A program made the translations under genes and the position numbers. This document shows positions 1 to 64,000 of a stretch of DNA of 64,000 nucleotides, in pieces; the stretch's first letter is position 1, and every line of letters starts with the position of its first letter. Below the pieces are notes generated by a model. That model was given only the letters and a program-made list of their open reading frames with translations. It had not been told where the DNA came from and searched no databases. The stretch comes from Bacillota bacterium (GTDB lineage: Bacteria > Bacillota > Clostridia > Clostridiales > Clostridiaceae), in NCBI GenBank assembly GCA_021781745.1, contig JAJXWH010000005.1:1-64000 (forward strand). The letters run 5' to 3'.

Positions 1-197
1 GAGGATGGCTGCAAATTTTTATACATTTGTCAAGTATTTTATTCAAAAAAATTGGGGGAATCAAGAAAAAATCAAATTAGTAAAATAGAGTAATCACAGA
101 CTCTATAGAGTTTCCGTGAGAACTCTTTATAGTAATAGGGGGCATTTCCCGTTTACCATCTATTTACTACTATTTTGTTTATAAAAAAATTATTTCA
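1..197. other. Intergenic start of window
   Basis: No convincing gene is seen. An imperfect inverted repeat around 100-131 (CTATAGAGTT facing AACTCTTTATAG) could form a hairpin, followed by a GGGCATTTCCC mini-hairpin at about 139-149. It may belong to the end of a gene or leader lying left of the window; I cannot assign it. Confidence 0.3.
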
Positions 198-332
198 ATG
201 ATAGAGCTAATATCTATTTTAATAACTGCAGAGCTTTTAGGAATGAGTTTTTGCTATTATTCATATAAAAGAAATTTAGAATTTAATTCAAAACTTATAA
301 GTAAAAAAAAGCAGCTATTAAGAAAGAACTGA
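198..332 (+). CDS. Possible 44-aa small membrane protein
   Basis: An ATG-initiated ORF of 44 codons gives a peptide with a hydrophobic N-terminal half (about residues 2-21, LISILITAELLGMSFCYY) and a very basic tail ending KKKQLLRKN, the layout of a small single-pass membrane protein. It is followed within 20 bases by a good terminator hairpin, which fits an expressed unit. Against it, no Shine-Dalgarno sequence lies at normal distance upstream of the ATG, and I recognise no family. Function unknown; it could be spurious. Confidence 0.35.
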   Translation: MIELISILITAELLGMSFCYYSYKRNLEFNSKLISKKKQLLRKN

Positions 333-348
333 ATATAAAATTAGGGAG

Positions 349-382
349 ATCGCAATATTCTGGGTGAAGTTGCGATTTTTTT
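349..382 (+). terminator. Rho-independent terminator
   Basis: ATCGCAA (349-355) pairs with TTGCGAT (370-376), followed by a run of T through 382. It closes whatever is transcribed through the 198-332 ORF. Confidence 0.75.
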
Positions 383-583
383 ATTTGAAAATCCTTCTTT
401 CATATATTTTAGATAATGCTGAGTATATAGAATTATTAGGGATAAGTACAATAAAAAAATATTTAAATTTTGATTAGGTATATTTAATATTTAATAGTAA
501 TTTATTTTAGTGCAAAGAGGAATTGTTATAAATTTGTTTAATAAATATATATTGAAAGTAATTACATATTAAGGGAGGAAGTT

Positions 584-1393
584 ATGGAATATAATGAAGA
601 GAGAGAAAAATTGAGTTTTTGGAAGAAAATAATAAGCAGCATTCAAGGGATAAAGCACTATGAGAATGTCTTAAAAGATCCTGTTGGAAAGTCTATATTA
701 TATTTGCTATTAATATCGTTACTTCTTGGAACTATTGGAGCTATAAGAGTATCTATTGAAGTGAATAACGGCATTTCAAGATTTATAAGTATATATAATG
801 CCAAATGTCCAAACTTTGAAATTAAAAATGGAGAGTTAAGTGTTGATGGCAACATGCCAATAGTTTTATCAAAGGATGATTATAATTATATTGTTATAGA
901 TACAACTAATAAGACTAGTCCTAGTATTTTAGATTCTCATAGTGAAGGTATTCTAATACTAAAAGATAAAATAATTCAAAAAAAGAACAAAGTGCAAACT
1001 CAAGTAATTGATATAAAATCATTACAAGGACTTTATATTGATAAAACAATAGTTAACACTTATTTGTATTTTGTAAAAGCTATTATTCCATTCATTTTTA
1101 TTGGAAATATCTTTGGTTATTTTTTAGGTGGACTCTTAAGTTCTCTATTTCTAGCTTTATTTGCTCTAATAATAAATGGAATTTTCGAAACAAAGTTAAA
1201 ATATGGACAGCTGTATAGTTTAAGTATTTATGCATTAACTACTCCACTTATAATAAGTACATTATTTGAAATTTTAAATTTAAAGCATTTTAGTTTCTAT
1301 TGGTTAGTGTATCATATTATAGCTTATGTTTATATTGGCTTTGCACTAAACAAATTAAAAAACTCCTCAAATAATATTGTGGCAAATTATTAA
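584..1393 (+). CDS. DUF1189-type multi-pass membrane protein
   Basis: 269 aa. A short charged N-terminus (about 1-36) is followed by one hydrophobic helix (about 38-55), a polar and probably extracytoplasmic stretch (about 56-158), then three or four more helices (about 162-200, 208-228, 238-256). This layout and length fit the DUF1189 family of clostridial and bacillar membrane proteins, whose function is unknown. The ATG is preceded by a strong AAGGGAGG site. It stands alone, between the terminators at 349-382 and 1487-1528. The family call rests on topology and general look, not on a catalytic motif. Confidence 0.6.
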   Translation: MEYNEEREKLSFWKKIISSIQGIKHYENVLKDPVGKSILYLLLISLLLGTIGAIRVSIEVNNGISRFISIYNAKCPNFEIKNGELSVDGNMPIVLSKDDYNYIVIDTTNKTSPSILDSHSEGILILKDKIIQKKNKVQTQVIDIKSLQGLYIDKTIVNTYLYFVKAIIPFIFIGNIFGYFLGGLLSSLFLALFALIINGIFETKLKYGQLYSLSIYALTTPLIISTLFEILNLKHFSFYWLVYHIIAYVYIGFALNKLKNSSNNIVANY

Positions 1394-1486
1394 TATACAT
1401 TAAGAAACAATATCAAGTTATGTTAATTTATTCTTGAAGGAACGAATCATATTTCCACAGGATATTGAATTGACTTCTAATCTACT

Positions 1487-1528
1487 AAAATGTACCCCTG
1501 ACATTAATACCTGTCAGGGGTACATTTT
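1487..1528 (+). terminator. Strong, symmetric rho-independent terminator
   Basis: A perfect 17-bp inverted repeat, AAAATGTACCCCTGACA (1487-1503) and its complement at 1512-1528, with an 8-nt loop. It is A-rich on the left and T-rich on the right, so it should terminate in both directions. It ends the 584-1393 transcript. Confidence 0.9.
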
Positions 1529-1703
1529 ATATTAAGAATAAGTAACTTATTTGAAAAAATTGTAGTATTTTAACGGAAAATAATTTTGTTAAAAAGTTTA
1601 AATTTTATTATGTTAACCATATATACTATTTAGAGAACAAATTTAAAAAGGAATAAATTAGTTTATCATACAACAAAATATAAAATAAAGAGGAATGATG
1701 AAG
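1529..1703. other. Intergenic, leader of the 1704 gene
   Basis: Very AT-rich spacer with no ORF. No promoter clearly better than background is visible; the AAAGAGG Shine-Dalgarno of the next gene sits at 1687-1693. Confidence 0.4.
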
Positions 1704-2420
1704 ATGAGAGAAAGAAAGTACGTTAAATTTAGAACTGATATGTATGAGGATACAAAATTTAAAATAATAGATATGAAGCCTGAGAAAGACCTTATTCATT
1801 ATATTTGGACTAGGCTTGTAGTTTTGGCTGGAAAGGTGAATTTAGAAGGGGAATTGTATCTTTCTAGAACTATTCCTTATACAATTGAAACTTTGGCTAT
1901 AGAATTTAATAGAGATGTAAATCAAGTAAAATTAGCATTGGATACATTTATAGAATTAGAAATGATGGAAATTATTGAAGAAAATATTTATAAAGTTAAA
2001 AATTTTGCAAAGCATCAAAATATTAAGGTTAAGGATAAAAATAAAAATTTAAGTAAAGAAGTTGAGATAAAGAAAGATTTAAAAGAAGAAGTTAATAATA
2101 TTAAAGATAAAGAGATTGAAGAAAAATCAATTATAAATGAAAAAGAAAATTTGAAAAAGCAAGAAATGGAAAAGCGGAAGTTAATTGAATTAAAGGTTGC
2201 TAATGAAGATACTGGAGACAACGACCATAACAACCGCTCAATTGCACCTTTGGAAGTTAAAAGAAATAATGTGGCAAATAAAAAGAAGAAAAAAGAAGGT
2301 TCATCTCACATTATTGAGCTTGCAGAAGAAAAAGAAGATAATTCTATAGTTAGTCTTAATGAAGGAGATTATAAATTGGGCCCAGGAGAACGCATTCTTA
2401 AGCAGTTTGCTTTTGATTAG
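1704..2420 (+). CDS. Phage replisome organiser N-terminal domain protein
   Basis: About 238 aa. Residues 1-105 (starting MRERKYVKFRTDMYED) resemble the N-terminal winged-helix-like domain of phage replisome organisers and DnaD-like replication loaders. Then comes a long Lys/Glu-rich, probably coiled or disordered region (about 105-205) and a short conserved-looking tail (DYKLGPGERILKQFAFD). Three in-frame ATGs occur at 1695, 1698 and 1704. AAAGAGG at 1687-1693 is 1, 4 or 10 nt from them, so 1704 is preferred. No other phage gene is nearby, so this is either a phage leftover or a domesticated DNA-binding protein. The role is not established. Confidence 0.6.
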   Translation: MRERKYVKFRTDMYEDTKFKIIDMKPEKDLIHYIWTRLVVLAGKVNLEGELYLSRTIPYTIETLAIEFNRDVNQVKLALDTFIELEMMEIIEENIYKVKNFAKHQNIKVKDKNKNLSKEVEIKKDLKEEVNNIKDKEIEEKSIINEKENLKKQEMEKRKLIELKVANEDTGDNDHNNRSIAPLEVKRNNVANKKKKKEGSSHIIELAEEKEDNSIVSLNEGDYKLGPGERILKQFAFD

Positions 2421-2495
2421 CAATGAATTATTGACTTAACCAAGGGTTTAATGTAATATAACAAGGATAAGTATGTTATAATTGGGAGTGATAAC

Positions 2496-3827
2496 ATGAA
2501 AAATATTATAACTAAAGTAATCCCAAATGGTATCGCAGAAGAAGTTGGTATTGAAGTAAATGATATTTTATTATCTATTAATGATAATAAAATAAATGAT
2601 ATTATAGATTACAAATTTTTATCAGCGGATGAGGAAATCATTTTAGAGGTAGAAAAAAGCAATGGTGAAGTCTGGGAAATTGAAATTGAAAAAGAGTATG
2701 GTGAAGATTTAGGCATAGAATTTGGCGGCGGTATAATGGATAAAGCAAAATCCTGCAGCAATAAATGTATATTTTGCTTTATAGATCAGCTTCCAAAAGG
2801 AATGAGAGAATCATTATACTTTAAGGATGATGATTCAAGATTATCTTTTTTGCAAGGTAATTTTGTTACATTAACAAATATGAAAGATGAAGATATTGAT
2901 AGAATAATAAAATATCACATAAGCCCTATAAATGTATCTGTTCATACAACAAACCCAGAGCTTAGAGTTCAAATGCTTAATAACAGGTTTGCAGGCAATG
3001 TATTTGAAAGAATGAAAAAGCTTGCAGTTGCTGGGATTAGGATGAATGCACAAATTGTTTCAGTTCCTGGAATAAATAATGGGGATGAACTTAAAAGAAC
3101 AGTTGCTGATTTATATACCTTGTATCCAAATGTTTCAGATTTAGCAGTAGTTCCAATAGGAATAACTAAATTTAGGCAAGGCCTTAAACAAGTTAGTACA
3201 TATACAAAAGAACAATCAATAGAGGAAATCGAGAGTATTAAAGCACTTCAAGAAGTATATATGAGAGAAATAGGAACACCGTTTGTGAGATTATCTGATG
3301 AATTTTATTTAGTTGCAGATAAAGAAATTCCCAATGAAGAATTTTATGATGATTATCATCAAATTGAAGATGGAATAGGAATGGTTAGGTGCTTTAGAGA
3401 TGCAATAGATGATACTTTAGAAGATTTAGATAAAAGCATGAAGGGGAGTTTTTCTATTGTTACAGGAACTTTAGCTTATCCTGAAATTCTAGAGGCCAGT
3501 ATTAAAATTAAAAATAATAATCCAAATATAAAATTGGATGTTTATGAAATAATAAATAATTATTTTGGAAGTACAATCACTGTAGCAGGTCTTTTAACGG
3601 GAACAGATATAATAGATCAAATGAAGGGCATAATAAATAGTAAATATTTAATTATGTCTAATAACATGTTTAGAAAAGGGTATGAACTAGCAGACTCATC
3701 TGAAAAAATCATGCTTGATGATACTAAGATTAAAGATATTGAATCCGCTCTAGATGTTAAAGTGATAGTGGTTGATTACACAGGAGAAGATTTAATTAAA
3801 AAACTTAATGAATACAAGGAGGAATAA
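2496..3827 (+). CDS. DUF512 radical SAM protein with PDZ-like N-terminus
   Basis: 443 aa. Residues 1-65 form a PDZ-like domain ([20 protein letters not shown]). Cys87, Cys91 and Cys94 (CSNKCIFC) form the CX3CX2C cluster that binds the radical SAM [4Fe-4S] centre. The segment [10 protein letters not shown] and the C-terminal half are typical of the DUF512/YtlN-like family, which is consistently found beside der in Firmicutes and cyanobacteria. Substrate and reaction are unknown. The ATG has GGGAGTG upstream, and the stop is 2 nt before der, so it should be co-transcribed with der and gpsA. Confidence 0.85.
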
Positions 3828-3829
3828 TA

Positions 3830-5146
3830 ATGGGTAAACCGATAGTTGCCATAGTTGGAAGACCGAATGTTGGAAAATCGACATTATTTAATAAATTGGC
3901 AGGAAAAAGAATTTCAATAGTTCAAGATACACCAGGAGTTACAAGGGATAGGGTATATGCTGAAGCTGAATGGCTAAGTTATAATTTTACGATGATAGAT
4001 ACAGGTGGTATTGAACCAGAGAATAATGATATCATAATAAAACAAATGAGAAGACAAGCAAATATTGCAATTGAAACAGCAGATGTAATAATTTTTATAG
4101 TTGATGGTAAAGAGGGATTAACTGCTGCAGACAACGAAGTTGCAACTATGCTTAGAAAGAGTAAAAAACCAGTAGTTTTAGTTGTTAATAAAGTTGACAA
4201 TCTAAAAGATGAAAATAATGCATATGAATTTTATAATTTAGGAATAGGTGATCCTATAACAATATCAGCAGGGCAAGGATTAGGTCTTGGTGATATGCTT
4301 GATGAAGTAGTTAAATATTTTGATAAATCTATTTATGATGAAGAAGATGATGAATATATAAGAATAGCTATGATTGGTAAACCTAATGTAGGAAAGTCTT
4401 CTTTAATTAATAAATTACTTGGTGAAGAAAGAGTAATAGTTTCGGATATTCCAGGAACTACAAGAGACTCAATAGATAGTCATTTAGAGACAGAAGACGG
4501 TAAATTTATCTTAGTTGATACTGCTGGACTTAGAAGAAAGAGTAAAGTAAAAGAAGAAATTGAAAGATATAGTGTAGTAAGAACTTATGCTGCAATTGAA
4601 AGAGCGGATGTTTGTATACTTATGATTGATGCAACAGAAGGTATTACCGAACAAGATGAAAAAATAATAGGTTATGCTCATGAAATGAGAAAAGCTATTA
4701 TGGTTATTGTTAATAAGTGGGATTTGATCGAGAAAGATGATAAGACTTTAGATAAATTTAAAAAGGAACTACAAGGAAACTTAAAGTTTTTGAGCTATGC
4801 TGAGTATTTATTTATTTCAGCACTTACAGGACAAAGAACTAACAAAGTTCTTCAAATAGCTAAATATTGCTATGATAATTATAATAAGAGAGTTTCAACA
4901 GGAATATTAAATGATGTTATAAGTAAAGCAGTTCTTATGAAAGAACCTCCAGTTGTTGGGCTTAAGAGAATGAAAATATATTATGCAACACAAGTTGCAA
5001 CTAAACCACCAAAGTTTGTATTTTTCGTAAATGATGAGAGTGCAAGACATTTTTCATATGAAAGGTATTTAGAAAATCAATTAAGAGATAGTTTTGATTT
5101 TAAAGGGACTGGTATCCAAATTGAATATAGACAAAGAAAGGAATAA
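3830..5146 (+). CDS. der: Ribosome biogenesis GTPase Der
   Basis: 438 aa, full length for Der (EngA), the tandem-GTPase factor for 50S subunit assembly. The first G domain shows the P-loop GRPNVGKS (10-17), DTGG (57-60) and NKVD (120-123). The second shows GKPNVGKS (183-190), DTAG (230-233) and NKWD (295-298). A KH-like C-terminal domain follows (about 350-438). The start codon has an AAGGAGG site. It lies 2 nt downstream of the DUF512 gene and 2 nt upstream of gpsA, a tight operon. Confidence 0.97.
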
Positions 5147-5148
5147 TT

Positions 5149-6141
5149 ATGAGCAAAATTACTTTTCTAGGAGGGGGAAGCTTTGGAAGTGCCTTAGCTG
5201 TTTTACTTGCAGAAAAAAATAATGTTGTTAATATATACAATAGGGATAAGAATGTTGTTGATGAAATAAATATTAAAAGAACCAACGAAAAATACCTCAG
5301 AGATTTATTTATTCCTAAGGGAGTAACTGCGTTCAATAATATCGAAGAAGCAGTAGATGGTGCTGATTATATAGTATTATCAGTACCGTCCCATGTTATT
5401 AGGAATATGTGTATAGCCATTAAAGGAAAAATATCTAATACTATACCAATAATATCAATTGCAAAAGGTATTGAAGAAGATAGCGATAAGAGATTGTCAG
5501 TTGTAATTGAAGAGGAATTAGATAACCCTGTAGTAGTTTTATCAGGACCTAGCCATGCAGAGGAAGTTGTAATGAAAATACCTACTACAATAGTGAGTAC
5601 GTCTAAAGATATGAAAGCTGCAGCCAAAGTTCAAGATCTATTTATGACTCCGTACTTTAGGGTTTATACTAATGATGATATAATAGGAGTTGAAATTGGT
5701 GGAGCTGTAAAAAATGTAATCGCGTTAGCTGCAGGAATAATAGATGGACTAGGGTATGGGGATAATACAAAGGCAGCACTTCTTACAAGAGGTATGAAAG
5801 AAATATCTAGGGTAGGAATAGCACTTGGAGGAAGAGCAGAAACTTTTTATGGACTAACTGGCATGGGGGATTTAATAGTGACTTGTACATCTATGCACTC
5901 TAGAAATAGAAGAGCAGGATTGCTGATTGGAAAAGGAATGTCATTAGAGGAAGCACTAAAGGAAATTGGCATGGTTGTTGAAGGTGTAAAAGCATGCAGG
6001 GCGTTTTATCAATTAAAAGAGAAGATTGGAATATCTATGCCTATAACAGATGGGCTTTATAAGGGCTTATTTGAAGGAAAGAATGCTAAATCTATTGTTG
6101 ATGAGCTCATGAATAGAGATAAAAAAAGTGAGTTGTTTTAA
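5149..6141 (+). CDS. gpsA: NAD(P)H-dependent glycerol-3-phosphate dehydrogenase
   Basis: 330 aa. Reduces dihydroxyacetone phosphate to sn-glycerol 3-phosphate, the backbone for phospholipids. The Rossmann motif GGGSFG is at 8-13, GPSHAEE at 133-139, the catalytic lysine is K188 in [10 protein letters not shown], and [10 protein letters not shown] (206-215) is the substrate-binding loop. It is the last gene of the DUF512-der-gpsA operon and ends before the terminator at 6234-6269. In related genomes spoIVA usually follows closely; here it is displaced by about 1.5 kb. Confidence 0.96.
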
Positions 6142-6582
6142 TTTCTAGCGTTAGGGTTAAGTGGTAGTTAATTGGCACACAAAAGAAGATGAGTAGTGTA
6201 TAGAAAAAAATGAAAAACATATTGTATAATAAGGATAGATTATTTTAAAAGAGATAGTCTATCTTTTTTATTTTTAGAGACCTATTTAATATTGTGGTGT
6301 GATTATTATGTAAATAATGGGTAGTTGTTTATGGAAGTAGGCAAAACACTAGAATTTTAAATGTGGTTTAGGATAATTAAGGGTGAACCATATCATAAGT
6401 AAATGATTAGAGCCGTAGACATTGATATTACTTTCTTAAGGTTATTTTTATAAACAAAAATAGTTAAATTTAATGAGTCTTAGTAGTTTTATTGATATAA
6501 TAATTATATGATAGGTTAATAATTTAACTATAAGAAGTGATAAAATGTAGTGTTAAGAAAAGAATAGAAGGAGGAATGGTGT
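6142..6582. other. Intergenic between gpsA and Uma2-type gene
   Basis: Holds the terminator at 6234-6269. From 6270 to 6560 I see no ORF over about 25 codons, no clear promoter and no repeat shared with the rest of the window. Part of it could be decayed coding sequence, but no family is recognisable. Confidence 0.4.
6234..6269 (+). terminator. Terminator of the der-gpsA operon
   Basis: GATAGATTA (6234-6242) pairs with TAGTCTATC (6255-6263), one G-U pair, followed by six T. Confidence 0.75.
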
Positions 6583-7134
6583 GTGGATTACGATTACATC
6601 CATAATTATAGTGAAGATGAATTTGAGGATATTCAATCTCATTATGACGGAAAAGCTGAATATGATAATGGATTAATATTTTTAAGTTCAACAACATCAA
6701 TAAAGCATAATGAAATTAAAAGAAATATTTTAACTGAAATGTCAATGTATTTAAAGGGTTCAAAGTGTAAAGTTTATGATGAACAAATAGAAGTTATTTT
6801 TAATTATAGAGATGATACCAGAAAATATAAGCCAGACATTTTTGTTATGTGTGAAGATGCAACTAAAAAAGGTGAAAGTTTCACTTCAGCTCCTAAACTA
6901 ATATTTGAAATACTTTCAAAATCTACAGCCAAGTTTGATAAGGGAAGAAAATATGATACTTATGAAAAGTTCGGAGTTCTAGAATATAATTTTGTTGAAC
7001 AGAATGGATTTATTGTACAGCATAAATTAATTGATGGAGCATATCAGATAGTTAATGTATATAAGAATAATGATGATTATGTATCTGTTGTTTTTCCAGA
7101 TTTAAAAATAAATTTGAATGATATATTTAAGTAA
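6583..7134 (+). CDS. Uma2 family (DUF820) putative endonuclease
   Basis: 183 aa. It has the Uma2/DUF820 pattern of a PD-(D/E)XK-fold nuclease: an N-terminal AEYDNG segment followed by a strand and helix, P84-D85 in YKPDIFV, and E109 in LIFEILSKST, followed by the family-typical region KFDKGRKYDTYEKFGVLEY. Uma2 proteins are abundant in cyanobacteria and scattered in Clostridium; no cellular role is established. The start is GTG at 6583, 8 nt after AAGGAGG; an overlapping out-of-frame ATG at 6576 is not used. It is a stand-alone gene with its own terminator, inserted between gpsA and spoIVA, which suggests acquisition. Confidence 0.8.
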   Translation: MDYDYIHNYSEDEFEDIQSHYDGKAEYDNGLIFLSSTTSIKHNEIKRNILTEMSMYLKGSKCKVYDEQIEVIFNYRDDTRKYKPDIFVMCEDATKKGESFTSAPKLIFEILSKSTAKFDKGRKYDTYEKFGVLEYNFVEQNGFIVQHKLIDGAYQIVNVYKNNDDYVSVVFPDLKINLNDIFK

Positions 7135-7154
7135 TTTTATTTAAGTAAAAAAAT

Positions 7155-7187
7155 TAGTAGCATCCAGAGACGGGGCTACTATTTTTT
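7155..7187 (+). terminator. Terminator of the Uma2-type gene
   Basis: TAGTAGC (7155-7161) pairs with GCTACTA (7175-7181), followed by six T (7182-7187). Confidence 0.85.
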
Positions 7188-7340
7188 GATGTTTTATCTA
7201 TAGATAACACTATAAAAGTTAATAGTATAAATAATATACAAAAAGATTTTATTCTAAAATTAGCTTAATAACATAAATAATTGATAAGCACTTTATAAAA
7301 GTATCTAACATATCCGATACCACCTCTCAGCTATAGTGAA

Positions 7341-7405
7341 ATAACTCACCAATAGCCCGGAGGATAATACGAAACTTAGCTTCTTTGAAGCCTTAGTTGA
7401 GTTAT
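7341..7405. repeat. Imperfect foldback structure
   Basis: ATAACTCA (7341-7348) faces TGAGTTAT (7398-7405) and encloses a GCTTCTTTGAAGC hairpin (7379-7391). GC content is higher than the surrounding spacer. It may be a dispersed clostridial repeat or structured RNA; no second copy is seen in this window. Confidence 0.4.
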
Positions 7406-7490
7406 GCTGTGCAAAAAATGTTTAAAACCCCTACAGCCATATTTCTGTTTTTAGGAATCTCCACATTTTTTAATTTAATATAAATAAAAA

Positions 7491-7512
7491 GTTCTTGATT
7501 GCAGCATAGTTA
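7491..7512 (+). repeat. TGCAGCATAG dispersed repeat, copy 1
   Basis: Consensus GTTCTTNNNTGCAGCATAGY. Two copies lie upstream of spoIVA and one downstream, all in the same orientation. Confidence 0.6.
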
Positions 7513-7535
7513 CTTTGGGGGAACTTGCAAAAAAA

Positions 7536-7557
7536 GTTCTTAATTGCAGCATAGCTG
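7536..7557 (+). repeat. TGCAGCATAG dispersed repeat, copy 2
   Basis: 45 bp after copy 1. Reads GTTCTTAATTGCAGCATAGC, followed by TGC. Confidence 0.6.
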
Positions 7558-7633
7558 CTTTTTAAAAAGGTGTATATTTTAAAATTAGGATGAATATATA
7601 TATATTGGTAAAAAGAATATAGGAGGGAACTAT

Positions 7634-9112
7634 GTGGATAATTTTAACATATACAAAGATATAGCTGATAGAACTCAAGGGGACATATATGTAGGAGTTG
7701 TAGGACCCGTTAGAACAGGAAAATCTACATTTATTAAAAAGTTCATGGATCTTATGGTAATTCCTAAAATTGATAATACTTATAAAAAGGAAAGAGCTAA
7801 GGATGAGTTGCCACAAAGTGGATCTGGGAAAAATATTCATACAACTGAACCAAAGTTTGTACCAAACGAAGCAGTTGAAATCAATTTGGGAGATGAGATC
7901 AAGTTTAAAGTAAGGTTGGTCGACTGCGTTGGATATATAGTTAAAGGTGCTTTAGGATATTTAGATGGAGAAGAAAGTAAAATGGTTCATACACCATGGT
8001 ATGAGTATGAAATACCTTTTGAGGATGCTGCAGAAATTGGAACAAGGAAAGTTATTAAGGATCATTCAACAATAGGTCTAGTAATTACTACAGATGGCAG
8101 TATAACTGGAATAGACAGAGATGACTATGTTGATGCAGAAGAAAGAGTAATATATGAATTGCAATCCTTAAATAAACCTTTTATTGTAGTCCTTAATACA
8201 AATAAACCAAATTCTCAGGAAGCAAAAGCATTACAGAAAGAATTAGAGGATAAATATAATGTAACTGTACAACTTATGGATGTATTTAATATGGAAGAAC
8301 AAGATATAGAGAATTTATTTAAACATGTACTAAAGGAATTCCCAGTAAAAGAAATAAATATTGAGATGCCTGAATGGCTAGAAAAATTGGAACGAAACCA
8401 TTGGTTAAAAAAAGATTTTTTCAATATAATTATGAATATGAGCCAAGATGTATCTAAAGTAAGAGATATAAAGTATTGTTTAAATAGTCTTGAAAATGAA
8501 GAATTCATGGGAAATGCTAATATAAAAGAAGTGAATCTTGGAAATGGAACAGCTCACGTGCTTATGAAACCTAAGGATGGAATTTTCTATAAAGTTTTAA
8601 GTGAGATATGTAATTTAGATGTTAATTCAGAAAGTGACCTACTTAGCATAATTAATGATTTAACCCATGCGAAATGTGAATATGACAAAGTTAAGGATGC
8701 TTTAGAGGATGTAAGAGAAAGTGGATATGGATTAGTTGCACCACAGCTTGCAGAAATGAAATTTGAGGAACCTGAAATAGTTAAACAAGGGAATAAGTAC
8801 GGAGTAAAATTGAAAGCAAGTGCTCCAAGCCTACATTTTATAAAATGTGATATTAAAACTGAGATAAGTCCTATAATGGGATCTGAAAAAGAATCTGAAG
8901 AACTTGTTAAAGGCTTATTAGAGCAGTTTGAAACAGATCCAACACTTCTTTGGCAAAGTAATATGTTTGGGAAATCTCTAGAAGTGTTAGTAAAGGAAGG
9001 CTTACAGAATAAATTATATAAAATGCCAGAAGATGTACAAGTTAAGATTCAAAAAACTTTACAAAAAATAATTAATGAAGGTAATGGTGGATTGATTTGC
9101 ATAATACTTTAA
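7634..9112 (+). CDS. spoIVA: Stage IV sporulation protein A (spore coat ATPase)
   Basis: 492 aa, the family's usual length. SpoIVA is a self-assembling ATPase that forms the basement layer of the spore coat on the outer forespore membrane. The Walker A motif GPVRTGKS is at 24-31, DCVG at 97-100, and the protein ends in the conserved GGLICIIL. The start is GTG at 7634, after AGGAGGGA (7621-7628); the overlapping ATG at 7632 is out of frame. In B. subtilis its expression depends on sigma-E; I see only a weak candidate here. Its membrane anchor SpoVM is encoded at 25387-25458 in this window. Confidence 0.96.
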   Translation: MDNFNIYKDIADRTQGDIYVGVVGPVRTGKSTFIKKFMDLMVIPKIDNTYKKERAKDELPQSGSGKNIHTTEPKFVPNEAVEINLGDEIKFKVRLVDCVGYIVKGALGYLDGEESKMVHTPWYEYEIPFEDAAEIGTRKVIKDHSTIGLVITTDGSITGIDRDDYVDAEERVIYELQSLNKPFIVVLNTNKPNSQEAKALQKELEDKYNVTVQLMDVFNMEEQDIENLFKHVLKEFPVKEINIEMPEWLEKLERNHWLKKDFFNIIMNMSQDVSKVRDIKYCLNSLENEEFMGNANIKEVNLGNGTAHVLMKPKDGIFYKVLSEICNLDVNSESDLLSIINDLTHAKCEYDKVKDALEDVRESGYGLVAPQLAEMKFEEPEIVKQGNKYGVKLKASAPSLHFIKCDIKTEISPIMGSEKESEELVKGLLEQFETDPTLLWQSNMFGKSLEVLVKEGLQNKLYKMPEDVQVKIQKTLQKIINEGNGGLICIIL

Positions 9113-9144
9113 TAAGATAAATGCATAAATATTTATATAATTAT

Positions 9145-9234
9145 AAAGTGTTGATTTTATAGTGTAGTTAAATAGTTAGGAACAAAATTGCTACATATTT
9201 TCAAGTATCATATATTATAATCAACACTTTTTTT
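9145..9234 (+). terminator. Terminator-like inverted repeat with long loop after spoIVA
   Basis: AAAGTGTTGATT (9145-9156) is perfectly complementary to AATCAACACTTT (9219-9230), followed by further T. The 62-nt loop is long for an intrinsic terminator, so it may instead be an insertion-split terminator or a structured element. Confidence 0.55.
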
Positions 9235-9350
9235 ATTCATTAGGAATTTATAATGCAGTAAAATCTGTGGATAACTTATTTAAAAAGCTGTTTAATTAGG
9301 TTTTGTATGGAAAAAGAATAAAAAAGAAATCTTATTCGCCTGCATAAAAT

Positions 9351-9372
9351 GTTCTTATATGCAGCATAGCTG
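9351..9372 (+). repeat. TGCAGCATAG dispersed repeat, copy 3
   Basis: Same orientation as the two copies at 7491 and 7536, so spoIVA is bracketed by direct repeats of about 22 bp. Confidence 0.55.
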
Positions 9373-9404
9373 TTATTTCGAATGTGCAGATTTTTCTCAC
9401 ATGC

Positions 9405-9504
9405 GTTCGAAAAGGCAGATGCGCACCTATAAAAAGAGTGCGAAGCACAATACGGAACTTAATAAAAAAAATCTCCAGCTCCACAGTCGCTTACGATTTT
9501 TTTA
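9405..9504 (+). repeat. GAA-loop hairpin repeat element with A/T foldback
   Basis: Contains the mini-hairpin GTGCGAAGCAC (9438-9448) of the family also seen at 30181-30399 and 49524-49534. It is followed by TAAAAAAAATC (9463-9473) facing GATTTTTTTA (9495-9504), which resembles a terminator. Confidence 0.5.
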
Positions 9505-9585
9505 TGCCAGTTTTTTTGGTTTATATGTGGAAAAATACATAACATTGGGATATAATAAAAGAAAGGATATAAATGAGGGGTATCT

Positions 9586-10011
9586 ATGAAAAGAGAGTAT
9601 AAGGCTTATAAGAAAGTTGGTAAAATAAAAATTTTTATAAGTGAGCTCTTAGAGCTTGATTTACCTAGAATTGTTTATGCCTCTCCAGGTGTTATAAAGC
9701 ATATAAAAAAAAGACATGGTAGACAATTCACCAAAAAGATGAAGGATAATATAATAGATATTATAGAAAAAGTAATAAAAGAGCCTGAGTATGTTGGTTT
9801 AGATAATAAGAGAGGAACTGGCGGCTCTCTTGAACTAGTAAAAAAGGTTGATAACATTATTGTACTTTTGGGGCTTGAAATAGATTTAGAAGATGAGTAT
9901 ATATACGTTGCGACAATGTATCCAATTACTTTATCTAAAATGAACGCAAGAGTATATAGAGGACGACTGACAAAAGTTGAGGAAACGGAATTAAAAGAAA
10001 ATATATTATAA
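9586..10011 (+). CDS. PBECR-type nuclease domain protein (RelE/barnase-like)
   Basis: 141 aa. The region VYASPGVIKHIKKRHGRQFT (about residues 30-49) and the later strand pattern IVLLGLEIDLEDEYIYVATM resemble PBECR domains, a barnase-EndoU-colicin E5/D-RelE-like nuclease fold found in phage and mobile-element proteins. The His and Arg residues of KHIKKRHGR would be candidate catalytic residues. GAGGGG precedes the ATG. No partner antitoxin is encoded next to it. It lies in the accessory island around spoIVA. The family assignment is by resemblance and the target is unknown. Confidence 0.6.
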   Translation: MKREYKAYKKVGKIKIFISELLELDLPRIVYASPGVIKHIKKRHGRQFTKKMKDNIIDIIEKVIKEPEYVGLDNKRGTGGSLELVKKVDNIIVLLGLEIDLEDEYIYVATMYPITLSKMNARVYRGRLTKVEETELKENIL

Positions 10012-10270
10012 TGCACGGTTTATAAATTTATTTTTTGAGGTGAGAAAAGGCTCCTCATGCGCTAATATTTAGTAATCAGAGATGCAGGATACGCCGACCT
10101 GCCAAAAAATAATTTAAATTTAGAGACTACCTTACAATTGTGTAAGGTGTTTTTTTTTGAAATATAATTGTTAACAAATTGTAAACAAAATATTGACTAA
10201 AGAACATATATTAATTTATTATTGAATTATCGAGTTTAAATCCGTTAGAGATGTAAAAGGGGGTGTAATA
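10012..10270. other. Intergenic with terminator and yicC leader
   Basis: A relatively GC-rich segment (10050-10102) with a small GCAGG/CCTGC hairpin (10084-10102) precedes the terminator. A weak promoter-like TTGACT (about 10194) with TTATTA 17 nt on may serve yicC. Confidence 0.35.
10129..10158 (+). terminator. Terminator after the PBECR-type gene
   Basis: ACCTTACA (10129-10136) pairs with TGTAAGGT (10141-10148), a 4-nt loop, then a run of T. Confidence 0.85.
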
Positions 10271-11152
10271 TTGATAAGAAGCATGACTAGTTTTGGAAGG
10301 GCACAAAGTGATGAGAATCGCGAATTAAGTTTTTCAGTAGAAATGAAAAGTGTAAACCATAGATATTTAGATATAAATATTAGAATGCCTAGAACAATGC
10401 TGGCATTAGAAGAAAAGATAAGAAATATTGTTAGTAAAAAGTTAAGCAGAGGGAAAATAGATGTTTTTATAAACTATAAGAATTATGGAAATAGCGCAGG
10501 AAAAGTTAAATTAAACATGAAGTTAGCTAAGGAATATCATGAATGTTTAAGACAAATTCAAAAAGAATTAAATGTTATTGATGATATATCTGCAGTTAAA
10601 ATATCTAGATTTCCTGATGTTGTTACGCTGGAAGAAACAGAGGAAGATTTAGATGAAACCTTTAATGAAATTTCTTCATTAATTAAATCAGCTTTGAACT
10701 CAATGGAAGAAATGAGATGTATAGAAGGTGAAAAGTTAAAAGCTGATATTTTATTAAAAATTCAAGTGATTGAGAGCTATGTAGAAGAAATTGAAAAATT
10801 ATCAGATGTTATTCCTAAAAATTATAAGAAAAAACTTGAGGAAAGATTAAGTGAATTATTATCAGGAATAGACATAGATGAAGGAAGAATAGCTCAAGAG
10901 GTAGCAGTTCTTTCAGATAAAGCGGCTGTAGACGAAGAAATAACAAGATTACGAAGTCATTTGAGTCAAATGAAAAACACTTTGGATTTAAATGAACCTG
11001 TTGGAAGGAAATTGGATTTTATAATTCAAGAAATGAACAGAGAAGCCAATACTATAGCGTCCAAATCTACTGACATAAATATAACTAATAAAGTAATCGA
11101 AGTGAAAAATACAATTGAAAAAATAAGAGAGCAAGTTCAAAATATTGAATAA
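10271..11152 (+). CDS. yicC: YicC/YloC family endoribonuclease
   Basis: 293 aa. Begins [11 protein letters not shown], the hallmark of the YicC-like N-terminal domain (about 1-155); the C-terminal DUF1732 domain (about 205-293) holds [21 protein letters not shown] and [18 protein letters not shown], both strongly conserved in the family. Members are stress-linked endoribonucleases. The start is TTG at 10271, after AAAGGGGGTG at 10256-10265. It is the first gene of the yicC-remA-gmk-rpoZ-coaBC operon, 14 nt before remA, the same order as in Bacillus. Confidence 0.92.
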
Positions 11153-11166
11153 TCAGGAGGGATAAA

Positions 11167-11439
11167 ATGGGAATAAAGTTAATAAACATAGGTTTTGGAA
11201 ACATAGTTTCTGCAAATAGGTTAGTTGCAATTGTCAGCCCTGAATCAGCACCTATTAAAAGAATTATTCAAGAAGCTAGAGATAGGGGTATGCTAATAGA
11301 TGCAACTTATGGAAGAAGAACTAGAGCAGTAATAATAACAGATAGCGATCATGTTATCTTATCAGCAGTTCAACCTGAAACAGTTGCACATAGATTATCA
11401 ACAAAAGATGATGTGGCAGTTGATGAGGATGATGAATAA
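11167..11439 (+). CDS. remA: Extracellular matrix regulator RemA
   Basis: 90 aa. It matches the RemA/DUF370 family nearly end to end ([20 protein letters not shown], then [19 protein letters not shown]). In B. subtilis RemA is a ring-forming DNA-binding protein that activates matrix and osmoprotection genes. Its place between yicC and gmk is conserved in Firmicutes. AGGAGG precedes the ATG, and its stop overlaps the gmk start by one base, indicating translational coupling. Confidence 0.92.
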
Positions 11440-12077
11440 TGGGTGATAAAGGAAGAGGACTATTAATAGTAATATCTGGTCCATCAGGAGCAGGAAAAGG
11501 TACCATATGCAAGAGTTTTATGGAAAGGAATAGAGATGTATCTCTATCTGTATCTGCAACTACAAGAGCTCCAAGAAATGGAGAGGCAGAAGGTGTAAAT
11601 TATTATTTTATGTCTAAGGAAGAGTTTAAAGAAAAAATAGAAGCTAATGATTTCCTAGAATATGCAGAAGTCTATGATAACTATTATGGAACTCCAAAAT
11701 CAAATGTTGAAGAACTTTTGGAAAATGGTAAGGATGTTATTTTAGAAATTGATATACAAGGGGCATTAAAGGTCAAAGAAAATACAAAAGAAGGAGTCTT
11801 TATTTTTATACTTCCACCATCTATGGCAGAGTTAAAACAAAGAATCATAAATAGAGGAAGTGAAACTAAAGAATCATTAATGAAAAGATTTAAATCAGCA
11901 TATAAAGAAATAAATTTTATATCTAAATACAATTATGCTGTTGTAAATGATAAAGTAGAAATAGCTGTTGAAAAGCTGGAAGCTATAATATCGGCTGAAA
12001 AGTGCAGAGTAGACAGAATAAAAGATAGTATATTAGATTCGAAGGAGGGAATAATACATGAACAACTCTATGATTAA
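11439..12077 (+). CDS. gmk: Guanylate kinase
   Basis: 212 aa. Phosphorylates GMP to GDP with ATP. The P-loop GPSGAGKGT is at 14-22 and the GMP-binding region has SVSATTRAPRNGEAEGVNYYF. Length is normal. The ATG overlaps the remA stop; the 3' end overlaps rpoZ by 20 nt, and the rpoZ ribosome binding site lies inside gmk. Confidence 0.97.
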   Translation: MGDKGRGLLIVISGPSGAGKGTICKSFMERNRDVSLSVSATTRAPRNGEAEGVNYYFMSKEEFKEKIEANDFLEYAEVYDNYYGTPKSNVEELLENGKDVILEIDIQGALKVKENTKEGVFIFILPPSMAELKQRIINRGSETKESLMKRFKSAYKEINFISKYNYAVVNDKVEIAVEKLEAIISAEKCRVDRIKDSILDSKEGIIHEQLYD

Positions 12078-12276
12078 TCCATCAGTGGTAGATTTATTAG
12101 AAAAGGTGCATGATAGATATTCTTTAGTAATTTTAACATCAAAAAGGGCTAGACAAATAATTGAGGGTTCAACTCCTCAAATTTCAGTAAAATCAAATAA
12201 ACCATTAACAATTGCAATTAACGAAGTAGATCAAAATGCTGTTGAATATGAAATTGTAAAAGAAGGTACTAAATAA
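12058..12276 (+). CDS. rpoZ: DNA-directed RNA polymerase omega subunit
   Basis: 72 aa. A small RNA polymerase assembly subunit, recognised by NPSVVDLLEKVHDRYSLVIL and TSKRARQIIEG. The start is the ATG at 12058 with AAGGAGGG inside the gmk coding sequence. The next gene, coaBC, follows its stop by 1 nt. Confidence 0.95.
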   Translation: MNNSMINPSVVDLLEKVHDRYSLVILTSKRARQIIEGSTPQISVKSNKPLTIAINEVDQNAVEYEIVKEGTK

Positions 12277-12277
12277 A

Positions 12278-13462
12278 ATGAAAAAGAATTTAGTTTTGGG
12301 AGTTAGTGGTGGAATTGCAGTATATAAGGCATTGGAAATAGTAAGCCTGCTTGTAAAAAAGAATATTAATGTTGACGTTATTATGACTGAGTCAGCTGTT
12401 AAGTTTGTAACTCCACTTTCTTTTCAATCTTTAAGCCAAAATATGGTTACATGCGATATGTTTGCAGAGCCTAAGGCGTGGGAAATTCAACATATAAGCT
12501 TAGCAAGTAAAGCAGATGTACTTTTAGTAGCACCTGCAACTGCTAATATAATTGGGAAAATAGCAAATGGAATAGCTGATGATATGCTTTCAACTACAAT
12601 TATGGCAACGAAGGCAAAAGTGATTTTTGCACCTGCTATGAATACGAATATGTATGAAAATCCTATAGTTGAAAGTAATATCAATAAGCTTAAAGCTTTT
12701 GGCTATGAATTTATTGAACCAGCTGAAGGAAGACTTGCTTGTGGAATAAGTGGAAAAGGAAAACTTGAGAGTCCAGAAGTGATTGTTGATAAAGTCTTAA
12801 TGGAACTAAATGATAAAAAAGATTTAATTAATAAGAATGTAGTAGTAACAGCTGGACCAACAATAGCTTCTATTGATCCTGTAAGGTTTATCACAAATAG
12901 ATCAACGGGAAAAATGGGATATGCAATAGCCAAAGAAGCGAGAAATAGGGGAGCTAATGTAACATTAATATCTGGGCCTACGTCAATAGAAGTGCCTAAA
13001 AATATTAACGTTATAAAAGTTTCAACTAATGAAGAAATGAAAAATGCGATTTTAGAACTATATAATGATGCTGATATAGTAATTAAATCAGCTGCTGTTG
13101 CTGATTATAAACCTAAAAATTATAGTACACAAAAAATTAAAAAAGGCGATAATGATTTGTGTATTGAATTTACTAGGGATAATGATATATTAATGGAACT
13201 CGGAGAGAGAAAAGAGAAGCAGATACTAGTTGGCTTTGCTGCTGAAAGTCAAAATTTGAAAGAGAATGCTAGACTTAAGCTGCAAAGGAAAAACTTAGAT
13301 TATATTGTAGCAAATGATATAACTGCAAATGATACTGGGTTTGCCTCAGAAGATAATAAAGTGATAATCTTATCTAGGGATGATAAAGAAATACATTTGG
13401 ATAAGATGAGCAAAGAAAAAATTGCAAGCAATTTATTTGATATCATACTTGAGAAGCGCTAG
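12278..13462 (+). CDS. coaBC: Bifunctional phosphopantothenoylcysteine decarboxylase/synthetase
   Basis: 394 aa. Makes 4'-phosphopantetheine for coenzyme A: the CoaB half joins phosphopantothenate to cysteine, the CoaC half decarboxylates. CoaC (about 1-180) shows the flavin-site start LGVSGGIAVYKA, catalytic H72, APAMNTNMYE (118-127) and C155 in GRLACG. CoaB (about 185-394) shows TAGPTIASIDPVRFITNRST and KSAAVADYKP. coaD, which acts next in the pathway, is at 30993. The terminator begins in the last codons. Confidence 0.96.
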   Translation: MKKNLVLGVSGGIAVYKALEIVSLLVKKNINVDVIMTESAVKFVTPLSFQSLSQNMVTCDMFAEPKAWEIQHISLASKADVLLVAPATANIIGKIANGIADDMLSTTIMATKAKVIFAPAMNTNMYENPIVESNINKLKAFGYEFIEPAEGRLACGISGKGKLESPEVIVDKVLMELNDKKDLINKNVVVTAGPTIASIDPVRFITNRSTGKMGYAIAKEARNRGANVTLISGPTSIEVPKNINVIKVSTNEEMKNAILELYNDADIVIKSAAVADYKPKNYSTQKIKKGDNDLCIEFTRDNDILMELGERKEKQILVGFAAESQNLKENARLKLQRKNLDYIVANDITANDTGFASEDNKVIILSRDDKEIHLDKMSKEKIASNLFDIILEKR

Positions 13463-13479
13463 AAATCTGCGCTTCTTTT
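13453..13479 (+). terminator. Terminator overlapping the coaBC stop
   Basis: GAAGCGC (13453-13459) pairs with GCGCTTC (13469-13475), then TTTTATT. The stem uses the final coaBC codons. Confidence 0.8.
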
Positions 13480-13545
13480 ATTAAGTATAAATAAATTTTT
13501 ATCTAATTGTAAACTGTAAACTGTCTTAAGGGTGGTAGAAAAGTT

Positions 13546-15741
13546 ATGTATGCTGAGATAATTATAAACGGCGAAGCCTTAGAACTAGATAAGCTATTTA
13601 CATATAAAGTGCCTTATGAGCTTCTAGAAAATATAGATGTGGGATATAGAGTCAAAGTTCCTTTCGGTCCTAGAAGCAAACCAATAGAAGGATTTGTATT
13701 TTCAATATTAAAAGAAAATTCAATAGAGTTTGATTATAAGGTAAAAGAGATACTAAAATTGTGTGATGATGAACCTATATTGACTAATGATGATATTAAA
13801 ATAATTCAATTCTTAAGGAAAAAATACCTTTGTAAGTATATTGATGCCGTCCGCCTTATGATACCTGTAGGAATAATGAAAGGGTCTAAAGCCAAGAAGA
13901 AAAAAGTAATAGTAATTAATAGAGAAATAAACGAAAAAGAATTGAAAAAAGAAAATTACTTGAAATTATATGACTTTATTGCAAATAATAATGGTATTTA
14001 TACAAAAACTGAAGTTGTTAGTAATAAACAATATTCCTTATATTGCTTAAATAAGCTTATAGAAAAGGAAGTACTTAAAATTGAAGAACAGGTGGTCTTT
14101 AGGTATAATACCCGCAGATATGAAAGTGATAAAAATAAAATATTGACAAATGAACAGGCAGATTGTTTAAATACAATTTTAAATGAGTCAAAATTGAAAT
14201 ATCTAATAAAAGGTGTTACCGGATCAGGAAAAACTGAAATATATATTAGATTAGTTGAGGAGACCCTAAATCAAGGAAAAAGTGCAATTGTTTTAGTTCC
14301 GGAAATTTCATTAACTCCTCAAATGATTGAAAGATTTAAAGGAAGATTCGGAGAAGATGTAGCATTATTTCACAGCAGATTAAGCGACGGTGAAAGATTT
14401 GATGAATGGTATAGGGTTAAGGAAGGAAAAGCAAAGTTAGTTATAGGTGCACGAAGCGCTCTGTTTTTACCATTGCAAAATCTTGGTCTTATAATAATTG
14501 ATGAGGAACATGAAAATACTTATAAATCGGAGCATAATCCTAAGTATCATACTAGAGAAGTAAGTGAATTTATATGTGAGCTTAAAAATTGTAAACTTGT
14601 ATTAGGTTCAGCCACTCCAAGCGTTGAAAGCTATTATAAAGCTCTTATTGATGAATATACATTAATAGAAATGCATAGAAGAGTTAATGGAAGAAAAATG
14701 CCAGAGATGCAGATAGTTGATATGAGGGAAGAACTAAAGAATAAAAATCTTTCTTTATTCAGTATAAAACTTTTAAATGAGATTGAAAGAGCTTTACAGC
14801 ATGGAAAGCAAGCAATTTTGTTTTTGAATAGAAGAGGATATTCAACTTTTATTTCATGTAGAAGCTGTGGGTATGTATTTAAATGTCCTGAATGCGATGT
14901 ATCTATGACATATCATAAAAATGGATATTTAATCTGCCATTATTGCGGAAGAGCTGAAAAAGCTATAAAGGACTGCCCAAAATGCAATAGTAAATATGTA
15001 AAATATTTCGGAGCGGGAACTGAAAGAGTAGAGCTGGAAGTAAAAAAATATTTTCCTAAAGCTAAAGTTTTGAGAATGGATGTAGATACCACGAGACAGA
15101 AGAATGCTCATGAATCCATTTATAATTCCTTTAAAAACGGAGAAGCAGATATTTTGATAGGAACTCAAATGGTATCAAAAGGACTGGACTTTAAGAATGT
15201 AACTTTAGTAGGAGTATTAGCAGCTGATATGTCTTTAAATATGCCTGACTATAGAGCTGCCGAAAGAACATACCAAATAATAACTCAAGTGGCAGGAAGA
15301 GCTGGCAGAGGTCAAGATGAAGGTAAAGTAATAGTTCAAAGTTATACACCAAATCATTATAGTTTAAAATATGCTAAGGAAGAAGACTATGAATCTTTAT
15401 TTAAAGAAGAAATAAAGATCAGAAGGTTGATGGAAAATCCTCCTTTTGGTAAAATATTATTAATCATAGGCTCTTCTAAATTTGAAGAAAAATTAGTAAA
15501 GTTTATGTATACTTTGGAAGGTAATCTGAAAAAATTATTAGTAGAAGATGCTACTATGCTCGGGCCAGTTCCTTGTATTATTACAAAGCTAAAGGAAAAT
15601 TATAGATGGCAAATAATAATAAAAGGAAATTTTGATGATGAGTTTAGTGAAAAAGTTAAAGATACACTTTATCTATTAAATAAGAGTGTATATAATGAAA
15701 TAAGGGTTAGTATAGATATTAATCCTAATAATATGACATAG
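13546..15741 (+). CDS. priA: Primosomal replication restart helicase PriA
   Basis: 731 aa. A 3'-5' helicase that reloads the replisome at abandoned forks. An N-terminal DNA-binding domain (1-105) is followed by the helicase with Walker A GVTGSGKT (223-230) and DEEH (319-322). A zinc-binding insertion of four CXXC-like pairs starts CRSCGYVFKCPEC near residue 440, and the C-terminal helicase half has QVAGRAGRG. Full length. Start ATG with GGGTGG upstream. It heads the priA-def-fmt-yugP-rsmB-rlmN-prpC-prkC run. Confidence 0.97.
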   Translation: MYAEIIINGEALELDKLFTYKVPYELLENIDVGYRVKVPFGPRSKPIEGFVFSILKENSIEFDYKVKEILKLCDDEPILTNDDIKIIQFLRKKYLCKYIDAVRLMIPVGIMKGSKAKKKKVIVINREINEKELKKENYLKLYDFIANNNGIYTKTEVVSNKQYSLYCLNKLIEKEVLKIEEQVVFRYNTRRYESDKNKILTNEQADCLNTILNESKLKYLIKGVTGSGKTEIYIRLVEETLNQGKSAIVLVPEISLTPQMIERFKGRFGEDVALFHSRLSDGERFDEWYRVKEGKAKLVIGARSALFLPLQNLGLIIIDEEHENTYKSEHNPKYHTREVSEFICELKNCKLVLGSATPSVESYYKALIDEYTLIEMHRRVNGRKMPEMQIVDMREELKNKNLSLFSIKLLNEIERALQHGKQAILFLNRRGYSTFISCRSCGYVFKCPECDVSMTYHKNGYLICHYCGRAEKAIKDCPKCNSKYVKYFGAGTERVELEVKKYFPKAKVLRMDVDTTRQKNAHESIYNSFKNGEADILIGTQMVSKGLDFKNVTLVGVLAADMSLNMPDYRAAERTYQIITQVAGRAGRGQDEGKVIVQSYTPNHYSLKYAKEEDYESLFKEEIKIRRLMENPPFGKILLIIGSSKFEEKLVKFMYTLEGNLKKLLVEDATMLGPVPCIITKLKENYRWQIIIKGNFDDEFSEKVKDTLYLLNKSVYNEIRVSIDINPNNMT

Positions 15742-15753
15742 GGGGAATACGAA

Positions 15754-16206
15754 ATGGCATTAAGAAATATAAGAAAATATGGTGATGACGTATTAAGAAG
15801 AAAGTGCAGAGAAATTGATAAAATAGATGATAGATTGTTAACTTTAATTGAAGATATGAAAGAAACAATGTATGATGCAGAAGGTGTTGGTCTTGCAGCA
15901 CCACAGGTTGGAGTGCTAAAAAGATTATTTGTTGTAGATATTGGGGAAGGTCCTTTAGTATTTATTAATCCTGAAATAATTGAAGTAAGTGGATCACAAA
16001 CTGATGAGGAAGGATGTCTTAGCCTACCGGGAGAAACAAGAGAGGTTATGAGACCTAATTATGTTAGAGCAAGAGCCCTAAACGAAAAAGGAGAAGAATT
16101 TGAAATAGAAGGAGAAGAATTACTAGCTAGAGCTATTTTACATGAATATGACCATTTAAATGGTACATTATTCATAGATAGAGTGAAAGCTCCTTCAGGA
16201 AAATAA
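15754..16206 (+). CDS. def: Peptide deformylase
   Basis: 150 aa. Removes the formyl group from nascent proteins. The three metal and active-site motifs are present: GVGLAAPQ (44-51), EEGCLS (85-90, Cys88 ligand) and HEYDH (130-134). It is followed by fmt, which adds the formyl group to the initiator tRNA, the usual pairing. Confidence 0.97.
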   Translation: MALRNIRKYGDDVLRRKCREIDKIDDRLLTLIEDMKETMYDAEGVGLAAPQVGVLKRLFVVDIGEGPLVFINPEIIEVSGSQTDEEGCLSLPGETREVMRPNYVRARALNEKGEEFEIEGEELLARAILHEYDHLNGTLFIDRVKAPSGK

Positions 16207-16227
16207 AATTGACAGGAGGAAAATAGA

Positions 16228-17154
16228 ATGAATATAGTATTTATGGGTACTCCTGATTTTGCAGTTCCTTCTTTAAGCAGATTAGTTAAAGAATATAATG
16301 TTACTGCAGTATTAACTCAACCTGATAAACCAAAGGGTAGAGGAAAAAAGATGGCGTATTCTGCTGTTAAAGAGGAAGCATTAAAATACGAAATTCCCGT
16401 GTATCAGCCTACAAAACTAAAAGAGGATGCAAGTTTAATTGAAAAATTAAAAGAATTAAAACCAGATTTTATAATTGTAATAGCTTTTGGGCAAATTTTA
16501 ACTAAAGAAGTATTGGATATACCTAAATATGGATGCATAAATCTTCATGGGTCATTATTACCGATGTATAGAGGAGCTGCACCAATCCAATGGGCAGTAA
16601 TAAATGGCGAAAAAGTTTCAGGAAATACCACTATGCTTATGGATGTAGGTATAGATACAGGAGATATGCTTCTTAAAGATGAAGTTGAAATTACTGATAA
16701 TATGACTGCAGGAGAATTGTATGATATATTAAAGGAAAGAGGAGCAGATTTACTAATTAAAAGTATAGAAGGGCTTGTAAACAAAAGTATAACTCCCGAA
16801 AAACAAGGGGATAAAACTTTCTATGCAAAACCACTTGATAAAAATATTGCATGTATAGATTGGAATAAAAGTTCTAGAGAAATTCATAATTTAGTAAGAG
16901 GATTAAATTCTTGGCCAATTGCTTATACTAGTTATAAAGGCGAAAGAATGAAAATATATGAAACTGAAGCATTAGAAGAAAAAAGCACAAAAGAACCTGG
17001 AACAATTATAGATGTTGCTAAAAATGGTATAAAGGTTGCATGCAAAGAGGGAATACTAATTATAAAAAAAGTACAATTTCCAAATGGCAAGCCTTTAACA
17101 ATAGAACAATATATAAATGGACATGAAATAGAAAAAAATATATTATTACTATAA
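16228..17154 (+). CDS. fmt: Methionyl-tRNA formyltransferase
   Basis: 308 aa. Transfers formyl from 10-formyl-THF to Met-tRNA(fMet). The N-terminal domain starts [14 protein letters not shown]; the catalytic segment is [20 protein letters not shown] (Asn and His of the family triad), with [11 protein letters not shown] supplying the Asp. The C-terminal OB-like tRNA-binding domain spans about 205-308. AGGAGG precedes the ATG. Confidence 0.96.
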
Positions 17155-17169
17155 TGGAGTGATGTTTAA

Positions 17170-17862
17170 ATGCATTTTTATCCGTTCTTTGACCCAACTA
17201 TGATAATATTAATTCCAGCAATGATTATTTCATTTTGGGCACAGACAAAAATAAACAGTACCTATAGTAAATTTAGTGAAGTTAGAACTATGAATGGATA
17301 TACTGGGCAGCAAGTTGCAAGAATGATGCTGGATGGAGCCGGGCTTTATGATGTGAGAATAGAAGTTATAAATACTAAGCTTGGTGACCACTATGATCCA
17401 TCAAACAAGGTGTTAAGATTATCTCCAGATGTATATGCAGGAGGGACTATAGCTTCAGCAGGAATAGCAGCTCATGAAGTTGGGCATGCAATTCAGCATA
17501 AAGAAAGATATAAACCACTAATAGTAAGAAACTCAATAGTTCCAGCTGTAAATATTGGTTCAAGTTTATCTTGGATGATATTCTTTGCAGGATTTTTATT
17601 AGGTCTGAGAGGGTTAACTACACTAGGAATAATTTTGTTCTCAGGTGTTGTAATCTTTCAATTAATAACATTGCCAGTCGAATTTGATGCTTCTACTAGA
17701 GCTTTAAGCATCTTAAGATCAAGAGGAATCTTGTATGGAGATGAAACAAAAAATGCACAAAAGGTTTTAGATGCAGCAGCTATGACTTATGTAGCGGCAA
17801 CGCTGATGGCAATATCACAATTAATTAGATTAATAGCTTTAAGCAATAGAAGAAATGATTAA
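17170..17862 (+). CDS. YugP-type membrane zinc metallopeptidase
   Basis: 230 aa. Membrane-embedded peptidase family (DUF2268-unrelated YugP/neutral zinc peptidase): one N-terminal helix (about 8-24), the zinc motif HEVGH (102-106), a third-ligand candidate in PVEFDAS (about 169-175), then helices at about 125-145, 150-170 and 208-228. Substrate unknown. Its place between fmt and rsmB is common in Clostridium. Start ATG after TGGAGTG. Confidence 0.88.
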   Translation: MHFYPFFDPTMIILIPAMIISFWAQTKINSTYSKFSEVRTMNGYTGQQVARMMLDGAGLYDVRIEVINTKLGDHYDPSNKVLRLSPDVYAGGTIASAGIAAHEVGHAIQHKERYKPLIVRNSIVPAVNIGSSLSWMIFFAGFLLGLRGLTTLGIILFSGVVIFQLITLPVEFDASTRALSILRSRGILYGDETKNAQKVLDAAAMTYVAATLMAISQLIRLIALSNRRND

Positions 17863-17875
17863 AAAGAGGTAGCGT

Positions 17876-19192
17876 ATGAATTGTAGAAAATTAGCAGTAA
17901 AAATATTAGATAGAGTTTTAAATGAAGGAGCATATTCTAATATAGTACTATCAAAGGAATTAAATGAAGTAGACTTAAATGAAAAAGATAAGGCATTATT
18001 AACTGAAATAGTTTATGGTGTATTAAGAAGAAAAAAGACATTAGATATCATAATTTCTAACTTTGTAAAAGATATAAAATTAATGAAAAAAGATATCTTA
18101 AATATTTTAAGAGTGGCTATTTATCAAATGAATTTTTTAGATAAAATTCCTAGTTATGCTGCTTGTAATGAAGCAGTAGAAGAAGCAAAGGAAATATCAG
18201 AAGAAGATTCAAAATTAGTAAATGGAATACTTAGAAACTTTACAAAAAACCCTGATGATATTGAGGTTTCAGGTAATAAAATTGATGAATATGCCTATAA
18301 ATTTTCATTTGAACCTTGGATGATAAGACTTTTAATAAAGCAATATGGAGAAAATTTATCAAAGAAAATAATGTCTGGATTAAATTCAATTCCTCAGGTT
18401 AGTGTTAGAGTAAATGAAATTAAGGCAGACTACGATGACGTTTTTGAAAAGTTAGAAGAGCTTGAATATGAAGTTGAAGAAGGTGTTATTTGTCCAGAAG
18501 CAATATGCATAAAAGGTGGTAAATCCATAGAAAATAATCCACTGTTCAAAGAAGGAAAAATCACAGTTCAAGATGAAAGTGCAATGATTATAGCGCCTTT
18601 ACTAGAATTAGAAGAAGGCATGACAGTTTTAGATTTATGTAGTGCACCAGGTGGAAAAACTACTCATATATCTGAAATACTCCAAAACACTGGAAAGGTA
18701 TTAGCATATGATCTTCATGAGTCTAAGCTTGGATTAATAAAAGAAAACTGTGAGAGATTAGGAATAACTAATGTTGAAGTTAATACCAATGATGCAACTA
18801 GATTAAATCCTGATTTAATAGCATCTAGTGATAGAATTTTAATAGATGTTCCTTGTTCAGGGCTTGGAATTATAAGAAAAAAACCAGAAATAAAATGGAA
18901 TAAAACAAGAAATGATTTGAGAGAAATCATAAAAATTCAAAGAGATATAATGGAAAGCGCATGGATGTATTTAAAAGCAGATGGGGTAATGATATATTCA
19001 ACTTGTACATTAAACAAAGAAGAAAATGAAGAGAATATTGAGTGGTTTGTTAATAGACATAAAGATTGCAGCGTGAAAAAAATCTTTATTGGTAAGCAAG
19101 ATAACTTAGTATATAATAGAGATGGTTCTTTAACTATTCTGCCAAATGAAAATATGGACGGCTTTTTTGTGGCTAAGCTAGAAAAAAAGTAA
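17876..19192 (+). CDS. rsmB: 16S rRNA (cytosine(967)-C(5))-methyltransferase
   Basis: 438 aa. A NusB-like RNA-binding domain (about 1-130) precedes a Rossmann methyltransferase domain. The SAM site is VLDLCSAPGGKTTHIS; the catalytic cysteines are in DVPCSGLGIIRKKPEIKW and STCTLNKEENE. Family RsmB/Sun. AGAGG precedes the ATG; rlmN follows after 14 nt, so two RNA methyltransferases are adjacent. Confidence 0.95.
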   Translation: MNCRKLAVKILDRVLNEGAYSNIVLSKELNEVDLNEKDKALLTEIVYGVLRRKKTLDIIISNFVKDIKLMKKDILNILRVAIYQMNFLDKIPSYAACNEAVEEAKEISEEDSKLVNGILRNFTKNPDDIEVSGNKIDEYAYKFSFEPWMIRLLIKQYGENLSKKIMSGLNSIPQVSVRVNEIKADYDDVFEKLEELEYEVEEGVICPEAICIKGGKSIENNPLFKEGKITVQDESAMIIAPLLELEEGMTVLDLCSAPGGKTTHISEILQNTGKVLAYDLHESKLGLIKENCERLGITNVEVNTNDATRLNPDLIASSDRILIDVPCSGLGIIRKKPEIKWNKTRNDLREIIKIQRDIMESAWMYLKADGVMIYSTCTLNKEENEENIEWFVNRHKDCSVKKIFIGKQDNLVYNRDGSLTILPNENMDGFFVAKLEKK

Positions 19193-19206
19193 TAGTAGGT
19201 GAATAA

Positions 19207-20259
19207 ATGAACAATTTACTAGATTATACTTTAGAAGAACTTAAAATTTGGATGAAGGAAAATAATGAAAGTGCATTTAGAGGGTTGCAAATATTATCAT
19301 GGATTTATAAAGGAACTACTGAATTTGATAATATGAAGAATATGCCTAAAACATTAATAGCTAAATTGAAAGAGAATTTTACTGTTAGTTTGCCTAAAAT
19401 AATTGAAGTATATAAGTCAGAAATTGATGGAACCGAAAAGTTTTTATTAGGATTTGAGGATGGAAACTTAATTGAATCTGTATTAATGAAATATAAACAT
19501 GGTAATTCTATATGTATATCAACTCAAATTGGATGTGCAATGGGATGTAAATTTTGTGCATCCACTATTGAGGGGAAAGTTAGAAATTTAACAGCTGGAG
19601 AAATTTTATCTCAAATACTTGTAGTTCAAAATTATATTAATGAAAGGATATCTAATATAGTTTTAATGGGAAGTGGAGAGCCGTTAGATAATTATAATAA
19701 TGTTATAAAATTTCTAGAAGTTGTTTCAGCCGAATATGGGTTAAATATAGGCCAAAGACATATAACATTATCCACTTGTGGAATTGTACCAAAGATATAT
19801 GAACTAGCAGATAAAGAATTAAGCATAACTCTTGCAATCTCGTTACATGCATTTAGTAATGAAAAGAGAAAAGAGATTATGCCAATTGCAAATAGATATA
19901 GCATTGAAGAAATATTGGAAGCCTGCAGATATTATATAAAGAAAACTAATAGAAGAATTACATTTGAATATGCATTAGTAAAAGGCATAAATGATAGCAA
20001 AGAAGATGCAAAAGCATTAGGAAAATTATTAAAAGGAATGCTTTGTCATGTGAATTTAATACCTGTTAATGAAATTAAAGAAAATACTTTTAAGAGATCT
20101 TCAAAGAAGACCATAGATGATTTTTCAGAAATATTAAAAAATCTTGGAATAGAAGTTACTATAAGGCGTGAAATGGGAAGTGACATTAATGCAGCATGTG
20201 GACAACTTAGAAGAAGTTACATAGAAACCCAAGAAATAGAGGGGAGAATGAAATGGTAG
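19207..20259 (+). CDS. rlmN: Dual-specificity RNA methyltransferase RlmN
   Basis: 350 aa. A radical SAM enzyme that methylates C2 of A2503 in 23S rRNA and of A37 in some tRNAs. Cys110, Cys114 and Cys117 (CAMGCKFC) bind the cluster; the C-terminal Cys331 (NAACGQLRR) is one of the two mechanistic cysteines. [12 protein letters not shown] is typical. Overlaps prpC by 7 nt. Confidence 0.97.
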
Positions 20260-20972
20260 GCTTAGTTAGTGATGTGGGATTAAAACGAACATTGAATGAA
20301 GATTTTGCTTCGTATTTAGAAAAGGAAGAATTTAAAATATACGTAGTAGCAGATGGAATGGGTGGACATAATGCTGGAGAAGTGGCTAGTGAAATGGCAG
20401 CAATAAGAATTGTTAATTATGTAAATGAAAATTATTCTACTGAAAAAGAAGGAAAATTAATCGTTGAAGCTATCGAAAAAGTTAACAGAGATATATTTAA
20501 TTATTCTAATACTAGCGAAAATTTAAATGGAATGGGAACAACAGTTACAGCTTGTTTGATGACTAAGGAATTTACCCATATTGCAAATGTAGGTGATAGC
20601 TGTTGTTTTGCAATAAAAAATAATGAAATTAAGAAAATCACCAAAGATCATTCTTTGGTACAAGAACTTGTTGATAGTGGAAGCATCAGCGAAAAAGAAG
20701 CAGAAAATCATCCAAAGAAAAACATAATCACAAGGGCGCTAGGAACTTGTGATAGTGTAAATGTGGACGTATTTGAATTAAATAATAATGAATATGACAT
20801 GTATATATTATGTTCGGATGGATTAACCAATGAATTGACTAAGGAAGAAATTCTGCAAGTTGTTATAGAAGAAGAAGATTATTTGAATATGGCTAACAAA
20901 TTAGTATTTTTAGCCAAAGAAAAAGGTGGCAGGGATAATATAACAGTATTGTTGTTTGGAGGAGATATGTAG
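20253..20972 (+). CDS. prpC: PP2C-type Ser/Thr protein phosphatase
   Basis: 239 aa (Stp/PrpC). Metal-binding motifs: [13 protein letters not shown] (6-18), [10 protein letters not shown] (34-43), CSDGLTNEL (about 187-195) and GGRDNITVL (about 226-234). It dephosphorylates targets of the PASTA kinase encoded immediately downstream, a conserved antagonistic pair. Its last codons contain the ribosome binding site of prkC. Confidence 0.95.
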
Positions 20973-20973
20973 T

Positions 20974-22923
20974 ATGGACGGAATTGTACTTGGAAACAGA
21001 TACGAGTTGTTAGAAAAAATAGGGGAAGGTGGTATGTCAGAAGTATTTAAAGCAAGATGCAATAAATTAAACAGATTTGTTGCAGTTAAGATTCTTAAAA
21101 AAGAATTTTGCAACAATGCTGATATAGTTGAAAAATTTAAGGGGGAAGCAACGGCCATTGCAACTTTATCTGACAACAATATAGTAAATATTCTTGATGT
21201 AGGAACTCAAGATGACATTAATTATATAGTAATGGAGTATGTTAAGGGAAAAACACTAAAAGATATTATTAAACAAGTGGGTAAAATGAACTATGAAACA
21301 GCACTATCAGTTGCTATACAGATAGCTAAAGCTTTAGATTGTGCTCATAGAAATAATATAATTCATAGAGATGTAAAGCCACAAAATATATTAGTTACAG
21401 AAGACGGAATTATGAAGGTAACTGACTTTGGAATAGCTAAATCTTCAACTTCTGAAACTATTACGAATACTAGTACAATAATGGGTTCAGCTCATTACCT
21501 TTCTCCAGAACAAGCAAAAGGAAGTTTTATCGATTGCAGAACAGACTTATATTCTTTAGGAGTTGTCTTATATGAAATGGTTACAGGAAGCCTTCCATTT
21601 CAAGCAGATACTGCTGTAACTATTGCATTAAAACATCTCCAGGAAGAAGTTGTGCCTCCTAAAAACTTAAACTCAAAAGTACCAGATAGTTTAAATCAAT
21701 TAATTTTAAAAGCAATGCAGAAGGACCCTATTAAGAGATATCAAAGTGCTAAGGAAATGATTACAGATCTTCAAAAAATTAAGGATGATCCTAATGCAAA
21801 AATTAATGAAGAAGAGGCTAACGATCATACCATAATAATGTCAGCTGTAACTCAGCAAATTAATAAACAAGAAGAGCAAAATAAAAAAAATGAAGAGTAT
21901 GATGATGACGAAGATGATGATTATTATTATGACGAAGATGATGAGAAATCAGGTGGCATAAGCAAGAATAGGATAATGAAAATTGCAATTGGAGTCGCTT
22001 TAGTATTAATTTTAGTGGTTTTAGGTGTATCAGCTTACAAAATGTTTAGTGCAAATTCAACTAGTAATAAGGAAGTTCAAGTACCAGATCTTGTTGGCAA
22101 AAATTTTGATGACGCTAAGAAACAACTTGAAGGCTTAAATTTAGTTTTAGTAGAAGGTGGTACAGAAGCTAGTGATCAGCCAAAAGATACCATATTAAAA
22201 ATGAATCCGGATGCTGGAACTACCGTTAAAGAAAAAAGTCAAATTAGGGTTATTGTAAGTGGAGGAGCAACAAAACTTAAAATGCCTGATTTAGAAGATT
22301 ATGATATAGATACAGCAAAAACTATTTTAAAATCTTTTGGACTTAAGCTTAGTGATGACAACATTAAAGAGGAATTTAGCGATACTGTGCCAAAAGGACA
22401 AATAATAAGTCAAACTCCGACGAAGGACACTGAAATTACTGCAGATGATAAAGTATCACTTGTTGTCAGTAAAGGACCGGAAGTAAAATATACAACTGTT
22501 CCAAGCGTAGTAGGGAAAGATAAGGATGAAGCAATAAGTGAGTTACAAAATGCGAATCTACAAGTAGTTACTACACCTGTTGACCAAGAAACTCAAAATC
22601 AAAGTGATGATGGCAAGGTATTAAGTCAAACTAATGCAGGAGATAAAGTTAAAGAAGGAACAAAAATAACAATTACAGTAGGAAAATATGTTCCAAAGCA
22701 GGATCCAACTACTCAAACTCCAGGAAATACTAAGCCAGGCACAAATACTGATAAAAATGCACCAACTACTCCAGGTCCAGGAACTACTCCGGGTACAGGA
22801 ACTACTCCAGGTCCAGGAACTACTCCAAACTCAGGAACTACGTCTACAGGCCCTAGTGATACCACAACTAACAACCAAAGCAATACCACGTCACCAGGTA
22901 AAACGTCAAGCCAGAATCGTTAA
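20974..22923 (+). CDS. prkC: PASTA-domain Ser/Thr protein kinase (PrkC/PknB type)
   Basis: About 649 aa. Cytoplasmic kinase domain (about 1-265) with GEGGMSEVFKA, HRDVKPQN and DFGIAKS; an acidic Asp/Glu/Tyr linker; one transmembrane helix (about 336-356); three extracellular PASTA repeats (about 368-575), each opening with a VPDLVGK-like motif; then a Pro/Thr/Gly/Ser-rich tail. PASTA kinases sense muropeptides and lipid II and control division, wall synthesis and germination. A TTG at 20956 extends the frame, but GGAGGAG (20958-20964) places the real start at ATG 20974, where the protein opens MDGIVLGNRYELLEKIG. Confidence 0.95.
   Translation: MDGIVLGNRYELLEKIGEGGMSEVFKARCNKLNRFVAVKILKKEFCNNADIVEKFKGEATAIATLSDNNIVNILDVGTQDDINYIVMEYVKGKTLKDIIKQVGKMNYETALSVAIQIAKALDCAHRNNIIHRDVKPQNILVTEDGIMKVTDFGIAKSSTSETITNTSTIMGSAHYLSPEQAKGSFIDCRTDLYSLGVVLYEMVTGSLPFQADTAVTIALKHLQEEVVPPKNLNSKVPDSLNQLILKAMQKDPIKRYQSAKEMITDLQKIKDDPNAKINEEEANDHTIIMSAVTQQINKQEEQNKKNEEYDDDEDDDYYYDEDDEKSGGISKNRIMKIAIGVALVLILVVLGVSAYKMFSANSTSNKEVQVPDLVGKNFDDAKKQLEGLNLVLVEGGTEASDQPKDTILKMNPDAGTTVKEKSQIRVIVSGGATKLKMPDLEDYDIDTAKTILKSFGLKLSDDNIKEEFSDTVPKGQIISQTPTKDTEITADDKVSLVVSKGPEVKYTTVPSVVGKDKDEAISELQNANLQVVTTPVDQETQNQSDDGKVLSQTNAGDKVKEGTKITITVGKYVPKQDPTTQTPGNTKPGTNTDKNAPTTPGPGTTPGTGTTPGPGTTPNSGTTSTGPSDTTTNNQSNTTSPGKTSSQNR
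22771..22842 (+). repeat. 18-bp tandem repeats in the prkC 3' end
   Basis: Four 18-bp units of the type CCAGGTCCAGGAACTACT (starts 22771, 22789, 22807, 22825; the fourth diverges), encoding PGPGTT-like hexapeptides in the extracellular tail of the kinase. In-frame unit number could vary between strains. Confidence 0.8.
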
Positions 22924-22936
22924 TTAAGAAAAAATG

Positions 22937-22972
22937 AAAGGGGAGGTTGATAAAAGAAACCTCTCCTTTTAT
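22937..22972 (+). terminator. Terminator after prkC
   Basis: AAAGGGGAGGTT (22937-22948) pairs with AACCTCTCCTTT (22958-22969), 9-nt loop, T-rich 3' side. Confidence 0.9.
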
Positions 22973-23079
22973 AATATATTTAGCGCTAAGTACTTGTAAG
23001 TAATCTTTAGTTATATTTAGATTATTGCAAATAATAAATAAACATTCTTTTTAGTAAATTTAAAATATGGAGGGAAAGT

Positions 23080-23952
23080 ATGGATGGAAAGATAATAAAA
23101 GGCATAGGGGGATTCTATTATATTAAGACAGATGCAGGCTTAATAGAATGTAAAGCTAGAGGGAAATTTAGACATAAAGATATTAAACCAATGGTAGGAG
23201 ATAATGTTACTATTAAAATGGAGCATGGAAAAGGAGTTATAGAAGAAATTCATAAGAGAAAGTCTCAATTAGTCAGGCCAACTGTTGCAAATGTATCCCT
23301 TGCATTTATTGTTTTTGCTGTCAAAAACCCAGATATAAATTTTGACTTATTAAATAAATTCTTAATTTTATGCGAGTTTAATAATATTGAAGTAATAGTA
23401 TGCTTAAATAAAATAGATTTAGTAACCGAAGGGGAACGAGAGGAAATTAAAAAAAGAATTAATGATATAGGATACGAAGTACTTTTTATTAATGCCAAGG
23501 TTGGAATTGGAATTGATGGATTGAAAGAAAAGATTAAAGGAAATACTACAGTTTTTTGCGGGCCATCTGGGGCTGGGAAGTCGACTTTAATAAATAAATT
23601 ATCTAATGCAGAACATATGGAAACTGGTAAGGTTAGTGAAAAGATTGGAAGAGGTAAACATACAACACGTCATAGCGAACTTATTGAGGTTTCAGATGGA
23701 TATATTGTAGATACACCAGGGTTCTCTACATTAGAAATAAAAGATTTAATGGATAAGGATTCCTTAAAATATTGTTTTCCTGAATTTGAGCAGTATAATG
23801 ATAAGTGTAAGTTTAGGGGATGTCTACATTTTAAAGAACCCAATTGCGCAGTAAAAGAGGCTGTACAGGAAGAAAAAATTAATAAGTATAGATATGATTT
23901 TTATATAAAGACTTTAGAAGAAATAATTGAGGAGGAAAAAAATAAATGGTAA
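23080..23952 (+). CDS. rsgA: Ribosome small subunit-dependent GTPase RsgA
   Basis: 290 aa. Late 30S assembly GTPase with circularly permuted motifs: an N-terminal OB fold (1-70), then NKID (about 110), then the P-loop GPSGAGKST (about 163-171) and DTPGF. The C-terminal zinc finger is seen as [22 protein letters not shown] precedes the ATG. Overlaps rpe by 7 nt; prkC-rsgA-rpe-thiN is the standard Firmicute order. Confidence 0.96.
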
Positions 23953-24593
23953 AGGTAGCGCCATCAATATTATCAGCAGATTTTTCGAAATTAGGAGAGG
24001 ATATAAAGAGAATAGATAACGGCGGAGCAGATTTTATTCATATAGATGTAATGGATGGTGTTTTTGTACCTAATATATCTTTTGGATTTCCAGTTATAAA
24101 ATCAATAAGAAATAGAACAAACAAAATATTTGACGTTCATTTAATGATTAACAATCCATCAAATTACATAGATGATTTTATAGCAGCAGGGGCAGATATA
24201 ATTACTGTTCATTATGAGGCAGATAAACATATAGATAGAACAATTAACTATATAAAATCCAAAGGAAAGAAGGCAGCAGTTTCTTTAAATCCAGGAACAC
24301 CGACAAATGTGTTAAAGGATTTGATACCAAACTTAGATATGGTATTAATAATGTCTGTAAATCCAGGATTTGGAGGACAAAAATTTATCCCTTACTGTTT
24401 AGATAAAATTAAAGAAATAAAGGACTATGCAAATAAAGTTAATCCGTCGTTACTAATAGAAGTTGATGGTGGAATAGATAAAACTAATGTAAATGAAATA
24501 ATAAGAGCAGGTGCTAATGTAATTGTTGCTGGTTCAGCTGTATTTAATGGGGGAGAAATTAGTGACAATATAAAAGCCTTAAGAGGTGAATAA
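23946..24593 (+). CDS. rpe: Ribulose-phosphate 3-epimerase
   Basis: 215 aa TIM barrel. Interconverts ribulose 5-phosphate and xylulose 5-phosphate. Motifs: [16 protein letters not shown] at the N-terminus, [15 protein letters not shown] (metal His and Asp), [20 protein letters not shown] and EVDGGI near the C-terminus. Its GAGGAGG lies within rsgA. Confidence 0.97.
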
Positions 24594-24594
24594 T

Positions 24595-25230
24595 TTGAAT
24601 GTAGCAATTATAAGTGGGGGCATACCGCCCTCAGAAACATTATTAAGGAATTATTTAAAAGAAGTAGACTTCATAATAGCGGCTGATAAAGGAAGTGAAT
24701 GTCTTTATGAGTATAATATTATGCCTGATTTACTTTTGGGAGATTTTGACTCTGTTAATAGTGAACTTTTAGATATAATAAAATCGCAGGTTAAGGAAGT
24801 TTTGCAATTTCCACCAGAGAAAGATTATACAGATACTGAAATAGCAATAATTGAGGCTATTAAAAGAGGTGCAAAGAAAATATACCTATTTGGAGCACTT
24901 GGCTCTAGAATAGATCATGCATTAGGAAATATTGGTCTTCTTCTAACTGCAAAGAAAAAAGGCGTATCAATAGAAATAATAGACAATAACAACAGACTGT
25001 ATCTTGGAGAAAAACAGATGAAGCTATATGGAAAGTATGGAGAAAATATATCTTTTCATGCGTTAAGTAATAAAGTGATTAATTTTAAGATTAATGGGGC
25101 AAAATATAATTTAGAAAGCTATGATATGAGTTTATTAGATCCAAGAGCCATATGTAATGAATTTTTGGATACACCAATAGAAATTAGCTATGATGAAGGA
25201 GAATTACTAATAATTCATTCCATTGATTAA
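24595..25230 (+). CDS. thiN: Thiamine diphosphokinase
   Basis: About 211 aa. Converts thiamine to thiamine diphosphate. Recognised by the segments IIAADKGSECLYEYNIMPDL, GDFDS, the phosphate-site motif KDYTDTEIAI and GALGSRIDH. The start is probably TTG at 24595, 6 nt after AAGAGGTG (24581-24588); an upstream in-frame GTG at 24586 lies within that ribosome binding site and is unlikely. thiN followed by spoVM and rpmB is conserved with B. subtilis. Confidence 0.93.
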   Translation: MNVAIISGGIPPSETLLRNYLKEVDFIIAADKGSECLYEYNIMPDLLLGDFDSVNSELLDIIKSQVKEVLQFPPEKDYTDTEIAIIEAIKRGAKKIYLFGALGSRIDHALGNIGLLLTAKKKGVSIEIIDNNNRLYLGEKQMKLYGKYGENISFHALSNKVINFKINGAKYNLESYDMSLLDPRAICNEFLDTPIEISYDEGELLIIHSID

Positions 25231-25386
25231 AATATTCCTAAGTAAATTTTTTTTATGTGAAATTTATTTTCTTAAATTGTTTACAAAATTGGAACATTTT
25301 TATGAGTAACTGAATATTAATATAATAAGGCGAAATTAATTTCAGCTGTTTTATTTATACCATATTATTATTCAGGAGGAATATAA

Positions 25387-25458
25387 ATGAAAATAATAGC
25401 ATTTAAATTGCCCAAATTCTTATCTAATATAATAAAATTTTTTAGGAAAAAGAACTAG
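25387..25458 (+). CDS. spoVM: Stage V sporulation protein M (23 aa)
   Basis: A 23-codon ORF encoding MKIIAFKLPKFLSNIIKFF plus RKKN, preceded by a strong AGGAGG (25375-25380). B. subtilis SpoVM is 26 aa and shares the MK start, the central KLPKFL and the basic end; Pro9, known to matter for curvature sensing, is kept. SpoVM is an amphipathic helix that marks the outer forespore membrane and anchors SpoIVA, encoded at 7634-9112. Its place between thiN and rpmB is the same as in B. subtilis, which makes the call firm despite the size. It is 3 aa shorter than the Bacillus protein. No certain sigma-E promoter was identified. Confidence 0.9.
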   Translation: MKIIAFKLPKFLSNIIKFFRKKN

Positions 25459-25522
25459 AGTACATAGGACATCTTTAGCTGTTTTTTATGATGTCTAAAC
25501 AGCTCTAAGTCAAAGTAAAAAA

Positions 25523-25564
25523 AATAATAAACCAGTATTTCAGCATATTGGTTCATTATTTTTT
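25523..25564 (+). terminator. Terminator after spoVM
   Basis: AATAATAAACCAGTA (25523-25537) pairs with TATTGGTTCATTATT (25546-25560) with one mismatch and one G-U pair, then T-run. Confidence 0.75.
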
Positions 25565-25577
25565 CTTGTAACTAAAT

Positions 25578-25610
25578 AAAAAATGCAATTGGGATAACAA
25601 TTGCATTTTT
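25578..25610 (-). terminator. Terminator of rpmB (bidirectional)
   Basis: AAAAAATGCAATT (25578-25590) pairs with AATTGCATTTTT (25599-25610). On the minus strand it lies just past the rpmB stop and ends in T; on the plus strand it also looks functional, backing up the spoVM terminator. Confidence 0.85.
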
Positions 25611-25619
25611 TATTATGAA

Positions 25620-25811
25620 CTATATTGCTCTTTGAACCTTTCCAGATCTAAGGCATCTTGTACATACATGAACAGTTTTTGGTGTTCCGTTAACTAAAGC
25701 TTTTACTTTCTTTATGTTAGGAGCCCAAGTTCTCTTTGATTGACGATGTGAATGGCTATAGCTTACTCCAGCTACAACACCTTTATCACAAATTTCGCAT
25801 CTTCTTGCCAT
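25620..25811 (-). CDS. rpmB: 50S ribosomal protein L28
   Basis: 63 aa. Begins MARRCEICDKGVVAGVSYSH and has CTRCLRSGK near the end, giving two CXXC pairs, the zinc-binding version of L28. Read on the minus strand with AAGGAGGTG before the ATG and a promoter at 25866-25894. Single-gene unit, divergent from the asp23-like gene. Confidence 0.97.
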   Translation of the reverse strand: MARRCEICDKGVVAGVSYSHSHRQSKRTWAPNIKKVKALVNGTPKTVHVCTRCLRSGKVQRAI

Positions 25812-25865
25812 TAGAAAACACCTCCTTATATTCCAAAGATAATCATCTTCAATAGGACAGTGTAA

Positions 25866-25894
25866 ATTATATCATAGGAAAATATAATAGGCAA
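25866..25894 (-). promoter_or_regulatory. Sigma-A promoter of rpmB
   Basis: On the minus strand TTGCCT (25889-25894) and TATAAT (25866-25871) are 17 bp apart. Confidence 0.7.
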
Positions 25895-25919
25895 GTTAAT
25901 TTATTAATTTTTACAATAC

Positions 25920-25948
25920 TTGAATAAAATATTGTTCTAATATAGAAT
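25920..25948 (+). promoter_or_regulatory. Candidate sigma-A promoter of the asp23-like gene
   Basis: TTGAAT (25920-25925), 17-bp spacer, TAGAAT (25943-25948), about 35 nt before the start codon at 25984. Confidence 0.55.
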
Positions 25949-25983
25949 ATAAAATAAGATATAAGATTTTAGGAGGAATATGG

Positions 25984-26334
25984 ATGGTTGGATTTTCAAA
26001 TGAAAATGGTAATATAAATTATTCTGAAGAAGTTCTAGCAAAAATTGTTGGATTATCTACAATGGAATGCTATGGAGTAGTTGGTATGGTTTCAAGAAAT
26101 GCCAGCGAAGGTTTTTGGGAACTAATAGGCATAGAGAACTTCGGTAAAGGAGTAAAAATACAACTAACAAGTGAAAATAAATTACAAATTGAATTATTTG
26201 TTATGGTTGAGTATGGAACAAAGATATCTGTTATATCTAATAATATAATTCAAAAAGTTCGTTATAGTGTTGAAAACTATACAGGTCTGAAAGTCTCATC
26301 AATAACGGTGAATGTGCAAGCGGTAAGAGTTTAG
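25984..26334 (+). CDS. Asp23/Gls24 family envelope stress protein (YloU)
   Basis: 116 aa. Asp23/Gls24 domain nearly full length, with VLAKIVGLSTMECYGVVGM and the C-terminal SSITVNVQAVRV. Members localise to the membrane in staphylococci and accompany the fatty acid kinase gene, as here (13 nt spacing). The start is ATG 25984, after AGGAGG; an ATG at 25980 is out of frame. Confidence 0.9.
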   Translation: MVGFSNENGNINYSEEVLAKIVGLSTMECYGVVGMVSRNASEGFWELIGIENFGKGVKIQLTSENKLQIELFVMVEYGTKISVISNNIIQKVRYSVENYTGLKVSSITVNVQAVRV

Positions 26335-26347
26335 GAGGTTAAACTAA

Positions 26348-27979
26348 ATGGAATATACAAAAATCAATGGCCGTGATTTTTATAACATGGTTGTTAATGC
26401 TAGTAATAAATTATTAGAACAAAGTGATTTTGTAAATGCACTAAATGTTTTTCCGGTTCCTGATGGAGATACTGGAACTAACATGTCTATGACATTTAAA
26501 GCAGCAGTTAAAGAAATTGAAAACATAGATAGTGATTCTATAGGAGAAATATCTAAGAGATTAGCCAAAGGAGCTTTAATGGGTGCTAGAGGTAACTCTG
26601 GCGTAATATTATCACAAATACTTAGGGGAATTTCCAAAGGTTTAGATGGAAAAAGTGAAGTTGATTCTACGGAATTTGCCATAGGTTTTTATGAAGGTTC
26701 TAAATCGGCCTATAAAGCTGTTATGAGACCAACAGAGGGAACTATACTTTCAGTTATTAGGGCAGCTTCAGAGGCGGCAATAGCATCAGAAGCGAAAGAT
26801 ATAGTAAGCTTTATGGAAGAAATAACAATTAAAGCAAAGGAAATGTTAGATAGGACTCCAGAGCTATTACCAGCACTAAAAAAAGCAAAAGTAGTTGACT
26901 CAGGAGGTATGGGACTTTATATCATCCTTCAAGGTATGTATGAAGCTTTAAAGGATGGAATTAAAGCTGAGATAAAGGATATAGCAATTAATTCAAATAG
27001 CAGTACATTAGCTAAATCTACTGAAGAAATTAATATTAAATTTGGCTACTGTACTGAATTCATAATACTTGGAGATGCAAAGCATGCTAAGGACTTCCAA
27101 AATCAAATAGAAAGCCTAGGAGATTCAATGATTGTTGTTGGGTATGATGATGTGATTAAAGTACATATACATACCAATGATCCAGGACTAGTATTATCAA
27201 AAGCAGTTGCAATAGGAGAATTGTCAAAAATTAAAATTGATAATATGAGAGAAGAACATAGGGAATTGCTAATCAATGCTAAGGATAAGAATAATGAAAT
27301 AAATTTTTCAGAAAGTGAAAAGAAAAAGTACGGATTTGTAACAGTTGCAATGGGAGATGGAATTTCAAATATCTTTAAAGATTTAGGTATTGATTATGTT
27401 ATTGAAGGCGGCCAAACAATGAATCCCTCTACTCAAGATATTTTAGAGGCAATTGATAATATAAATGCTGAAAACATTTTTATTATGCCTAACAATAAGA
27501 ATATAATTATGGCAGCGAATCAAGCAGCAGAAATATGTGATAAAAATATATTGGTAGTACCTACAACAACTATTCCTCAAGGAATAGCATGTGCTACAAT
27601 GTTCAATAGTGATCTAGAAGTTGAAGATAATTTTAGTAACTTGAAAAATACAATTGAAGAAGTCAAAACTGGATCAGTAACTTATGCTGTGCGTGATACA
27701 GAAATTGATGGAGTAGATATTAAAGAAGGAAATATGCTAGGACTTGTAGAAGGAAAAATAAAAGAAGTAGGCGAAGATAAAAAGAATGTTGCGAGCAAAG
27801 TTCTAGATGATATGATAGATGATGAAAGTGAATTAGTTACTGTATATTATGGTAAAGAAGTAAGTGATGAAGAAGCTAATGAATTTGAAGCTGAGTTGCA
27901 GGATAGATATTCTGATTTAGATATTCAATTTTACAAGGGCGATCAACCTCTTTATTATTTCTTAATGTCAGTAGAATAA
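26348..27979 (+). CDS. fakA: DAK2-domain fatty acid kinase subunit (FakA/YloV)
   Basis: 543 aa. The N-terminal DAK2 (DhaL-like) domain shows NALNVFPVPDGDTGTNMS (metal-binding aspartates) and GARGNSGVILSQILRG; the C-terminal half is the FakA-type domain with VVPTTTIPQGIACATMFN. FakA phosphorylates fatty acids bound to FakB (DegV) proteins for phospholipid synthesis. No fakB lies in this window. The conserved order asp23-fakA-recG is kept. Confidence 0.9.
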   Translation: MEYTKINGRDFYNMVVNASNKLLEQSDFVNALNVFPVPDGDTGTNMSMTFKAAVKEIENIDSDSIGEISKRLAKGALMGARGNSGVILSQILRGISKGLDGKSEVDSTEFAIGFYEGSKSAYKAVMRPTEGTILSVIRAASEAAIASEAKDIVSFMEEITIKAKEMLDRTPELLPALKKAKVVDSGGMGLYIILQGMYEALKDGIKAEIKDIAINSNSSTLAKSTEEINIKFGYCTEFIILGDAKHAKDFQNQIESLGDSMIVVGYDDVIKVHIHTNDPGLVLSKAVAIGELSKIKIDNMREEHRELLINAKDKNNEINFSESEKKKYGFVTVAMGDGISNIFKDLGIDYVIEGGQTMNPSTQDILEAIDNINAENIFIMPNNKNIIMAANQAAEICDKNILVVPTTTIPQGIACATMFNSDLEVEDNFSNLKNTIEEVKTGSVTYAVRDTEIDGVDIKEGNMLGLVEGKIKEVGEDKKNVASKVLDDMIDDESELVTVYYGKEVSDEEANEFEAELQDRYSDLDIQFYKGDQPLYYFLMSVE

Positions 27980-28051
27980 AATAATAAAGGCATATGAAAA
28001 AATAGAAAGTCATTAATTTACATTTTGATTAGCTGTTTGTGTAATATGTCT

Positions 28052-28080
28052 AAGGCGCCTAAATACTAGGTGCTTTTATT
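28052..28080 (+). terminator. Terminator after fakA
   Basis: AAGGCGCCT (28052-28060) pairs with AGGTGCTTT (28068-28076), 7-nt loop, then T-rich sequence. It sits only 20 nt before the recG start. Confidence 0.75.
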
Positions 28081-28102
28081 ATTTTGAAAGGAGGAAAAAA
28101 TT

Positions 28103-30136
28103 TTGAATATATATAGTAACATTTCGGAATTAAAGGGAGTAGGTCCGAAAGCTACAGAAAAATTAAATCGCTGTGGAATCTTTAATATATTAGATATTTT
28201 ACTATATTTTCCGAGAGACTACGAATTTGTAAATGGTAATGTAGAGTTTGAAAATATTACAGGTGAAGATAAGCAAATTTTAAAATGTCAGACGTTGAAG
28301 TTTAGAAGTGATGTTAAAACAAAAACAGGAAAATTATTAACGACTATCGATTTTGATTATAATGGACATAGAGTATCTGCTAAATGGTTTAATCAAAGGT
28401 ATATAAGAAACTCTTTTAAGATAGGTGAAATATATAATTTAATGGGTAAGTTTAAGCGAATTGGGAATACCTTAGAAGTAGTTAACCCTGTAATTACCTG
28501 TGAAGAAGCTCTTTCAAGTGAGATTATACCTAAATATCCTTTAAAAGCAGACATAAGTAATAAATTATTTGAAAAACTAATTAATGAAATTTTAGCTAAC
28601 ATGGAAGTTAAAGAAAATCTCCCTGAGAATATATTGGAAAAGTATTCTTTGATTTCTCTAAATGATGCCATAAGAAGTATACATTTTCCTGATAATAGAG
28701 AAATGTTGGGAAAGGCAATAGCAAGGCTGAAATTTCAAGAATTATTTACATATTCACTAAAGCTGCTGCTTCTAAAATATAAGCTTAAAAAAAATAAAAA
28801 CGGAATACTTTTTGAATGGGCAGATGAACTTAGTGCATTTAAAGAAAAATTGCCATTCCCCCTTACTAATGCTCAAACAAGGGTTGTACGAGAAATATTA
28901 AGAGATCAAAAGTCAAATTTTTCTATGAATAGATTAATACAAGGGGATGTTGGGAGTGGGAAAACCATAATTGCACTTATAGCTATTTTTAATGTAATTA
29001 AAAACGGTTATCAATGCGTGTTTATGGCTCCAACAGAAATTCTTGCAAGTCAACATTTTGAAGAAGCTAAAAAAGTTTATAAGGAATTTGATGTAGAAAT
29101 AGAACTTTTAACTGGTGCAACTTCTTCAAAAGAAAAACAAAGAATAAAGGAGAGAATAAAATCTCCAGAACCTATTTTGGTAATAGGAACTCATGCGCTA
29201 TTTCAAGATGATGTGGAATTTGCAAAGTTAGGCTTAATTGTGACTGATGAACAACATAGATTTGGTGTTGAGCAAAGAAGCAAGCTTATAAATAAAGGGA
29301 AACGAGCTGATTGTTTAGTCATGACAGCAACTCCAATTCCAAGAACATTAGCTTTATATCTTTATTCAGACTTAGATGTATCTATAATTGATGAACTGCC
29401 ACCAGGTAGAAAGAAGATAGATACAAGATTTTATACAGAAGAAAAAAGAGATATAGCATATGATCTTGTTTATGATGAAATTAAGAAAGGCAGACAAGTA
29501 TATATTGTGTGTCCGCTCATTGAGGAAGATGAAAAGGAAGAATTGAAGTCTGTAGAAACCTTATACAATAATCTTTCTAGTGGCATTTTTAAAGAGTTTA
29601 ATATTGAAATCCTTCATGGAAAAATGAAAGGAATAGAAAAAGATGATATAATAAAGAGGTTTAAAAATAATGAAGTTAATATTCTTGTTTCAACTACAGT
29701 AATTGAAGTAGGGGTAAATGTGCCTAATGCGTCTGTAATGATAATAGAAAATGCAGAAAGATTTGGTCTTTCTCAGCTTCATCAACTTAGAGGTAGAGTT
29801 GGCAGAGGTGAATATGCTTCTTATTGTATACTAATTGCTAAAGTAAAAAGCAATGTAACTAAAAAAAGAATGCAAATAATGACAGAATGCAGTGATGGGT
29901 TTTTAATATCAGAAAAAGATTTGGAACTTAGAGGTGCAGGTGAAATGTTTGGTAAAAAGCAAAGCGGTGATGAAGGATTTATACTTGCGGATCTTTATGA
30001 TGACATAAAAATCTTAAGATGTGCAAAACTAGAAGCAAATAATATTTTACAAAACGAATTTGACACAAACAGAGAAATAATTAACGAGTTAAGTAAAAGT
30101 TTAGAAAAAAGTAGTAAATATATTTGCTTTAATTAA
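28103..30136 (+). CDS. recG: ATP-dependent DNA helicase RecG
   Basis: 677 aa. Branch-migrating helicase that regresses stalled forks and processes recombination intermediates. N-terminal wedge/OB region (about 1-200), Walker A GDVGSGKT, the DEQH box (VTDEQHRFGVEQR), TATPIPRTLAL, and C-terminal motifs QLRGRVGRG and DLELRGAGEMFGKKQSG. Start is TTG at 28103, about 8 nt after AAGGAGG. Full length. Confidence 0.97.
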   Translation: MNIYSNISELKGVGPKATEKLNRCGIFNILDILLYFPRDYEFVNGNVEFENITGEDKQILKCQTLKFRSDVKTKTGKLLTTIDFDYNGHRVSAKWFNQRYIRNSFKIGEIYNLMGKFKRIGNTLEVVNPVITCEEALSSEIIPKYPLKADISNKLFEKLINEILANMEVKENLPENILEKYSLISLNDAIRSIHFPDNREMLGKAIARLKFQELFTYSLKLLLLKYKLKKNKNGILFEWADELSAFKEKLPFPLTNAQTRVVREILRDQKSNFSMNRLIQGDVGSGKTIIALIAIFNVIKNGYQCVFMAPTEILASQHFEEAKKVYKEFDVEIELLTGATSSKEKQRIKERIKSPEPILVIGTHALFQDDVEFAKLGLIVTDEQHRFGVEQRSKLINKGKRADCLVMTATPIPRTLALYLYSDLDVSIIDELPPGRKKIDTRFYTEEKRDIAYDLVYDEIKKGRQVYIVCPLIEEDEKEELKSVETLYNNLSSGIFKEFNIEILHGKMKGIEKDDIIKRFKNNEVNILVSTTVIEVGVNVPNASVMIIENAERFGLSQLHQLRGRVGRGEYASYCILIAKVKSNVTKKRMQIMTECSDGFLISEKDLELRGAGEMFGKKQSGDEGFILADLYDDIKILRCAKLEANNILQNEFDTNREIINELSKSLEKSSKYICFN

Positions 30137-30180
30137 TTTGAAATATTATGCATAGTTGTGTTAATATATTAAATATACAC

Positions 30181-30294
30181 CGATGAAAAGAGCACGAAGT
30201 GCAATTAGGATCATTTGCCGATGAAAAGAGCACGAAGTGCAATTAGGATCATTTGCCGATGAAAAGAGCACGAAGTGCAATTAAAATTATTTCA
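30181..30294 (+). repeat. 38-bp tandem repeat, three copies
   Basis: Units start at 30181, 30219 and 30257; the first two are identical, the third diverges in its last 10 bases. Each holds a GCACGAAGTGC hairpin (30192-30202, 30230-30240, 30268-30278). The array starts with CGATGAAA and ends at TTTCATCG, its complement. There are no spacers of unique sequence, so this is not CRISPR. Confidence 0.85.
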
Positions 30295-30341
30295 TCGATA
30301 AACAGGGTGTAGAATACATCAAAAACTTATAGAATTAAGGA

Positions 30342-30399
30342 ATTACGAAGTAATGTTACTCGTAATTTTCAGATATACAGTAAAAGTCTACGAGGTAGA
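30342..30399 (+). repeat. Two further GAA/GAG-loop mini-hairpins
   Basis: ATTACGAAGTAAT (30342-30354) and TCTACGAGGTAGA (30387-30399) keep the ACGARGT core of the tandem repeat but have different stems, so pairing is conserved while sequence is not. Confidence 0.6.
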
Positions 30400-30431
30400 T
30401 TTTCATATATGCCTGAAGGAGGAATAAAACT

Positions 30432-30989
30432 TTGAGGATTATAGCAGGAAAAGCAAGAGGACATAAATTAATACCTCCAGCTACAATGGAAACAAGACCT
30501 ACATTGGATAGAGTTAAGGAAGCTATGTTTAGTTCAATTCAACTTTATATACAGGAAGCAGTTGTTGTAGACGTTTTTGCAGGAACTGGGAGTTTAGGAT
30601 TAGAATCTGCAAGTAGGGGAGCGAGTGAGGTCTATTTATTTGACAAGAGTTCTGTAACATTCCCTTTACTAAAGCAAAATGTAGAAAATCTTAAATTTCA
30701 GGATTTCTGTTTTCCAATGAATATTGATGCTTATGAGGGTCTAAAAAAATTAGCAGATAAGGGGAAGAAATTTGACATAATATTCATTGATCCACCTTAT
30801 TGTAAAGAAATGATTCCAGAAGCTATGAAAATAGTAAGTGATAATGAAATGTTAAAAGAAGATGGAATAATAGTAACGAAAATAGATACTATTGAGGCGA
30901 TTTATGAAGGGTATAAAAATATTAAATTAACAAAGAGTAAGAAATATGGAAATACAACAGTGTGTTATTACAAGTATGAGGAGAAATAA
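30432..30989 (+). CDS. rsmD: 16S rRNA (guanine(966)-N(2))-methyltransferase
   Basis: 185 aa. Starts MRIIAGKARGHKL; VDVFAGTGSLGLESASRGA is the SAM-binding loop and DPPY (in IIFIDPPYC) the catalytic motif of N-methyltransferases. Start is TTG at 30432 after GAAGGAGG. coaD follows by 3 nt; rsmD-coaD is a widespread pair. Confidence 0.95.
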   Translation: MRIIAGKARGHKLIPPATMETRPTLDRVKEAMFSSIQLYIQEAVVVDVFAGTGSLGLESASRGASEVYLFDKSSVTFPLLKQNVENLKFQDFCFPMNIDAYEGLKKLADKGKKFDIIFIDPPYCKEMIPEAMKIVSDNEMLKEDGIIVTKIDTIEAIYEGYKNIKLTKSKKYGNTTVCYYKYEEK

Positions 30990-30992
30990 ATA

Positions 30993-31472
30993 ATGAGAAT
31001 TGCAGTATACCCTGGGAGTTTTGATCCTATAACTAATGGGCATCTTGATATAATACAAAGAGGCTCAAAGGTTTTTGATAAAGTTATAGTGGCAGTGCTA
31101 GTTAATGTTGATAAACAATATCTCTTTAGAAGTGATGAAAGAGTTGAATTAATAAAAAAGGTTACAAAAGATATAGAAAATGTTGAAGTTAGAAGCTTTA
31201 ATGGCCTTTTAGTAAATTTTCTAAAAGAATGTAATGCAAATGTAATTTTAAAAGGATTAAGAACTACACTTGATTTTGAATATGAAATGCAAATGGCTTT
31301 TATGAATAGCGAATTAGATTCGGATATTGAAACTGTATGTATGATGTCAGCGGCAAAAAATCTACATATTAGTTCTTCATGCGTTAAACAAGTAGCTAAA
31401 TTTAGTGGGAATATTGAAGGGCTTGTTCCAAATGAAATTGTCTCAGATATAATATCGAGAATAAATATCTAA
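30993..31472 (+). CDS. coaD: Phosphopantetheine adenylyltransferase
   Basis: 159 aa. Adenylates 4'-phosphopantetheine to dephospho-CoA. The nucleotidyltransferase motif [10 protein letters not shown] is at 8-17, with the second motif [10 protein letters not shown] near the C-terminus and [12 protein letters not shown] between. Acts after coaBC (12278) in CoA synthesis. Confidence 0.97.
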
Positions 31473-31483
31473 GGAGTGTTATT

Positions 31484-32026
31484 ATGGAAAAAATGGATGT
31501 AAATATTATAGAATTGTTAGAGTATTTACAAGACTTGGTTGAAAATTCACCTAAAGTACCCATGAGCGGTAAAGTTATGATCGATAAAAAAGAACTTATT
31601 GAAGTAATTGATCAAATAATAAATTATATGCCAGATCAATTTAAAAAAGCAGAATGGGTTATGAATGAAAGGGAACGAATTTTAAACGAAGCAAAAAAAG
31701 AATATGATTCTGTTAGAAAAGAAACCATGAATATGATGAGACAAAATATTGAAAATCATGATCTTGTGAAGGAAGCAAAGGTGAGAGCTCAAGAAATAAT
31801 AGCCACAGCACAACGAGATGCTAAGGCTATAAGACTAGGTTCTAGAGATTATTCTGATGAAATATTAACAGAGTTAGATAAAGAATTAGAGGCACAAAAA
31901 ATAAAGTTGATAAAAAGTCTTCAAGAAAGTTTTGAGTCAGTTGCAAAGGAAATAGATGCAAATCTAACAAGTACTGGTGATGTAATAAAAGATAACATCA
32001 AAGAATTACGTAGTATGAAAAAGTAA
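31484..32026 (+). CDS. Coiled-coil protein, ATPase subunit H/B-like
   Basis: 180 aa, highly charged and predicted mainly helical (about 55-175 coiled coil, with ALKEAK-like heptads such as VKEAKVRAQEIIATAQRDAK). Resembles proteins annotated as V-type ATPase subunit H or F0 B-like stalks, and DivIVA-like coiled coils, but has no membrane anchor and no ATP synthase genes nearby. The place after coaD is common in Clostridium. Its 3' end overlaps the convergent ylbJ by 21 nt. Function unknown. Confidence 0.6.
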   Translation: MEKMDVNIIELLEYLQDLVENSPKVPMSGKVMIDKKELIEVIDQIINYMPDQFKKAEWVMNERERILNEAKKEYDSVRKETMNMMRQNIENHDLVKEAKVRAQEIIATAQRDAKAIRLGSRDYSDEILTELDKELEAQKIKLIKSLQESFESVAKEIDANLTSTGDVIKDNIKELRSMKK

Positions 32027-33187
32027 TTTTAAAGATTTATTAATTACAAATAGCAAAACTGTTAATAAAATCAATATTGATATTGGATATAAATACGTAT
32101 TAGTATCTTGAGAATAATTAATGCCAAGATTAGATGTATATATACTTGCAGGTAATACTCTTAATAATATATAAGTTACGATAAAACTAAAAATACCCTG
32201 AATTATTTTTAGTTTTATATACTTGCTATAAGAAATTTTAGTAACACTTACAAAAGAACTAACTTGTGCAATTATAGCTAATCCAGAAAATGAGCATAAG
32301 AAGCTAATTATGCTTAATTTTAACGGAATAGAGAGTGAAAGTGTTGAAATGATACTGCATCCATTTGTTATTTCAATACTTCCCAAAAATAATGAGTATA
32401 AGGTTTTGGGAGTAAGTCTTAGTGTATTTTCTAATTGCTGAAAAATAATATTTATATAAACGTTATTTTTAATAAGTGAAATTACCACAGAAAAAATTAT
32501 TATAAAACCACCAATGGATAAGGTAGTATTTATTCCATTTTGAACTGCATCCTTTATTGCAGAACCAAAATTAATAACTTTAGATTTAGGACAAGGTTGA
32601 GAACTTACTTTTTGTGAAGTTCTCTTTTTTTTAGTCAATAGACCTATAAATATAATTGATGAGTAACTTCCAATAAGTAGAATATACCCTAGGTAAATGT
32701 TACCTAGTAAAGTTCCGGCAACAGAACCGATCAAAAACAATGGACCAACATTTGAAGCGATGTTTAAAAGTCTTTCGTATTCATCTCTATCCACATACCC
32801 TGAGGTATACAAATCAACGCTATATTTAGCTCCCAATGGATAACCGCATAAAATGCTGGCAACGATGGGAAATGAACAATTCTTTGAAAGTCCTAATGGT
32901 TTGCAGATTAATGGCCCTAGAAATTTTGAATAAAGTGCTATCCCATCATAATAAATTAGTAAATTGCAAATTACTATAAAAGGAAAGGTTGTTGGTAATA
33001 TGGATTTATACCATAGTCTGCATCCATCGATTGTTGCTATAATACATTGATTTATATTAGCTACAAAGATAACAATAAATATAGAAATAAATATGCAAAT
33101 AATAATATTTTTTTTAATGTTAAGTTGTTTTATTAGTGCAAAAGTTAAACTAATTATTAAAAACCACAAGACAATAATATATATCAT
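32006..33187 (-). CDS. ylbJ: Sporulation integral membrane protein YlbJ
   Basis: 393 aa, about ten hydrophobic helices. It carries the nucleoside-recognition (Gate) domain signature, with the YlbJ-typical stretch PFPIVASILCGYPLGAKYSV-like around residues 100-125 and SILCGYPLGAKY visible. In B. subtilis ylbJ is sigma-E dependent and needed for heat-resistant spores. ATG with GGAGTG upstream. It is probably co-transcribed with tmcAL, since the 52-nt gap holds no terminator. No terminator is visible at its 3' end, where it runs into the convergent gene. Confidence 0.88.
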   Translation of the reverse strand: MIYIIVLWFLIISLTFALIKQLNIKKNIIICIFISIFIVIFVANINQCIIATIDGCRLWYKSILPTTFPFIVICNLLIYYDGIALYSKFLGPLICKPLGLSKNCSFPIVASILCGYPLGAKYSVDLYTSGYVDRDEYERLLNIASNVGPLFLIGSVAGTLLGNIYLGYILLIGSYSSIIFIGLLTKKKRTSQKVSSQPCPKSKVINFGSAIKDAVQNGINTTLSIGGFIIIFSVVISLIKNNVYINIIFQQLENTLRLTPKTLYSLFLGSIEITNGCSIISTLSLSIPLKLSIISFLCSFSGLAIIAQVSSFVSVTKISYSKYIKLKIIQGIFSFIVTYILLRVLPASIYTSNLGINYSQDTNTYLYPISILILLTVLLFVINKSLKLLFHTT

Positions 33188-33239
33188 GAAATCACTCCAA
33201 TCAATAATATTTATATTCTCGTGGTTATGTAAAATATTA

Positions 33240-34445
33240 CTATATTATAAAAGGCCTTTTTAAATAATCAGACATTGGATTTACCTTAGAATTTAAAATA
33301 GAGTATGCTTTCGTTCCTAAAACATCAATCTTTATATGATCGCATAAATTATTTTTTTGGACTTTTGTTATTATTTGAGTATTGTTTTTCTTTTTTATAT
33401 CCTTCAGAATATTACGGCCTATGGAATTAAAAGCAAGTACCCTTGCATAAGGCGCGGGAGTTTTGCATAAAGCCAATAAATCAAAGTTTTCTAGGTTTAA
33501 AAAGCTTTGCAATAATACTCTGCTAATTCTAGTATAAGTATATCTTTTACTTTTAGATCTTAAAATCAAATCGTCCAGGGATGTCGCGGCATATATTTCT
33601 TTTAATATTCGATTATCTAAACCTTCTGAAATATCAGGTAAATTTAAAAGTGAATTTTCATTTGTTAATAATTTATACTTAAGGTATTTAAATATATCTT
33701 CCTCGAAGATAAATGGATAGTTGGATTCTGATAAATTACGTAAAATATCATAACTGGCATTAGGAAGTGCATTAACTAGCTCACTTAATGAATTTTTCTT
33801 TAAGCATGCTCTAATGGAGGTTGCTGAAGAAAAAGAAGAGTTTAAATCAATATCGTTGTATGATGAACCTTCTCGCTTCAAAGTTTTGGGAATTATTGAA
33901 CTATTAAGTTTTAATAATGCTTTTATGTATTCAATGCCCAAGATATTATTAGAATTAGATAACACCTCTAATACTTGATCAGAACTTAAGTAATCACTAA
34001 GCGCTTTTGCTCGGCTTAAATGAAATGGTAATCCTAAATTTAAATTATCTTTTAAAAGAGTTTTATACTTCAAAGGTTCTAAAACTAAAGTTTTTGCTAT
34101 GTCTATTAGAATATCTATATTTCCTTCTTCGCTCCCAAAATATAAATAATCCACGATACCTAATGAATTTAGAAGAGATACGCTTCCAAAAGCAAAATGC
34201 TCAGCTGAAGATATGGAGTAAACTAGAGGTAATTCTAGAACTAGATCAACACCGTTTTTAACTGCCATTTCAGCTCGTTGCCATTTATCAATAATAGCAG
34301 GAATTCCTCGCTGCATAAAATTACCACTCATGACACAAACTATACCATCAGCATTCGTATCGGATTTTGCTTTTTTTAAATGATATTCGTGTCCTTTGTG
34401 AAATGGATTATATTCTGTAATTATTCCTGTAATTATTTTAATCAA
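33240..34445 (-). CDS. tmcAL: tRNA(Met) cytidine acetate ligase
   Basis: About 401 aa. TmcAL (YlbM) activates acetate with ATP to make N4-acetylcytidine at the wobble position of elongator tRNA(Met). The nucleotidyltransferase core shows GIITEYNPFHKGHEYHL (HXGH) and SGNFMQRGIPAIIDKW. The open frame extends to a TTG at 34502, but a TATAAT box (minus strand, 34492-34497) lies inside that extension, so the TTG at 34445, giving an IKIITGIITEYN start as in homologues, is preferred. The ribosome binding site is weak. Confidence 0.85.
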   Translation of the reverse strand: MIKIITGIITEYNPFHKGHEYHLKKAKSDTNADGIVCVMSGNFMQRGIPAIIDKWQRAEMAVKNGVDLVLELPLVYSISSAEHFAFGSVSLLNSLGIVDYLYFGSEEGNIDILIDIAKTLVLEPLKYKTLLKDNLNLGLPFHLSRAKALSDYLSSDQVLEVLSNSNNILGIEYIKALLKLNSSIIPKTLKREGSSYNDIDLNSSFSSATSIRACLKKNSLSELVNALPNASYDILRNLSESNYPFIFEEDIFKYLKYKLLTNENSLLNLPDISEGLDNRILKEIYAATSLDDLILRSKSKRYTYTRISRVLLQSFLNLENFDLLALCKTPAPYARVLAFNSIGRNILKDIKKKNNTQIITKVQKNNLCDHIKIDVLGTKAYSILNSKVNPMSDYLKRPFII

Positions 34446-34629
34446 CTCTTTTCTACTTAGAATTAAATTATAAGTGTGAATATAATTTTGAATTATATCC
34501 AAATACGTAAATATTTATAACAAATATATTGTTAGTATATCATAATATGAAATTGGATAATATTAATTGTTGAGGATAGAATATGCAATAGCATTTGCGG
34601 ATTCATGGTATTAAGATAATGTGAGAATT

Positions 34630-34650
34630 ATTGTTAAAAAATATACTTTT
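34630..34650 (+). repeat. 21-bp direct repeat, copy 1
   Basis: ATTGTTAAAAAATATACTTT followed by T; an identical copy lies 276 bp downstream, upstream of pta. Confidence 0.75.
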
Positions 34651-34905
34651 GTGATTTTTCAAGAGTAGAGAAGAGTTTTATGAATAATCGGAAAATTTGA
34701 AAAAGATTAGTTTCTACTTTAAATATCATCAAGCATATAAAAACAAAGGTATTATGATAAAAATAAACTATTAATATGTATTTTTATTAATTTAGTTCCT
34801 AAAATGTGGTATAGTTTATTATAATTTTTGATATATAATTTATTGAAATGAAAACATTTAATAGTATTTTATAAAGAAGTAAAAAGTAATTTTAAAGAAA
34901 ATTAA

Positions 34906-34926
34906 ATTGTTAAAAAATATACTTTT
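34906..34926 (+). repeat. 21-bp direct repeat, copy 2
   Basis: Identical to 34630-34650; it overlaps the -35 part of the pta promoter candidate. Confidence 0.75.
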
Positions 34927-34936
34927 ACTATATAGG
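34907..34936 (+). promoter_or_regulatory. Candidate promoter of pta-ackA
   Basis: TTGTTA (34907-34912), 18-bp spacer, TATAGG (34931-34936). Only moderately close to consensus. Confidence 0.4.
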
Positions 34937-35079
34937 TATTATGCAATAATATTGTCAGACAATTTAGATTATTTCAAATCTAAAGACTTCTATTTTATAG
35001 CGAATTTCTGTTGAAAAATGCATTAATAAAGGAGTATTATTAGTATTAGAGATAGGATATAGAGAGGAGATAATTTGAT

Positions 35080-36081
35080 ATGGACCTTATGAAAAAAATA
35101 TGGAATGCAGCACAAGCGAACAAAAAGAAAATTGTTCTGCCAGAAGGAAATGAAGAACGTAATATAGTAGCTGCAGAAAAAATTAATAAATTAGGATTGG
35201 CTTATCCAATTTTGATAGGTAACAAAGATGAAATATATAATAAGGCAAAGGAACTAGATGTAAATTTGTCTGGAATTCAAATAATAGATCCAGATGAATC
35301 AGAGAATTTAGATAAGTACATTGCAGCTTTTTATGAATTAAGAAAGACAAAAGGCGTAACAATGGAAAAGGCAGATAAAATAGTTAGAGATCCTCTATAT
35401 TTTGGTACGATGATGGTTAAATTAGATGATGCTGATGGAATGGTGTCAGGGGCTGTTCATACTACTGGAGATTTACTAAGACCAGGATTACAAATAATAA
35501 AGACAGCACCAGGGGTATCTGTCGTTTCGAGCTTTTTCATAATGCAAGTTCCAGGATCGACTTATGGAGAAGAAGGGACTCTTATATTCTCAGATTGCGC
35601 AGTTAATCCAAATCCTAATGAAGATCAATTAGCAGCAATTGCAATAGCAACAGCGGAAACAGCTAAAAGATTATGCAATATGGATCCAAAAGTAGCTATG
35701 TTATCATTTTCTACGATGGGAAGTGCTGATAACGAATTAGTTGACAAGGTAAGAAATGCAACACAAAAAGCACAAGAAATGAGACCGGATTTAGATATAG
35801 ATGGTGAGCTTCAATTAGATGCTGCTATAGTAAAAAAAGTAGCTGATCAAAAAGCACCGGGAAGTAAGGTTGCAGGAAAGGCTAATGTTTTAATATTCCC
35901 AGATTTACAAGCTGGAAATATAGGTTATAAATTAGTTCAAAGATTTGCTAATGCAGAAGCTATTGGTCCTATTTGTCAAGGTTTTGCAAAACCAATTAAT
36001 GACTTATCAAGAGGATGTAGTTCAGACGATATCGTAAATGTTGTTGCACTTACAGCTGTTCAAGCTCAAACAAATAAGTAA
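35080..36081 (+). CDS. pta: Phosphate acetyltransferase
   Basis: 333 aa, the short single-domain Pta. Converts acetyl-CoA and phosphate to acetyl phosphate. Family motifs: KKIVLPEGNEERN at the N-terminus, DGMVSGAVHTTGDLLRPGLQ, FSDCAVNPNP and KVAGKANVLIFPDLQAGNIG. AGAGAGGAGA precedes the ATG. ackA follows after 94 nt, the classical acetate-kinase branch that yields ATP in fermentation. Confidence 0.97.
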   Translation: MDLMKKIWNAAQANKKKIVLPEGNEERNIVAAEKINKLGLAYPILIGNKDEIYNKAKELDVNLSGIQIIDPDESENLDKYIAAFYELRKTKGVTMEKADKIVRDPLYFGTMMVKLDDADGMVSGAVHTTGDLLRPGLQIIKTAPGVSVVSSFFIMQVPGSTYGEEGTLIFSDCAVNPNPNEDQLAAIAIATAETAKRLCNMDPKVAMLSFSTMGSADNELVDKVRNATQKAQEMRPDLDIDGELQLDAAIVKKVADQKAPGSKVAGKANVLIFPDLQAGNIGYKLVQRFANAEAIGPICQGFAKPINDLSRGCSSDDIVNVVALTAVQAQTNK

Positions 36082-36175
36082 TTTAAAAGGTATATAGGGT
36101 GACTTATATTAATAATTATTATATTAGTTAAATTTAAAGCACAAAATATTAGAATATAAAAAAGGAGAGAAAATT

Positions 36176-37372
36176 ATGAAAGTATTAGTTATAAACTGCG
36201 GTAGTTCCTCGTTAAAGTATCAACTTATTGACATGACTAATGAAGAAGCTTTAGCGCAAGGTCTTGTTGAAAGAATTGGAATTAGTGGTTCAATATTAAC
36301 TCAAAAAGTTGAAGGAAAAGATAAATATGTGGTTGAAACACCACTTAAAGATCATCAAGATGCAATTGAACTTGTATTAAAAAGTTTAGTCGATGAAAAT
36401 TATGGTGTTATAAAATCAATGGATGAAATATCTGCTGTTGGACATAGGGTTGTTCATGGTGGAGAAAAGTATGCTACTTCAGTAGTAATTGATGATGAAG
36501 TAATAAAGAATCTTGATGAATTCACAAAATTAGCCCCACTTCATAACCCACCAAATATAATTGGAATAAATGCGTGTAAAGCTCTTATGCCAAAAACTCC
36601 AATGGTAGCTGTATTTGATACTGCATTCCATCAAACTATGCCAGAAAAAGCATTTATGTATCCACTTCCATATGAATTCTATAAAGAAGATCATATTAGA
36701 AGATATGGCTTCCACGGAACATCTCACAAATATGTTGCTGGTGAAATTGCAAAATGGATGAATAAAGATGTAAGCGAAGTAAAGACTATTACTTGCCACA
36801 TAGGTAATGGAGTAAGTGTTACAGCAGTTGATGGTGGAAAATCTGTAGACACTACAATGGGGTTCACTCCACTTGATGGTATCATAATGGGATCAAGATC
36901 TGGAAGTATAGATCCTGCAATAGTAACTTATTTAGTTAAGGAAAAAAGATATTCTATAGATGAAGTGAATGATATATTAAATAAGAAATCAGGAGTTTTA
37001 GGGGTATCAGGAGTAGGGACAGACTTTAGAGATATTAGAAGTGCTGTAGGAAATGGTGATTCTAGAGCATTACTTGCTATGGATATATTTGGATATCAAA
37101 TTAAAAAGCAAATAGGTGCTTATGCAGCTGTAATGGGTGGAGTAGATGCAATAGTATTTACTGCTGGAATCGGAGAGCATGCTCCAGAAATAAGATCAAG
37201 AGCTTTAACCAATATGGAATTCTTGGGAATTGAAATAGATTTACAAAAGAACGAAAGCCACGATATTGGAGATGGTATGGAAATTTCTAAAGAAACTTCA
37301 AAAGTTAAAGTTGTTGTAATACCTACAAATGAAGAGCTTATGATTGCTAAGGAAACTTTAGCATTAATTTAA
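36176..37372 (+). CDS. ackA: Acetate kinase
   Basis: 398 aa. Transfers phosphate from acetyl phosphate to ADP. Motifs: [14 protein letters not shown] at the N-terminus, [50 protein letters not shown] and [10 protein letters not shown]. Full length; AAAGGAGAG before the ATG. Ends before the terminator at 37426-37466. Confidence 0.98.
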
Positions 37373-37425
37373 TTGAATAGAAGATTGTAAAATAATATAG
37401 TAATATATTTTGCATTATTCCTATA

Positions 37426-37470
37426 TAAAGTATGTTTGTTCGATTTTTTAGAATAAACATACTTTATTAA
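37426..37470 (+). terminator. Terminator of pta-ackA
   Basis: TAAAGTATGTTT (37426-37437) pairs perfectly with AAACATACTTTA (37455-37466), 17-nt loop; only a short T-rich tail. Confidence 0.75.
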
Positions 37471-37497
37471 TATAAATCAAAATATGAATTCTATAAT

Positions 37498-37526
37498 TTG
37501 ACTTATTATATGAATATACGTATATG
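37498..37526 (+). promoter_or_regulatory. Promoter leading into the large palindrome
   Basis: TTGACT (37498-37503), 17-bp spacer, TATATG (37521-37526). Transcription would start near 37533, about 25 nt before the palindrome's main stem. Confidence 0.5.
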
Positions 37527-37550
37527 TTTACTAAATCTCTATGAGGATAT

Positions 37551-37752
37551 CTTCACTAGAAATCATAAATGTTTTTGCGCAGAAGACATTTGAAAATGAA
37601 CTGTTAAAGGCTCTTAGTTGTAGGTTGTTCCAATTCAGCTTGTCACGCTGAAAGCGGGAGCATGCTGAATTGGGTGCAACCTTCAGCTTAGAGCCTTCAG
37701 TGATATTTTCATAGTTCTTCGGAGCAAAAATATTTATGATTTCGGTAAGCTA
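37551..37752 (+). ncRNA. Large imperfect palindrome: candidate structured RNA or MITE
   Basis: Positions 37559-37578 pair with 37724-37743 in 20 consecutive base pairs (one G-U). Further stems nest inside: AAGGCTCT (37607-37614) with 37690-37697, GGTTG (37623-37627) with 37677-37681, and CAATTCAGC (37631-37639) with GCTGAATTG (37664-37672). The result is one long rod of about 190 nt. It encodes no protein. It is more GC-rich at the tip than the flanks. It may be a small RNA with its own promoter, or a non-autonomous palindromic element. I do not recognise the class. Confidence 0.5.
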
Positions 37753-37815
37753 CCACATAAGTTTGGATATCTGTATATATTTTATATGTCAAAGAAAGTA
37801 TTTATTATAAATACC

Positions 37816-37844
37816 TTGACTTTTTACCACTCAATTTATATAAT
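37816..37844 (+). promoter_or_regulatory. Sigma-A promoter of yceD-rpmF
   Basis: TTGACT (37816-37821), 17-bp spacer, TATAAT (37839-37844). Start of transcription near 37851 gives a leader of about 93 nt before the ATG at 37944. Confidence 0.8.
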
Positions 37845-37875
37845 TAGTTGTGTTTGTTTTATAAATATATGTGCT

Positions 37876-37946
37876 AAGGAGTGAAAAAGGGAAAGTATTA
37901 TATAATTTACAGTTGGTTAATTATATTGCTACCCTATAGTTTTATG
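37876..37946 (+). promoter_or_regulatory. Structured ribosome binding site of yceD
   Basis: AAGGAGTG (37876-37883) lies 60 nt before the ATG at 37944. Between them a hairpin forms: AGGG (37888-37891) with CCCT (37932-37935), AGTA (37894-37897) with TGCT (37927-37930), ATATAATT (37900-37907) with AATTATAT (37919-37926). With the hairpin removed, 12 nt separate GGAGTG from the ATG. No other ribosome binding site is near the ATG. Confidence 0.5.
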
Positions 37947-38450
37947 AAAGTACAAATTTCAGATATTATTTCGGGCAAAGATAGAAGCAAGAAAATTGAT
38001 TATAAGTTTGAGATACCTACATTTAACTTTGAAGGAGATATAATTAAGCCTATAGGCTCTTGTGAAGTTATTGGAGATATTTCATCTGATAATGATATAT
38101 TAATATTAAATGCTAAAATTAAAGCTGACTTAGAAATGATATGTTCAAGATGCTTAGATACCTTTATCTATCCAATAGATATTGATATAGAAGAAAGGTT
38201 TACAACTAATAAGAATAGTGAAGATGATGAGGCTATTGTTGTAATGGATGATGATTTAGACATTACAGAGATTGTTGAAAATAGCATAATTTCAACTTTG
38301 CCTATTCAAAGAGTTTGTAAAGACGACTGTATGGGGCTTTGTCAAGAATGTGGATGTAATTTAAATCATGATTCATGTTCATGTCAAAAGGAAGACGTAG
38401 ATATACGTTTCGAAGCCTTAAGAGGTTTGTTTGATAATAAGGAGGTGTAA
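37944..38450 (+). CDS. yceD: DUF177 / YceD family protein
   Basis: 168 aa. YceD proteins lie next to rpmF in nearly all bacteria and are linked to 23S rRNA maturation or accumulation. It shows C-S-R-C (CSRCLDTF) in the middle and a Cys-rich end (CKDDCMGLCQECGCNLNHD) that could bind zinc. The frame opens at a GTG at 37881, adding 21 hydrophobic residues, but that GTG overlaps the Shine-Dalgarno; ATG 37944 (MKVQISDIISG) fits the family start. rpmF follows by 3 nt. Confidence 0.85.
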   Translation: MKVQISDIISGKDRSKKIDYKFEIPTFNFEGDIIKPIGSCEVIGDISSDNDILILNAKIKADLEMICSRCLDTFIYPIDIDIEERFTTNKNSEDDEAIVVMDDDLDITEIVENSIISTLPIQRVCKDDCMGLCQECGCNLNHDSCSCQKEDVDIRFEALRGLFDNKEV

Positions 38451-38453
38451 TGA

Positions 38454-38636
38454 ATGGGTTGTCCAGCAAGAAAATCAGGAAAAGCAAAAGTAAAAGCAAG
38501 AAGAGCTCAAACTTTTAAAGCTAGTTTACCTGGCATAGTTGAATGTCCACAATGCCACGAAATGAAACTTGCTCATAGAGTATGTAAAAGCTGTGGTTAT
38601 TATAAAGGTAAGGAAGTTGTTGCTTCTGAAAAATAA
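38454..38636 (+). CDS. rpmF: 50S ribosomal protein L32
   Basis: 60 aa. Zinc-ribbon L32 with CPQC and [12 protein letters not shown] (two CXXC pairs). AAGGAGGTG precedes the ATG. Part of the yceD-rpmF unit that precedes fatty acid genes plsX and acpP. Confidence 0.97.
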
Positions 38637-38637
38637 G

Positions 38638-38663
38638 AGAAAGTCTTTAGGACTTTCTTTTGT
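38638..38663 (+). terminator. Terminator after rpmF
   Basis: AGAAAGTC (38638-38645) pairs with GACTTTCT (38651-38658), 5-nt loop, then T-rich. Confidence 0.8.
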
Positions 38664-38706
38664 TATATTTAGGGGAATATTATAATATTGTTAATAAAAA
38701 TTAGTA

Positions 38707-38736
38707 TTGATAAGAATAAGTTTTGATGTGTATAAT
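38707..38736 (+). promoter_or_regulatory. Sigma-A promoter of plsX
   Basis: TTGATA (38707-38712), 18-bp spacer, TATAAT (38731-38736). Confidence 0.65.
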
Positions 38737-38807
38737 TATTGTATGATTTAGAGTAATAATGCTGAATCTAATATCAATGTTTATAAGCGTGAGAGGGGGG
38801 ATTGTTG

Positions 38808-39809
38808 GTGAAAATAGCTATAGATGGTATGGGTGGAGATAATGCACCTGCAGCTGTAGTAGAAGGCGCGATTAATGCTATAAATGAGTATAATGATATT
38901 GAATTATATATTACTGGACCAGAAGATGTTATAAATTTGGAATTAGCCAAGTATAATTATTCAAAAAGTAAAGTTACTGTTATAGATGCAAAAGAGGTGA
39001 TTTCACCAAATGAGCATCCAGTAATGGCATTAAGAAAAAAAAAGGATTCAAGTATAGTTAAGGCAATGAATTTAGTTAAAGAAGGTACTTGTGATGCAAT
39101 AGTATCTGGTGGAAGTACAGGGGCATTTTTAGCTGGATGTACTCTAATAGTAGGAAGAATAAAGGGAGTGGAAAGACCTGCTCTTGCACCTATAATGCCA
39201 GGAAGATATGGAAGCTTTATGATAGTAGATGTTGGTGCGAATGTTGATTGCAAGCCAGAGTTTTTAGTGCAATTTGCTAAAATGGGAAAGATATATTATC
39301 AAAAGGTTTTTAATGTGAAAGATCCAAGTATAGGGCTTATAAATATTGGGGAAGAAGAAGAAAAAGGAAATGAACTTACTAAGGCTGTATTTAAGCTATT
39401 AAAGCAAGAAAACTCTATAAATTTCATAGGAAATATAGAACCAAGGGATATACCTTCTGGTAAAACTAACATTCTAGTTAGTGACGGTTTTGTCGGGAAT
39501 ACTGCTTTAAAAATGTATGAAGGTTCAGCATCGAGCATATTAGGTATAGTAAAGGATGAGATCCTAAAATCATCAATTATATCTAAATTAGGTATAGTTC
39601 TGTTAAAACCCGTATTAAAAAATATAATGAAAAAGTTTGATTATAAGGAGTATGGAGGAGCACCATTTTTAGGTGTTGATAGTATATGCATTAAGGCGCA
39701 TGGCAGTTCCGATGCAAAAGCCTTTAAAAACTCAATTAAACAAACTAGGGTTTTTTATGAAAATGATGTGTTAAAAGATATAAGAAATGAATTTTCTTTG
39801 GAAAATTAA
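38808..39809 (+). CDS. plsX: Phosphate acyltransferase PlsX
   Basis: About 333 aa. Converts acyl-ACP to acyl phosphate for phosphatidic acid synthesis. [13 protein letters not shown] at the start, [12 protein letters not shown], and [12 protein letters not shown] are family motifs. Of the in-frame starts TTG 38802, TTG 38805 and GTG 38808, the GTG gives the family start (M)[10 protein letters not shown] and lies 7 nt after GAGAGGGGGG. No FapR-like operator is evident upstream. Confidence 0.95.
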
Positions 39810-39831
39810 TAAAATATTATTGAAACTAATA

Positions 39832-39860
39832 TTGACGATTTAAACAATATATAATATTAT
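39832..39860 (+). promoter_or_regulatory. Sigma-A promoter of acpP
   Basis: TTGACG (39832-39837), 17-bp spacer, TATTAT (39855-39860). Confidence 0.65.
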
Positions 39861-39889
39861 CTAAATGTAGAACTTGGGAGGTGAAACAA

Positions 39890-40120
39890 ATGTTTGAAAA
39901 GATCCAAGCAATTATTGCTGATAAATTAAGTATCGATGTAGGAAGCGTTGTTATGGAAGCATCATTTATTGAAGATTTAAATGCGGACTCATTAGATATA
40001 GTTGAGCTTATAATGGCTCTAGAAGATGAACTAGACATGGAAATACCAGACGAAGATGTTGAAAACTTTAAAACAGTTGGAGATGTTGTCAATTACGTAA
40101 AAGCTCATCACGAAGAATAA
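39890..40120 (+). CDS. acpP: Acyl carrier protein
   Basis: 76 aa acidic protein. The phosphopantetheine attachment site is Ser34 in [10 protein letters not shown]. Start is ATG 39890 (MFEKIQAI) after GGGAGGTG (39876-39883); the GTG at 39881 lies in the ribosome binding site. Stands between plsX and rnc, with its own promoter and terminator, as expected for a very highly expressed protein. Confidence 0.97.
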
Positions 40121-40124
40121 AAAT

Positions 40125-40155
40125 ATCCCGCATTTTTGCGGGATTTTATATTTTT
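40125..40155 (+). terminator. Terminator of acpP
   Basis: ATCCCGC (40125-40131) pairs with GCGGGAT (40138-40144), 6-nt loop, T-rich tail. Confidence 0.88.
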
Positions 40156-40176
40156 GTAAAAGTGAAACATTTTACT

Positions 40177-40300
40177 CAATTCACAATTAAAAATTGACAA
40201 TTAACAATGAAGGAAGAAAAGCCGTCGGCTTTTCTAAAGATTATAATAAAGATATTAGGAAGAAATATCCTCCTAAATTGTCAATTGTTAATTGAATTGG
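40177..40300. repeat. MITE-like palindromic element
   Basis: AT-rich terminal inverted repeats (CAATTCACAATTA...AATTGACAATT at the left; AATTGTCAATTGTTAATTGA at the right) enclose a GAAAAGCC/GGCTTTTC hairpin (40215-40235). A partial relative with GAAAAGCTT/AAGCTTTTC is at 46935-47010. Non-coding, about 124 bp. Confidence 0.65.
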
Positions 40301-40470
40301 TATGCATAGAGATTTTGTTTTAACTAAGCAGTCATTATGTTTTAGGCAGTAAAGAAATGACTGATAGTGAAGGTATAAGATTAACTAGTTTATTCTTGAA
40401 TTTGTTATGTTTAAATATTCTAAAAGAATGTATTAGCAAATTGAAGAATAAACTTCAAGGGGTGGAATAC

Positions 40471-41169
40471 ATGAATAGATATACACTGAAAGAAATAGAA
40501 GAAAACTTAGGAGTTTATTTTAACAATCCTACTTTACTAAAGACAGCACTTACTCATAGTTCCTTTGGTAACCAATTCAAAGATGCTGAGTATAATGAAA
40601 GACTTGAGTTTTTAGGGGACTCAGTATTGCAGCTTTGCATAACTGAACATCTTTTTAATAACTATAAGCATAAGAGTGAAGGCGAGTTAACTAAAATTAG
40701 GAGCTTAATAGTTTGTGAAAATTCTCTTTATGAAATAGCAAGAAAGATAAATCTAGGGTCTTATATTAGAATGAGTAAAGGAGAAGAGCTCACAGGCGGC
40801 AGGGAAAGAATTTCTATACAAGCGGATGCTGTTGAAGCAGTAATAGCTGCAGTTTACTTGGATAAGGGAATTGGCTTTGTGAGAGATTTTATATTACTGC
40901 ATTTTGAGGAAGTAATAAAGAAGGCTATAAATAATGAAATAGTTTTAGATTTTAAGACAAAACTTCAGGAGTTTCTTCAAAAAGATGGAGAGATAGCAAT
41001 TCAATATGAATTAATAAAATATGAAGGACCGCCTCATAGAAGAAAGTTTTATACTAACGTAATTATAGATAAAAAGCTAATGGGCGAAGGGGCTGGTTAT
41101 AGTAAAAAGGAAGCAGAACAGAATGCTGCTAAGCAAGCTTTAGATATGTTGGAAGGTATACATGAGTAA
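40471..41169 (+). CDS. rnc: Ribonuclease III
   Basis: 232 aa. Double-strand RNA endonuclease for rRNA and mRNA processing. Catalytic signature NERLEFLGDSVLQL; QADAVEAVIAAVYLDKG carries the second acidic cluster; the C-terminal dsRNA-binding domain starts at DFKTKLQEFLQKDG and ends KKEAEQNAAKQAL. The frame is open from 40357, but AAGGGGTGG (40457-40465) sets the start at ATG 40471. Overlaps the next gene by 8 nt. Confidence 0.97.
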   Translation: MNRYTLKEIEENLGVYFNNPTLLKTALTHSSFGNQFKDAEYNERLEFLGDSVLQLCITEHLFNNYKHKSEGELTKIRSLIVCENSLYEIARKINLGSYIRMSKGEELTGGRERISIQADAVEAVIAAVYLDKGIGFVRDFILLHFEEVIKKAINNEIVLDFKTKLQEFLQKDGEIAIQYELIKYEGPPHRRKFYTNVIIDKKLMGEGAGYSKKEAEQNAAKQALDMLEGIHE

Positions 41170-42190
41170 GAATTATTATATAATACCTATATTTGTCCCA
41201 CATGAAGGGTGTCCACATAATTGTGTGTTTTGTAACCAAGACAGAATAACAGGTGTTGATGAAGAGGTTACGGCAGCAAGTGTGAGGCATACAATAAATG
41301 AGTATTTAAGTACAATACAAAATAATAGTGCAACAATTGAGGTTTCATTTTTTGGTGGTACATTTACTGGTATAAGAGAAGAAAAACAAAAAGAACTTTT
41401 AAAAGTAGCTAAAGATTATAAAGAGAAAAAGCTTATAGATAAAATAAGGCTTTCTACAAGACCGGATTACATTGATGATTATATATTATCTTACCTAAAA
41501 GAGTATGGGGTTGACATAATAGAACTTGGCGTACAGTCTTTGAATGAAGAAGTATTAAAAAAAGCTGGCAGAGGACATAGTGTTTATGATGTTATAAAAG
41601 CTTCTGAATTAATAAAAGAGTATGGGTTCGTATTAGGTCATCAAATAATGCCGGGTCTTCCAGGGGATACATTTGAAAAGGATATTAATACAGCAAAAGA
41701 ATCTATTAGGATGAATCCTGATATCTGTAGGATATATCCATCCTTAGTTATAAAAGACACACCTATGGAAAAGATGTTTGAAACTAAAGAGTATACTCCG
41801 TATTCACTAGAAGAAGCAGTGGAAATAAGCAAAATTTTATATAATTTGTATAAAGAAAATGGAATTAATGTAATTAGAATAGGGCTTCAGCCAACAGAAA
41901 CGATTAATGAAGGTGGAGATATAGTGGCAGGGCCGTTTCATCCGGCATTTAGAGAATTGGTTGAAGGAAGTTTACTAGTAGATCTTGTTTTAGAAAACAT
42001 GAAGGAAGAGAAGAATGCATTCCTTTATATTAATTCTAAAGATTTAAGTAAGCTTTATGCCAATAAAAAAGTATATTTTAATAAATTAAAAGAAAAGAAT
42101 AAGATAATAGTGGTAAAACAGGATGATACAATTGAAAGAGGACATATAAAACTCTGTTTAAGTAATAAAAAATTAGATATAATATATTAG
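41162..42190 (+). CDS. Elp3-like radical SAM protein
   Basis: 342 aa. Cys17, Cys21 and Cys24 (CPHNCVFC) bind the radical SAM cluster; FFGGTFTG and ELGVQSLNEEVL are typical of the Elp3/MiaB-like TIM barrel. It lacks the acetyltransferase domain of true Elp3. The gene is regularly found between rnc and smc in Clostridium. Substrate unknown, RNA modification is likely by family. Its ribosome binding site GGAAGG is within rnc; its stop forms part of the terminator. Confidence 0.85.
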   Translation: MSKNYYIIPIFVPHEGCPHNCVFCNQDRITGVDEEVTAASVRHTINEYLSTIQNNSATIEVSFFGGTFTGIREEKQKELLKVAKDYKEKKLIDKIRLSTRPDYIDDYILSYLKEYGVDIIELGVQSLNEEVLKKAGRGHSVYDVIKASELIKEYGFVLGHQIMPGLPGDTFEKDINTAKESIRMNPDICRIYPSLVIKDTPMEKMFETKEYTPYSLEEAVEISKILYNLYKENGINVIRIGLQPTETINEGGDIVAGPFHPAFRELVEGSLLVDLVLENMKEEKNAFLYINSKDLSKLYANKKVYFNKLKEKNKIIVVKQDDTIERGHIKLCLSNKKLDIIY

Positions 42191-42213
42191 CGAGAGGAGA
42201 CTCTCGCTTTTAA
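42190..42213 (+). terminator. Terminator overlapping the Elp3-like stop codon
   Basis: GCGAGAG (42190-42196) pairs with CTCTCGC (42201-42207), 4-nt loop, then TTTT. Confidence 0.85.
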
Positions 42214-42272
42214 TATGGTAAAGTTGAAATAGATAACTTTGATTTGTTTATTTATTTACATATTTAACTGGT

Positions 42273-42301
42273 ATTATTGATATTTGATTATGTTTACTAT
42301 A
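42273..42301 (+). promoter_or_regulatory. Sigma-A promoter of the 32-aa ORF and smc
   Basis: TTGATA (42273-42278), 17-bp spacer, TAAACT (42296-42301). Confidence 0.6.
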
Positions 42302-42339
42302 AACTAAAATATAAGGCAGTAATAAGGAGTGTTTGAAGA

Positions 42340-42438
42340 ATGAAAAAAAAGACTAGAGACAAAATGAAAATTATAATGGCTATTTTCATAATAATAATTT
42401 TTATTATGGGATTCATGCCTGTCATACGTTTGTTGTAA
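42340..42438 (+). CDS. 32-aa single-pass membrane peptide upstream of smc
   Basis: Encodes MKKKTRDKMKIIMAIFIIII followed by FIMGFMPVIRLL: a basic cytoplasmic head and one transmembrane helix (about 11-28). AAGGAG (42324-42329) is 10 nt before the ATG, and a promoter lies at 42273-42301, so it looks expressed. The smc ribosome binding site begins at its stop codon, so it is translationally next to smc. It resembles in layout the short DUF4044/Prli42-type membrane peptides of Firmicutes, but the sequence is too short to assign. Function unknown. Confidence 0.65.
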   Translation: MKKKTRDKMKIIMAIFIIIIFIMGFMPVIRLL

Positions 42439-42449
42439 GGAGTGGGCAC

Positions 42450-45400
42450 ATGTTTTTAAAATCTCTAGAAATAAGAGGGTTTAAATCCTTTGCTGATAAA
42501 ACAGAATTAAAGTTTAAAAAGGGTGTTACAGCTGTAGTAGGACCTAATGGCAGTGGAAAAAGTAATATTTCTGATGCTGTAAGATGGGTACTTGGAGAGC
42601 AAAGTATCAAAGTTTTAAGAGGCGGAAAAATGGAAGATGTAATATTTGCAGGAACTCAGTTTAGAAAACCTGTTGGGCTTGCACAAGTTTCATTAACTCT
42701 TGATAACAGCGATGAGAAATTAGCAACAGAATATAATGAAGTAACAGTATCTAGGAGAATATTTAGATCAGGAGAATCAGAATATTTAATAAACAATTCG
42801 AAATGCAGGCTTAAAGACGTTACTAATCTTTTTATGGATACAGGAATAGGTAAGGAAGGTTATTCTTTGATTGGACAAGGCAAAATTGAAGCTATCTTAA
42901 GTGGCAGACCTGAAGATAGAAGGTCTCTCCTAGAAGAAGCAGCAGGTATTGTTAAATTTAAAAATAGGAAAGAAGAAGCGGAAAAAAAGTTAAGCAATAC
43001 TGATGATAATTTAGTTAGAATAAATGATATTTTATCAACTTACAAGGAAAGAATAGAGCCTTTAAGGATTGAGAGAGAGAAAGCATTAGAATTTAATGAA
43101 TTGTCAAAAGATTTAAAGAAAAAAGAAGTATCGATTATAGTCCATATTATTAATAAGATGGAAGAAGAACTAAAGAATTTCAATGAAGATTTGGATTTGA
43201 AAATTAAAGAAATTGAAGATAAGCGAAAAGAAATATCTGAAGATAAAGCAAAACTTAAAGAATTAGAAAATAAGATAGAAGAATTAGAGAAAAAGAATTT
43301 AGAAGAAAAAGAGCAATATTATAATTTTAAAGAGTTAATAAGTGAAGATGAAAAAAGTATTGAACTTTACAATGAAAGAATTAAAAGTTTTGAAGAAAAG
43401 ATTAATAGAAATAAATATGAATTAGATGATATAGCTGTAAAAATAGAACAATTAAGTCAAAATAAAAGAACCTTAGAAGTTGAATTAGAAAACAGGATAA
43501 AAGATCAAAGTATTAAAAATGAAGATATAAAAAAGCTTCAAGAGGATAATTCAAAAAGTGCAGCAGAACTAAAAAAGATTGAAGAAGATTTGAAATCTTT
43601 AAGAGAAGGAGAATTTGAACTTTTAAGGAGTAACTCTGATATAAAAAATGAAATAACTATATTAAATAAAGATATTTCACTTAGAGAAGAAAAAAGAGAA
43701 ACATTAGTTTCGTCAATCTCATCTCTAGAGAATAATATTGTGATTAATTTAGCAACATATAAAGACTTAAGTAATGATGTTGAAAATAAGAAAGATAAGA
43801 TAAAATCATTAAATTTTAAAATAATCGAAGATAAAAAAAAGATTGGAATATTATCTGCAAACTTAACCAAAAAGGAAAATGAGCTTAGAGATCTAAATGG
43901 AACTTTAACAAAGCTGGATGCAAATAGAGCCATGTTAGAAAACTTAGAAAAGCATTATGAGGGCTACAATAGGTCTGTAAAGTCCTTAATGGAATCAATA
44001 CAAAGGGAAAAAATTACAGCTGCAGATGACACTAAAGTTGTAGGTGAAATTTTTAGTGTTGATAAAAAGTTTGAGGTGGCCATAGAAATAGCATTAGGTG
44101 CTGCAATTTCTAATGTAATTACCAAAGATGAAGAGATAGCAAAAGTGCTTATTGGATACTTGAAGAAAAACAATTTAGGAAGAGCAACGTTTTTGCCTTT
44201 AAACATAATAAGAGGTAAAAGGTTAGAATTAGATAAAAATATTACTGGCGCTAAAGGGTATATTGGTATTGCAAGTGATGTGATTTCCTATGATGAAGAG
44301 TATAACAATATAATGAATTATATTCTAGGGCGAACAATAATTTGCAGCGATATGGATTCCGCACTTAATATAGCACGTATAGGAAAATATAGTTATAAAA
44401 TTGTTACATTAGATGGGGAAGTAGTAAATCCAGGAGGTGCTTTAACTGGAGGTAGCATAAAAGGTAAGAATTCTAATGTTCTAGGTAGAAAAAGAGAAAT
44501 TGAGGAGTTAATAAAAAATATAAGTGAAAAGAAAGAACATTATGATGAGTTAACTAAAACAGTACAAGCTCTTAAAGAAGAAATTAAAAATTTAGATGAA
44601 GAAATTTTAAATCAAAGAGATGCGGTTCACGAAAAGAATATTGAATTAACTAAGAAAGAAAGTGAACTAAAAGGATTACAAAGTGATACTGATACCTTAA
44701 AGCGAAATTTGGAAATAACTAAAGAAGAATTAAAAAGAACAATAAGTGAAAAAGAATTAATTCAAGAAAAGCTTAATGTTAAAGAAGCTGAGATTAAATC
44801 CTTAGAAAATGAAAATACTTCTAATAAGAGTAGAAGTATGGAGTTGGAGAACTTAATAGGAATAAAAGTTCAAGAAGTAAACGATAGTGATACTAAGCTT
44901 ACAGAAATGAAAATAAGTAAGGCAACTTTAGATGAAGCTATTGAAAATAAAAAGAGTGAATTTTTAAGAATGGAAAAGGAAATTCAAGACTTAAAAGTTA
45001 AGAATGAACTTTTAAATAAAGAAAATATTGAAAATAAGAGCAGCATAGAAAGTTTAAATTTAGATATAAAAGTTAAACATAAGAATATAGAAGATAATGC
45101 GCTTATAATTAACAAACTGGAATTAAATTTTAAAGATGAAGAAATACTAAAAGAAAAATTAAAACAAGAATTTAAAGAGCGAGATAATATTATAAGTGCA
45201 GTCTTAGATGAAGTCAGTATAAAAGAAATGGAAATTAATAAAAAAGAAGTAATAAAAGCAAAAAAAGAAGCTGATAAGGAGCATACTTATAAGAAACTAA
45301 ACGAAGAATTAGAATTAACATTTGCAGAAGCATTGGATATATGTGAACCAGTAATTGATGAAGAAGCGTTAAAACAGGAAATTACTACTACAAAGAGTAA

Positions 45401-46013
45401 GATCACAAGACTTGGAGTAGTAAATTTAGCAGCTATTGAAGAATATGAGGAAATAAAAGAAAAATATGAATTTATGTCTGCACAGGCCGAAGACTTGGAA
45501 AATGCTAAGAAAGAATTGATTGCAGTTATTGAAGAAATGACTACAGAAATGAAAGTGGTATTCAAGGAAAACTTTAAAATATTAAATTATAATTTTAATG
45601 AAACTTTTAAAGATTTATTTAAGGGTGGAAGTGCAGAACTTATTTTAGGTGAAGGTGATGAGCTGACAGCTAACGTAGATATAAATGTAGAGCCGCCAGG
45701 TAAGAAACTTCAAAATATCAATTTAATGTCAGGTGGAGAAAAAGTTTTATCTGCTATTGCGTTACTTTTTGCAATACTAAAAATGAAACCTACACCATTT
45801 TGTATATTAGATGAAATAGAAGCGGCGCTAGATGATGCTAATGTATACAGATATGCAGAATTCTTAAAAATGTTTTCTAAAAATACTCAGTTTATAATTA
45901 TTACTCACAGAAAAGGAACTATGGAAGTTAGTGATATTATATATGGAGTAACTATGGAGGAAAAAGGAGTTTCGAAGGTAGTATCGGTAGATCTATCAGA
46001 AAATTTAAATTAG
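42450..46013 (+). CDS. smc: Chromosome segregation protein SMC
   Basis: 1187 aa. The condensin ATPase: Walker A GPNGSGKSN (about 32-40) in the N-terminal head, a long coiled coil (about 170-500), a hinge (about 505-665, with the GGALTGGS-type end), a returning coil (about 670-1010) and the C-terminal head with signature NLMSGGEKVLSAIAL and Walker B FCILDEIEAALDDANV. Full length. AAGGAGTGG precedes the ATG; ftsY follows after 6 nt. Confidence 0.98.
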   Translation: MFLKSLEIRGFKSFADKTELKFKKGVTAVVGPNGSGKSNISDAVRWVLGEQSIKVLRGGKMEDVIFAGTQFRKPVGLAQVSLTLDNSDEKLATEYNEVTVSRRIFRSGESEYLINNSKCRLKDVTNLFMDTGIGKEGYSLIGQGKIEAILSGRPEDRRSLLEEAAGIVKFKNRKEEAEKKLSNTDDNLVRINDILSTYKERIEPLRIEREKALEFNELSKDLKKKEVSIIVHIINKMEEELKNFNEDLDLKIKEIEDKRKEISEDKAKLKELENKIEELEKKNLEEKEQYYNFKELISEDEKSIELYNERIKSFEEKINRNKYELDDIAVKIEQLSQNKRTLEVELENRIKDQSIKNEDIKKLQEDNSKSAAELKKIEEDLKSLREGEFELLRSNSDIKNEITILNKDISLREEKRETLVSSISSLENNIVINLATYKDLSNDVENKKDKIKSLNFKIIEDKKKIGILSANLTKKENELRDLNGTLTKLDANRAMLENLEKHYEGYNRSVKSLMESIQREKITAADDTKVVGEIFSVDKKFEVAIEIALGAAISNVITKDEEIAKVLIGYLKKNNLGRATFLPLNIIRGKRLELDKNITGAKGYIGIASDVISYDEEYNNIMNYILGRTIICSDMDSALNIARIGKYSYKIVTLDGEVVNPGGALTGGSIKGKNSNVLGRKREIEELIKNISEKKEHYDELTKTVQALKEEIKNLDEEILNQRDAVHEKNIELTKKESELKGLQSDTDTLKRNLEITKEELKRTISEKELIQEKLNVKEAEIKSLENENTSNKSRSMELENLIGIKVQEVNDSDTKLTEMKISKATLDEAIENKKSEFLRMEKEIQDLKVKNELLNKENIENKSSIESLNLDIKVKHKNIEDNALIINKLELNFKDEEILKEKLKQEFKERDNIISAVLDEVSIKEMEINKKEVIKAKKEADKEHTYKKLNEELELTFAEALDICEPVIDEEALKQEITTTKSKITRLGVVNLAAIEEYEEIKEKYEFMSAQAEDLENAKKELIAVIEEMTTEMKVVFKENFKILNYNFNETFKDLFKGGSAELILGEGDELTANVDINVEPPGKKLQNINLMSGGEKVLSAIALLFAILKMKPTPFCILDEIEAALDDANVYRYAEFLKMFSKNTQFIIITHRKGTMEVSDIIYGVTMEEKGVSKVVSVDLSENLN

Positions 46014-46019
46014 GAGGAA

Positions 46020-46934
46020 ATGAATTTGTTTGGAAATTTATTTAATAAGTTAAAAGAAGGATTAACAAAGACTAGGGATGGATTAACTGATAAAATTAAT
46101 GAAGCATTAAATTTAGCTATTACTATTGATGAAGATTTATATGAAGAATTAGAGGAAATACTTATTACATCTGATGTGGGAATGGATACTACAGTAGATA
46201 TTATTGAAAGGTTAAGAAATAAAATCCGTAAGGAAAAAATAAATGATCCTCAAGAAGTCAAACCAGCATTAAAGGAAGTAATAAAAGATATATTACTAGA
46301 AGGAGCTTATGAAGATAATGAAGAAGGTAAAAAAGTAATGCTTGTAATAGGGGTTAATGGTGTTGGTAAAACCACTTCTATAGGAAAGCTTGCAGCTAAA
46401 AATAAGGAAAGTGGAAAAAAAGTATTGCTAGCTGCTGCTGATACATTTAGAGCCGCGGCTATAGATCAACTTGAAGTTTGGAGTTCTAGAGCTGAAGTAG
46501 ATATAGTAAAACATCAAGAGGGATCAGATCCTGCAGCAGTAGTATTTGATGCAATAGAGGCTTCAAAAGCTAGAAATATTGATTTGTTAATATGTGATAC
46601 TGCTGGAAGGCTTCATAATAAAAAGAATCTAATGAATGAGCTTGAAAAGATTAATAGAATAATAGATAGAGAATTAGAAGGATTCAAAAAAGAAACATTA
46701 CTTGTATTAGATGCAACTACAGGTCAAAATGCTGTTATCCAAGCAAAACAATTTATGGAGGCTTGCCCTATAGATGGAATAATATTAACAAAGTTAGATG
46801 GAACAGCAAAAGGCGGAGTGGTATTATCTATAAAGCAAAGTTTAAATATTCCTGTTAGATATATAGGAGTAGGAGAAGGGATAGAGGATCTTCAGGAATT
46901 TGATGCAGAAGGATTTGCAGAAGCGCTAATTTAA
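46020..46934 (+). CDS. ftsY: Signal recognition particle receptor FtsY
   Basis: 304 aa. SRP receptor GTPase at the membrane, partner of Ffh (47521). A short N-terminal and helical N domain (1-90), G1 GVNGVGKTTSIGKLA, DTFRAAA, DTAGR and TKLDGTAKGG. It lacks the long acidic A domain of E. coli FtsY, as usual in Firmicutes. smc-ftsY-ylxM-ffh order is conserved. Confidence 0.97.
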   Translation: MNLFGNLFNKLKEGLTKTRDGLTDKINEALNLAITIDEDLYEELEEILITSDVGMDTTVDIIERLRNKIRKEKINDPQEVKPALKEVIKDILLEGAYEDNEEGKKVMLVIGVNGVGKTTSIGKLAAKNKESGKKVLLAAADTFRAAAIDQLEVWSSRAEVDIVKHQEGSDPAAVVFDAIEASKARNIDLLICDTAGRLHNKKNLMNELEKINRIIDRELEGFKKETLLVLDATTGQNAVIQAKQFMEACPIDGIILTKLDGTAKGGVVLSIKQSLNIPVRYIGVGEGIEDLQEFDAEGFAEALI

Positions 46935-47010
46935 CTCAGTTAACAGTTAAAGGATGAAAAGCTTGAAGCTTTTCTATAAAGGATTTTCTCTTTAATTTAT
47001 AAATTAGAAT
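46935..47010. repeat. Partial MITE-like element with terminator-like hairpin
   Basis: GAAAAGCTT (46956-46964) faces AAGCTTTTC (46966-46974), in a context (CAGTTAACAGTTAAAGGATG before, TATAAAGGA after) related to 40177-40300. It lies right after ftsY and may serve as its terminator. Confidence 0.5.
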
Positions 47011-47122
47011 TTACCTATTATAATTAATTTGTTTTCTTTAACGTAATAGAGCAATTTATTTAAAGAAAGAATATGAATTCTGATAGTGGGAAAAATTTTT
47101 TTATGGTGTTAAGTAAAAATAC

Positions 47123-47151
47123 TTGACACGTATAAATAATCCTGTTAAAAT
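47123..47151 (+). promoter_or_regulatory. Sigma-A promoter of ylxM-ffh
   Basis: TTGACA (47123-47128), 17-bp spacer, TAAAAT (47146-47151); one of the closest matches to consensus in the window. Confidence 0.8.
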
Positions 47152-47177
47152 CTCTTTTGTGGGTAAGGTGATTAAAA

Positions 47178-47507
47178 ATGGAAGATAGAGTTGAAATTTC
47201 ATTGCTTATGGATTTTTACGGTTCATTATTAACAGAAAAACAAGTAGAAATAATGCAGTGGTATTATGATGATGATTTATCTTTAGCTGAAATAGCTGAA
47301 ATTAATAAGACAAGTCGCCAAGCTATTCACGATTTGATTAAAAGATGTTATAAACAGCTTCTATCCTATGAAAGTAAGCTTCACTTGCTTGAAAAGAGTA
47401 TTAGTAGGGAAAAAGAGATTATGAATTTTTTAGAACACTTAAAGAATAAATATTCCATAGATGATGAGGATATTATAAAATATAAAGAAAAGCTAGAAAA
47501 TTTGTAA
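47178..47507 (+). CDS. ylxM: SRP-associated helix-turn-helix protein YlxM
   Basis: 109 aa. Sigma-70 region-4-like [23 protein letters not shown] followed by [19 protein letters not shown]. YlxM proteins (UPF0122) stimulate the SRP GTPase cycle in streptococci and always sit before ffh. GGTAAGGTG upstream of the ATG. 13 nt before ffh. Confidence 0.93.
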
Positions 47508-47520
47508 GGAGGATATAACC

Positions 47521-48873
47521 ATGGCTTTTGAAGGATTAGGCGAAAAATTACAGGAAACTTTCAGAAAATTAAAAGGTAAAGGAAAGTTAAATGAAAAAGA
47601 TATAAAAGAAGCCATGAGAGAAGTAAAGCTTGCCTTGTTAGAAGCAGATGTTAACTATAAGGTTGTTAAACAATTTATTTCTTCTGTTAGTTCCAAGTGT
47701 GTGGGAAGTGAAGTTCTTGAAAGCTTAACACCTGGACAACAAGTAATAAAAATAGTTAATGAAGAACTTACTAATCTTATGGGTGGAAGTGAAAGTAAAA
47801 TTAACTACAGCAGTTCAGGACTTACAATTATAATGTTAGTCGGATTGCAAGGGGCAGGTAAGACTACAATGTGTGGTAAACTTGCGCTAAACCTTAGAAA
47901 AGATAATAAAAAACCATTGCTTGTAGCATGTGATATATATAGACCAGCGGCTATAAAACAATTAGAAGTCGTAGGGAAGCAAATTGAGATTCCTGTATTT
48001 TCGATGGGGGATAAGGTAAATCCAGTTGAAATTGCGAAAAATGGAATAGCTCATGCAAAAGAGAATGGGAATAATGTAGTTATTATTGATACTGCAGGTA
48101 GACTTCATATTGATGAAGAATTAATGCATGAATTAAAAGATATAAAAGAAAATGTAAAACCATCAGAAATATTATTAGTTGTTGATGCAATGACAGGTCA
48201 AGATGCTGTTAATGTTGCAGAAAGCTTTAATAATGATTTAGATTTAAATGGAGTTATTTTAACAAAATTAGATGGTGATACCAGAGGTGGAGCTGCTCTT
48301 TCAATAAAAAGCATAATTAATAAACCAATTAAGTATGCTGGTGTTGGAGAAAAGATGAATGATTTTGAAGTGTTCCATCCTGACAGAATGGCATCAAGAA
48401 TCTTGGGAATGGGTGATGTTTTATCACTTATAGAAAAAGCTCAAGAAGCAATTGATGAAAAAGAAGCTGCCGATTTAGGTAAGAGAATGTTAAATCAAGA
48501 ATTTAACTTTGAAGATTTTCTAATGGCAATGGAACAAATGAAAAAGCTTGGACCTTTAAATAAAATTATGGAGATGATACCTGGTTTAAATTCAAAGGAA
48601 CTTCAAGGCGTTGACTTTGATAAACAATCAGAAGCACTTGATAAAACTAAGGCTATTATTCAATCAATGACAGCAAAAGAAAGAAGAAATCCAAGTCTTA
48701 TTTTAAAATCCCCATCAAGGAAAAGCAGAATTGCTAAGGGATCAGGTGCAAATATACAAGAGGTTAATAAACTCATGAAGCAATATGAAATGATGAAAAA
48801 GAACATGAAGCAAATGAAATCATTTCAAAAGCAAGCAAAGAAAGGCGGACTATTTGGAAAATTACCTTTCTAG
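47521..48873 (+). CDS. ffh: Signal recognition particle protein Ffh
   Basis: 450 aa. Binds signal peptides and 4.5S/6S scRNA. N domain (1-88), G domain with G1 GLQGAGKTTMCGKLA, DIYRPAA, DTAGRLHID and TKLDGDTRGG, and a Met-rich M domain (about 300-440, with LMAMEQMKKLGPLNKIMEMI). AAGGAGG before the ATG. The scRNA gene is not in this window. Confidence 0.98.
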   Translation: MAFEGLGEKLQETFRKLKGKGKLNEKDIKEAMREVKLALLEADVNYKVVKQFISSVSSKCVGSEVLESLTPGQQVIKIVNEELTNLMGGSESKINYSSSGLTIIMLVGLQGAGKTTMCGKLALNLRKDNKKPLLVACDIYRPAAIKQLEVVGKQIEIPVFSMGDKVNPVEIAKNGIAHAKENGNNVVIIDTAGRLHIDEELMHELKDIKENVKPSEILLVVDAMTGQDAVNVAESFNNDLDLNGVILTKLDGDTRGGAALSIKSIINKPIKYAGVGEKMNDFEVFHPDRMASRILGMGDVLSLIEKAQEAIDEKEAADLGKRMLNQEFNFEDFLMAMEQMKKLGPLNKIMEMIPGLNSKELQGVDFDKQSEALDKTKAIIQSMTAKERRNPSLILKSPSRKSRIAKGSGANIQEVNKLMKQYEMMKKNMKQMKSFQKQAKKGGLFGKLPF

Positions 48874-48929
48874 CATATTCAATAGAGTTGATATATATAT
48901 AATTATCCTTTAAAGGAGGTGAAATTAAA

Positions 48930-49175
48930 ATGGCAGTAAAAATCAGATTAAGAAGAATGGGTGCTAAGAAAGCTCCTTTCTATAGAATAATAGTTGCAGA
49001 TTCAAGAGCACCAAGAGATGGTAAGTTCATCGATGAAATTGGATACTATAATCCATTAACTGAACCAGTTGAAGTTAAAATCAACGAAGAAAAAGCTAAT
49101 GAATGGTTATCTAATGGAGCACAACCAACAGAAGTAGTTAAGAGACTTTTCAATAATGCAGGTCTTACTAAGTAA
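48930..49175 (+). CDS. rpsP: 30S ribosomal protein S16
   Basis: 81 aa. Starts [20 protein letters not shown], the S16 signature; [19 protein letters not shown] follows. AAAGGAGGTG precedes the ATG. Standard rpsP-khpA-rimM-trmD-rplS cluster. Confidence 0.98.
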
Positions 49176-49180
49176 TTTTT

Positions 49181-49226
49181 GGAGGTGAATTCTGCGATTA
49201 GTACATACTAATTGTGGACGTTTATG
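49181..49226 (+). promoter_or_regulatory. Structured ribosome binding site of khpA
   Basis: GGAGGTG (49181-49187) is 36 nt before the ATG at 49224. Positions 49191-49202 pair with 49207-49218 in a 12-bp stem (three G-U pairs, loop ACAT). Removing the hairpin leaves 8 nt (AAT plus CGTTT), the ideal spacing. There is no other Shine-Dalgarno near the ATG. Confidence 0.6.
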
Positions 49227-49451
49227 AAGGAATTAGTTGAATTTATGGCTAAATCCCTTGTTGATAACCCTGATGCAGTTACTGTTAATGAAGTAAATGG
49301 AGAACAATCCATAATACTGGAATTAAAAGTTGCACCAGAAGATATGGGGAAGATTATAGGTAAGCAAGGAAGAATTGCAAAAGCTATAAGAACAGTTATA
49401 AAAGCTGCAGCAGTTAAACAAAATAAACGAGTTATAGTAGAAATCATCTAA
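49224..49451 (+). CDS. khpA: KH-domain RNA-binding protein KhpA
   Basis: 75 aa. A single KH domain with the GXXG loop in [20 protein letters not shown]. KhpA pairs with KhpB (Jag) in small-RNA binding and cell elongation control in other Firmicutes. The frame can start at TTG 49212 or ATG 49224 ([12 protein letters not shown]); the ATG matches homologues. It lies between rpsP and rimM as usual, followed by a terminator and a repeat-bearing gap. Confidence 0.95.
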
Positions 49452-49458
49452 AAATTTA

Positions 49459-49484
49459 GAGTTAGGGTAACCTAGCTCTTTTTT
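49459..49484 (+). terminator. Terminator after khpA
   Basis: GAGTTAGG (49459-49466) pairs with CCTAGCTC (49471-49478), one G-U pair, 4-nt loop, then six T. Confidence 0.88.
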
Positions 49485-49808
49485 AAATATTCACATATAA
49501 AAAAGCGCGCACATATGAAATAAGCACGAAGCGCAATAAAGAACTTTTTAGCGCAACCGAGATTCTATTACCTATAAAAAGAATTAGGATTATAAAAAAA
49601 TTATTTATATATGAAAAAGATTTCGTATATATTAATATAGGAAGAAAAAACTTAAAATAAATAATGTCAGATAACATGTATATTTTATACATTAATTGCC
49701 GATTATTTTTACTACATAGATATTTTAAGAGATTATTTTTTGCATGGAATTAGATTAATCCTATAAATACTTATTTAAGATTAAATATATACAATTGAGG
49801 TGAAGAGA
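49485..49808. other. Repeat-bearing gap between khpA and rimM
   Basis: Contains a GC-rich repeat fragment (about 49503-49555) with GCACGAAGCGC (49524-49534), a degenerate member of the GAA-loop hairpin family; GCGC motifs flank it. From 49560 on the sequence is AT-rich without an ORF. No clear promoter for rimM. Confidence 0.5.
49524..49534 (+). repeat. Degenerate GAA-loop mini-hairpin
   Basis: AAGCACGAAGCGCAATAAAG resembles the repeats at 9431-9450 and 30190-30206; one stem pair is broken. Confidence 0.5.
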
Positions 49809-50306
49809 GTGGGAAATTTATTTAAAATTGGGCAGATTATAAATACGCATGGAATCAAAGGGGAAGTTAAAGTTTATCCGTTAACAGAAGATGTTAATAA
49901 ATTTAAGCGCTTAAAAACTGTTTTGGTAGATGGAGTAGAAAAAAATATCACAGGAGTTAAATTTCAAAAGGATAGAGTTATATTAAAATTAGAAGGTGTA
50001 GACTCTATGAATGACGCTGAGACTTACAAGCAAAGATATATTGAGATACCACGTGAGAATGAACCTGAGCTTCCACCAGATACTTATTATGTTACTGATT
50101 TAATAGAGTGCACAGTATATGATACCAATGAAAAGGAGCTTGGAAAGGTTTTTGATGTTATAAGTACTCCAAATAATGATGTGTATTGGATTAAAGAACC
50201 TAAAGAATTATTAATACCAGTTCTAAGAGACATAGTTCTTAGTATAGATATAAATTTGAAAAAAATTGTTGTTAGACCAGTAGGTGAATGGCAAGATGAA
50301 GATTAG
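49809..50306 (+). CDS. rimM: Ribosome maturation factor RimM
   Basis: 165 aa. 30S assembly factor binding S19. N-terminal RimM domain ([20 protein letters not shown]) and C-terminal PRC barrel (about 95-165, with [13 protein letters not shown]). Start is GTG at 49809, 6 nt after GAGGTG (49797-49802); the GTG at 49800 overlaps that site. Overlaps trmD by 11 nt. Confidence 0.95.
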
Positions 50307-51015
50307 TATATTAACATTGTTCCCGGAAATGTTCTCGATTTTTGAACATAGTATTATAGGGAGAGCAAAGGACAATAAAATAATCGACTTAGATTTATTA
50401 AATATTAGAGATTATACAATAAATAAACATAAGAAAGTTGATGATTACCCTTATGGCGGTGGAGCTGGAATGGTAATGGCTGTGCAACCTATTGTTGATG
50501 CTATAAAGTGCGCCAAGGAAAACAATAAAGGTAAAGTTATCTTTCTAGGGCCTAGAGGAAAGACTTTTAATCAAGAAATCGCAAAAGAACTTTCTAAAGA
50601 GGAGAGTCTTATATTTTTATGTGGACACTATGAAGGTATAGATGAGCGGGTTTATAAGCATACAGATATGGAAATTTCCCTTGGGGACTTTGTTTTGACT
50701 GGAGGGGAAATGGCTGCAATTCCGGTTATTGACTGCGTATTAAGGCTAATTCCAGGAGTGCTTGGGAAAGAAGAGAGTTTTATGGAAGAATCTTTTTATA
50801 ACGGACTGTTAGAATATCCGCAATATACTAGGCCGGAAGAATTTGAAGGTGATAAGGTTCCGGAAATATTATTATCAGGTCACCATGAAAATATAAGAAA
50901 GTGGAGAAGGCTTAAATCTTTAGAAATAACCAAAAGAATTAGGCCGGATTTATATAAAAATATTACATTAACTAAAGAGGATATTAAACTATTAAAGAAT
51001 AACAAGGAATTATAA
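50296..51015 (+). CDS. trmD: tRNA (guanine(37)-N(1))-methyltransferase
   Basis: 239 aa. SPOUT methyltransferase that makes m1G37 and prevents frameshifting. Starts [38 protein letters not shown] and [13 protein letters not shown] are family motifs forming the trefoil knot and active site. ATG 50296 preferred over the GTG at 50284; AGGTG lies 9 nt upstream inside rimM. Confidence 0.97.
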
Positions 51016-51033
51016 AATTATAAATAATTTTTG

Positions 51034-51062
51034 TTGAAATATAAAAAATTATGTGATAATAT
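51034..51062 (+). promoter_or_regulatory. Sigma-A promoter of rplS
   Basis: TTGAAA (51034-51039), 17-bp spacer, TAATAT (51057-51062). Confidence 0.7.
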
Positions 51063-51068
51063 TAAATT

Positions 51069-51144
51069 TGTGCTAGTACGGGCGTTCCTCTGTCAATTTA
51101 TATATGTTAAGAACGTCAAATTATCTATAAGGAGGGAATGCACA
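51069..51144 (+). promoter_or_regulatory. Candidate L19 (rplS) leader structure
   Basis: The roughly 75-nt leader carries GGCGTTC (51081-51087) pairing with GAACGTC (51111-51117), one G-U pair, 23-nt loop. Leaders upstream of rplS (L19 leader) are known in Firmicutes as autoregulatory elements; I could not check it against the consensus. Confidence 0.5.
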
Positions 51145-51495
51145 ATGAACGAAATAATTAGAGCTATAGAAGCTGAACAAATCAGAACTGACTTACCTAA
51201 CTTTGCTATCGGAGATACTATAAAGGTATATGTTAAGATTCAAGAAGGTAACAAAGAAAGAGTTCAAATGTTCGAAGGTACTGTTATCAAGAAACAAAAT
51301 GGTGGTTTAAGAGAAACTTTCACTGTAAGAAGAGTTGCTTATGGAACTGGAGTTGAAAGAACATTCCCAATGAATGCACCAATCATCGACAAAATTGAAA
51401 TCTCAAGAAAAGGTAAAGTTAGAAGAGCTAAACTTTACTACTTAAGAGATAGAGTTGGTAAGGCTGCTAAAGTTAAAGAATTATTAACTAGATAG
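51145..51495 (+). CDS. rplS: 50S ribosomal protein L19
   Basis: 116 aa. [20 protein letters not shown] start and [19 protein letters not shown] are the L19 signature. Start ATG 51145 after AAGGAGGG; the frame is open from 51031, but that part includes the promoter and leader. Followed by a terminator. Confidence 0.98.
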
Positions 51496-51500
51496 TATTT

Positions 51501-51531
51501 AAAAAGGGGACTGTTTAAGTCCTTTTTTTAT
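51501..51531 (+). terminator. Terminator of rplS
   Basis: AAAAAGGGGAC (51501-51511) pairs with GTCCTTTTTTT (51519-51529) with one bulged G. Confidence 0.85.
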
Positions 51532-51558
51532 ATTTAAATATAAGAAGGAGGAATTCAT

Positions 51559-52422
51559 ATGGCAATTAATTGGTTTCCAGGACATATGAAAAAAACTCAA
51601 AGGGAAATTAAAGAAAATCTAAAATTAGTGGATGCTGTAATTGAAATACGAGATGCTAGAATACCAAGAAGTTCTGCAAATCCAGATATCGAAAAATTAT
51701 TAGAAGGAAAACCAAGAATTATACTTTTAAATAAAAGTGATTTAACTGATAGTAAAGTTACGAAAGAATGGATTAATTATTTAACTGAGGATGATGTTAA
51801 AGTATTAGAAGTTAATTGCTTAAAAGGTGATGGTCTTAAAAACATAAAGCCTACGTTATTAACCTTATTAAAGGAAAAGCATGATAGATTAAAAGCAAAA
51901 GGTATGGTTAATATAACAATGAGAGTAATGGTCGTTGGAATACCTAATGTAGGAAAATCAACATTTATAAATAAAATGGCGAGAAATAATATAGCTAAAA
52001 CAGGTGATAGACCAGGTGTTACAAAGAGTAAACAATGGATAAAGACAGGAATTGGAATTGAAATGTTAGATACTCCAGGGGTATTATGGCCTAAATTTGA
52101 AGATGATGAAACAGCCTTAAATTTAGCTTTTACAGGAGCTATAAAAGATGAAATAATGGATATAGAAGAATTAGCCCTAAAGCTTGTTGAAAGATTGCAG
52201 CATAGTTATGAAGAGAAATTAAAAGAAAGATATAAGTTAACTGAGGTTTTTGAAAATCCATTAGATACATTAGATGCTATAGGTAAGAAAAGAGGAACAT
52301 TAATTTCTGGAGGTCAAATTGACTATAACAGAATTGCTGTTATTCTGCTTGATGAATTTAGAGGGGGAAAAATGGGCAATATTACATTAGAACGCCCAGT
52401 TGAAGAAGATGATACAATTTAA
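51559..52422 (+). CDS. rbgA: Ribosome biogenesis GTPase RbgA (YlqF)
   Basis: 287 aa. Circularly permuted GTPase for late 50S assembly. NKSD (G4) precedes G1 GIPNVGKSTFINKM, and DTPGVLWPKFEDDE contains G3. N-terminal INWFPGHMKKTQREI is the family signature. AGGAGG before ATG. Overlaps rnhB by 14 nt. Confidence 0.96.
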   Translation: MAINWFPGHMKKTQREIKENLKLVDAVIEIRDARIPRSSANPDIEKLLEGKPRIILLNKSDLTDSKVTKEWINYLTEDDVKVLEVNCLKGDGLKNIKPTLLTLLKEKHDRLKAKGMVNITMRVMVVGIPNVGKSTFINKMARNNIAKTGDRPGVTKSKQWIKTGIGIEMLDTPGVLWPKFEDDETALNLAFTGAIKDEIMDIEELALKLVERLQHSYEEKLKERYKLTEVFENPLDTLDAIGKKRGTLISGGQIDYNRIAVILLDEFRGGKMGNITLERPVEEDDTI

Positions 52423-53221
52423 TGGGGATATAGGAGCTTTATCATTTACAGAAATAAAAGAAGAGATACATAAACTTTCAATTATTGATTCCTATAAAAA
52501 TGGAGAACATATAAAAATCTTAAATTGGTTAAGTGAAGATAAAAGAAAAAATGTATTATCATTGAAAAATAGAATTGAAAAAGAATTAGATTCATATTTA
52601 AATGAAGTTAAAAGAGTTAAAGCAATGTATGACTTCGATAAATCCTTTGGAAATTATAGATATGTAGCAGGTGTAGATGAAGTTGGGAGAGGACCTCTTG
52701 CTGGGCCTATAGTTGCATGCAGTGTTATTTTAGATTTAAATGTCTTAGATAAGGATTTAATTTTATATATAAATGATTCGAAAAAGGTTAAAGAATCTAA
52801 GAGAGAGAAATTAGCTGAAATTATAAAAGAAAAGGCGTTAAGTTATAATATAGCAATTTCTTCAAATAAAGAAATAGATGAAAAAGGGATAGCGTTTGCT
52901 AATAATAAGGTGTTTTTAGAAAGTTGTAATTTACTTAGTATAAAGCCAGATTTAGTCTTGTCTGATGGATATTTGGTTAAAAATATTAAGATTGAAAATA
53001 AGTCGGTTATAAAAGGAGATACTAAGAGTGCAAGCATTGCAGCAGCATCAATTGTGGCAAAAGTATATAGGGATAATCTTATGAAAGAATATGCTAAAAA
53101 ATATCCTTATTATGACTTTGAAAATAACGTTGGATATGGTACCTCAAAACATATTCAAGGTCTAAAAACTTATGGGAAATGCAGCATTCATAGAAATAGT
53201 TTCTTGACCAAATTATTATAA
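52409..53221 (+). CDS. rnhB: Ribonuclease HII
   Basis: 270 aa. Removes ribonucleotides from DNA. After an N-terminal extension (about 1-75), the catalytic core starts at YVAGVDEVGRGPLAGPIVAC (DEVGRG motif); DSKKVKESKREKL and SIAAASIVAKVYRD follow. ATG 52409 is preferred over TTG 52400; no good ribosome binding site, so translation is probably coupled to rbgA. Confidence 0.94.
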   Translation: MIQFNGDIGALSFTEIKEEIHKLSIIDSYKNGEHIKILNWLSEDKRKNVLSLKNRIEKELDSYLNEVKRVKAMYDFDKSFGNYRYVAGVDEVGRGPLAGPIVACSVILDLNVLDKDLILYINDSKKVKESKREKLAEIIKEKALSYNIAISSNKEIDEKGIAFANNKVFLESCNLLSIKPDLVLSDGYLVKNIKIENKSVIKGDTKSASIAAASIVAKVYRDNLMKEYAKKYPYYDFENNVGYGTSKHIQGLKTYGKCSIHRNSFLTKLL

Positions 53222-53283
53222 TTATTTTACATTTTTATTTGAAATTTTGCGGTAAATATTTTATATAAGAAAATTATATTTTT

Positions 53284-53330
53284 AACTATAAGAATATTAG
53301 AGATAAATATTATTCTTATAGTTTTTTATT
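53284..53330 (+). terminator. Terminator after rnhB
   Basis: AACTATAAGAATA (53284-53296) pairs with TATTCTTATAGTT (53311-53323), then T-run. It lies between the convergent rnhB and yraN. Confidence 0.8.
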
Positions 53331-53341
53331 TTAAAAATTAT

Positions 53342-53713
53342 TTAATATAATCTAAAAGCATCTGTAATATGTTCTATTTTAATAAGTGAGTTATCCTTAT
53401 TTAAATAAATTTCTATAACGTCAAATCTTATATTAAAGTTAAATAACCTTTTATAGGATATATAGGAATTAGTTACTTTAATTATAGATTTTTGTTTTGA
53501 AAGGCTAACTGATTCTTTAGGTAATCCGTAATCATAGTTATACCTTCCTTTAACTTCTACAATAATCAACAAATTGTTGCAAGTGCATACAATGTCGATT
53601 TCGCCCAAACAATTTCTAAAGTTACAATCAAGTATATTATATTTATTAATTCTTAAATAATATTTTGCCAAATTCTCACAATAATTACCTATATCTTTAT
53701 TTAATTTTTTCAT
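53342..53713 (-). CDS. yraN: YraN / UPF0102 family endonuclease-like protein
   Basis: 123 aa on the minus strand. GEDIVCTCNNLLIIVEVKGR-like core: GEIDIV and VEVKGR give the D and EXK residues of a Holliday-junction-resolvase-like fold; the start has KLNKDIGNYCENLAKYYL. UPF0102 proteins sit beside comM/yifB and dprA in many genomes, as here. GGAG is 7 nt before the ATG. Inverted orientation relative to its neighbours. Confidence 0.9.
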   Translation of the reverse strand: MKKLNKDIGNYCENLAKYYLRINKYNILDCNFRNCLGEIDIVCTCNNLLIIVEVKGRYNYDYGLPKESVSLSKQKSIIKVTNSYISYKRLFNFNIRFDVIEIYLNKDNSLIKIEHITDAFRLY

Positions 53714-53871
53714 TAAGCTGCTCCATTCTAAAAAATTTTTGTCGAAAGGTAAAGGGTTTTCGTATTTAACTTATTACTTTGAATTATTAACAATTTAAAA
53801 ATAACTTAAACAAATAATTTTTTTAGGATTAATATTTAAATGTGTGTCTATAATTTGAATGGGTGATTTAT

Positions 53872-55392
53872 ATGGCAGTAAAAATTATAAGTGCAACGCA
53901 CAATGGTTTAGAAGGGTTTTTAATAAAAGTTGAAGTTGATATATCTAAAGGCTTACCGGTGTTTAACATAGTAGGTTTGCCAGATGTATCGGTAAAAGAA
54001 GCAAAAGAAAGGGTAAGAGCTGCAATTATAAATTGTGGATTTGAATTCCCTTTGGGTAGAATTACTATTAATTTAGCACCAGCAGATGTAAAAAAAATAG
54101 GTTCACTTTTAGATTTACCTATTGCATTAGGCATTCTTATGGAATCAAACCAGATATGTAAAAGAGATATGGAAAGCTATATGGTTTTTGGTGAGTTATC
54201 ATTATTTGGTGAACTTAAAGGCATAAAAGGAACTATACCAATTATTATTGAGGGAGCTAGGAAAAATATCAGCAAATATATTTTCCCTTATGAAAATCTT
54301 GAGGAAAGTTACTATTTTAAAGGTGTTGAATATTATCCATTCAAAAATTTAAAAGAAGTGATTTCGTATATAACCTACGAGGATATGCTTCCGTATACAG
54401 AAAATAATAATATACAGAATGATGAAATCTATAATTCGTTAGATTATGGAGACATTATAGGTCAATATTCTTCTAAGAAAGCATTAGAAATAGCGGCAGC
54501 TGGAAACCACAATATCATTCTTTATGGGGAACCAGGCTGCGGGAAAACAATGCTTGCAAAAGCATTAATATCAATTCTACCGTCTTTGTCTCAGGAGGAA
54601 TTAATTGAAATTGCAAAAATATATAGTGCATGTGGTCTTATAACAAATGCGTCATGTTTTAGCAGACCCTTTAGGGCACCACATCATACAGCTACCAAAC
54701 TAACATTAATAGGCGGTGGAAAAGAAATAAAACCCGGAGAAATAACTCTTGCACATAATGGAGTATTATTTTTAGATGAGATTCTAGAATTTAAAAAGGA
54801 AGTTTTGGAATCATTAAGAGAGCCTCTTGAAGAAAAATATGTAAATATCAATCGGCTTAGCGGAAGTTACAAAATGCCGGCAGACTTTTTATTAATAGGT
54901 GCATTTAATCCTGTTGATAGTAATGAAGAGAAAGATTTAATTAATGATAAATATTATTTTAATAGTAGAATTAAAAAATATACAAAAAAATTCTCAAGTG
55001 CATTATTAGATCGAATTGACATCCTAAATTATGTTCCAAGACTAAATTATGATGAAATAAAACATGAAAAAGATAAATATGATTCAAAAATAATGAAAGA
55101 AAATGTTCTAAGAGCTAGGGAAATTCAGAAAGAAAGACTTAAAAATACTTCATACAAATATAATTCCGATATAAGAGGGAAGGATATTTTTGAAATGTGC
55201 AAAATTAGCAGAAAATGTGCAGAAATTCTTAAGCATTACTATAATACATCAAATGTATCATTAAGAGGATATGGGAAAGTATTAAAATTAGCAAGAACAA
55301 TAGCTGATATAGAAAACAAAGAAGAAATTTCAGAAGGTCATATTTTAGAAGCCTTCAGTTATAGAAAAAATATTAATGGAGAAATTATATAA
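53872..55392 (+). CDS. YifB/ComM family Mg-chelatase-like AAA+ ATPase
   Basis: 506 aa. N-terminal ChlI-like Lon-protease fold (about 1-170), then AAA+ with Walker A GEPGCGKTM, Walker B NGVLFLDEILEF, the PFRAPHHTAT motif and a C-terminal domain (about 410-506). The ComM relative in Haemophilus and Vibrio is a branch-migration helicase for natural transformation. It stands 15 nt before dprA, another transformation gene. Start ATG 53872 after GGGTGA. Confidence 0.93.
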   Translation: MAVKIISATHNGLEGFLIKVEVDISKGLPVFNIVGLPDVSVKEAKERVRAAIINCGFEFPLGRITINLAPADVKKIGSLLDLPIALGILMESNQICKRDMESYMVFGELSLFGELKGIKGTIPIIIEGARKNISKYIFPYENLEESYYFKGVEYYPFKNLKEVISYITYEDMLPYTENNNIQNDEIYNSLDYGDIIGQYSSKKALEIAAAGNHNIILYGEPGCGKTMLAKALISILPSLSQEELIEIAKIYSACGLITNASCFSRPFRAPHHTATKLTLIGGGKEIKPGEITLAHNGVLFLDEILEFKKEVLESLREPLEEKYVNINRLSGSYKMPADFLLIGAFNPVDSNEEKDLINDKYYFNSRIKKYTKKFSSALLDRIDILNYVPRLNYDEIKHEKDKYDSKIMKENVLRAREIQKERLKNTSYKYNSDIRGKDIFEMCKISRKCAEILKHYYNTSNVSLRGYGKVLKLARTIADIENKEEISEGHILEAFSYRKNINGEII

Positions 55393-55407
55393 AAGGGAGA
55401 TATATTT

Positions 55408-56463
55408 ATGAACTATGATTTATGGTTAATACTTTTGAATATAACTAATTTTCAAAAAATAAAGTTAATAAATAAATATAAAACTGCAGAAAATGTATAT
55501 AATAATTTCGAGGAAATTTTAAAAGAAAATAAAATGATATCTAAAAAAATAAAAAATTTTCAAAAGGAATCTTTGTATCATGAAGTTTTAAGTTTAGAAA
55601 AGACATTAGTAAGAAGAAATATAGGTTATATAACATACGCTAATCCTTTATATAGAGAGAAATTGAGCGGAATTTTAGAAACACCATTTTTTCTGTTTTA
55701 TATAGGCAATATAGACGTTATAAATAATAAATCTATTGGAGTGGTAGGGGCAAGAAAATGCTCCAATTATGGACTAACTGTAACAAAACTCTTGACAAAG
55801 GAGCTTATTACTAATAATATAACGCTTATAAGCGGAGGTGCAAGAGGTATAGATTCTGTTGCACATAAAACTGCTTTAGAGAACGGAGGATATAACATAT
55901 CAGTATTAGGATGTGGGATAGATATTGCGTATCCAGCAGAAAATAAAGCTTTGTTTTCAAAAATAGCAGAAAAAGGCGTAGTGATTTCTGAATTTTTACT
56001 TGGTACAGCTCCTCTAAGAGAAAACTTTCCTAAAAGAAATAGAATAATTAGTGGGCTTAGTGATGGAATAATAGTAATAGAAGCTTCTGAAAAAAGTGGA
56101 TCATTAATTACAGCAAGACTTGCTCAAAAACAACAAAAAGGCGTAATTGTTGTTCCAGGCTCAATATTATACTGTGGGGCAAGCGGCTCTAATAAATTAA
56201 TTAGAGATGGTGCCAGCATCTGTACAGATGTAGAAGACTTAAGAGTTTTGCTTAGTTTAGAACGTATTAATATTAAACCTATGAACTTTACACCTGAGAA
56301 AAGTGAAATATTAGAATTAATAACAGATTCACCAATTCACATAGATGATATTTTTAAGAATACGTCTGTTGATAGAGGGGCTCTTTATGCACTATTATTT
56401 GAGATGCAAATAAAGAGTGAAATAATTTGTTTACCGGGGAATTACTATGTGAAAACAATCTAA
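55408..56463 (+). CDS. dprA: DNA-processing protein DprA (Smf)
   Basis: 351 aa. Loads RecA onto incoming single-stranded DNA. Rossmann-like core with SIGVVGARKCSNYG, LISGGARGIDSVAH and PKRNRIISGLSDGIIVIEA; a C-terminal winged-helix-like domain (about 290-351). GGGAGA before the ATG. Followed by topA after 48 nt, a conserved dprA-topA pair. Confidence 0.96.
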   Translation: MNYDLWLILLNITNFQKIKLINKYKTAENVYNNFEEILKENKMISKKIKNFQKESLYHEVLSLEKTLVRRNIGYITYANPLYREKLSGILETPFFLFYIGNIDVINNKSIGVVGARKCSNYGLTVTKLLTKELITNNITLISGGARGIDSVAHKTALENGGYNISVLGCGIDIAYPAENKALFSKIAEKGVVISEFLLGTAPLRENFPKRNRIISGLSDGIIVIEASEKSGSLITARLAQKQQKGVIVVPGSILYCGASGSNKLIRDGASICTDVEDLRVLLSLERINIKPMNFTPEKSEILELITDSPIHIDDIFKNTSVDRGALYALLFEMQIKSEIICLPGNYYVKTI

Positions 56464-56471
56464 AAATGTGT

Positions 56472-56514
56472 AGGGGGTGAATACTTCATAAATTTTTATG
56501 AAGTTTGTGCTATG
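56472..56514 (+). promoter_or_regulatory. Structured ribosome binding site of topA
   Basis: AGGGGGTG (56472-56479) is 32 nt before the ATG at 56512. ACTTCATAA (56483-56491) pairs perfectly with TTATGAAGT (56496-56504). Removing the hairpin leaves AAT plus TTGTGCT, 10 nt, normal spacing. No in-frame ATG, GTG or TTG exists upstream back to the stop at 56461. Confidence 0.6.
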
Positions 56515-58605
56515 GGTCAAAAACTTGTAATTGTTGAATCGCCGGCAAAAGCTAAAACAATCGGCAAATATCTTGGAAAAAATTATATTGTAGAAGCATC
56601 AATGGGGCATGTAAGAGATTTACCTAAGAGTACATTAGGTGTTGACATAGAAAATAACTATACTCCTAAGTATATAACAATCAGAGGAAAGGGAGAATTA
56701 ATAGATAAGTTAAGAAAGGCCGCAAAAAAGGCTGAAAAAGTCTATTTGGCTACGGACCCTGATAGAGAAGGAGAAGCTATTTCGTGGCATTTGGCTAATA
56801 TTTTAAAAATCTCAGAAGACGAAACATGCAGAATTGTCTTTAATGAGGTTACTAAAACTGCTGTTAAGGCATCTATAAAAGAAGCAAGGAAGATAGATTT
56901 TGATTTAGTTGATGCACAACAAGCAAGAAGAGTGTTAGATAGACTTGTAGGATATGAAATAAGTCCAATTTTATGGAGAAATGTAAAATGGGGACTAAGT
57001 GCAGGAAGAGTACAATCAGCGGCTTTGAAATTAATCTGTGATAGGGAAAAAGAAATAAACGAATTTATCCCTAAAGAGTATTGGTCAATAGACTGCGTAT
57101 TAAAGAAAGAGAAAAAGAAATTTCCAGTAAGGCTTTCGACTTATAAAGGTAAGAAAATTGAAGTTGAAAATGAAGAAACTTCAAATAATATAATTGAAGA
57201 ATTAAATGATGGACAGTTTATTGTAAAAGCAATAAAAAAGGGAAAGAAAAATAGAAATCCCCTTCCACCTTTTACAACAAGCACACTTCAACAAGATGCA
57301 AATAGAAAATTAAACTTTATGACTAAAAGAACTATGTCTATTGCTCAAGGACTTTACGAAGGTGTTGAAATTAAAGGACATGGAACTATAGGTTTAATAA
57401 CCTATATGAGAACAGATTCCGTAAGAATTTCTGAAGAGGCTCAAGAAAGAGCTAAAGAGTTTATTGAAAGCACTTACGGAAAAGAGTATTTACCAAGCTC
57501 TCCTAGAATATATAAAGGTAAAAAGAATATTCAAGATGCCCACGAGGCAATAAGACCTACTTATGTGGAAATTACTCCAGAAGTAGCAAAGGAAAATTTA
57601 ACAGCTGAGCAATATAAATTATATTCACTAATATGGAATAGATTTATAGCTAGTCAAATGGCATCATGTGAACTGAACACAAATTCAATAGACATTATAA
57701 ATGGTGAATATAAATTTAAAGCATCAGGATCAGTAATTACTTTTGATGGTTTTATGAAAATATATGAGTATTCTAATGAAGATGATGAAACTTCAGTATT
57801 ATTGCCTGAACTAGAAGCGAATGAAGAACTTAATGTAGACTCCCTTCAAGGAACTCAACATTTTACTCAACCAGCACCTAGATATACTGAGGCGTCTTTT
57901 GTTAAATTACTAGAGGAAAAGGGTATAGGAAGACCAAGTACTTATGTACCTACAATTTCAACTTTGCTTGGCAGAAATTATGTTGTGAGGGAAAAGAAAA
58001 ATTTAATTCCAACTGAACTTGGTGAAATAGTAAATAATATAGTAAGTGAGTATTTTAAGCAAATAGTTGATATTGATTTTACTGCAGACATGGAAAAAAA
58101 ACTTGATAATGTTGAAGAAGGAACTGAGAACTGGACTCAAATAGTTGAGGAATTTTTTACTCCACTAAAGGCTGCAATAGAAAAAGCAGAAAAAGAAATA
58201 TCAAAAGTTGTAATTGAGGATAAAGTCAGTGACGTAAAATGTGAAAAATGTGGTCGAATGATGGTTATTAAAAGAGGAAGGTATGGAGAATTTTTGGCAT
58301 GTCCTGGATATCCAGAATGCAAGAATGCTAAACCTATAGTTGAAGAATTAGATGTACCATGTCCAGAATGTGGTAAAGCAATTGTTGCAAAGAAGAGCAA
58401 GAAAGGGAAAAAATTCTTTGGGTGTGTAGGTTATCCAGAGTGTAAATTTGTCAGCTGGCATGAACCTGTAAAAGAAAAGTGTCCTAATTGTAATTCGTAT
58501 ATGGTATTAAAATATTCAAAATCAAAAGGTAACTATATTCAATGTTCTAATAGTGAATGTAATTACAAAGAAGAAGTGAAAAAAGATGCTAAAGAAGAGG
58601 AATAA
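56512..58605 (+). CDS. topA: DNA topoisomerase I
   Basis: 697 aa type IA enzyme that relaxes negative supercoils. Toprim domain (about 1-115: VIVESPAKAKTIGKYLG, ATDPDREGEAISWHL), catalytic Tyr in GLITYMRTDSVRIS, GIGRPSTYVPTISTL, and three C-terminal Cys4 zinc fingers (about 568-690) starting CEKCGRMM, CPECGKAI and CPNCNSYM. The start MGQKLVIVESPAKA agrees with homologues, though the ribosome binding site is displaced (see 56472-56514). Confidence 0.97.
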   Translation: MGQKLVIVESPAKAKTIGKYLGKNYIVEASMGHVRDLPKSTLGVDIENNYTPKYITIRGKGELIDKLRKAAKKAEKVYLATDPDREGEAISWHLANILKISEDETCRIVFNEVTKTAVKASIKEARKIDFDLVDAQQARRVLDRLVGYEISPILWRNVKWGLSAGRVQSAALKLICDREKEINEFIPKEYWSIDCVLKKEKKKFPVRLSTYKGKKIEVENEETSNNIIEELNDGQFIVKAIKKGKKNRNPLPPFTTSTLQQDANRKLNFMTKRTMSIAQGLYEGVEIKGHGTIGLITYMRTDSVRISEEAQERAKEFIESTYGKEYLPSSPRIYKGKKNIQDAHEAIRPTYVEITPEVAKENLTAEQYKLYSLIWNRFIASQMASCELNTNSIDIINGEYKFKASGSVITFDGFMKIYEYSNEDDETSVLLPELEANEELNVDSLQGTQHFTQPAPRYTEASFVKLLEEKGIGRPSTYVPTISTLLGRNYVVREKKNLIPTELGEIVNNIVSEYFKQIVDIDFTADMEKKLDNVEEGTENWTQIVEEFFTPLKAAIEKAEKEISKVVIEDKVSDVKCEKCGRMMVIKRGRYGEFLACPGYPECKNAKPIVEELDVPCPECGKAIVAKKSKKGKKFFGCVGYPECKFVSWHEPVKEKCPNCNSYMVLKYSKSKGNYIQCSNSECNYKEEVKKDAKEEE

Positions 58606-58809
58606 ACATTAAAGTTTTGAAATAGTATAAATAATGTTAACATTATTTGTCGAATTAGAATAAAAGAGTGTTGAAAAGCAGAATTTTATATGATAAACTA
58701 GTCTTAATAGCAACTTGTAAAAAAATTCAATAAATTATGAATTTTCTAATAATTATATTTTCATTTAACTACTAAATGTTGTTATGCGGTTGCCAAGGAG
58801 GATAATAAT
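58606..58809. promoter_or_regulatory. codY upstream region: promoter, palindrome, CodY-box-like site
   Basis: TTGAAA (58671-58676), 17-bp spacer, TAAACT (58694-58699) form a promoter. A 20-bp perfect palindrome centred on GTTAAC (58629-58648) lies upstream of it. AATTTTCTAATAATT (58740-58754) matches the CodY consensus AATTTTCWGAAAATT at 13 of 15 positions and lies downstream of the predicted start, which would fit autorepression. Confidence 0.55.
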
Positions 58810-59586
58810 ATGTCATCATTATTAAGCAAAACTAGAATGTTAAATAAAATTCTGCAGAAGTCTGGGACAGAACCTGTAGCGTTTCAAGATATATGTACAT
58901 TATTAAGTGAGGTTCTTGATTGTAATGTCTACATAATCAGTAAAAAAGGAAAAGTGCTTGGGTATACCTTTGGTAAAGATTTTGAATGTGACGCCATGAA
59001 AAAGAAGGTAATAGAAGATAAGAGATTCCCTGAAGATTATAATAAGTCATTATTAGATGTTAACGATACTCTGGCAAATCTTCCTAATGAAGGAAGATGT
59101 GTGTTTCAAGAAATTGGTAGATGCAAGAAGGTAGATAAGCTATCAACAATAGTTCCTATTATTGGAAGCAGAGAAAGACTTGGAACATTAATATTGGCAA
59201 GGTTTGGCTATTCATTTACTGATGAGGATTTAGTATTAGTAGAATATAGTGCTACTATTGTCGGTATGGAAATGCTTAGAGCTATGCAAGATGAAATTGC
59301 AGAAGAGGCAAGGAAAAAGGCAGTAGTACAACTTGCTATAGGAACACTTTCATATTCAGAATTAGAAGCAGTTGAGCATATATTTGATGAGTTAAATGGA
59401 AATGAAGGATTGCTAGTAGCTTCAAAGATAGCAGATAAAGTAGGAATAACTAGAAGTGTTATAGTAAATGCATTAAGAAAATTTGAAAGCGCTGGTGTAA
59501 TTGAATCTAGATCGCTTGGTATGAAAGGTACTTATATTCGAATACTAAATGAAAAATTAATAGAAGAATTAAAAAAGATTAAATAA
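58810..59586 (+). CDS. codY: GTP- and branched-chain amino acid-sensing regulator CodY
   Basis: 258 aa. Global nutritional repressor of low-GC Gram-positives. An N-terminal GAF domain (about 1-155) binds isoleucine-type effectors; a winged HTH (about 200-250: [20 protein letters not shown]) binds DNA, with the family-typical [20 protein letters not shown] before the ATG. In Bacillus codY also lies near topA and the rpsB-tsf region. Confidence 0.97.
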
Positions 59587-59587
59587 T

Positions 59588-59630
59588 AAAAATAGCTATT
59601 GGGTTAAATTACTCTATAGCTATTTTTTTA
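59588..59630 (+). terminator. Terminator of codY
   Basis: AAAAATAGCTAT (59588-59599) pairs with ATAGCTATTTTT (59616-59627), 16-nt loop, T-run. Confidence 0.85.
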
Positions 59631-60001
59631 TAGATTTATGTATGCAGTAAAAGAATTTACAGTTAGATGTATAAAATTTAATTTCTTTGATAAAACTTTA
59701 GGAAGAATTAATATCTAAATAATTTAAATATAATTAATAACTTTATGTCATATTATTTTAATAAACATTAAATCACTTGGCTATAATAAGCTTTTCTGAA
59801 AGAAAATTTTAGAAACATATATAAAGTTTTAGTTTTTTACATGTCTAATTTAAAAAATTTTTGTTGATACGTTAAATACCTTATGATATACTACTTAAGG
59901 TAAGAAATACACACACTATCCAATTTATAGGTTAGGTGCCCTTTTCTGAGGGAAATCTATTAGCTGAAGATAGTGGAGGTAAAAACCAAGGAGGTAACAA
60001 A
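59631..60001. other. Intergenic and leader of rpsB
   Basis: 59631-59860 is AT-rich with no supported ORF (a 26-codon frame at 59639 lacks a ribosome binding site). From about 59899 the rpsB transcript has a roughly 100-nt leader with a GCCC-TTTTCTGA-GGG hairpin near 59938 and GGAGG twice (59972 and 59989 region); only the second is placed for rpsB. It may be an autoregulatory leader. Confidence 0.45.
59864..59892 (+). promoter_or_regulatory. Sigma-A promoter of rpsB-tsf
   Basis: TTGATA (59864-59869), 17-bp spacer, TATACT (59887-59892). Confidence 0.8.
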
Positions 60002-60703
60002 ATGTCAGTAATATCAATGAAACAATTATTAGAAGCAGGTGTACATTTCGGACACCAAACTAGAAGATGGAACCCTAAGATGGCTCCTTATATCTTTACA
60101 GAAAGAAATGGGATCTATATTATAGACCTACAAAAAACAGTAAAAAAAGCAGAAGAAGCTTATAATTTCATTAGGCAAGTATCTGAAGAAGGAAAAGATA
60201 TACTTTTTGTTGGAACTAAAAAACAAGCTCAAGAAGCTATAGAAGAAGAAGCAATAAGAAGTAACATGCATTTCGTAAATAACAGATGGTTAGGTGGAAT
60301 GTTAACAAACTTCTCAACAATTAGAGGTAGAATAAGAAAATTAGAACAAATCGAAAAAATGCAAGAAGACGGAACTTTTGATGTTCTTCCAAAGAAAGAA
60401 GTTATTAAACTTAAAGGAGAAATGGAAAAACTTCAAAAAAATCTTGGAGGTATCAGAAACTTAGATGCTACAAATGTTGGAGCAATGTTTATTGTTGATC
60501 CAAGAAAAGAAAAGAATGCTATTTTAGAAGCTAAGATTCTAGGAATACCAGTAGTTGCTATCGTAGATACTAACTGCGATCCAGAAGAAGTTGATTATGT
60601 AATCCCAGGTAATGATGATGCTATAAGAGCTGTTAAATTAATAACTGCAAAAATGGCAGATGCTATTATAGAAGCAAGACAAGGTGAACAAATAGCTGAA
60701 TAA
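60002..60703 (+). CDS. rpsB: 30S ribosomal protein S2
   Basis: 233 aa. [20 protein letters not shown] is the S2 signature; [15 protein letters not shown] and [20 protein letters not shown] follow. Start is ATG 60002 with AAGGAGGTAAC; the frame opens upstream at 59936 in the leader. Heads rpsB-tsf-pyrH-frr-uppS-cdsA, a conserved order. Confidence 0.98.
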
Positions 60704-60723
60704 TTTGAGAAATTTATATAAAT

Positions 60724-60757
60724 AAAGGGTAAGTGGTTCACTTCAACTGCCCTTTTG
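60724..60757 (+). terminator. Attenuator-like hairpin between rpsB and tsf
   Basis: AAAGGG (60724-60729) pairs with CCCTTT (60750-60755), with an inner GTG/CAC pair set, then T-rich. Likely a partial terminator. Confidence 0.55.
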
Positions 60758-60801
60758 TTAAGTGTTAAGGATTACTTTACAATTGAGGAGGAATTTAAAT
60801 A

Positions 60802-61719
60802 ATGGCAAATATAAGTGCACAATTAGTTAAAGAACTAAGAGAAATGACTGGAGCTAAAATGATGGACTGTAAAAAAGCTTTAGTTGAAACAGAAGGAGAT
60901 CTTGACAAAGCTGTTGAATTTTTAAGAGAAAAGGGTCTTGCAGACGCAGCTAAAAAGTCTGGAAGAGTTGCAGCTGAAGGTGTAGTTAAGACATATATTG
61001 CAGCAGATAAGAAGAGTGGAGCAGTTCTTGAATTCAACTGTGAAACAGATTTCGTTGCGTTAAATGAAGAATTTGTTGATTTCGCTGATAAGTTAGCTAA
61101 AATAGTAACTGAAACTTCAGTTGCTACAGTAGAAGAACTTCTTAACCAAAAGTTTGAAGGAGAAGCTACAATTTCAGAAAGCTTAAAAGCTTTAATAGCA
61201 AAACTTGGTGAAAACATGACAATAAGAAGATTTACTAAATTCTCAGTTGAAAAAGGAATAGTTAAGAGCTATATCCATGGTGGTGGAAGAATCGGAGTTT
61301 TAGTAGAAGTTTCTTGTGAAAAAGATTCAGAAGTTCTTGATGAAGTTGCTAAAGAAGTTTGTATGCAAATCGCTGCAGCAAATCCATTATTCTTAGGTAA
61401 AGATGATGTTGATACAGAATCTATGGAAAAAGAAAAAGAAATCTATAGAGTGCAAGCTTTAAATGAAGGTAAACCAGAAAATATCGTTGAAAAAATGGTA
61501 ATTGGAAGAATTCAAAAATACTTCAAAGAAGTTTGTCTTTTAGAACAACCATGGGTTAAAGATGGCGATAAGACAATAACTAAATTCTTAGAAGAAAAAT
61601 CTAAAGAGGTTGGTTCTCCAGTTAAGGTAACTAGATTCGTAAGATACGAAAGAGGAGAAGGAATCGAAGTTGAAAAGGTTGACTTTGCTGAAGAAGTTGC
61701 AAGACAAATCGGTAAATAG
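60802..61719 (+). CDS. tsf: Elongation factor Ts
   Basis: 305 aa. Nucleotide exchange factor for EF-Tu. N-terminal UBA-like domain [20 protein letters not shown]; core with [16 protein letters not shown] and IAAANPLFL. Full length. GAGGAGG before the ATG. Confidence 0.98.
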
Positions 61720-61728
61720 TTTAAACCT

Positions 61729-61760
61729 AAAGAGAACACTTTGTGTTCTCTTTTTTTAAG
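61729..61760 (+). terminator. Terminator after tsf
   Basis: AAAGAGAACAC (61729-61739) pairs with GTGTTCTCTTT (61743-61753), 3-nt loop, T-run. Confidence 0.92.
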
Positions 61761-61826
61761 AAATAAAGTAAATATAGTTAAAAGAGGTTTTGTGGTAACC
61801 CCTCAAATATTCAGGAGGTATTATAA

Positions 61827-62540
61827 ATGGCAGATTGTAAATACAAGAGAGTAATTTTAAAACTTTCAGGAGAGGCATTAGCTGGTGTTAGTGGATTTGG
61901 ACTTGATTTTAATGTTGCAAAGAGAATAGCACTTGAAATTAAGGAATTAGTTGATATGGGTGTTGAAGTAGGTACTGTAGTAGGCGGCGGAAACATTTGG
62001 AGAGGAAGAAGTGGGGAAGGAATGGACAGAACCACTGCAGATTACATGGGAATGATGGCAACTTGTATAAATGCTCTAGCGCTTCAGGATTCATTGGAAC
62101 AAGTAGGCGTTAAAACAAGAGTACAAACTGCTATAGAAATGAAGGAAATTGCAGAGCCATTCATAAGAAGAAGAGCAATGAGACACTTGGAAAAAGGAAG
62201 AGTTGTTATATTTGCAGCTGGAACAGGAAACCCATATTTTTCAACAGATACTACTGCAGCACTTAGAGCTGCTGAAATAGAAGCTGATGTAATTCTTTTA
62301 GCTAAAAAGGTTGATGGAGTCTATGATAAAGATCCGCATAAGTATTCAGATGCTAAAAAATATGATACACTATCATATATAGAGGTGTTAGAACAAGGAT
62401 TACAAGTAATGGATTCTACAGCAACCTCATTATGTATGGATAATGAAATTCCAATTCTTGTATTTGGATTAGATGAGCCAGGGAATATAAAGAAAGCTAT
62501 GTATGGAGAAAGTATAGGTACATTAGTAAAGAAGAAATAG
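61827..62540 (+). CDS. pyrH: UMP kinase
   Basis: 237 aa amino-acid-kinase fold. Phosphorylates UMP to [45 protein letters not shown] and [10 protein letters not shown] are family motifs. AGGAGG before the ATG. Followed by frr after 10 nt. Confidence 0.97.
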
Positions 62541-62550
62541 GAGGAAAATC

Positions 62551-63108
62551 ATGATTAAGGATATCATTAAAAATGCAGAAGAAAAAATGAAAAAAACTAT
62601 ATCTGTATTACAGTCAGATTTATCAACAATGAAAGCAGGAAGAGCAAATCCAACAATGCTTGATAGAATTCAAGTTGAATATTACGGCAGCATGTGTCCA
62701 CTTAGCCAAGTGGCTAATGTTTCAGCTCCAGAACCAAGAGTGCTTATGATAACACCTTGGGAAAAACCTCTTTTAAAAGAAATAGAAAAAGCTATCTTAA
62801 AATCTGATTTGGGATTAAATCCTTCAAATGATGGTTCGATTATTAGATTAGTAATACCAGAATTAACTGAGGAAACTAGAAAAGCTCTTGTAAAAAATGT
62901 TAAGAAAACTGGTGAAGAAGCTAAGGTAGCTGTAAGATCAATAAGAAAAACTGCAAATGATAAGATAAAAGCATTAAAAAAAGATGCTGATTTATCAGAG
63001 GACCAAATAAAGAAAGCCGAAGATGAGGTTCAAAAGAAAACTGATGCAGTTGTAAAGGAAATAGATTCTATAATCGCTGCAAAGGAAAAAGAGGTCATGT
63101 CAGTTTAG
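62551..63108 (+). CDS. frr: Ribosome recycling factor
   Basis: 185 aa. Splits post-termination ribosomes with EF-G. LSTMKAGRANPTMLDRIQVE, PLSQVANVSAPEPRVL and the helical end with VRSIRKTANDKIKALKKD are typical. AGGAGG before ATG. Ends at a terminator. Confidence 0.97.
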   Translation: MIKDIIKNAEEKMKKTISVLQSDLSTMKAGRANPTMLDRIQVEYYGSMCPLSQVANVSAPEPRVLMITPWEKPLLKEIEKAILKSDLGLNPSNDGSIIRLVIPELTEETRKALVKNVKKTGEEAKVAVRSIRKTANDKIKALKKDADLSEDQIKKAEDEVQKKTDAVVKEIDSIIAAKEKEVMSV

Positions 63109-63113
63109 ATTTT

Positions 63114-63141
63114 AAAACCTGCTAAAAAGCAGGTTTTTTCT
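63114..63141 (+). terminator. Terminator after frr
   Basis: AAAACCTGC (63114-63122) pairs with GCAGGTTTT (63129-63137), 6-nt loop, T-run. Confidence 0.9.
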
Positions 63142-63199
63142 CTAAGATTTTAATCAGGCTTGGAAATAGAGTTGTTTTTATTAACTAGGGGGAGAAAAT

Positions 63200-63958
63200 A
63201 TGTTAAATATATTTAAATCAAAAAAACAACATAATGAAGATTTTGAATTGGATATGGATAACATACCAAATCATATAGCTATAATAATGGATGGTAATGG
63301 ACGTTGGGCTAAAGAACAGAACTTGCCTAGAAGTGTTGGCCATAAGGCGGGATTGGAAACTATTAGAATAATTCTAAAAGAAGCAACAAGACTAGGCGTT
63401 AAAAATTTAACTTTATATGCATTTTCGACTGAAAATTGGGCTAGACCTAAAGATGAAGTTGGAGCAATTATGAAGCTGTTAGTTACTTATTTGAATAAAG
63501 AATTAAAAGAATGCCATGAAAATGGTGTTAAAATGAATGTTTTAGGTGATATAAGTAGATTGCCTAAAGAGTGTCAAGAATCTTTAAAAAAAGCTATAGA
63601 AACTACTAAAAATAATACAAAAATAAATCTGAATTTTGCTTTAAACTATGGTGGACGAGATGAAATAGTTAGAGCTATAAAACTTATTAGCTCAGATGTA
63701 AAAAATAATAAAATAAAAGAAGAAGATATTGACGAAGCTATGGTGGGAAAATATTTATATACTAAGGGTATACCAGATCCAGATTTAATCATTAGGCCAT
63801 CTGGAGAACAAAGGCTTAGTAATTTCTTGTTATGGCAATGTGCTTATTCAGAATTTTGGTATTCTAATATAAATTGGCCAAATTTCAAGGAAAAGGATTT
63901 AAAGAGAGCAATAGCGGATTATCAAAATAGAGATAGACGCTTTGGAAAAGTTAAATAG
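63200..63958 (+). CDS. uppS: Isoprenyl transferase (undecaprenyl diphosphate synthase)
   Basis: 252 aa. Makes the C55 lipid carrier for peptidoglycan. The catalytic segment NHIAIIMDGNGRWAKEQ, GHKAGLETIR, LTLYAFSTENWARP and the C-terminal RPSGEQRLSNFLLWQCAYSE are diagnostic. Start ATG after GGGGGAG. cdsA follows after 15 nt. Confidence 0.97.
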   Translation: MLNIFKSKKQHNEDFELDMDNIPNHIAIIMDGNGRWAKEQNLPRSVGHKAGLETIRIILKEATRLGVKNLTLYAFSTENWARPKDEVGAIMKLLVTYLNKELKECHENGVKMNVLGDISRLPKECQESLKKAIETTKNNTKINLNFALNYGGRDEIVRAIKLISSDVKNNKIKEEDIDEAMVGKYLYTKGIPDPDLIIRPSGEQRLSNFLLWQCAYSEFWYSNINWPNFKEKDLKRAIADYQNRDRRFGKVK

Positions 63959-63973
63959 AGGAGTGGTTAGATT

Positions 63974-64000
63974 TTGAAGTCTAATAATAGATATTTAGGT
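63974..64000 (+). CDS. cdsA: Start of phosphatidate cytidylyltransferase (partial)
   Basis: Only nine codons are in the window: TTG start, then KSNNRYLG. GAGGAGTGG is 7 nt upstream. The call rests on position: cdsA follows uppS in almost all Firmicutes, and the KNRYLG-like opening fits clostridial CdsA. Cut by the window edge. Confidence 0.6.

Follow-up and report, generated by a model that had tools for sequence, protein, structure and literature searches.

How a ribosome begins translation when the Shine-Dalgarno (SD) sequence lies far beyond the usual distance from the start codon, with a perfect hairpin in between, is the question raised by the start region of topA in a bacterium of the Clostridiaceae. 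The window analysed here is a stretch of 64,000 nucleotides (contig JAJXWH010000005.1, positions 1 to 64,000, assembly GCA_021781745.1) from a genome of 5.73 Mb (G000), whose TopA residues 1-300 are 99% identical to those of Clostridium sp. LS. The topA site is a real, conserved element, for which a split ribosome-binding site is the best reading on comparative sequence evidence.

The dprA-topA gap in the window

The two ORFs flanking the gap are taken, by sequence resemblance, to be dprA (351 aa) and topA (697 aa) (Table 1). The SD begins 8 nt downstream of the dprA stop codon (TAA, 56461-56463) and reads A56472, GGGGG, TG56479. An earlier note on this DNA had described an SD-to-ATG gap of 32 nt filled by a perfect 9-bp hairpin, which leaves 3 + 7 = 10 nt outside the stem, and all its coordinates and counts are correct. 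Its claim that the ATG is the sole start codon likewise holds: the gap contains no other in-frame ATG, GTG or TTG, the frame being open back to the dprA stop, and the protein start MGQKLVIVESP agrees with the TopA N-terminus of relatives.

Table 1. Features of the topA start region, in window positions
Feature	Position	Strand	Basis or remark
dprA CDS (name presumed)	55408..56463	+	351-aa ORF
Distant SD half, AGGGGGTG	56472..56479	+	letters read directly; alignment A1
Hairpin 5' arm, ACTTCATAA	56483..56491	+	fold of the element; covariation
Loop, ATTT	56492..56495	+	length and sequence variable among leaders
Hairpin 3' arm, TTATGAAGT	56496..56504	+	GAAG in the window
Linker from stem to start codon, 7 nt	56505..56511	+	letters read directly
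Candidate alternative helix, GGGGT 56474-56478 with ACTTC 56483-56487	56474..56487	+	SD masked if formed; less stable than the hairpin
topA CDS, ATG start (name presumed)	56512..58605	+	697-aa ORF

Spacing between the SD core and ATG was surveyed over 799 kb of three genus genomes and averaged 7.7 +/- 2.0 nt (133 of 556 ORFs, the survey reaching back 20 nt from each ATG); topA of the window, counted in the same way, has 34 nt. Taken by itself, the 43-nt element has a folding energy of -10.8 kcal/mol (z = -3.5, equalled by 0 of 200 shuffles), and in its best fold four SD bases additionally form weak pairs with the linker; in the model ensemble the window's SD Gs are 59% unpaired, the average over leaders being 75%. 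When it is folded within 121 nt of sequence, the total energy is unremarkable (z = -0.04), and the hairpin is still present in the centroid. Among 9138 sampled overlapping 34-nt stretches of the window, 18 contain a perfect 9-bp hairpin with a loop of at most 8 nt, and 195 fold as well as the SD-ATG gap. Since perfect 9-bp hairpins thus occur elsewhere in this A+T-rich window, the single sequence is weak evidence, and conservation is decisive. The covariance models of Rfam 15 gave no match to the element at the gathering threshold, and at E values up to 10 the region 56300-56700 gave three weak matches, none over the element.

Conservation and covariation of the element among relatives

The topA gene is present in 68 of 68 genus genomes. 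Upstream regions were compared from 67 of them (the region of G048 ends at a contig end and was left out) together with C. cadaveris, C. polynesiense and C. algidicarnis, giving 70 regions, 65 of them distinct. Of the 65 distinct leaders, 64 show a G-run followed by an ATG, with a hairpin of 6 bp or more between them (G-U counted as a pair); the exception, L123 of G049, carries a degenerate element that is still split under a looser classification. A covariance model built from 60 of these 64 leaders returned topA as the top match in 65 of 67 genus genomes (all except G048 and G049), as expected of a model built on those leaders. In the window genome topA is its sole strong match (E = 4.9e-16), the next (E = 0.037) being the opposite strand of the same hairpin.

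The alignment of the dprA-topA gap across relatives that the earlier note had proposed shows the stem kept, with compensatory changes. In A1, a MAFFT alignment that was not fitted to structure (60 of the 64 leaders, 59 distinct rows, lacking L010, L013, L017 and L038), the SD hexamer GGGGGT is invariant, and two-sided changes occur at 5 of 7 stem pairs, with a covariation of 0.292 compared with 0.133 in shuffles and at most 0.163 with slid partners. In A3, which comprises 83 loci (82 distinct rows) chosen for carrying the element, other genera included, and which is biased towards structure because it was aligned to the model, two-sided changes occur at 6 of 7 pairs, 90.7% of cells are paired, and covariation is 0.425 (shuffled 0.176, slid at most 0.131). 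A quick maximum-likelihood tree was made from 47 TopA N-terminal sequences; 18 of its 44 inner forks are weakly supported, and pair states are readable in 37 of the 39 split rows. It requires no fewer than 3 changes at stem pair 3 (C-G or U-A, but U-G in L006 and L007) and no fewer than 5 at pair 5, where one change gives an unpaired A-A. Judged by this tree, the stem-pair changes are not one inherited event. Occurrence in 64 of 65 leaders, covarying pairs and a near-fixed outer distance together show that the element is not a chance inverted repeat.

These leaders also bear on where translation starts. Were it to begin elsewhere, for example at ATA 56488, the hairpin would be coding sequence; the frame is indeed open across the gap in 22 of the 64 element-bearing leaders, the window included, but in the other 42 an in-frame stop lies inside the gap, gap length varies out of frame, and the covariation is of the RNA type, which leaves this reading a negligible probability. 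Usable in-frame ATG, GTG or TTG codons occur within the gap in 12 of the 64, at differing positions. Inspection by eye gave no sign of coding conservation in the leaders upstream of topA, and a candidate upstream coding sequence or leader peptide beginning at the GTG within AGGGGGTG was rejected because it meets stops at shifting places (GTGTAA in some leaders). The hairpin might alternatively be a weak transcription terminator or attenuator upstream of topA, given the 4-6 T that follow it in many relatives (by eye); against this, the window's clade (TTTGTGCT after the stem) and leaders such as TTGATGGT have no U-run, the short stems are rich in A+T, upstream of them lies an intact extended SD, and the distance to the ATG is near-fixed, so that we consider a terminator very improbable.

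Outside the genus, 62 of 65 topA loci, from 42 genera, could be parsed: 44 are split, 17 have an ordinary close SD, and 1 is unclear. Ordinary leaders have no hairpin, and their SD core stands 4-13 nt from the ATG, often as TGGAGGGGATAAG-ATG. Counted per genus, 26 are split, 15 ordinary and 1 unclear, none being mixed, with many genera represented by one locus. The three unparsed loci are, by eye, ordinary (L403) or split (L419 and L201), and at L392 the automatic helix call is the upper part of a stem visible by eye. While 25 of the 65 loci entered through a model match, the other 40 were chosen mainly to cover unseen genera, so that any selection bias among them would run against the split form; the 38 parsed loci not fetched through the model comprise 20 split, 17 ordinary and 1 unclear. 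The ordinary form is found in C. bowmanii, C. punense, C. lacusfryxellense, C. algoriphilum, C. psychrophilum and three Caloramator records, and on the 47-row TopA tree the split and ordinary forms are separated by one change.

Leader geometry and the working Shine-Dalgarno sequence

Over the 83 leaders, the distance from the end of the G-run to the core stem is 6.0 +/- 0.5 nt and that from the core stem G to the ATG 7.2 +/- 0.9 nt, their sum being 13.2 +/- 1.0 nt (range 11-16); the hairpin itself measures 20.2 +/- 4.1 nt (12 to 39), and the full distance from G-run to ATG 33.4 +/- 4.2 nt (24 to 52). Length variation thus falls mostly within the part that would loop out. Because loops accept insertions in any hairpin, the constancy of both outer pieces is the telling part, and a model in which the hairpin masks the SD explains the constancy of the downstream piece only. 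The outer 13.2 nt, counted from core pairs, exceeds the 95th percentile (11) of ordinary spacing; most leaders have extra outer pairs beyond the core stem, and maximal stems that include them leave a mean of 7.3 nt after GGGGGTG, or about 9 from the G-run.

We consider it probable, from these comparative patterns, that topA has a split ribosome-binding site whose hairpin stays folded and looped out during initiation. The 30S anti-Shine-Dalgarno would pair with AGGGGGUG while the hairpin remains folded, the path from SD core to AUG would shrink from 34 to about 12 nt (UG and the 10 nt not taken up by the hairpin), and the start codon would thereby reach the P site. The hairpin would be needed for efficient initiation, its pairing would be kept by selection, and breaking the stem would be predicted to lower TopA synthesis. 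The simplest reason for its persistence would be a ratchet, with no regulation required: once the spacer holds a hairpin, loss of pairing would ruin the spacing, and hence the hairpin persists. The looping-out proposed in the earlier note is well supported by covariation, by fixed outer distances, by the either/or pattern of split and ordinary leaders and by the recurrence at other genes described below, from which initiation on the folded hairpin appears likely. Its suggestion that TopA synthesis could depend on temperature or on a protein or RNA finds no support, as the loop is variable and the hairpins average -7.5 kcal/mol over leaders, a fair stability at 37 C; no indication of a sensed signal emerged.

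A different reading, which we think unlikely, takes the GGAG of the 3' arm, 6-10 nt from the AUG, as the working SD masked by the hairpin, with AGGGGGUG serving as a standby 30S site until the hairpin opens. GGAG occurs in the 3' arm of 53 of the 83 aligned topA leaders, and an SD-like core 4-13 nt before the ATG in 42 of 61 distinct genus leaders (5 nt in 14, 4 nt in 28), so that a second SD may contribute. The remaining 19, which include the window and its clade, have no proximal core, GGAG is replaced by GAAG or AGAG in 27 of 83 leaders while GGGGG is invariant in A1, and in other genera a 5-nt proximal core is present in 12 of 44 split topA leaders and absent in 32 (4-nt cores uncounted). 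The proximal core is likewise absent in 27 of 28 nusG, 24 of 25 yaaA and 9 of 17 pyrG split leaders. A second SD would therefore suit many topA leaders, but not those of the window's clade, nusG or yaaA. As to an SD masked in the manner of a thermosensor, the G-run lies outside the hairpin in all 64 element-bearing leaders; where the arm is GGAG, a second SD may be masked.

It is also conceivable, though distinctly improbable, that the 5' arm acts as a switch, pairing with GGGGU (off) or with the 3' arm (on), with some signal shifting the balance. RNAalifold favours GGGGU:RCUYC on A1, this pairing is possible in 97.8% of A3 cells, and 82 of 83 leaders have pyrimidines at the first four positions of the arm, flips such as A-U to U-A occurring only higher in the stem. 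The alternative helix shows no two-sided change, because the SD Gs never vary; its mean energy is -3.5 kcal/mol compared with -7.5 for the hairpin, it is equal or better in 3 of 83 leaders, and the CUGC arm of most pyrG leaders breaks it (by eye). The four 5'-arm bases in question lie opposite the SD Gs. Sequence conservation at the stem base CUYC/GRAG exceeds what pure geometry would require, and the geometric reading does not fully account for the constancy of the 5'-arm pyrimidines.

Recurrence at other genes and related known systems

In a geometry scan of 1.6 Mb, made up of stretches of four genomes, the order SD-hairpin-start was found at 10 of 205 starts having an SD 14-51 nt upstream, while dinucleotide shuffles gave 1.4 +/- 1.2 cases and none of 300 reached 10. 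Three of the ten (topA, pyrG and a NUDIX gene) were known beforehand and lay in hand-picked stretches; the remaining 7 still exceed the highest shuffle count of 5. Control motifs gave 1/324, 0/963 and 0/945 motif places compared with 10/963, a softer comparison because the control motifs do not precede starts. What the genes have in common is SD, helix and start codon, and stem and loop sequences that differ between genes are expected if the helix serves to remove spare spacer nucleotides.

Two of the other genes from the scan, nusG and yaaA, were traced through the genus. For nusG, which gave matches in 48 of 59 genomes, an SD with a stem of at least 5 bp is present in 29 of the best 30 genus loci, and covariation is 0.324 (shuffled 0.235, slid at most 0.151; alignment A6, 27 distinct rows, lacking L338). 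A search of the window's own assembly gave no nusG match at the threshold used. In most of the 30 nusG loci (L332-L361) the SD GGAGG is followed by an AGGUGA-like 5' arm and the 3' arm UCACCU, which resembles an anti-Shine-Dalgarno. Three equal-scoring nusG matches in G019:C2 (501153, 503727 and 522654) are either a duplication or an assembly repeat.

The gene of an S4-domain protein, presumably yaaA, shows the layout in 24 of the best 30 genus loci, with matches in 57 genomes; its arms (L362-L391) are often UGCAUAAA/UUUAUGCA, between GGAGG and a start that is often TTG. Covariation is 0.204 (shuffled 0.098, slid at most 0.113) over 17 of the 24 leaders, alignment A7 omitting seven with other stems, and the count of two-sided pairs shows no excess, being reached by 379 of 500 shuffles. 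In the window genome the yaaA leader (L432) reads, by eye, GGAGGA, TAAATATT/AATATTTA and ATG, with an A+T-only stem.

For pyrG of other genera, reached via weaker model matches (82 genomes with a match), SD, hairpin and start are found in 17 of the best-scoring 30 loci (16 of 29 when L276 is excluded), with arms that are mostly CUGCUU/AAGCAG. Thirteen of the 30 have no hairpin, and 11 of those have a 5-nt SD core near the start. Pairing amounts to 86.2% and covariation is weak (58 of 500 shuffles reach the same). Within the genus of the window, pyrG was examined at L270 and in the window genome, and both leaders are ordinary. Bacillus pyrG transcription starts with slippage in a G-run; a G-run serving in this way at pyrG or topA was rejected, as 16 pyrG leaders and the topA leaders show, by eye, no consistent -10/-35 at a fixed distance.

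Single cases of the layout precede genes that we recognize from sequence as lepA, spoIIAA, a parA-like gene and rnfC. A pooled multi-gene MAFFT alignment brought 22 of 40 stems into register, with many shifted. At what is presumably a ytfJ-like spore gene (L294:11880-11948, G000:C92), AGGAGGTG is followed by a hairpin (CCCCTAA/TTAGGGG); a second, close SD lies within its 3' arm and may be masked.

With its covarying conservation and the same layout at other genes, the topA hairpin is probably folded when the ribosome starts, and precedents for such initiation exist. To our knowledge, only a handful of tested mRNAs initiate across a folded hairpin. Phage T4 genes 38 and 25 appear to be the closest known relatives of the topA site: their SD-AUG distances of 22 and 27 nt are shortened by a helix to 5 and 11 nt, the gene 25 helix is kept in close relatives and missing in distant ones, and tests showed that the helix aids initiation (PMC3014915). 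The topA site shares with them an SD-AUG distance beyond the normal range (34 compared with 7.7 +/- 2.0 nt), a helix that restores a workable distance (10 nt in the window, and 13.2 +/- 1.0 nt, at the long end, over the leaders) and conservation of that helix at the RNA level. A competing SD near the AUG is absent from 19 of 61 leaders of the genus set, the window among them; the others have a 4-nt core (28) or a 5-nt core (14). Unlike the T4 cases, sites of the topA type are chromosomal, occur at several unrelated genes and in many genera of a single bacterial family, and are recognized from sequence evidence alone.

In the E. coli polyamine modulon (oppA, rmf, rpoE, cpxR) the SD is distant or obscure relative to the AUG, and a stem in the initiation region is thought to reposition it (PMC4191411, PMC10917681). 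The modulon stems carry bulges, the target of spermidine, whereas the window's topA stem is a perfect 9-bp helix. The thrS leader of E. coli, also a split ribosome-binding site, is bound by the synthetase. Its folded domain separates an upstream single-stranded stretch from the initiation site, whereas the topA hairpin lies between SD and AUG. At thrS the ribosome accommodates a long hairpin, still folded, within its binding region (PMC3936740). The precedents extend somewhat beyond the few phage genes named in the earlier note, the polyamine-modulon mRNAs and thrS being also related. Thermosensors and translational operators with a masked SD have a short stem beside the start codon. The topA stem likewise lies beside the start, with GGAG in the stem of many leaders; unlike in those systems, a strong, invariant SD lies outside it.

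The open-licence PubMed Central literature contains, in our search, no account of such sites at clostridial topA, nusG, yaaA or pyrG, in agreement with the earlier note, which knew of no description for clostridial topA. The site is of a known kind, with a breadth across genes and genera that we have not seen described. A chromosomal set across tens of genera, with covariation clear at topA, would make initiation across a hairpin a normal bacterial option; such sites may escape gene finders and ribosome-binding-site calculators, and dozens of natural variants in hairpin length and stem would be at hand for measuring how much the 30S tolerates between SD and start. A more speculative extension, which we hold to be rather unlikely, is that split, hairpin-bridged sites form a standing Clostridiaceae initiation class at a group of information-processing genes (topA, nusG, yaaA, pyrG and others), whose folded state would be read by a common factor or condition to give a joint response.

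Elsewhere in the window, a minus-strand yraN-like ORF (53342-53713) is flanked by two plus-strand genes, rnhB and a comM-like one (all three names presumed), and positions 10030-10110 match the skipping-rope RNA of Rfam (RF02924, 75.7 bits).
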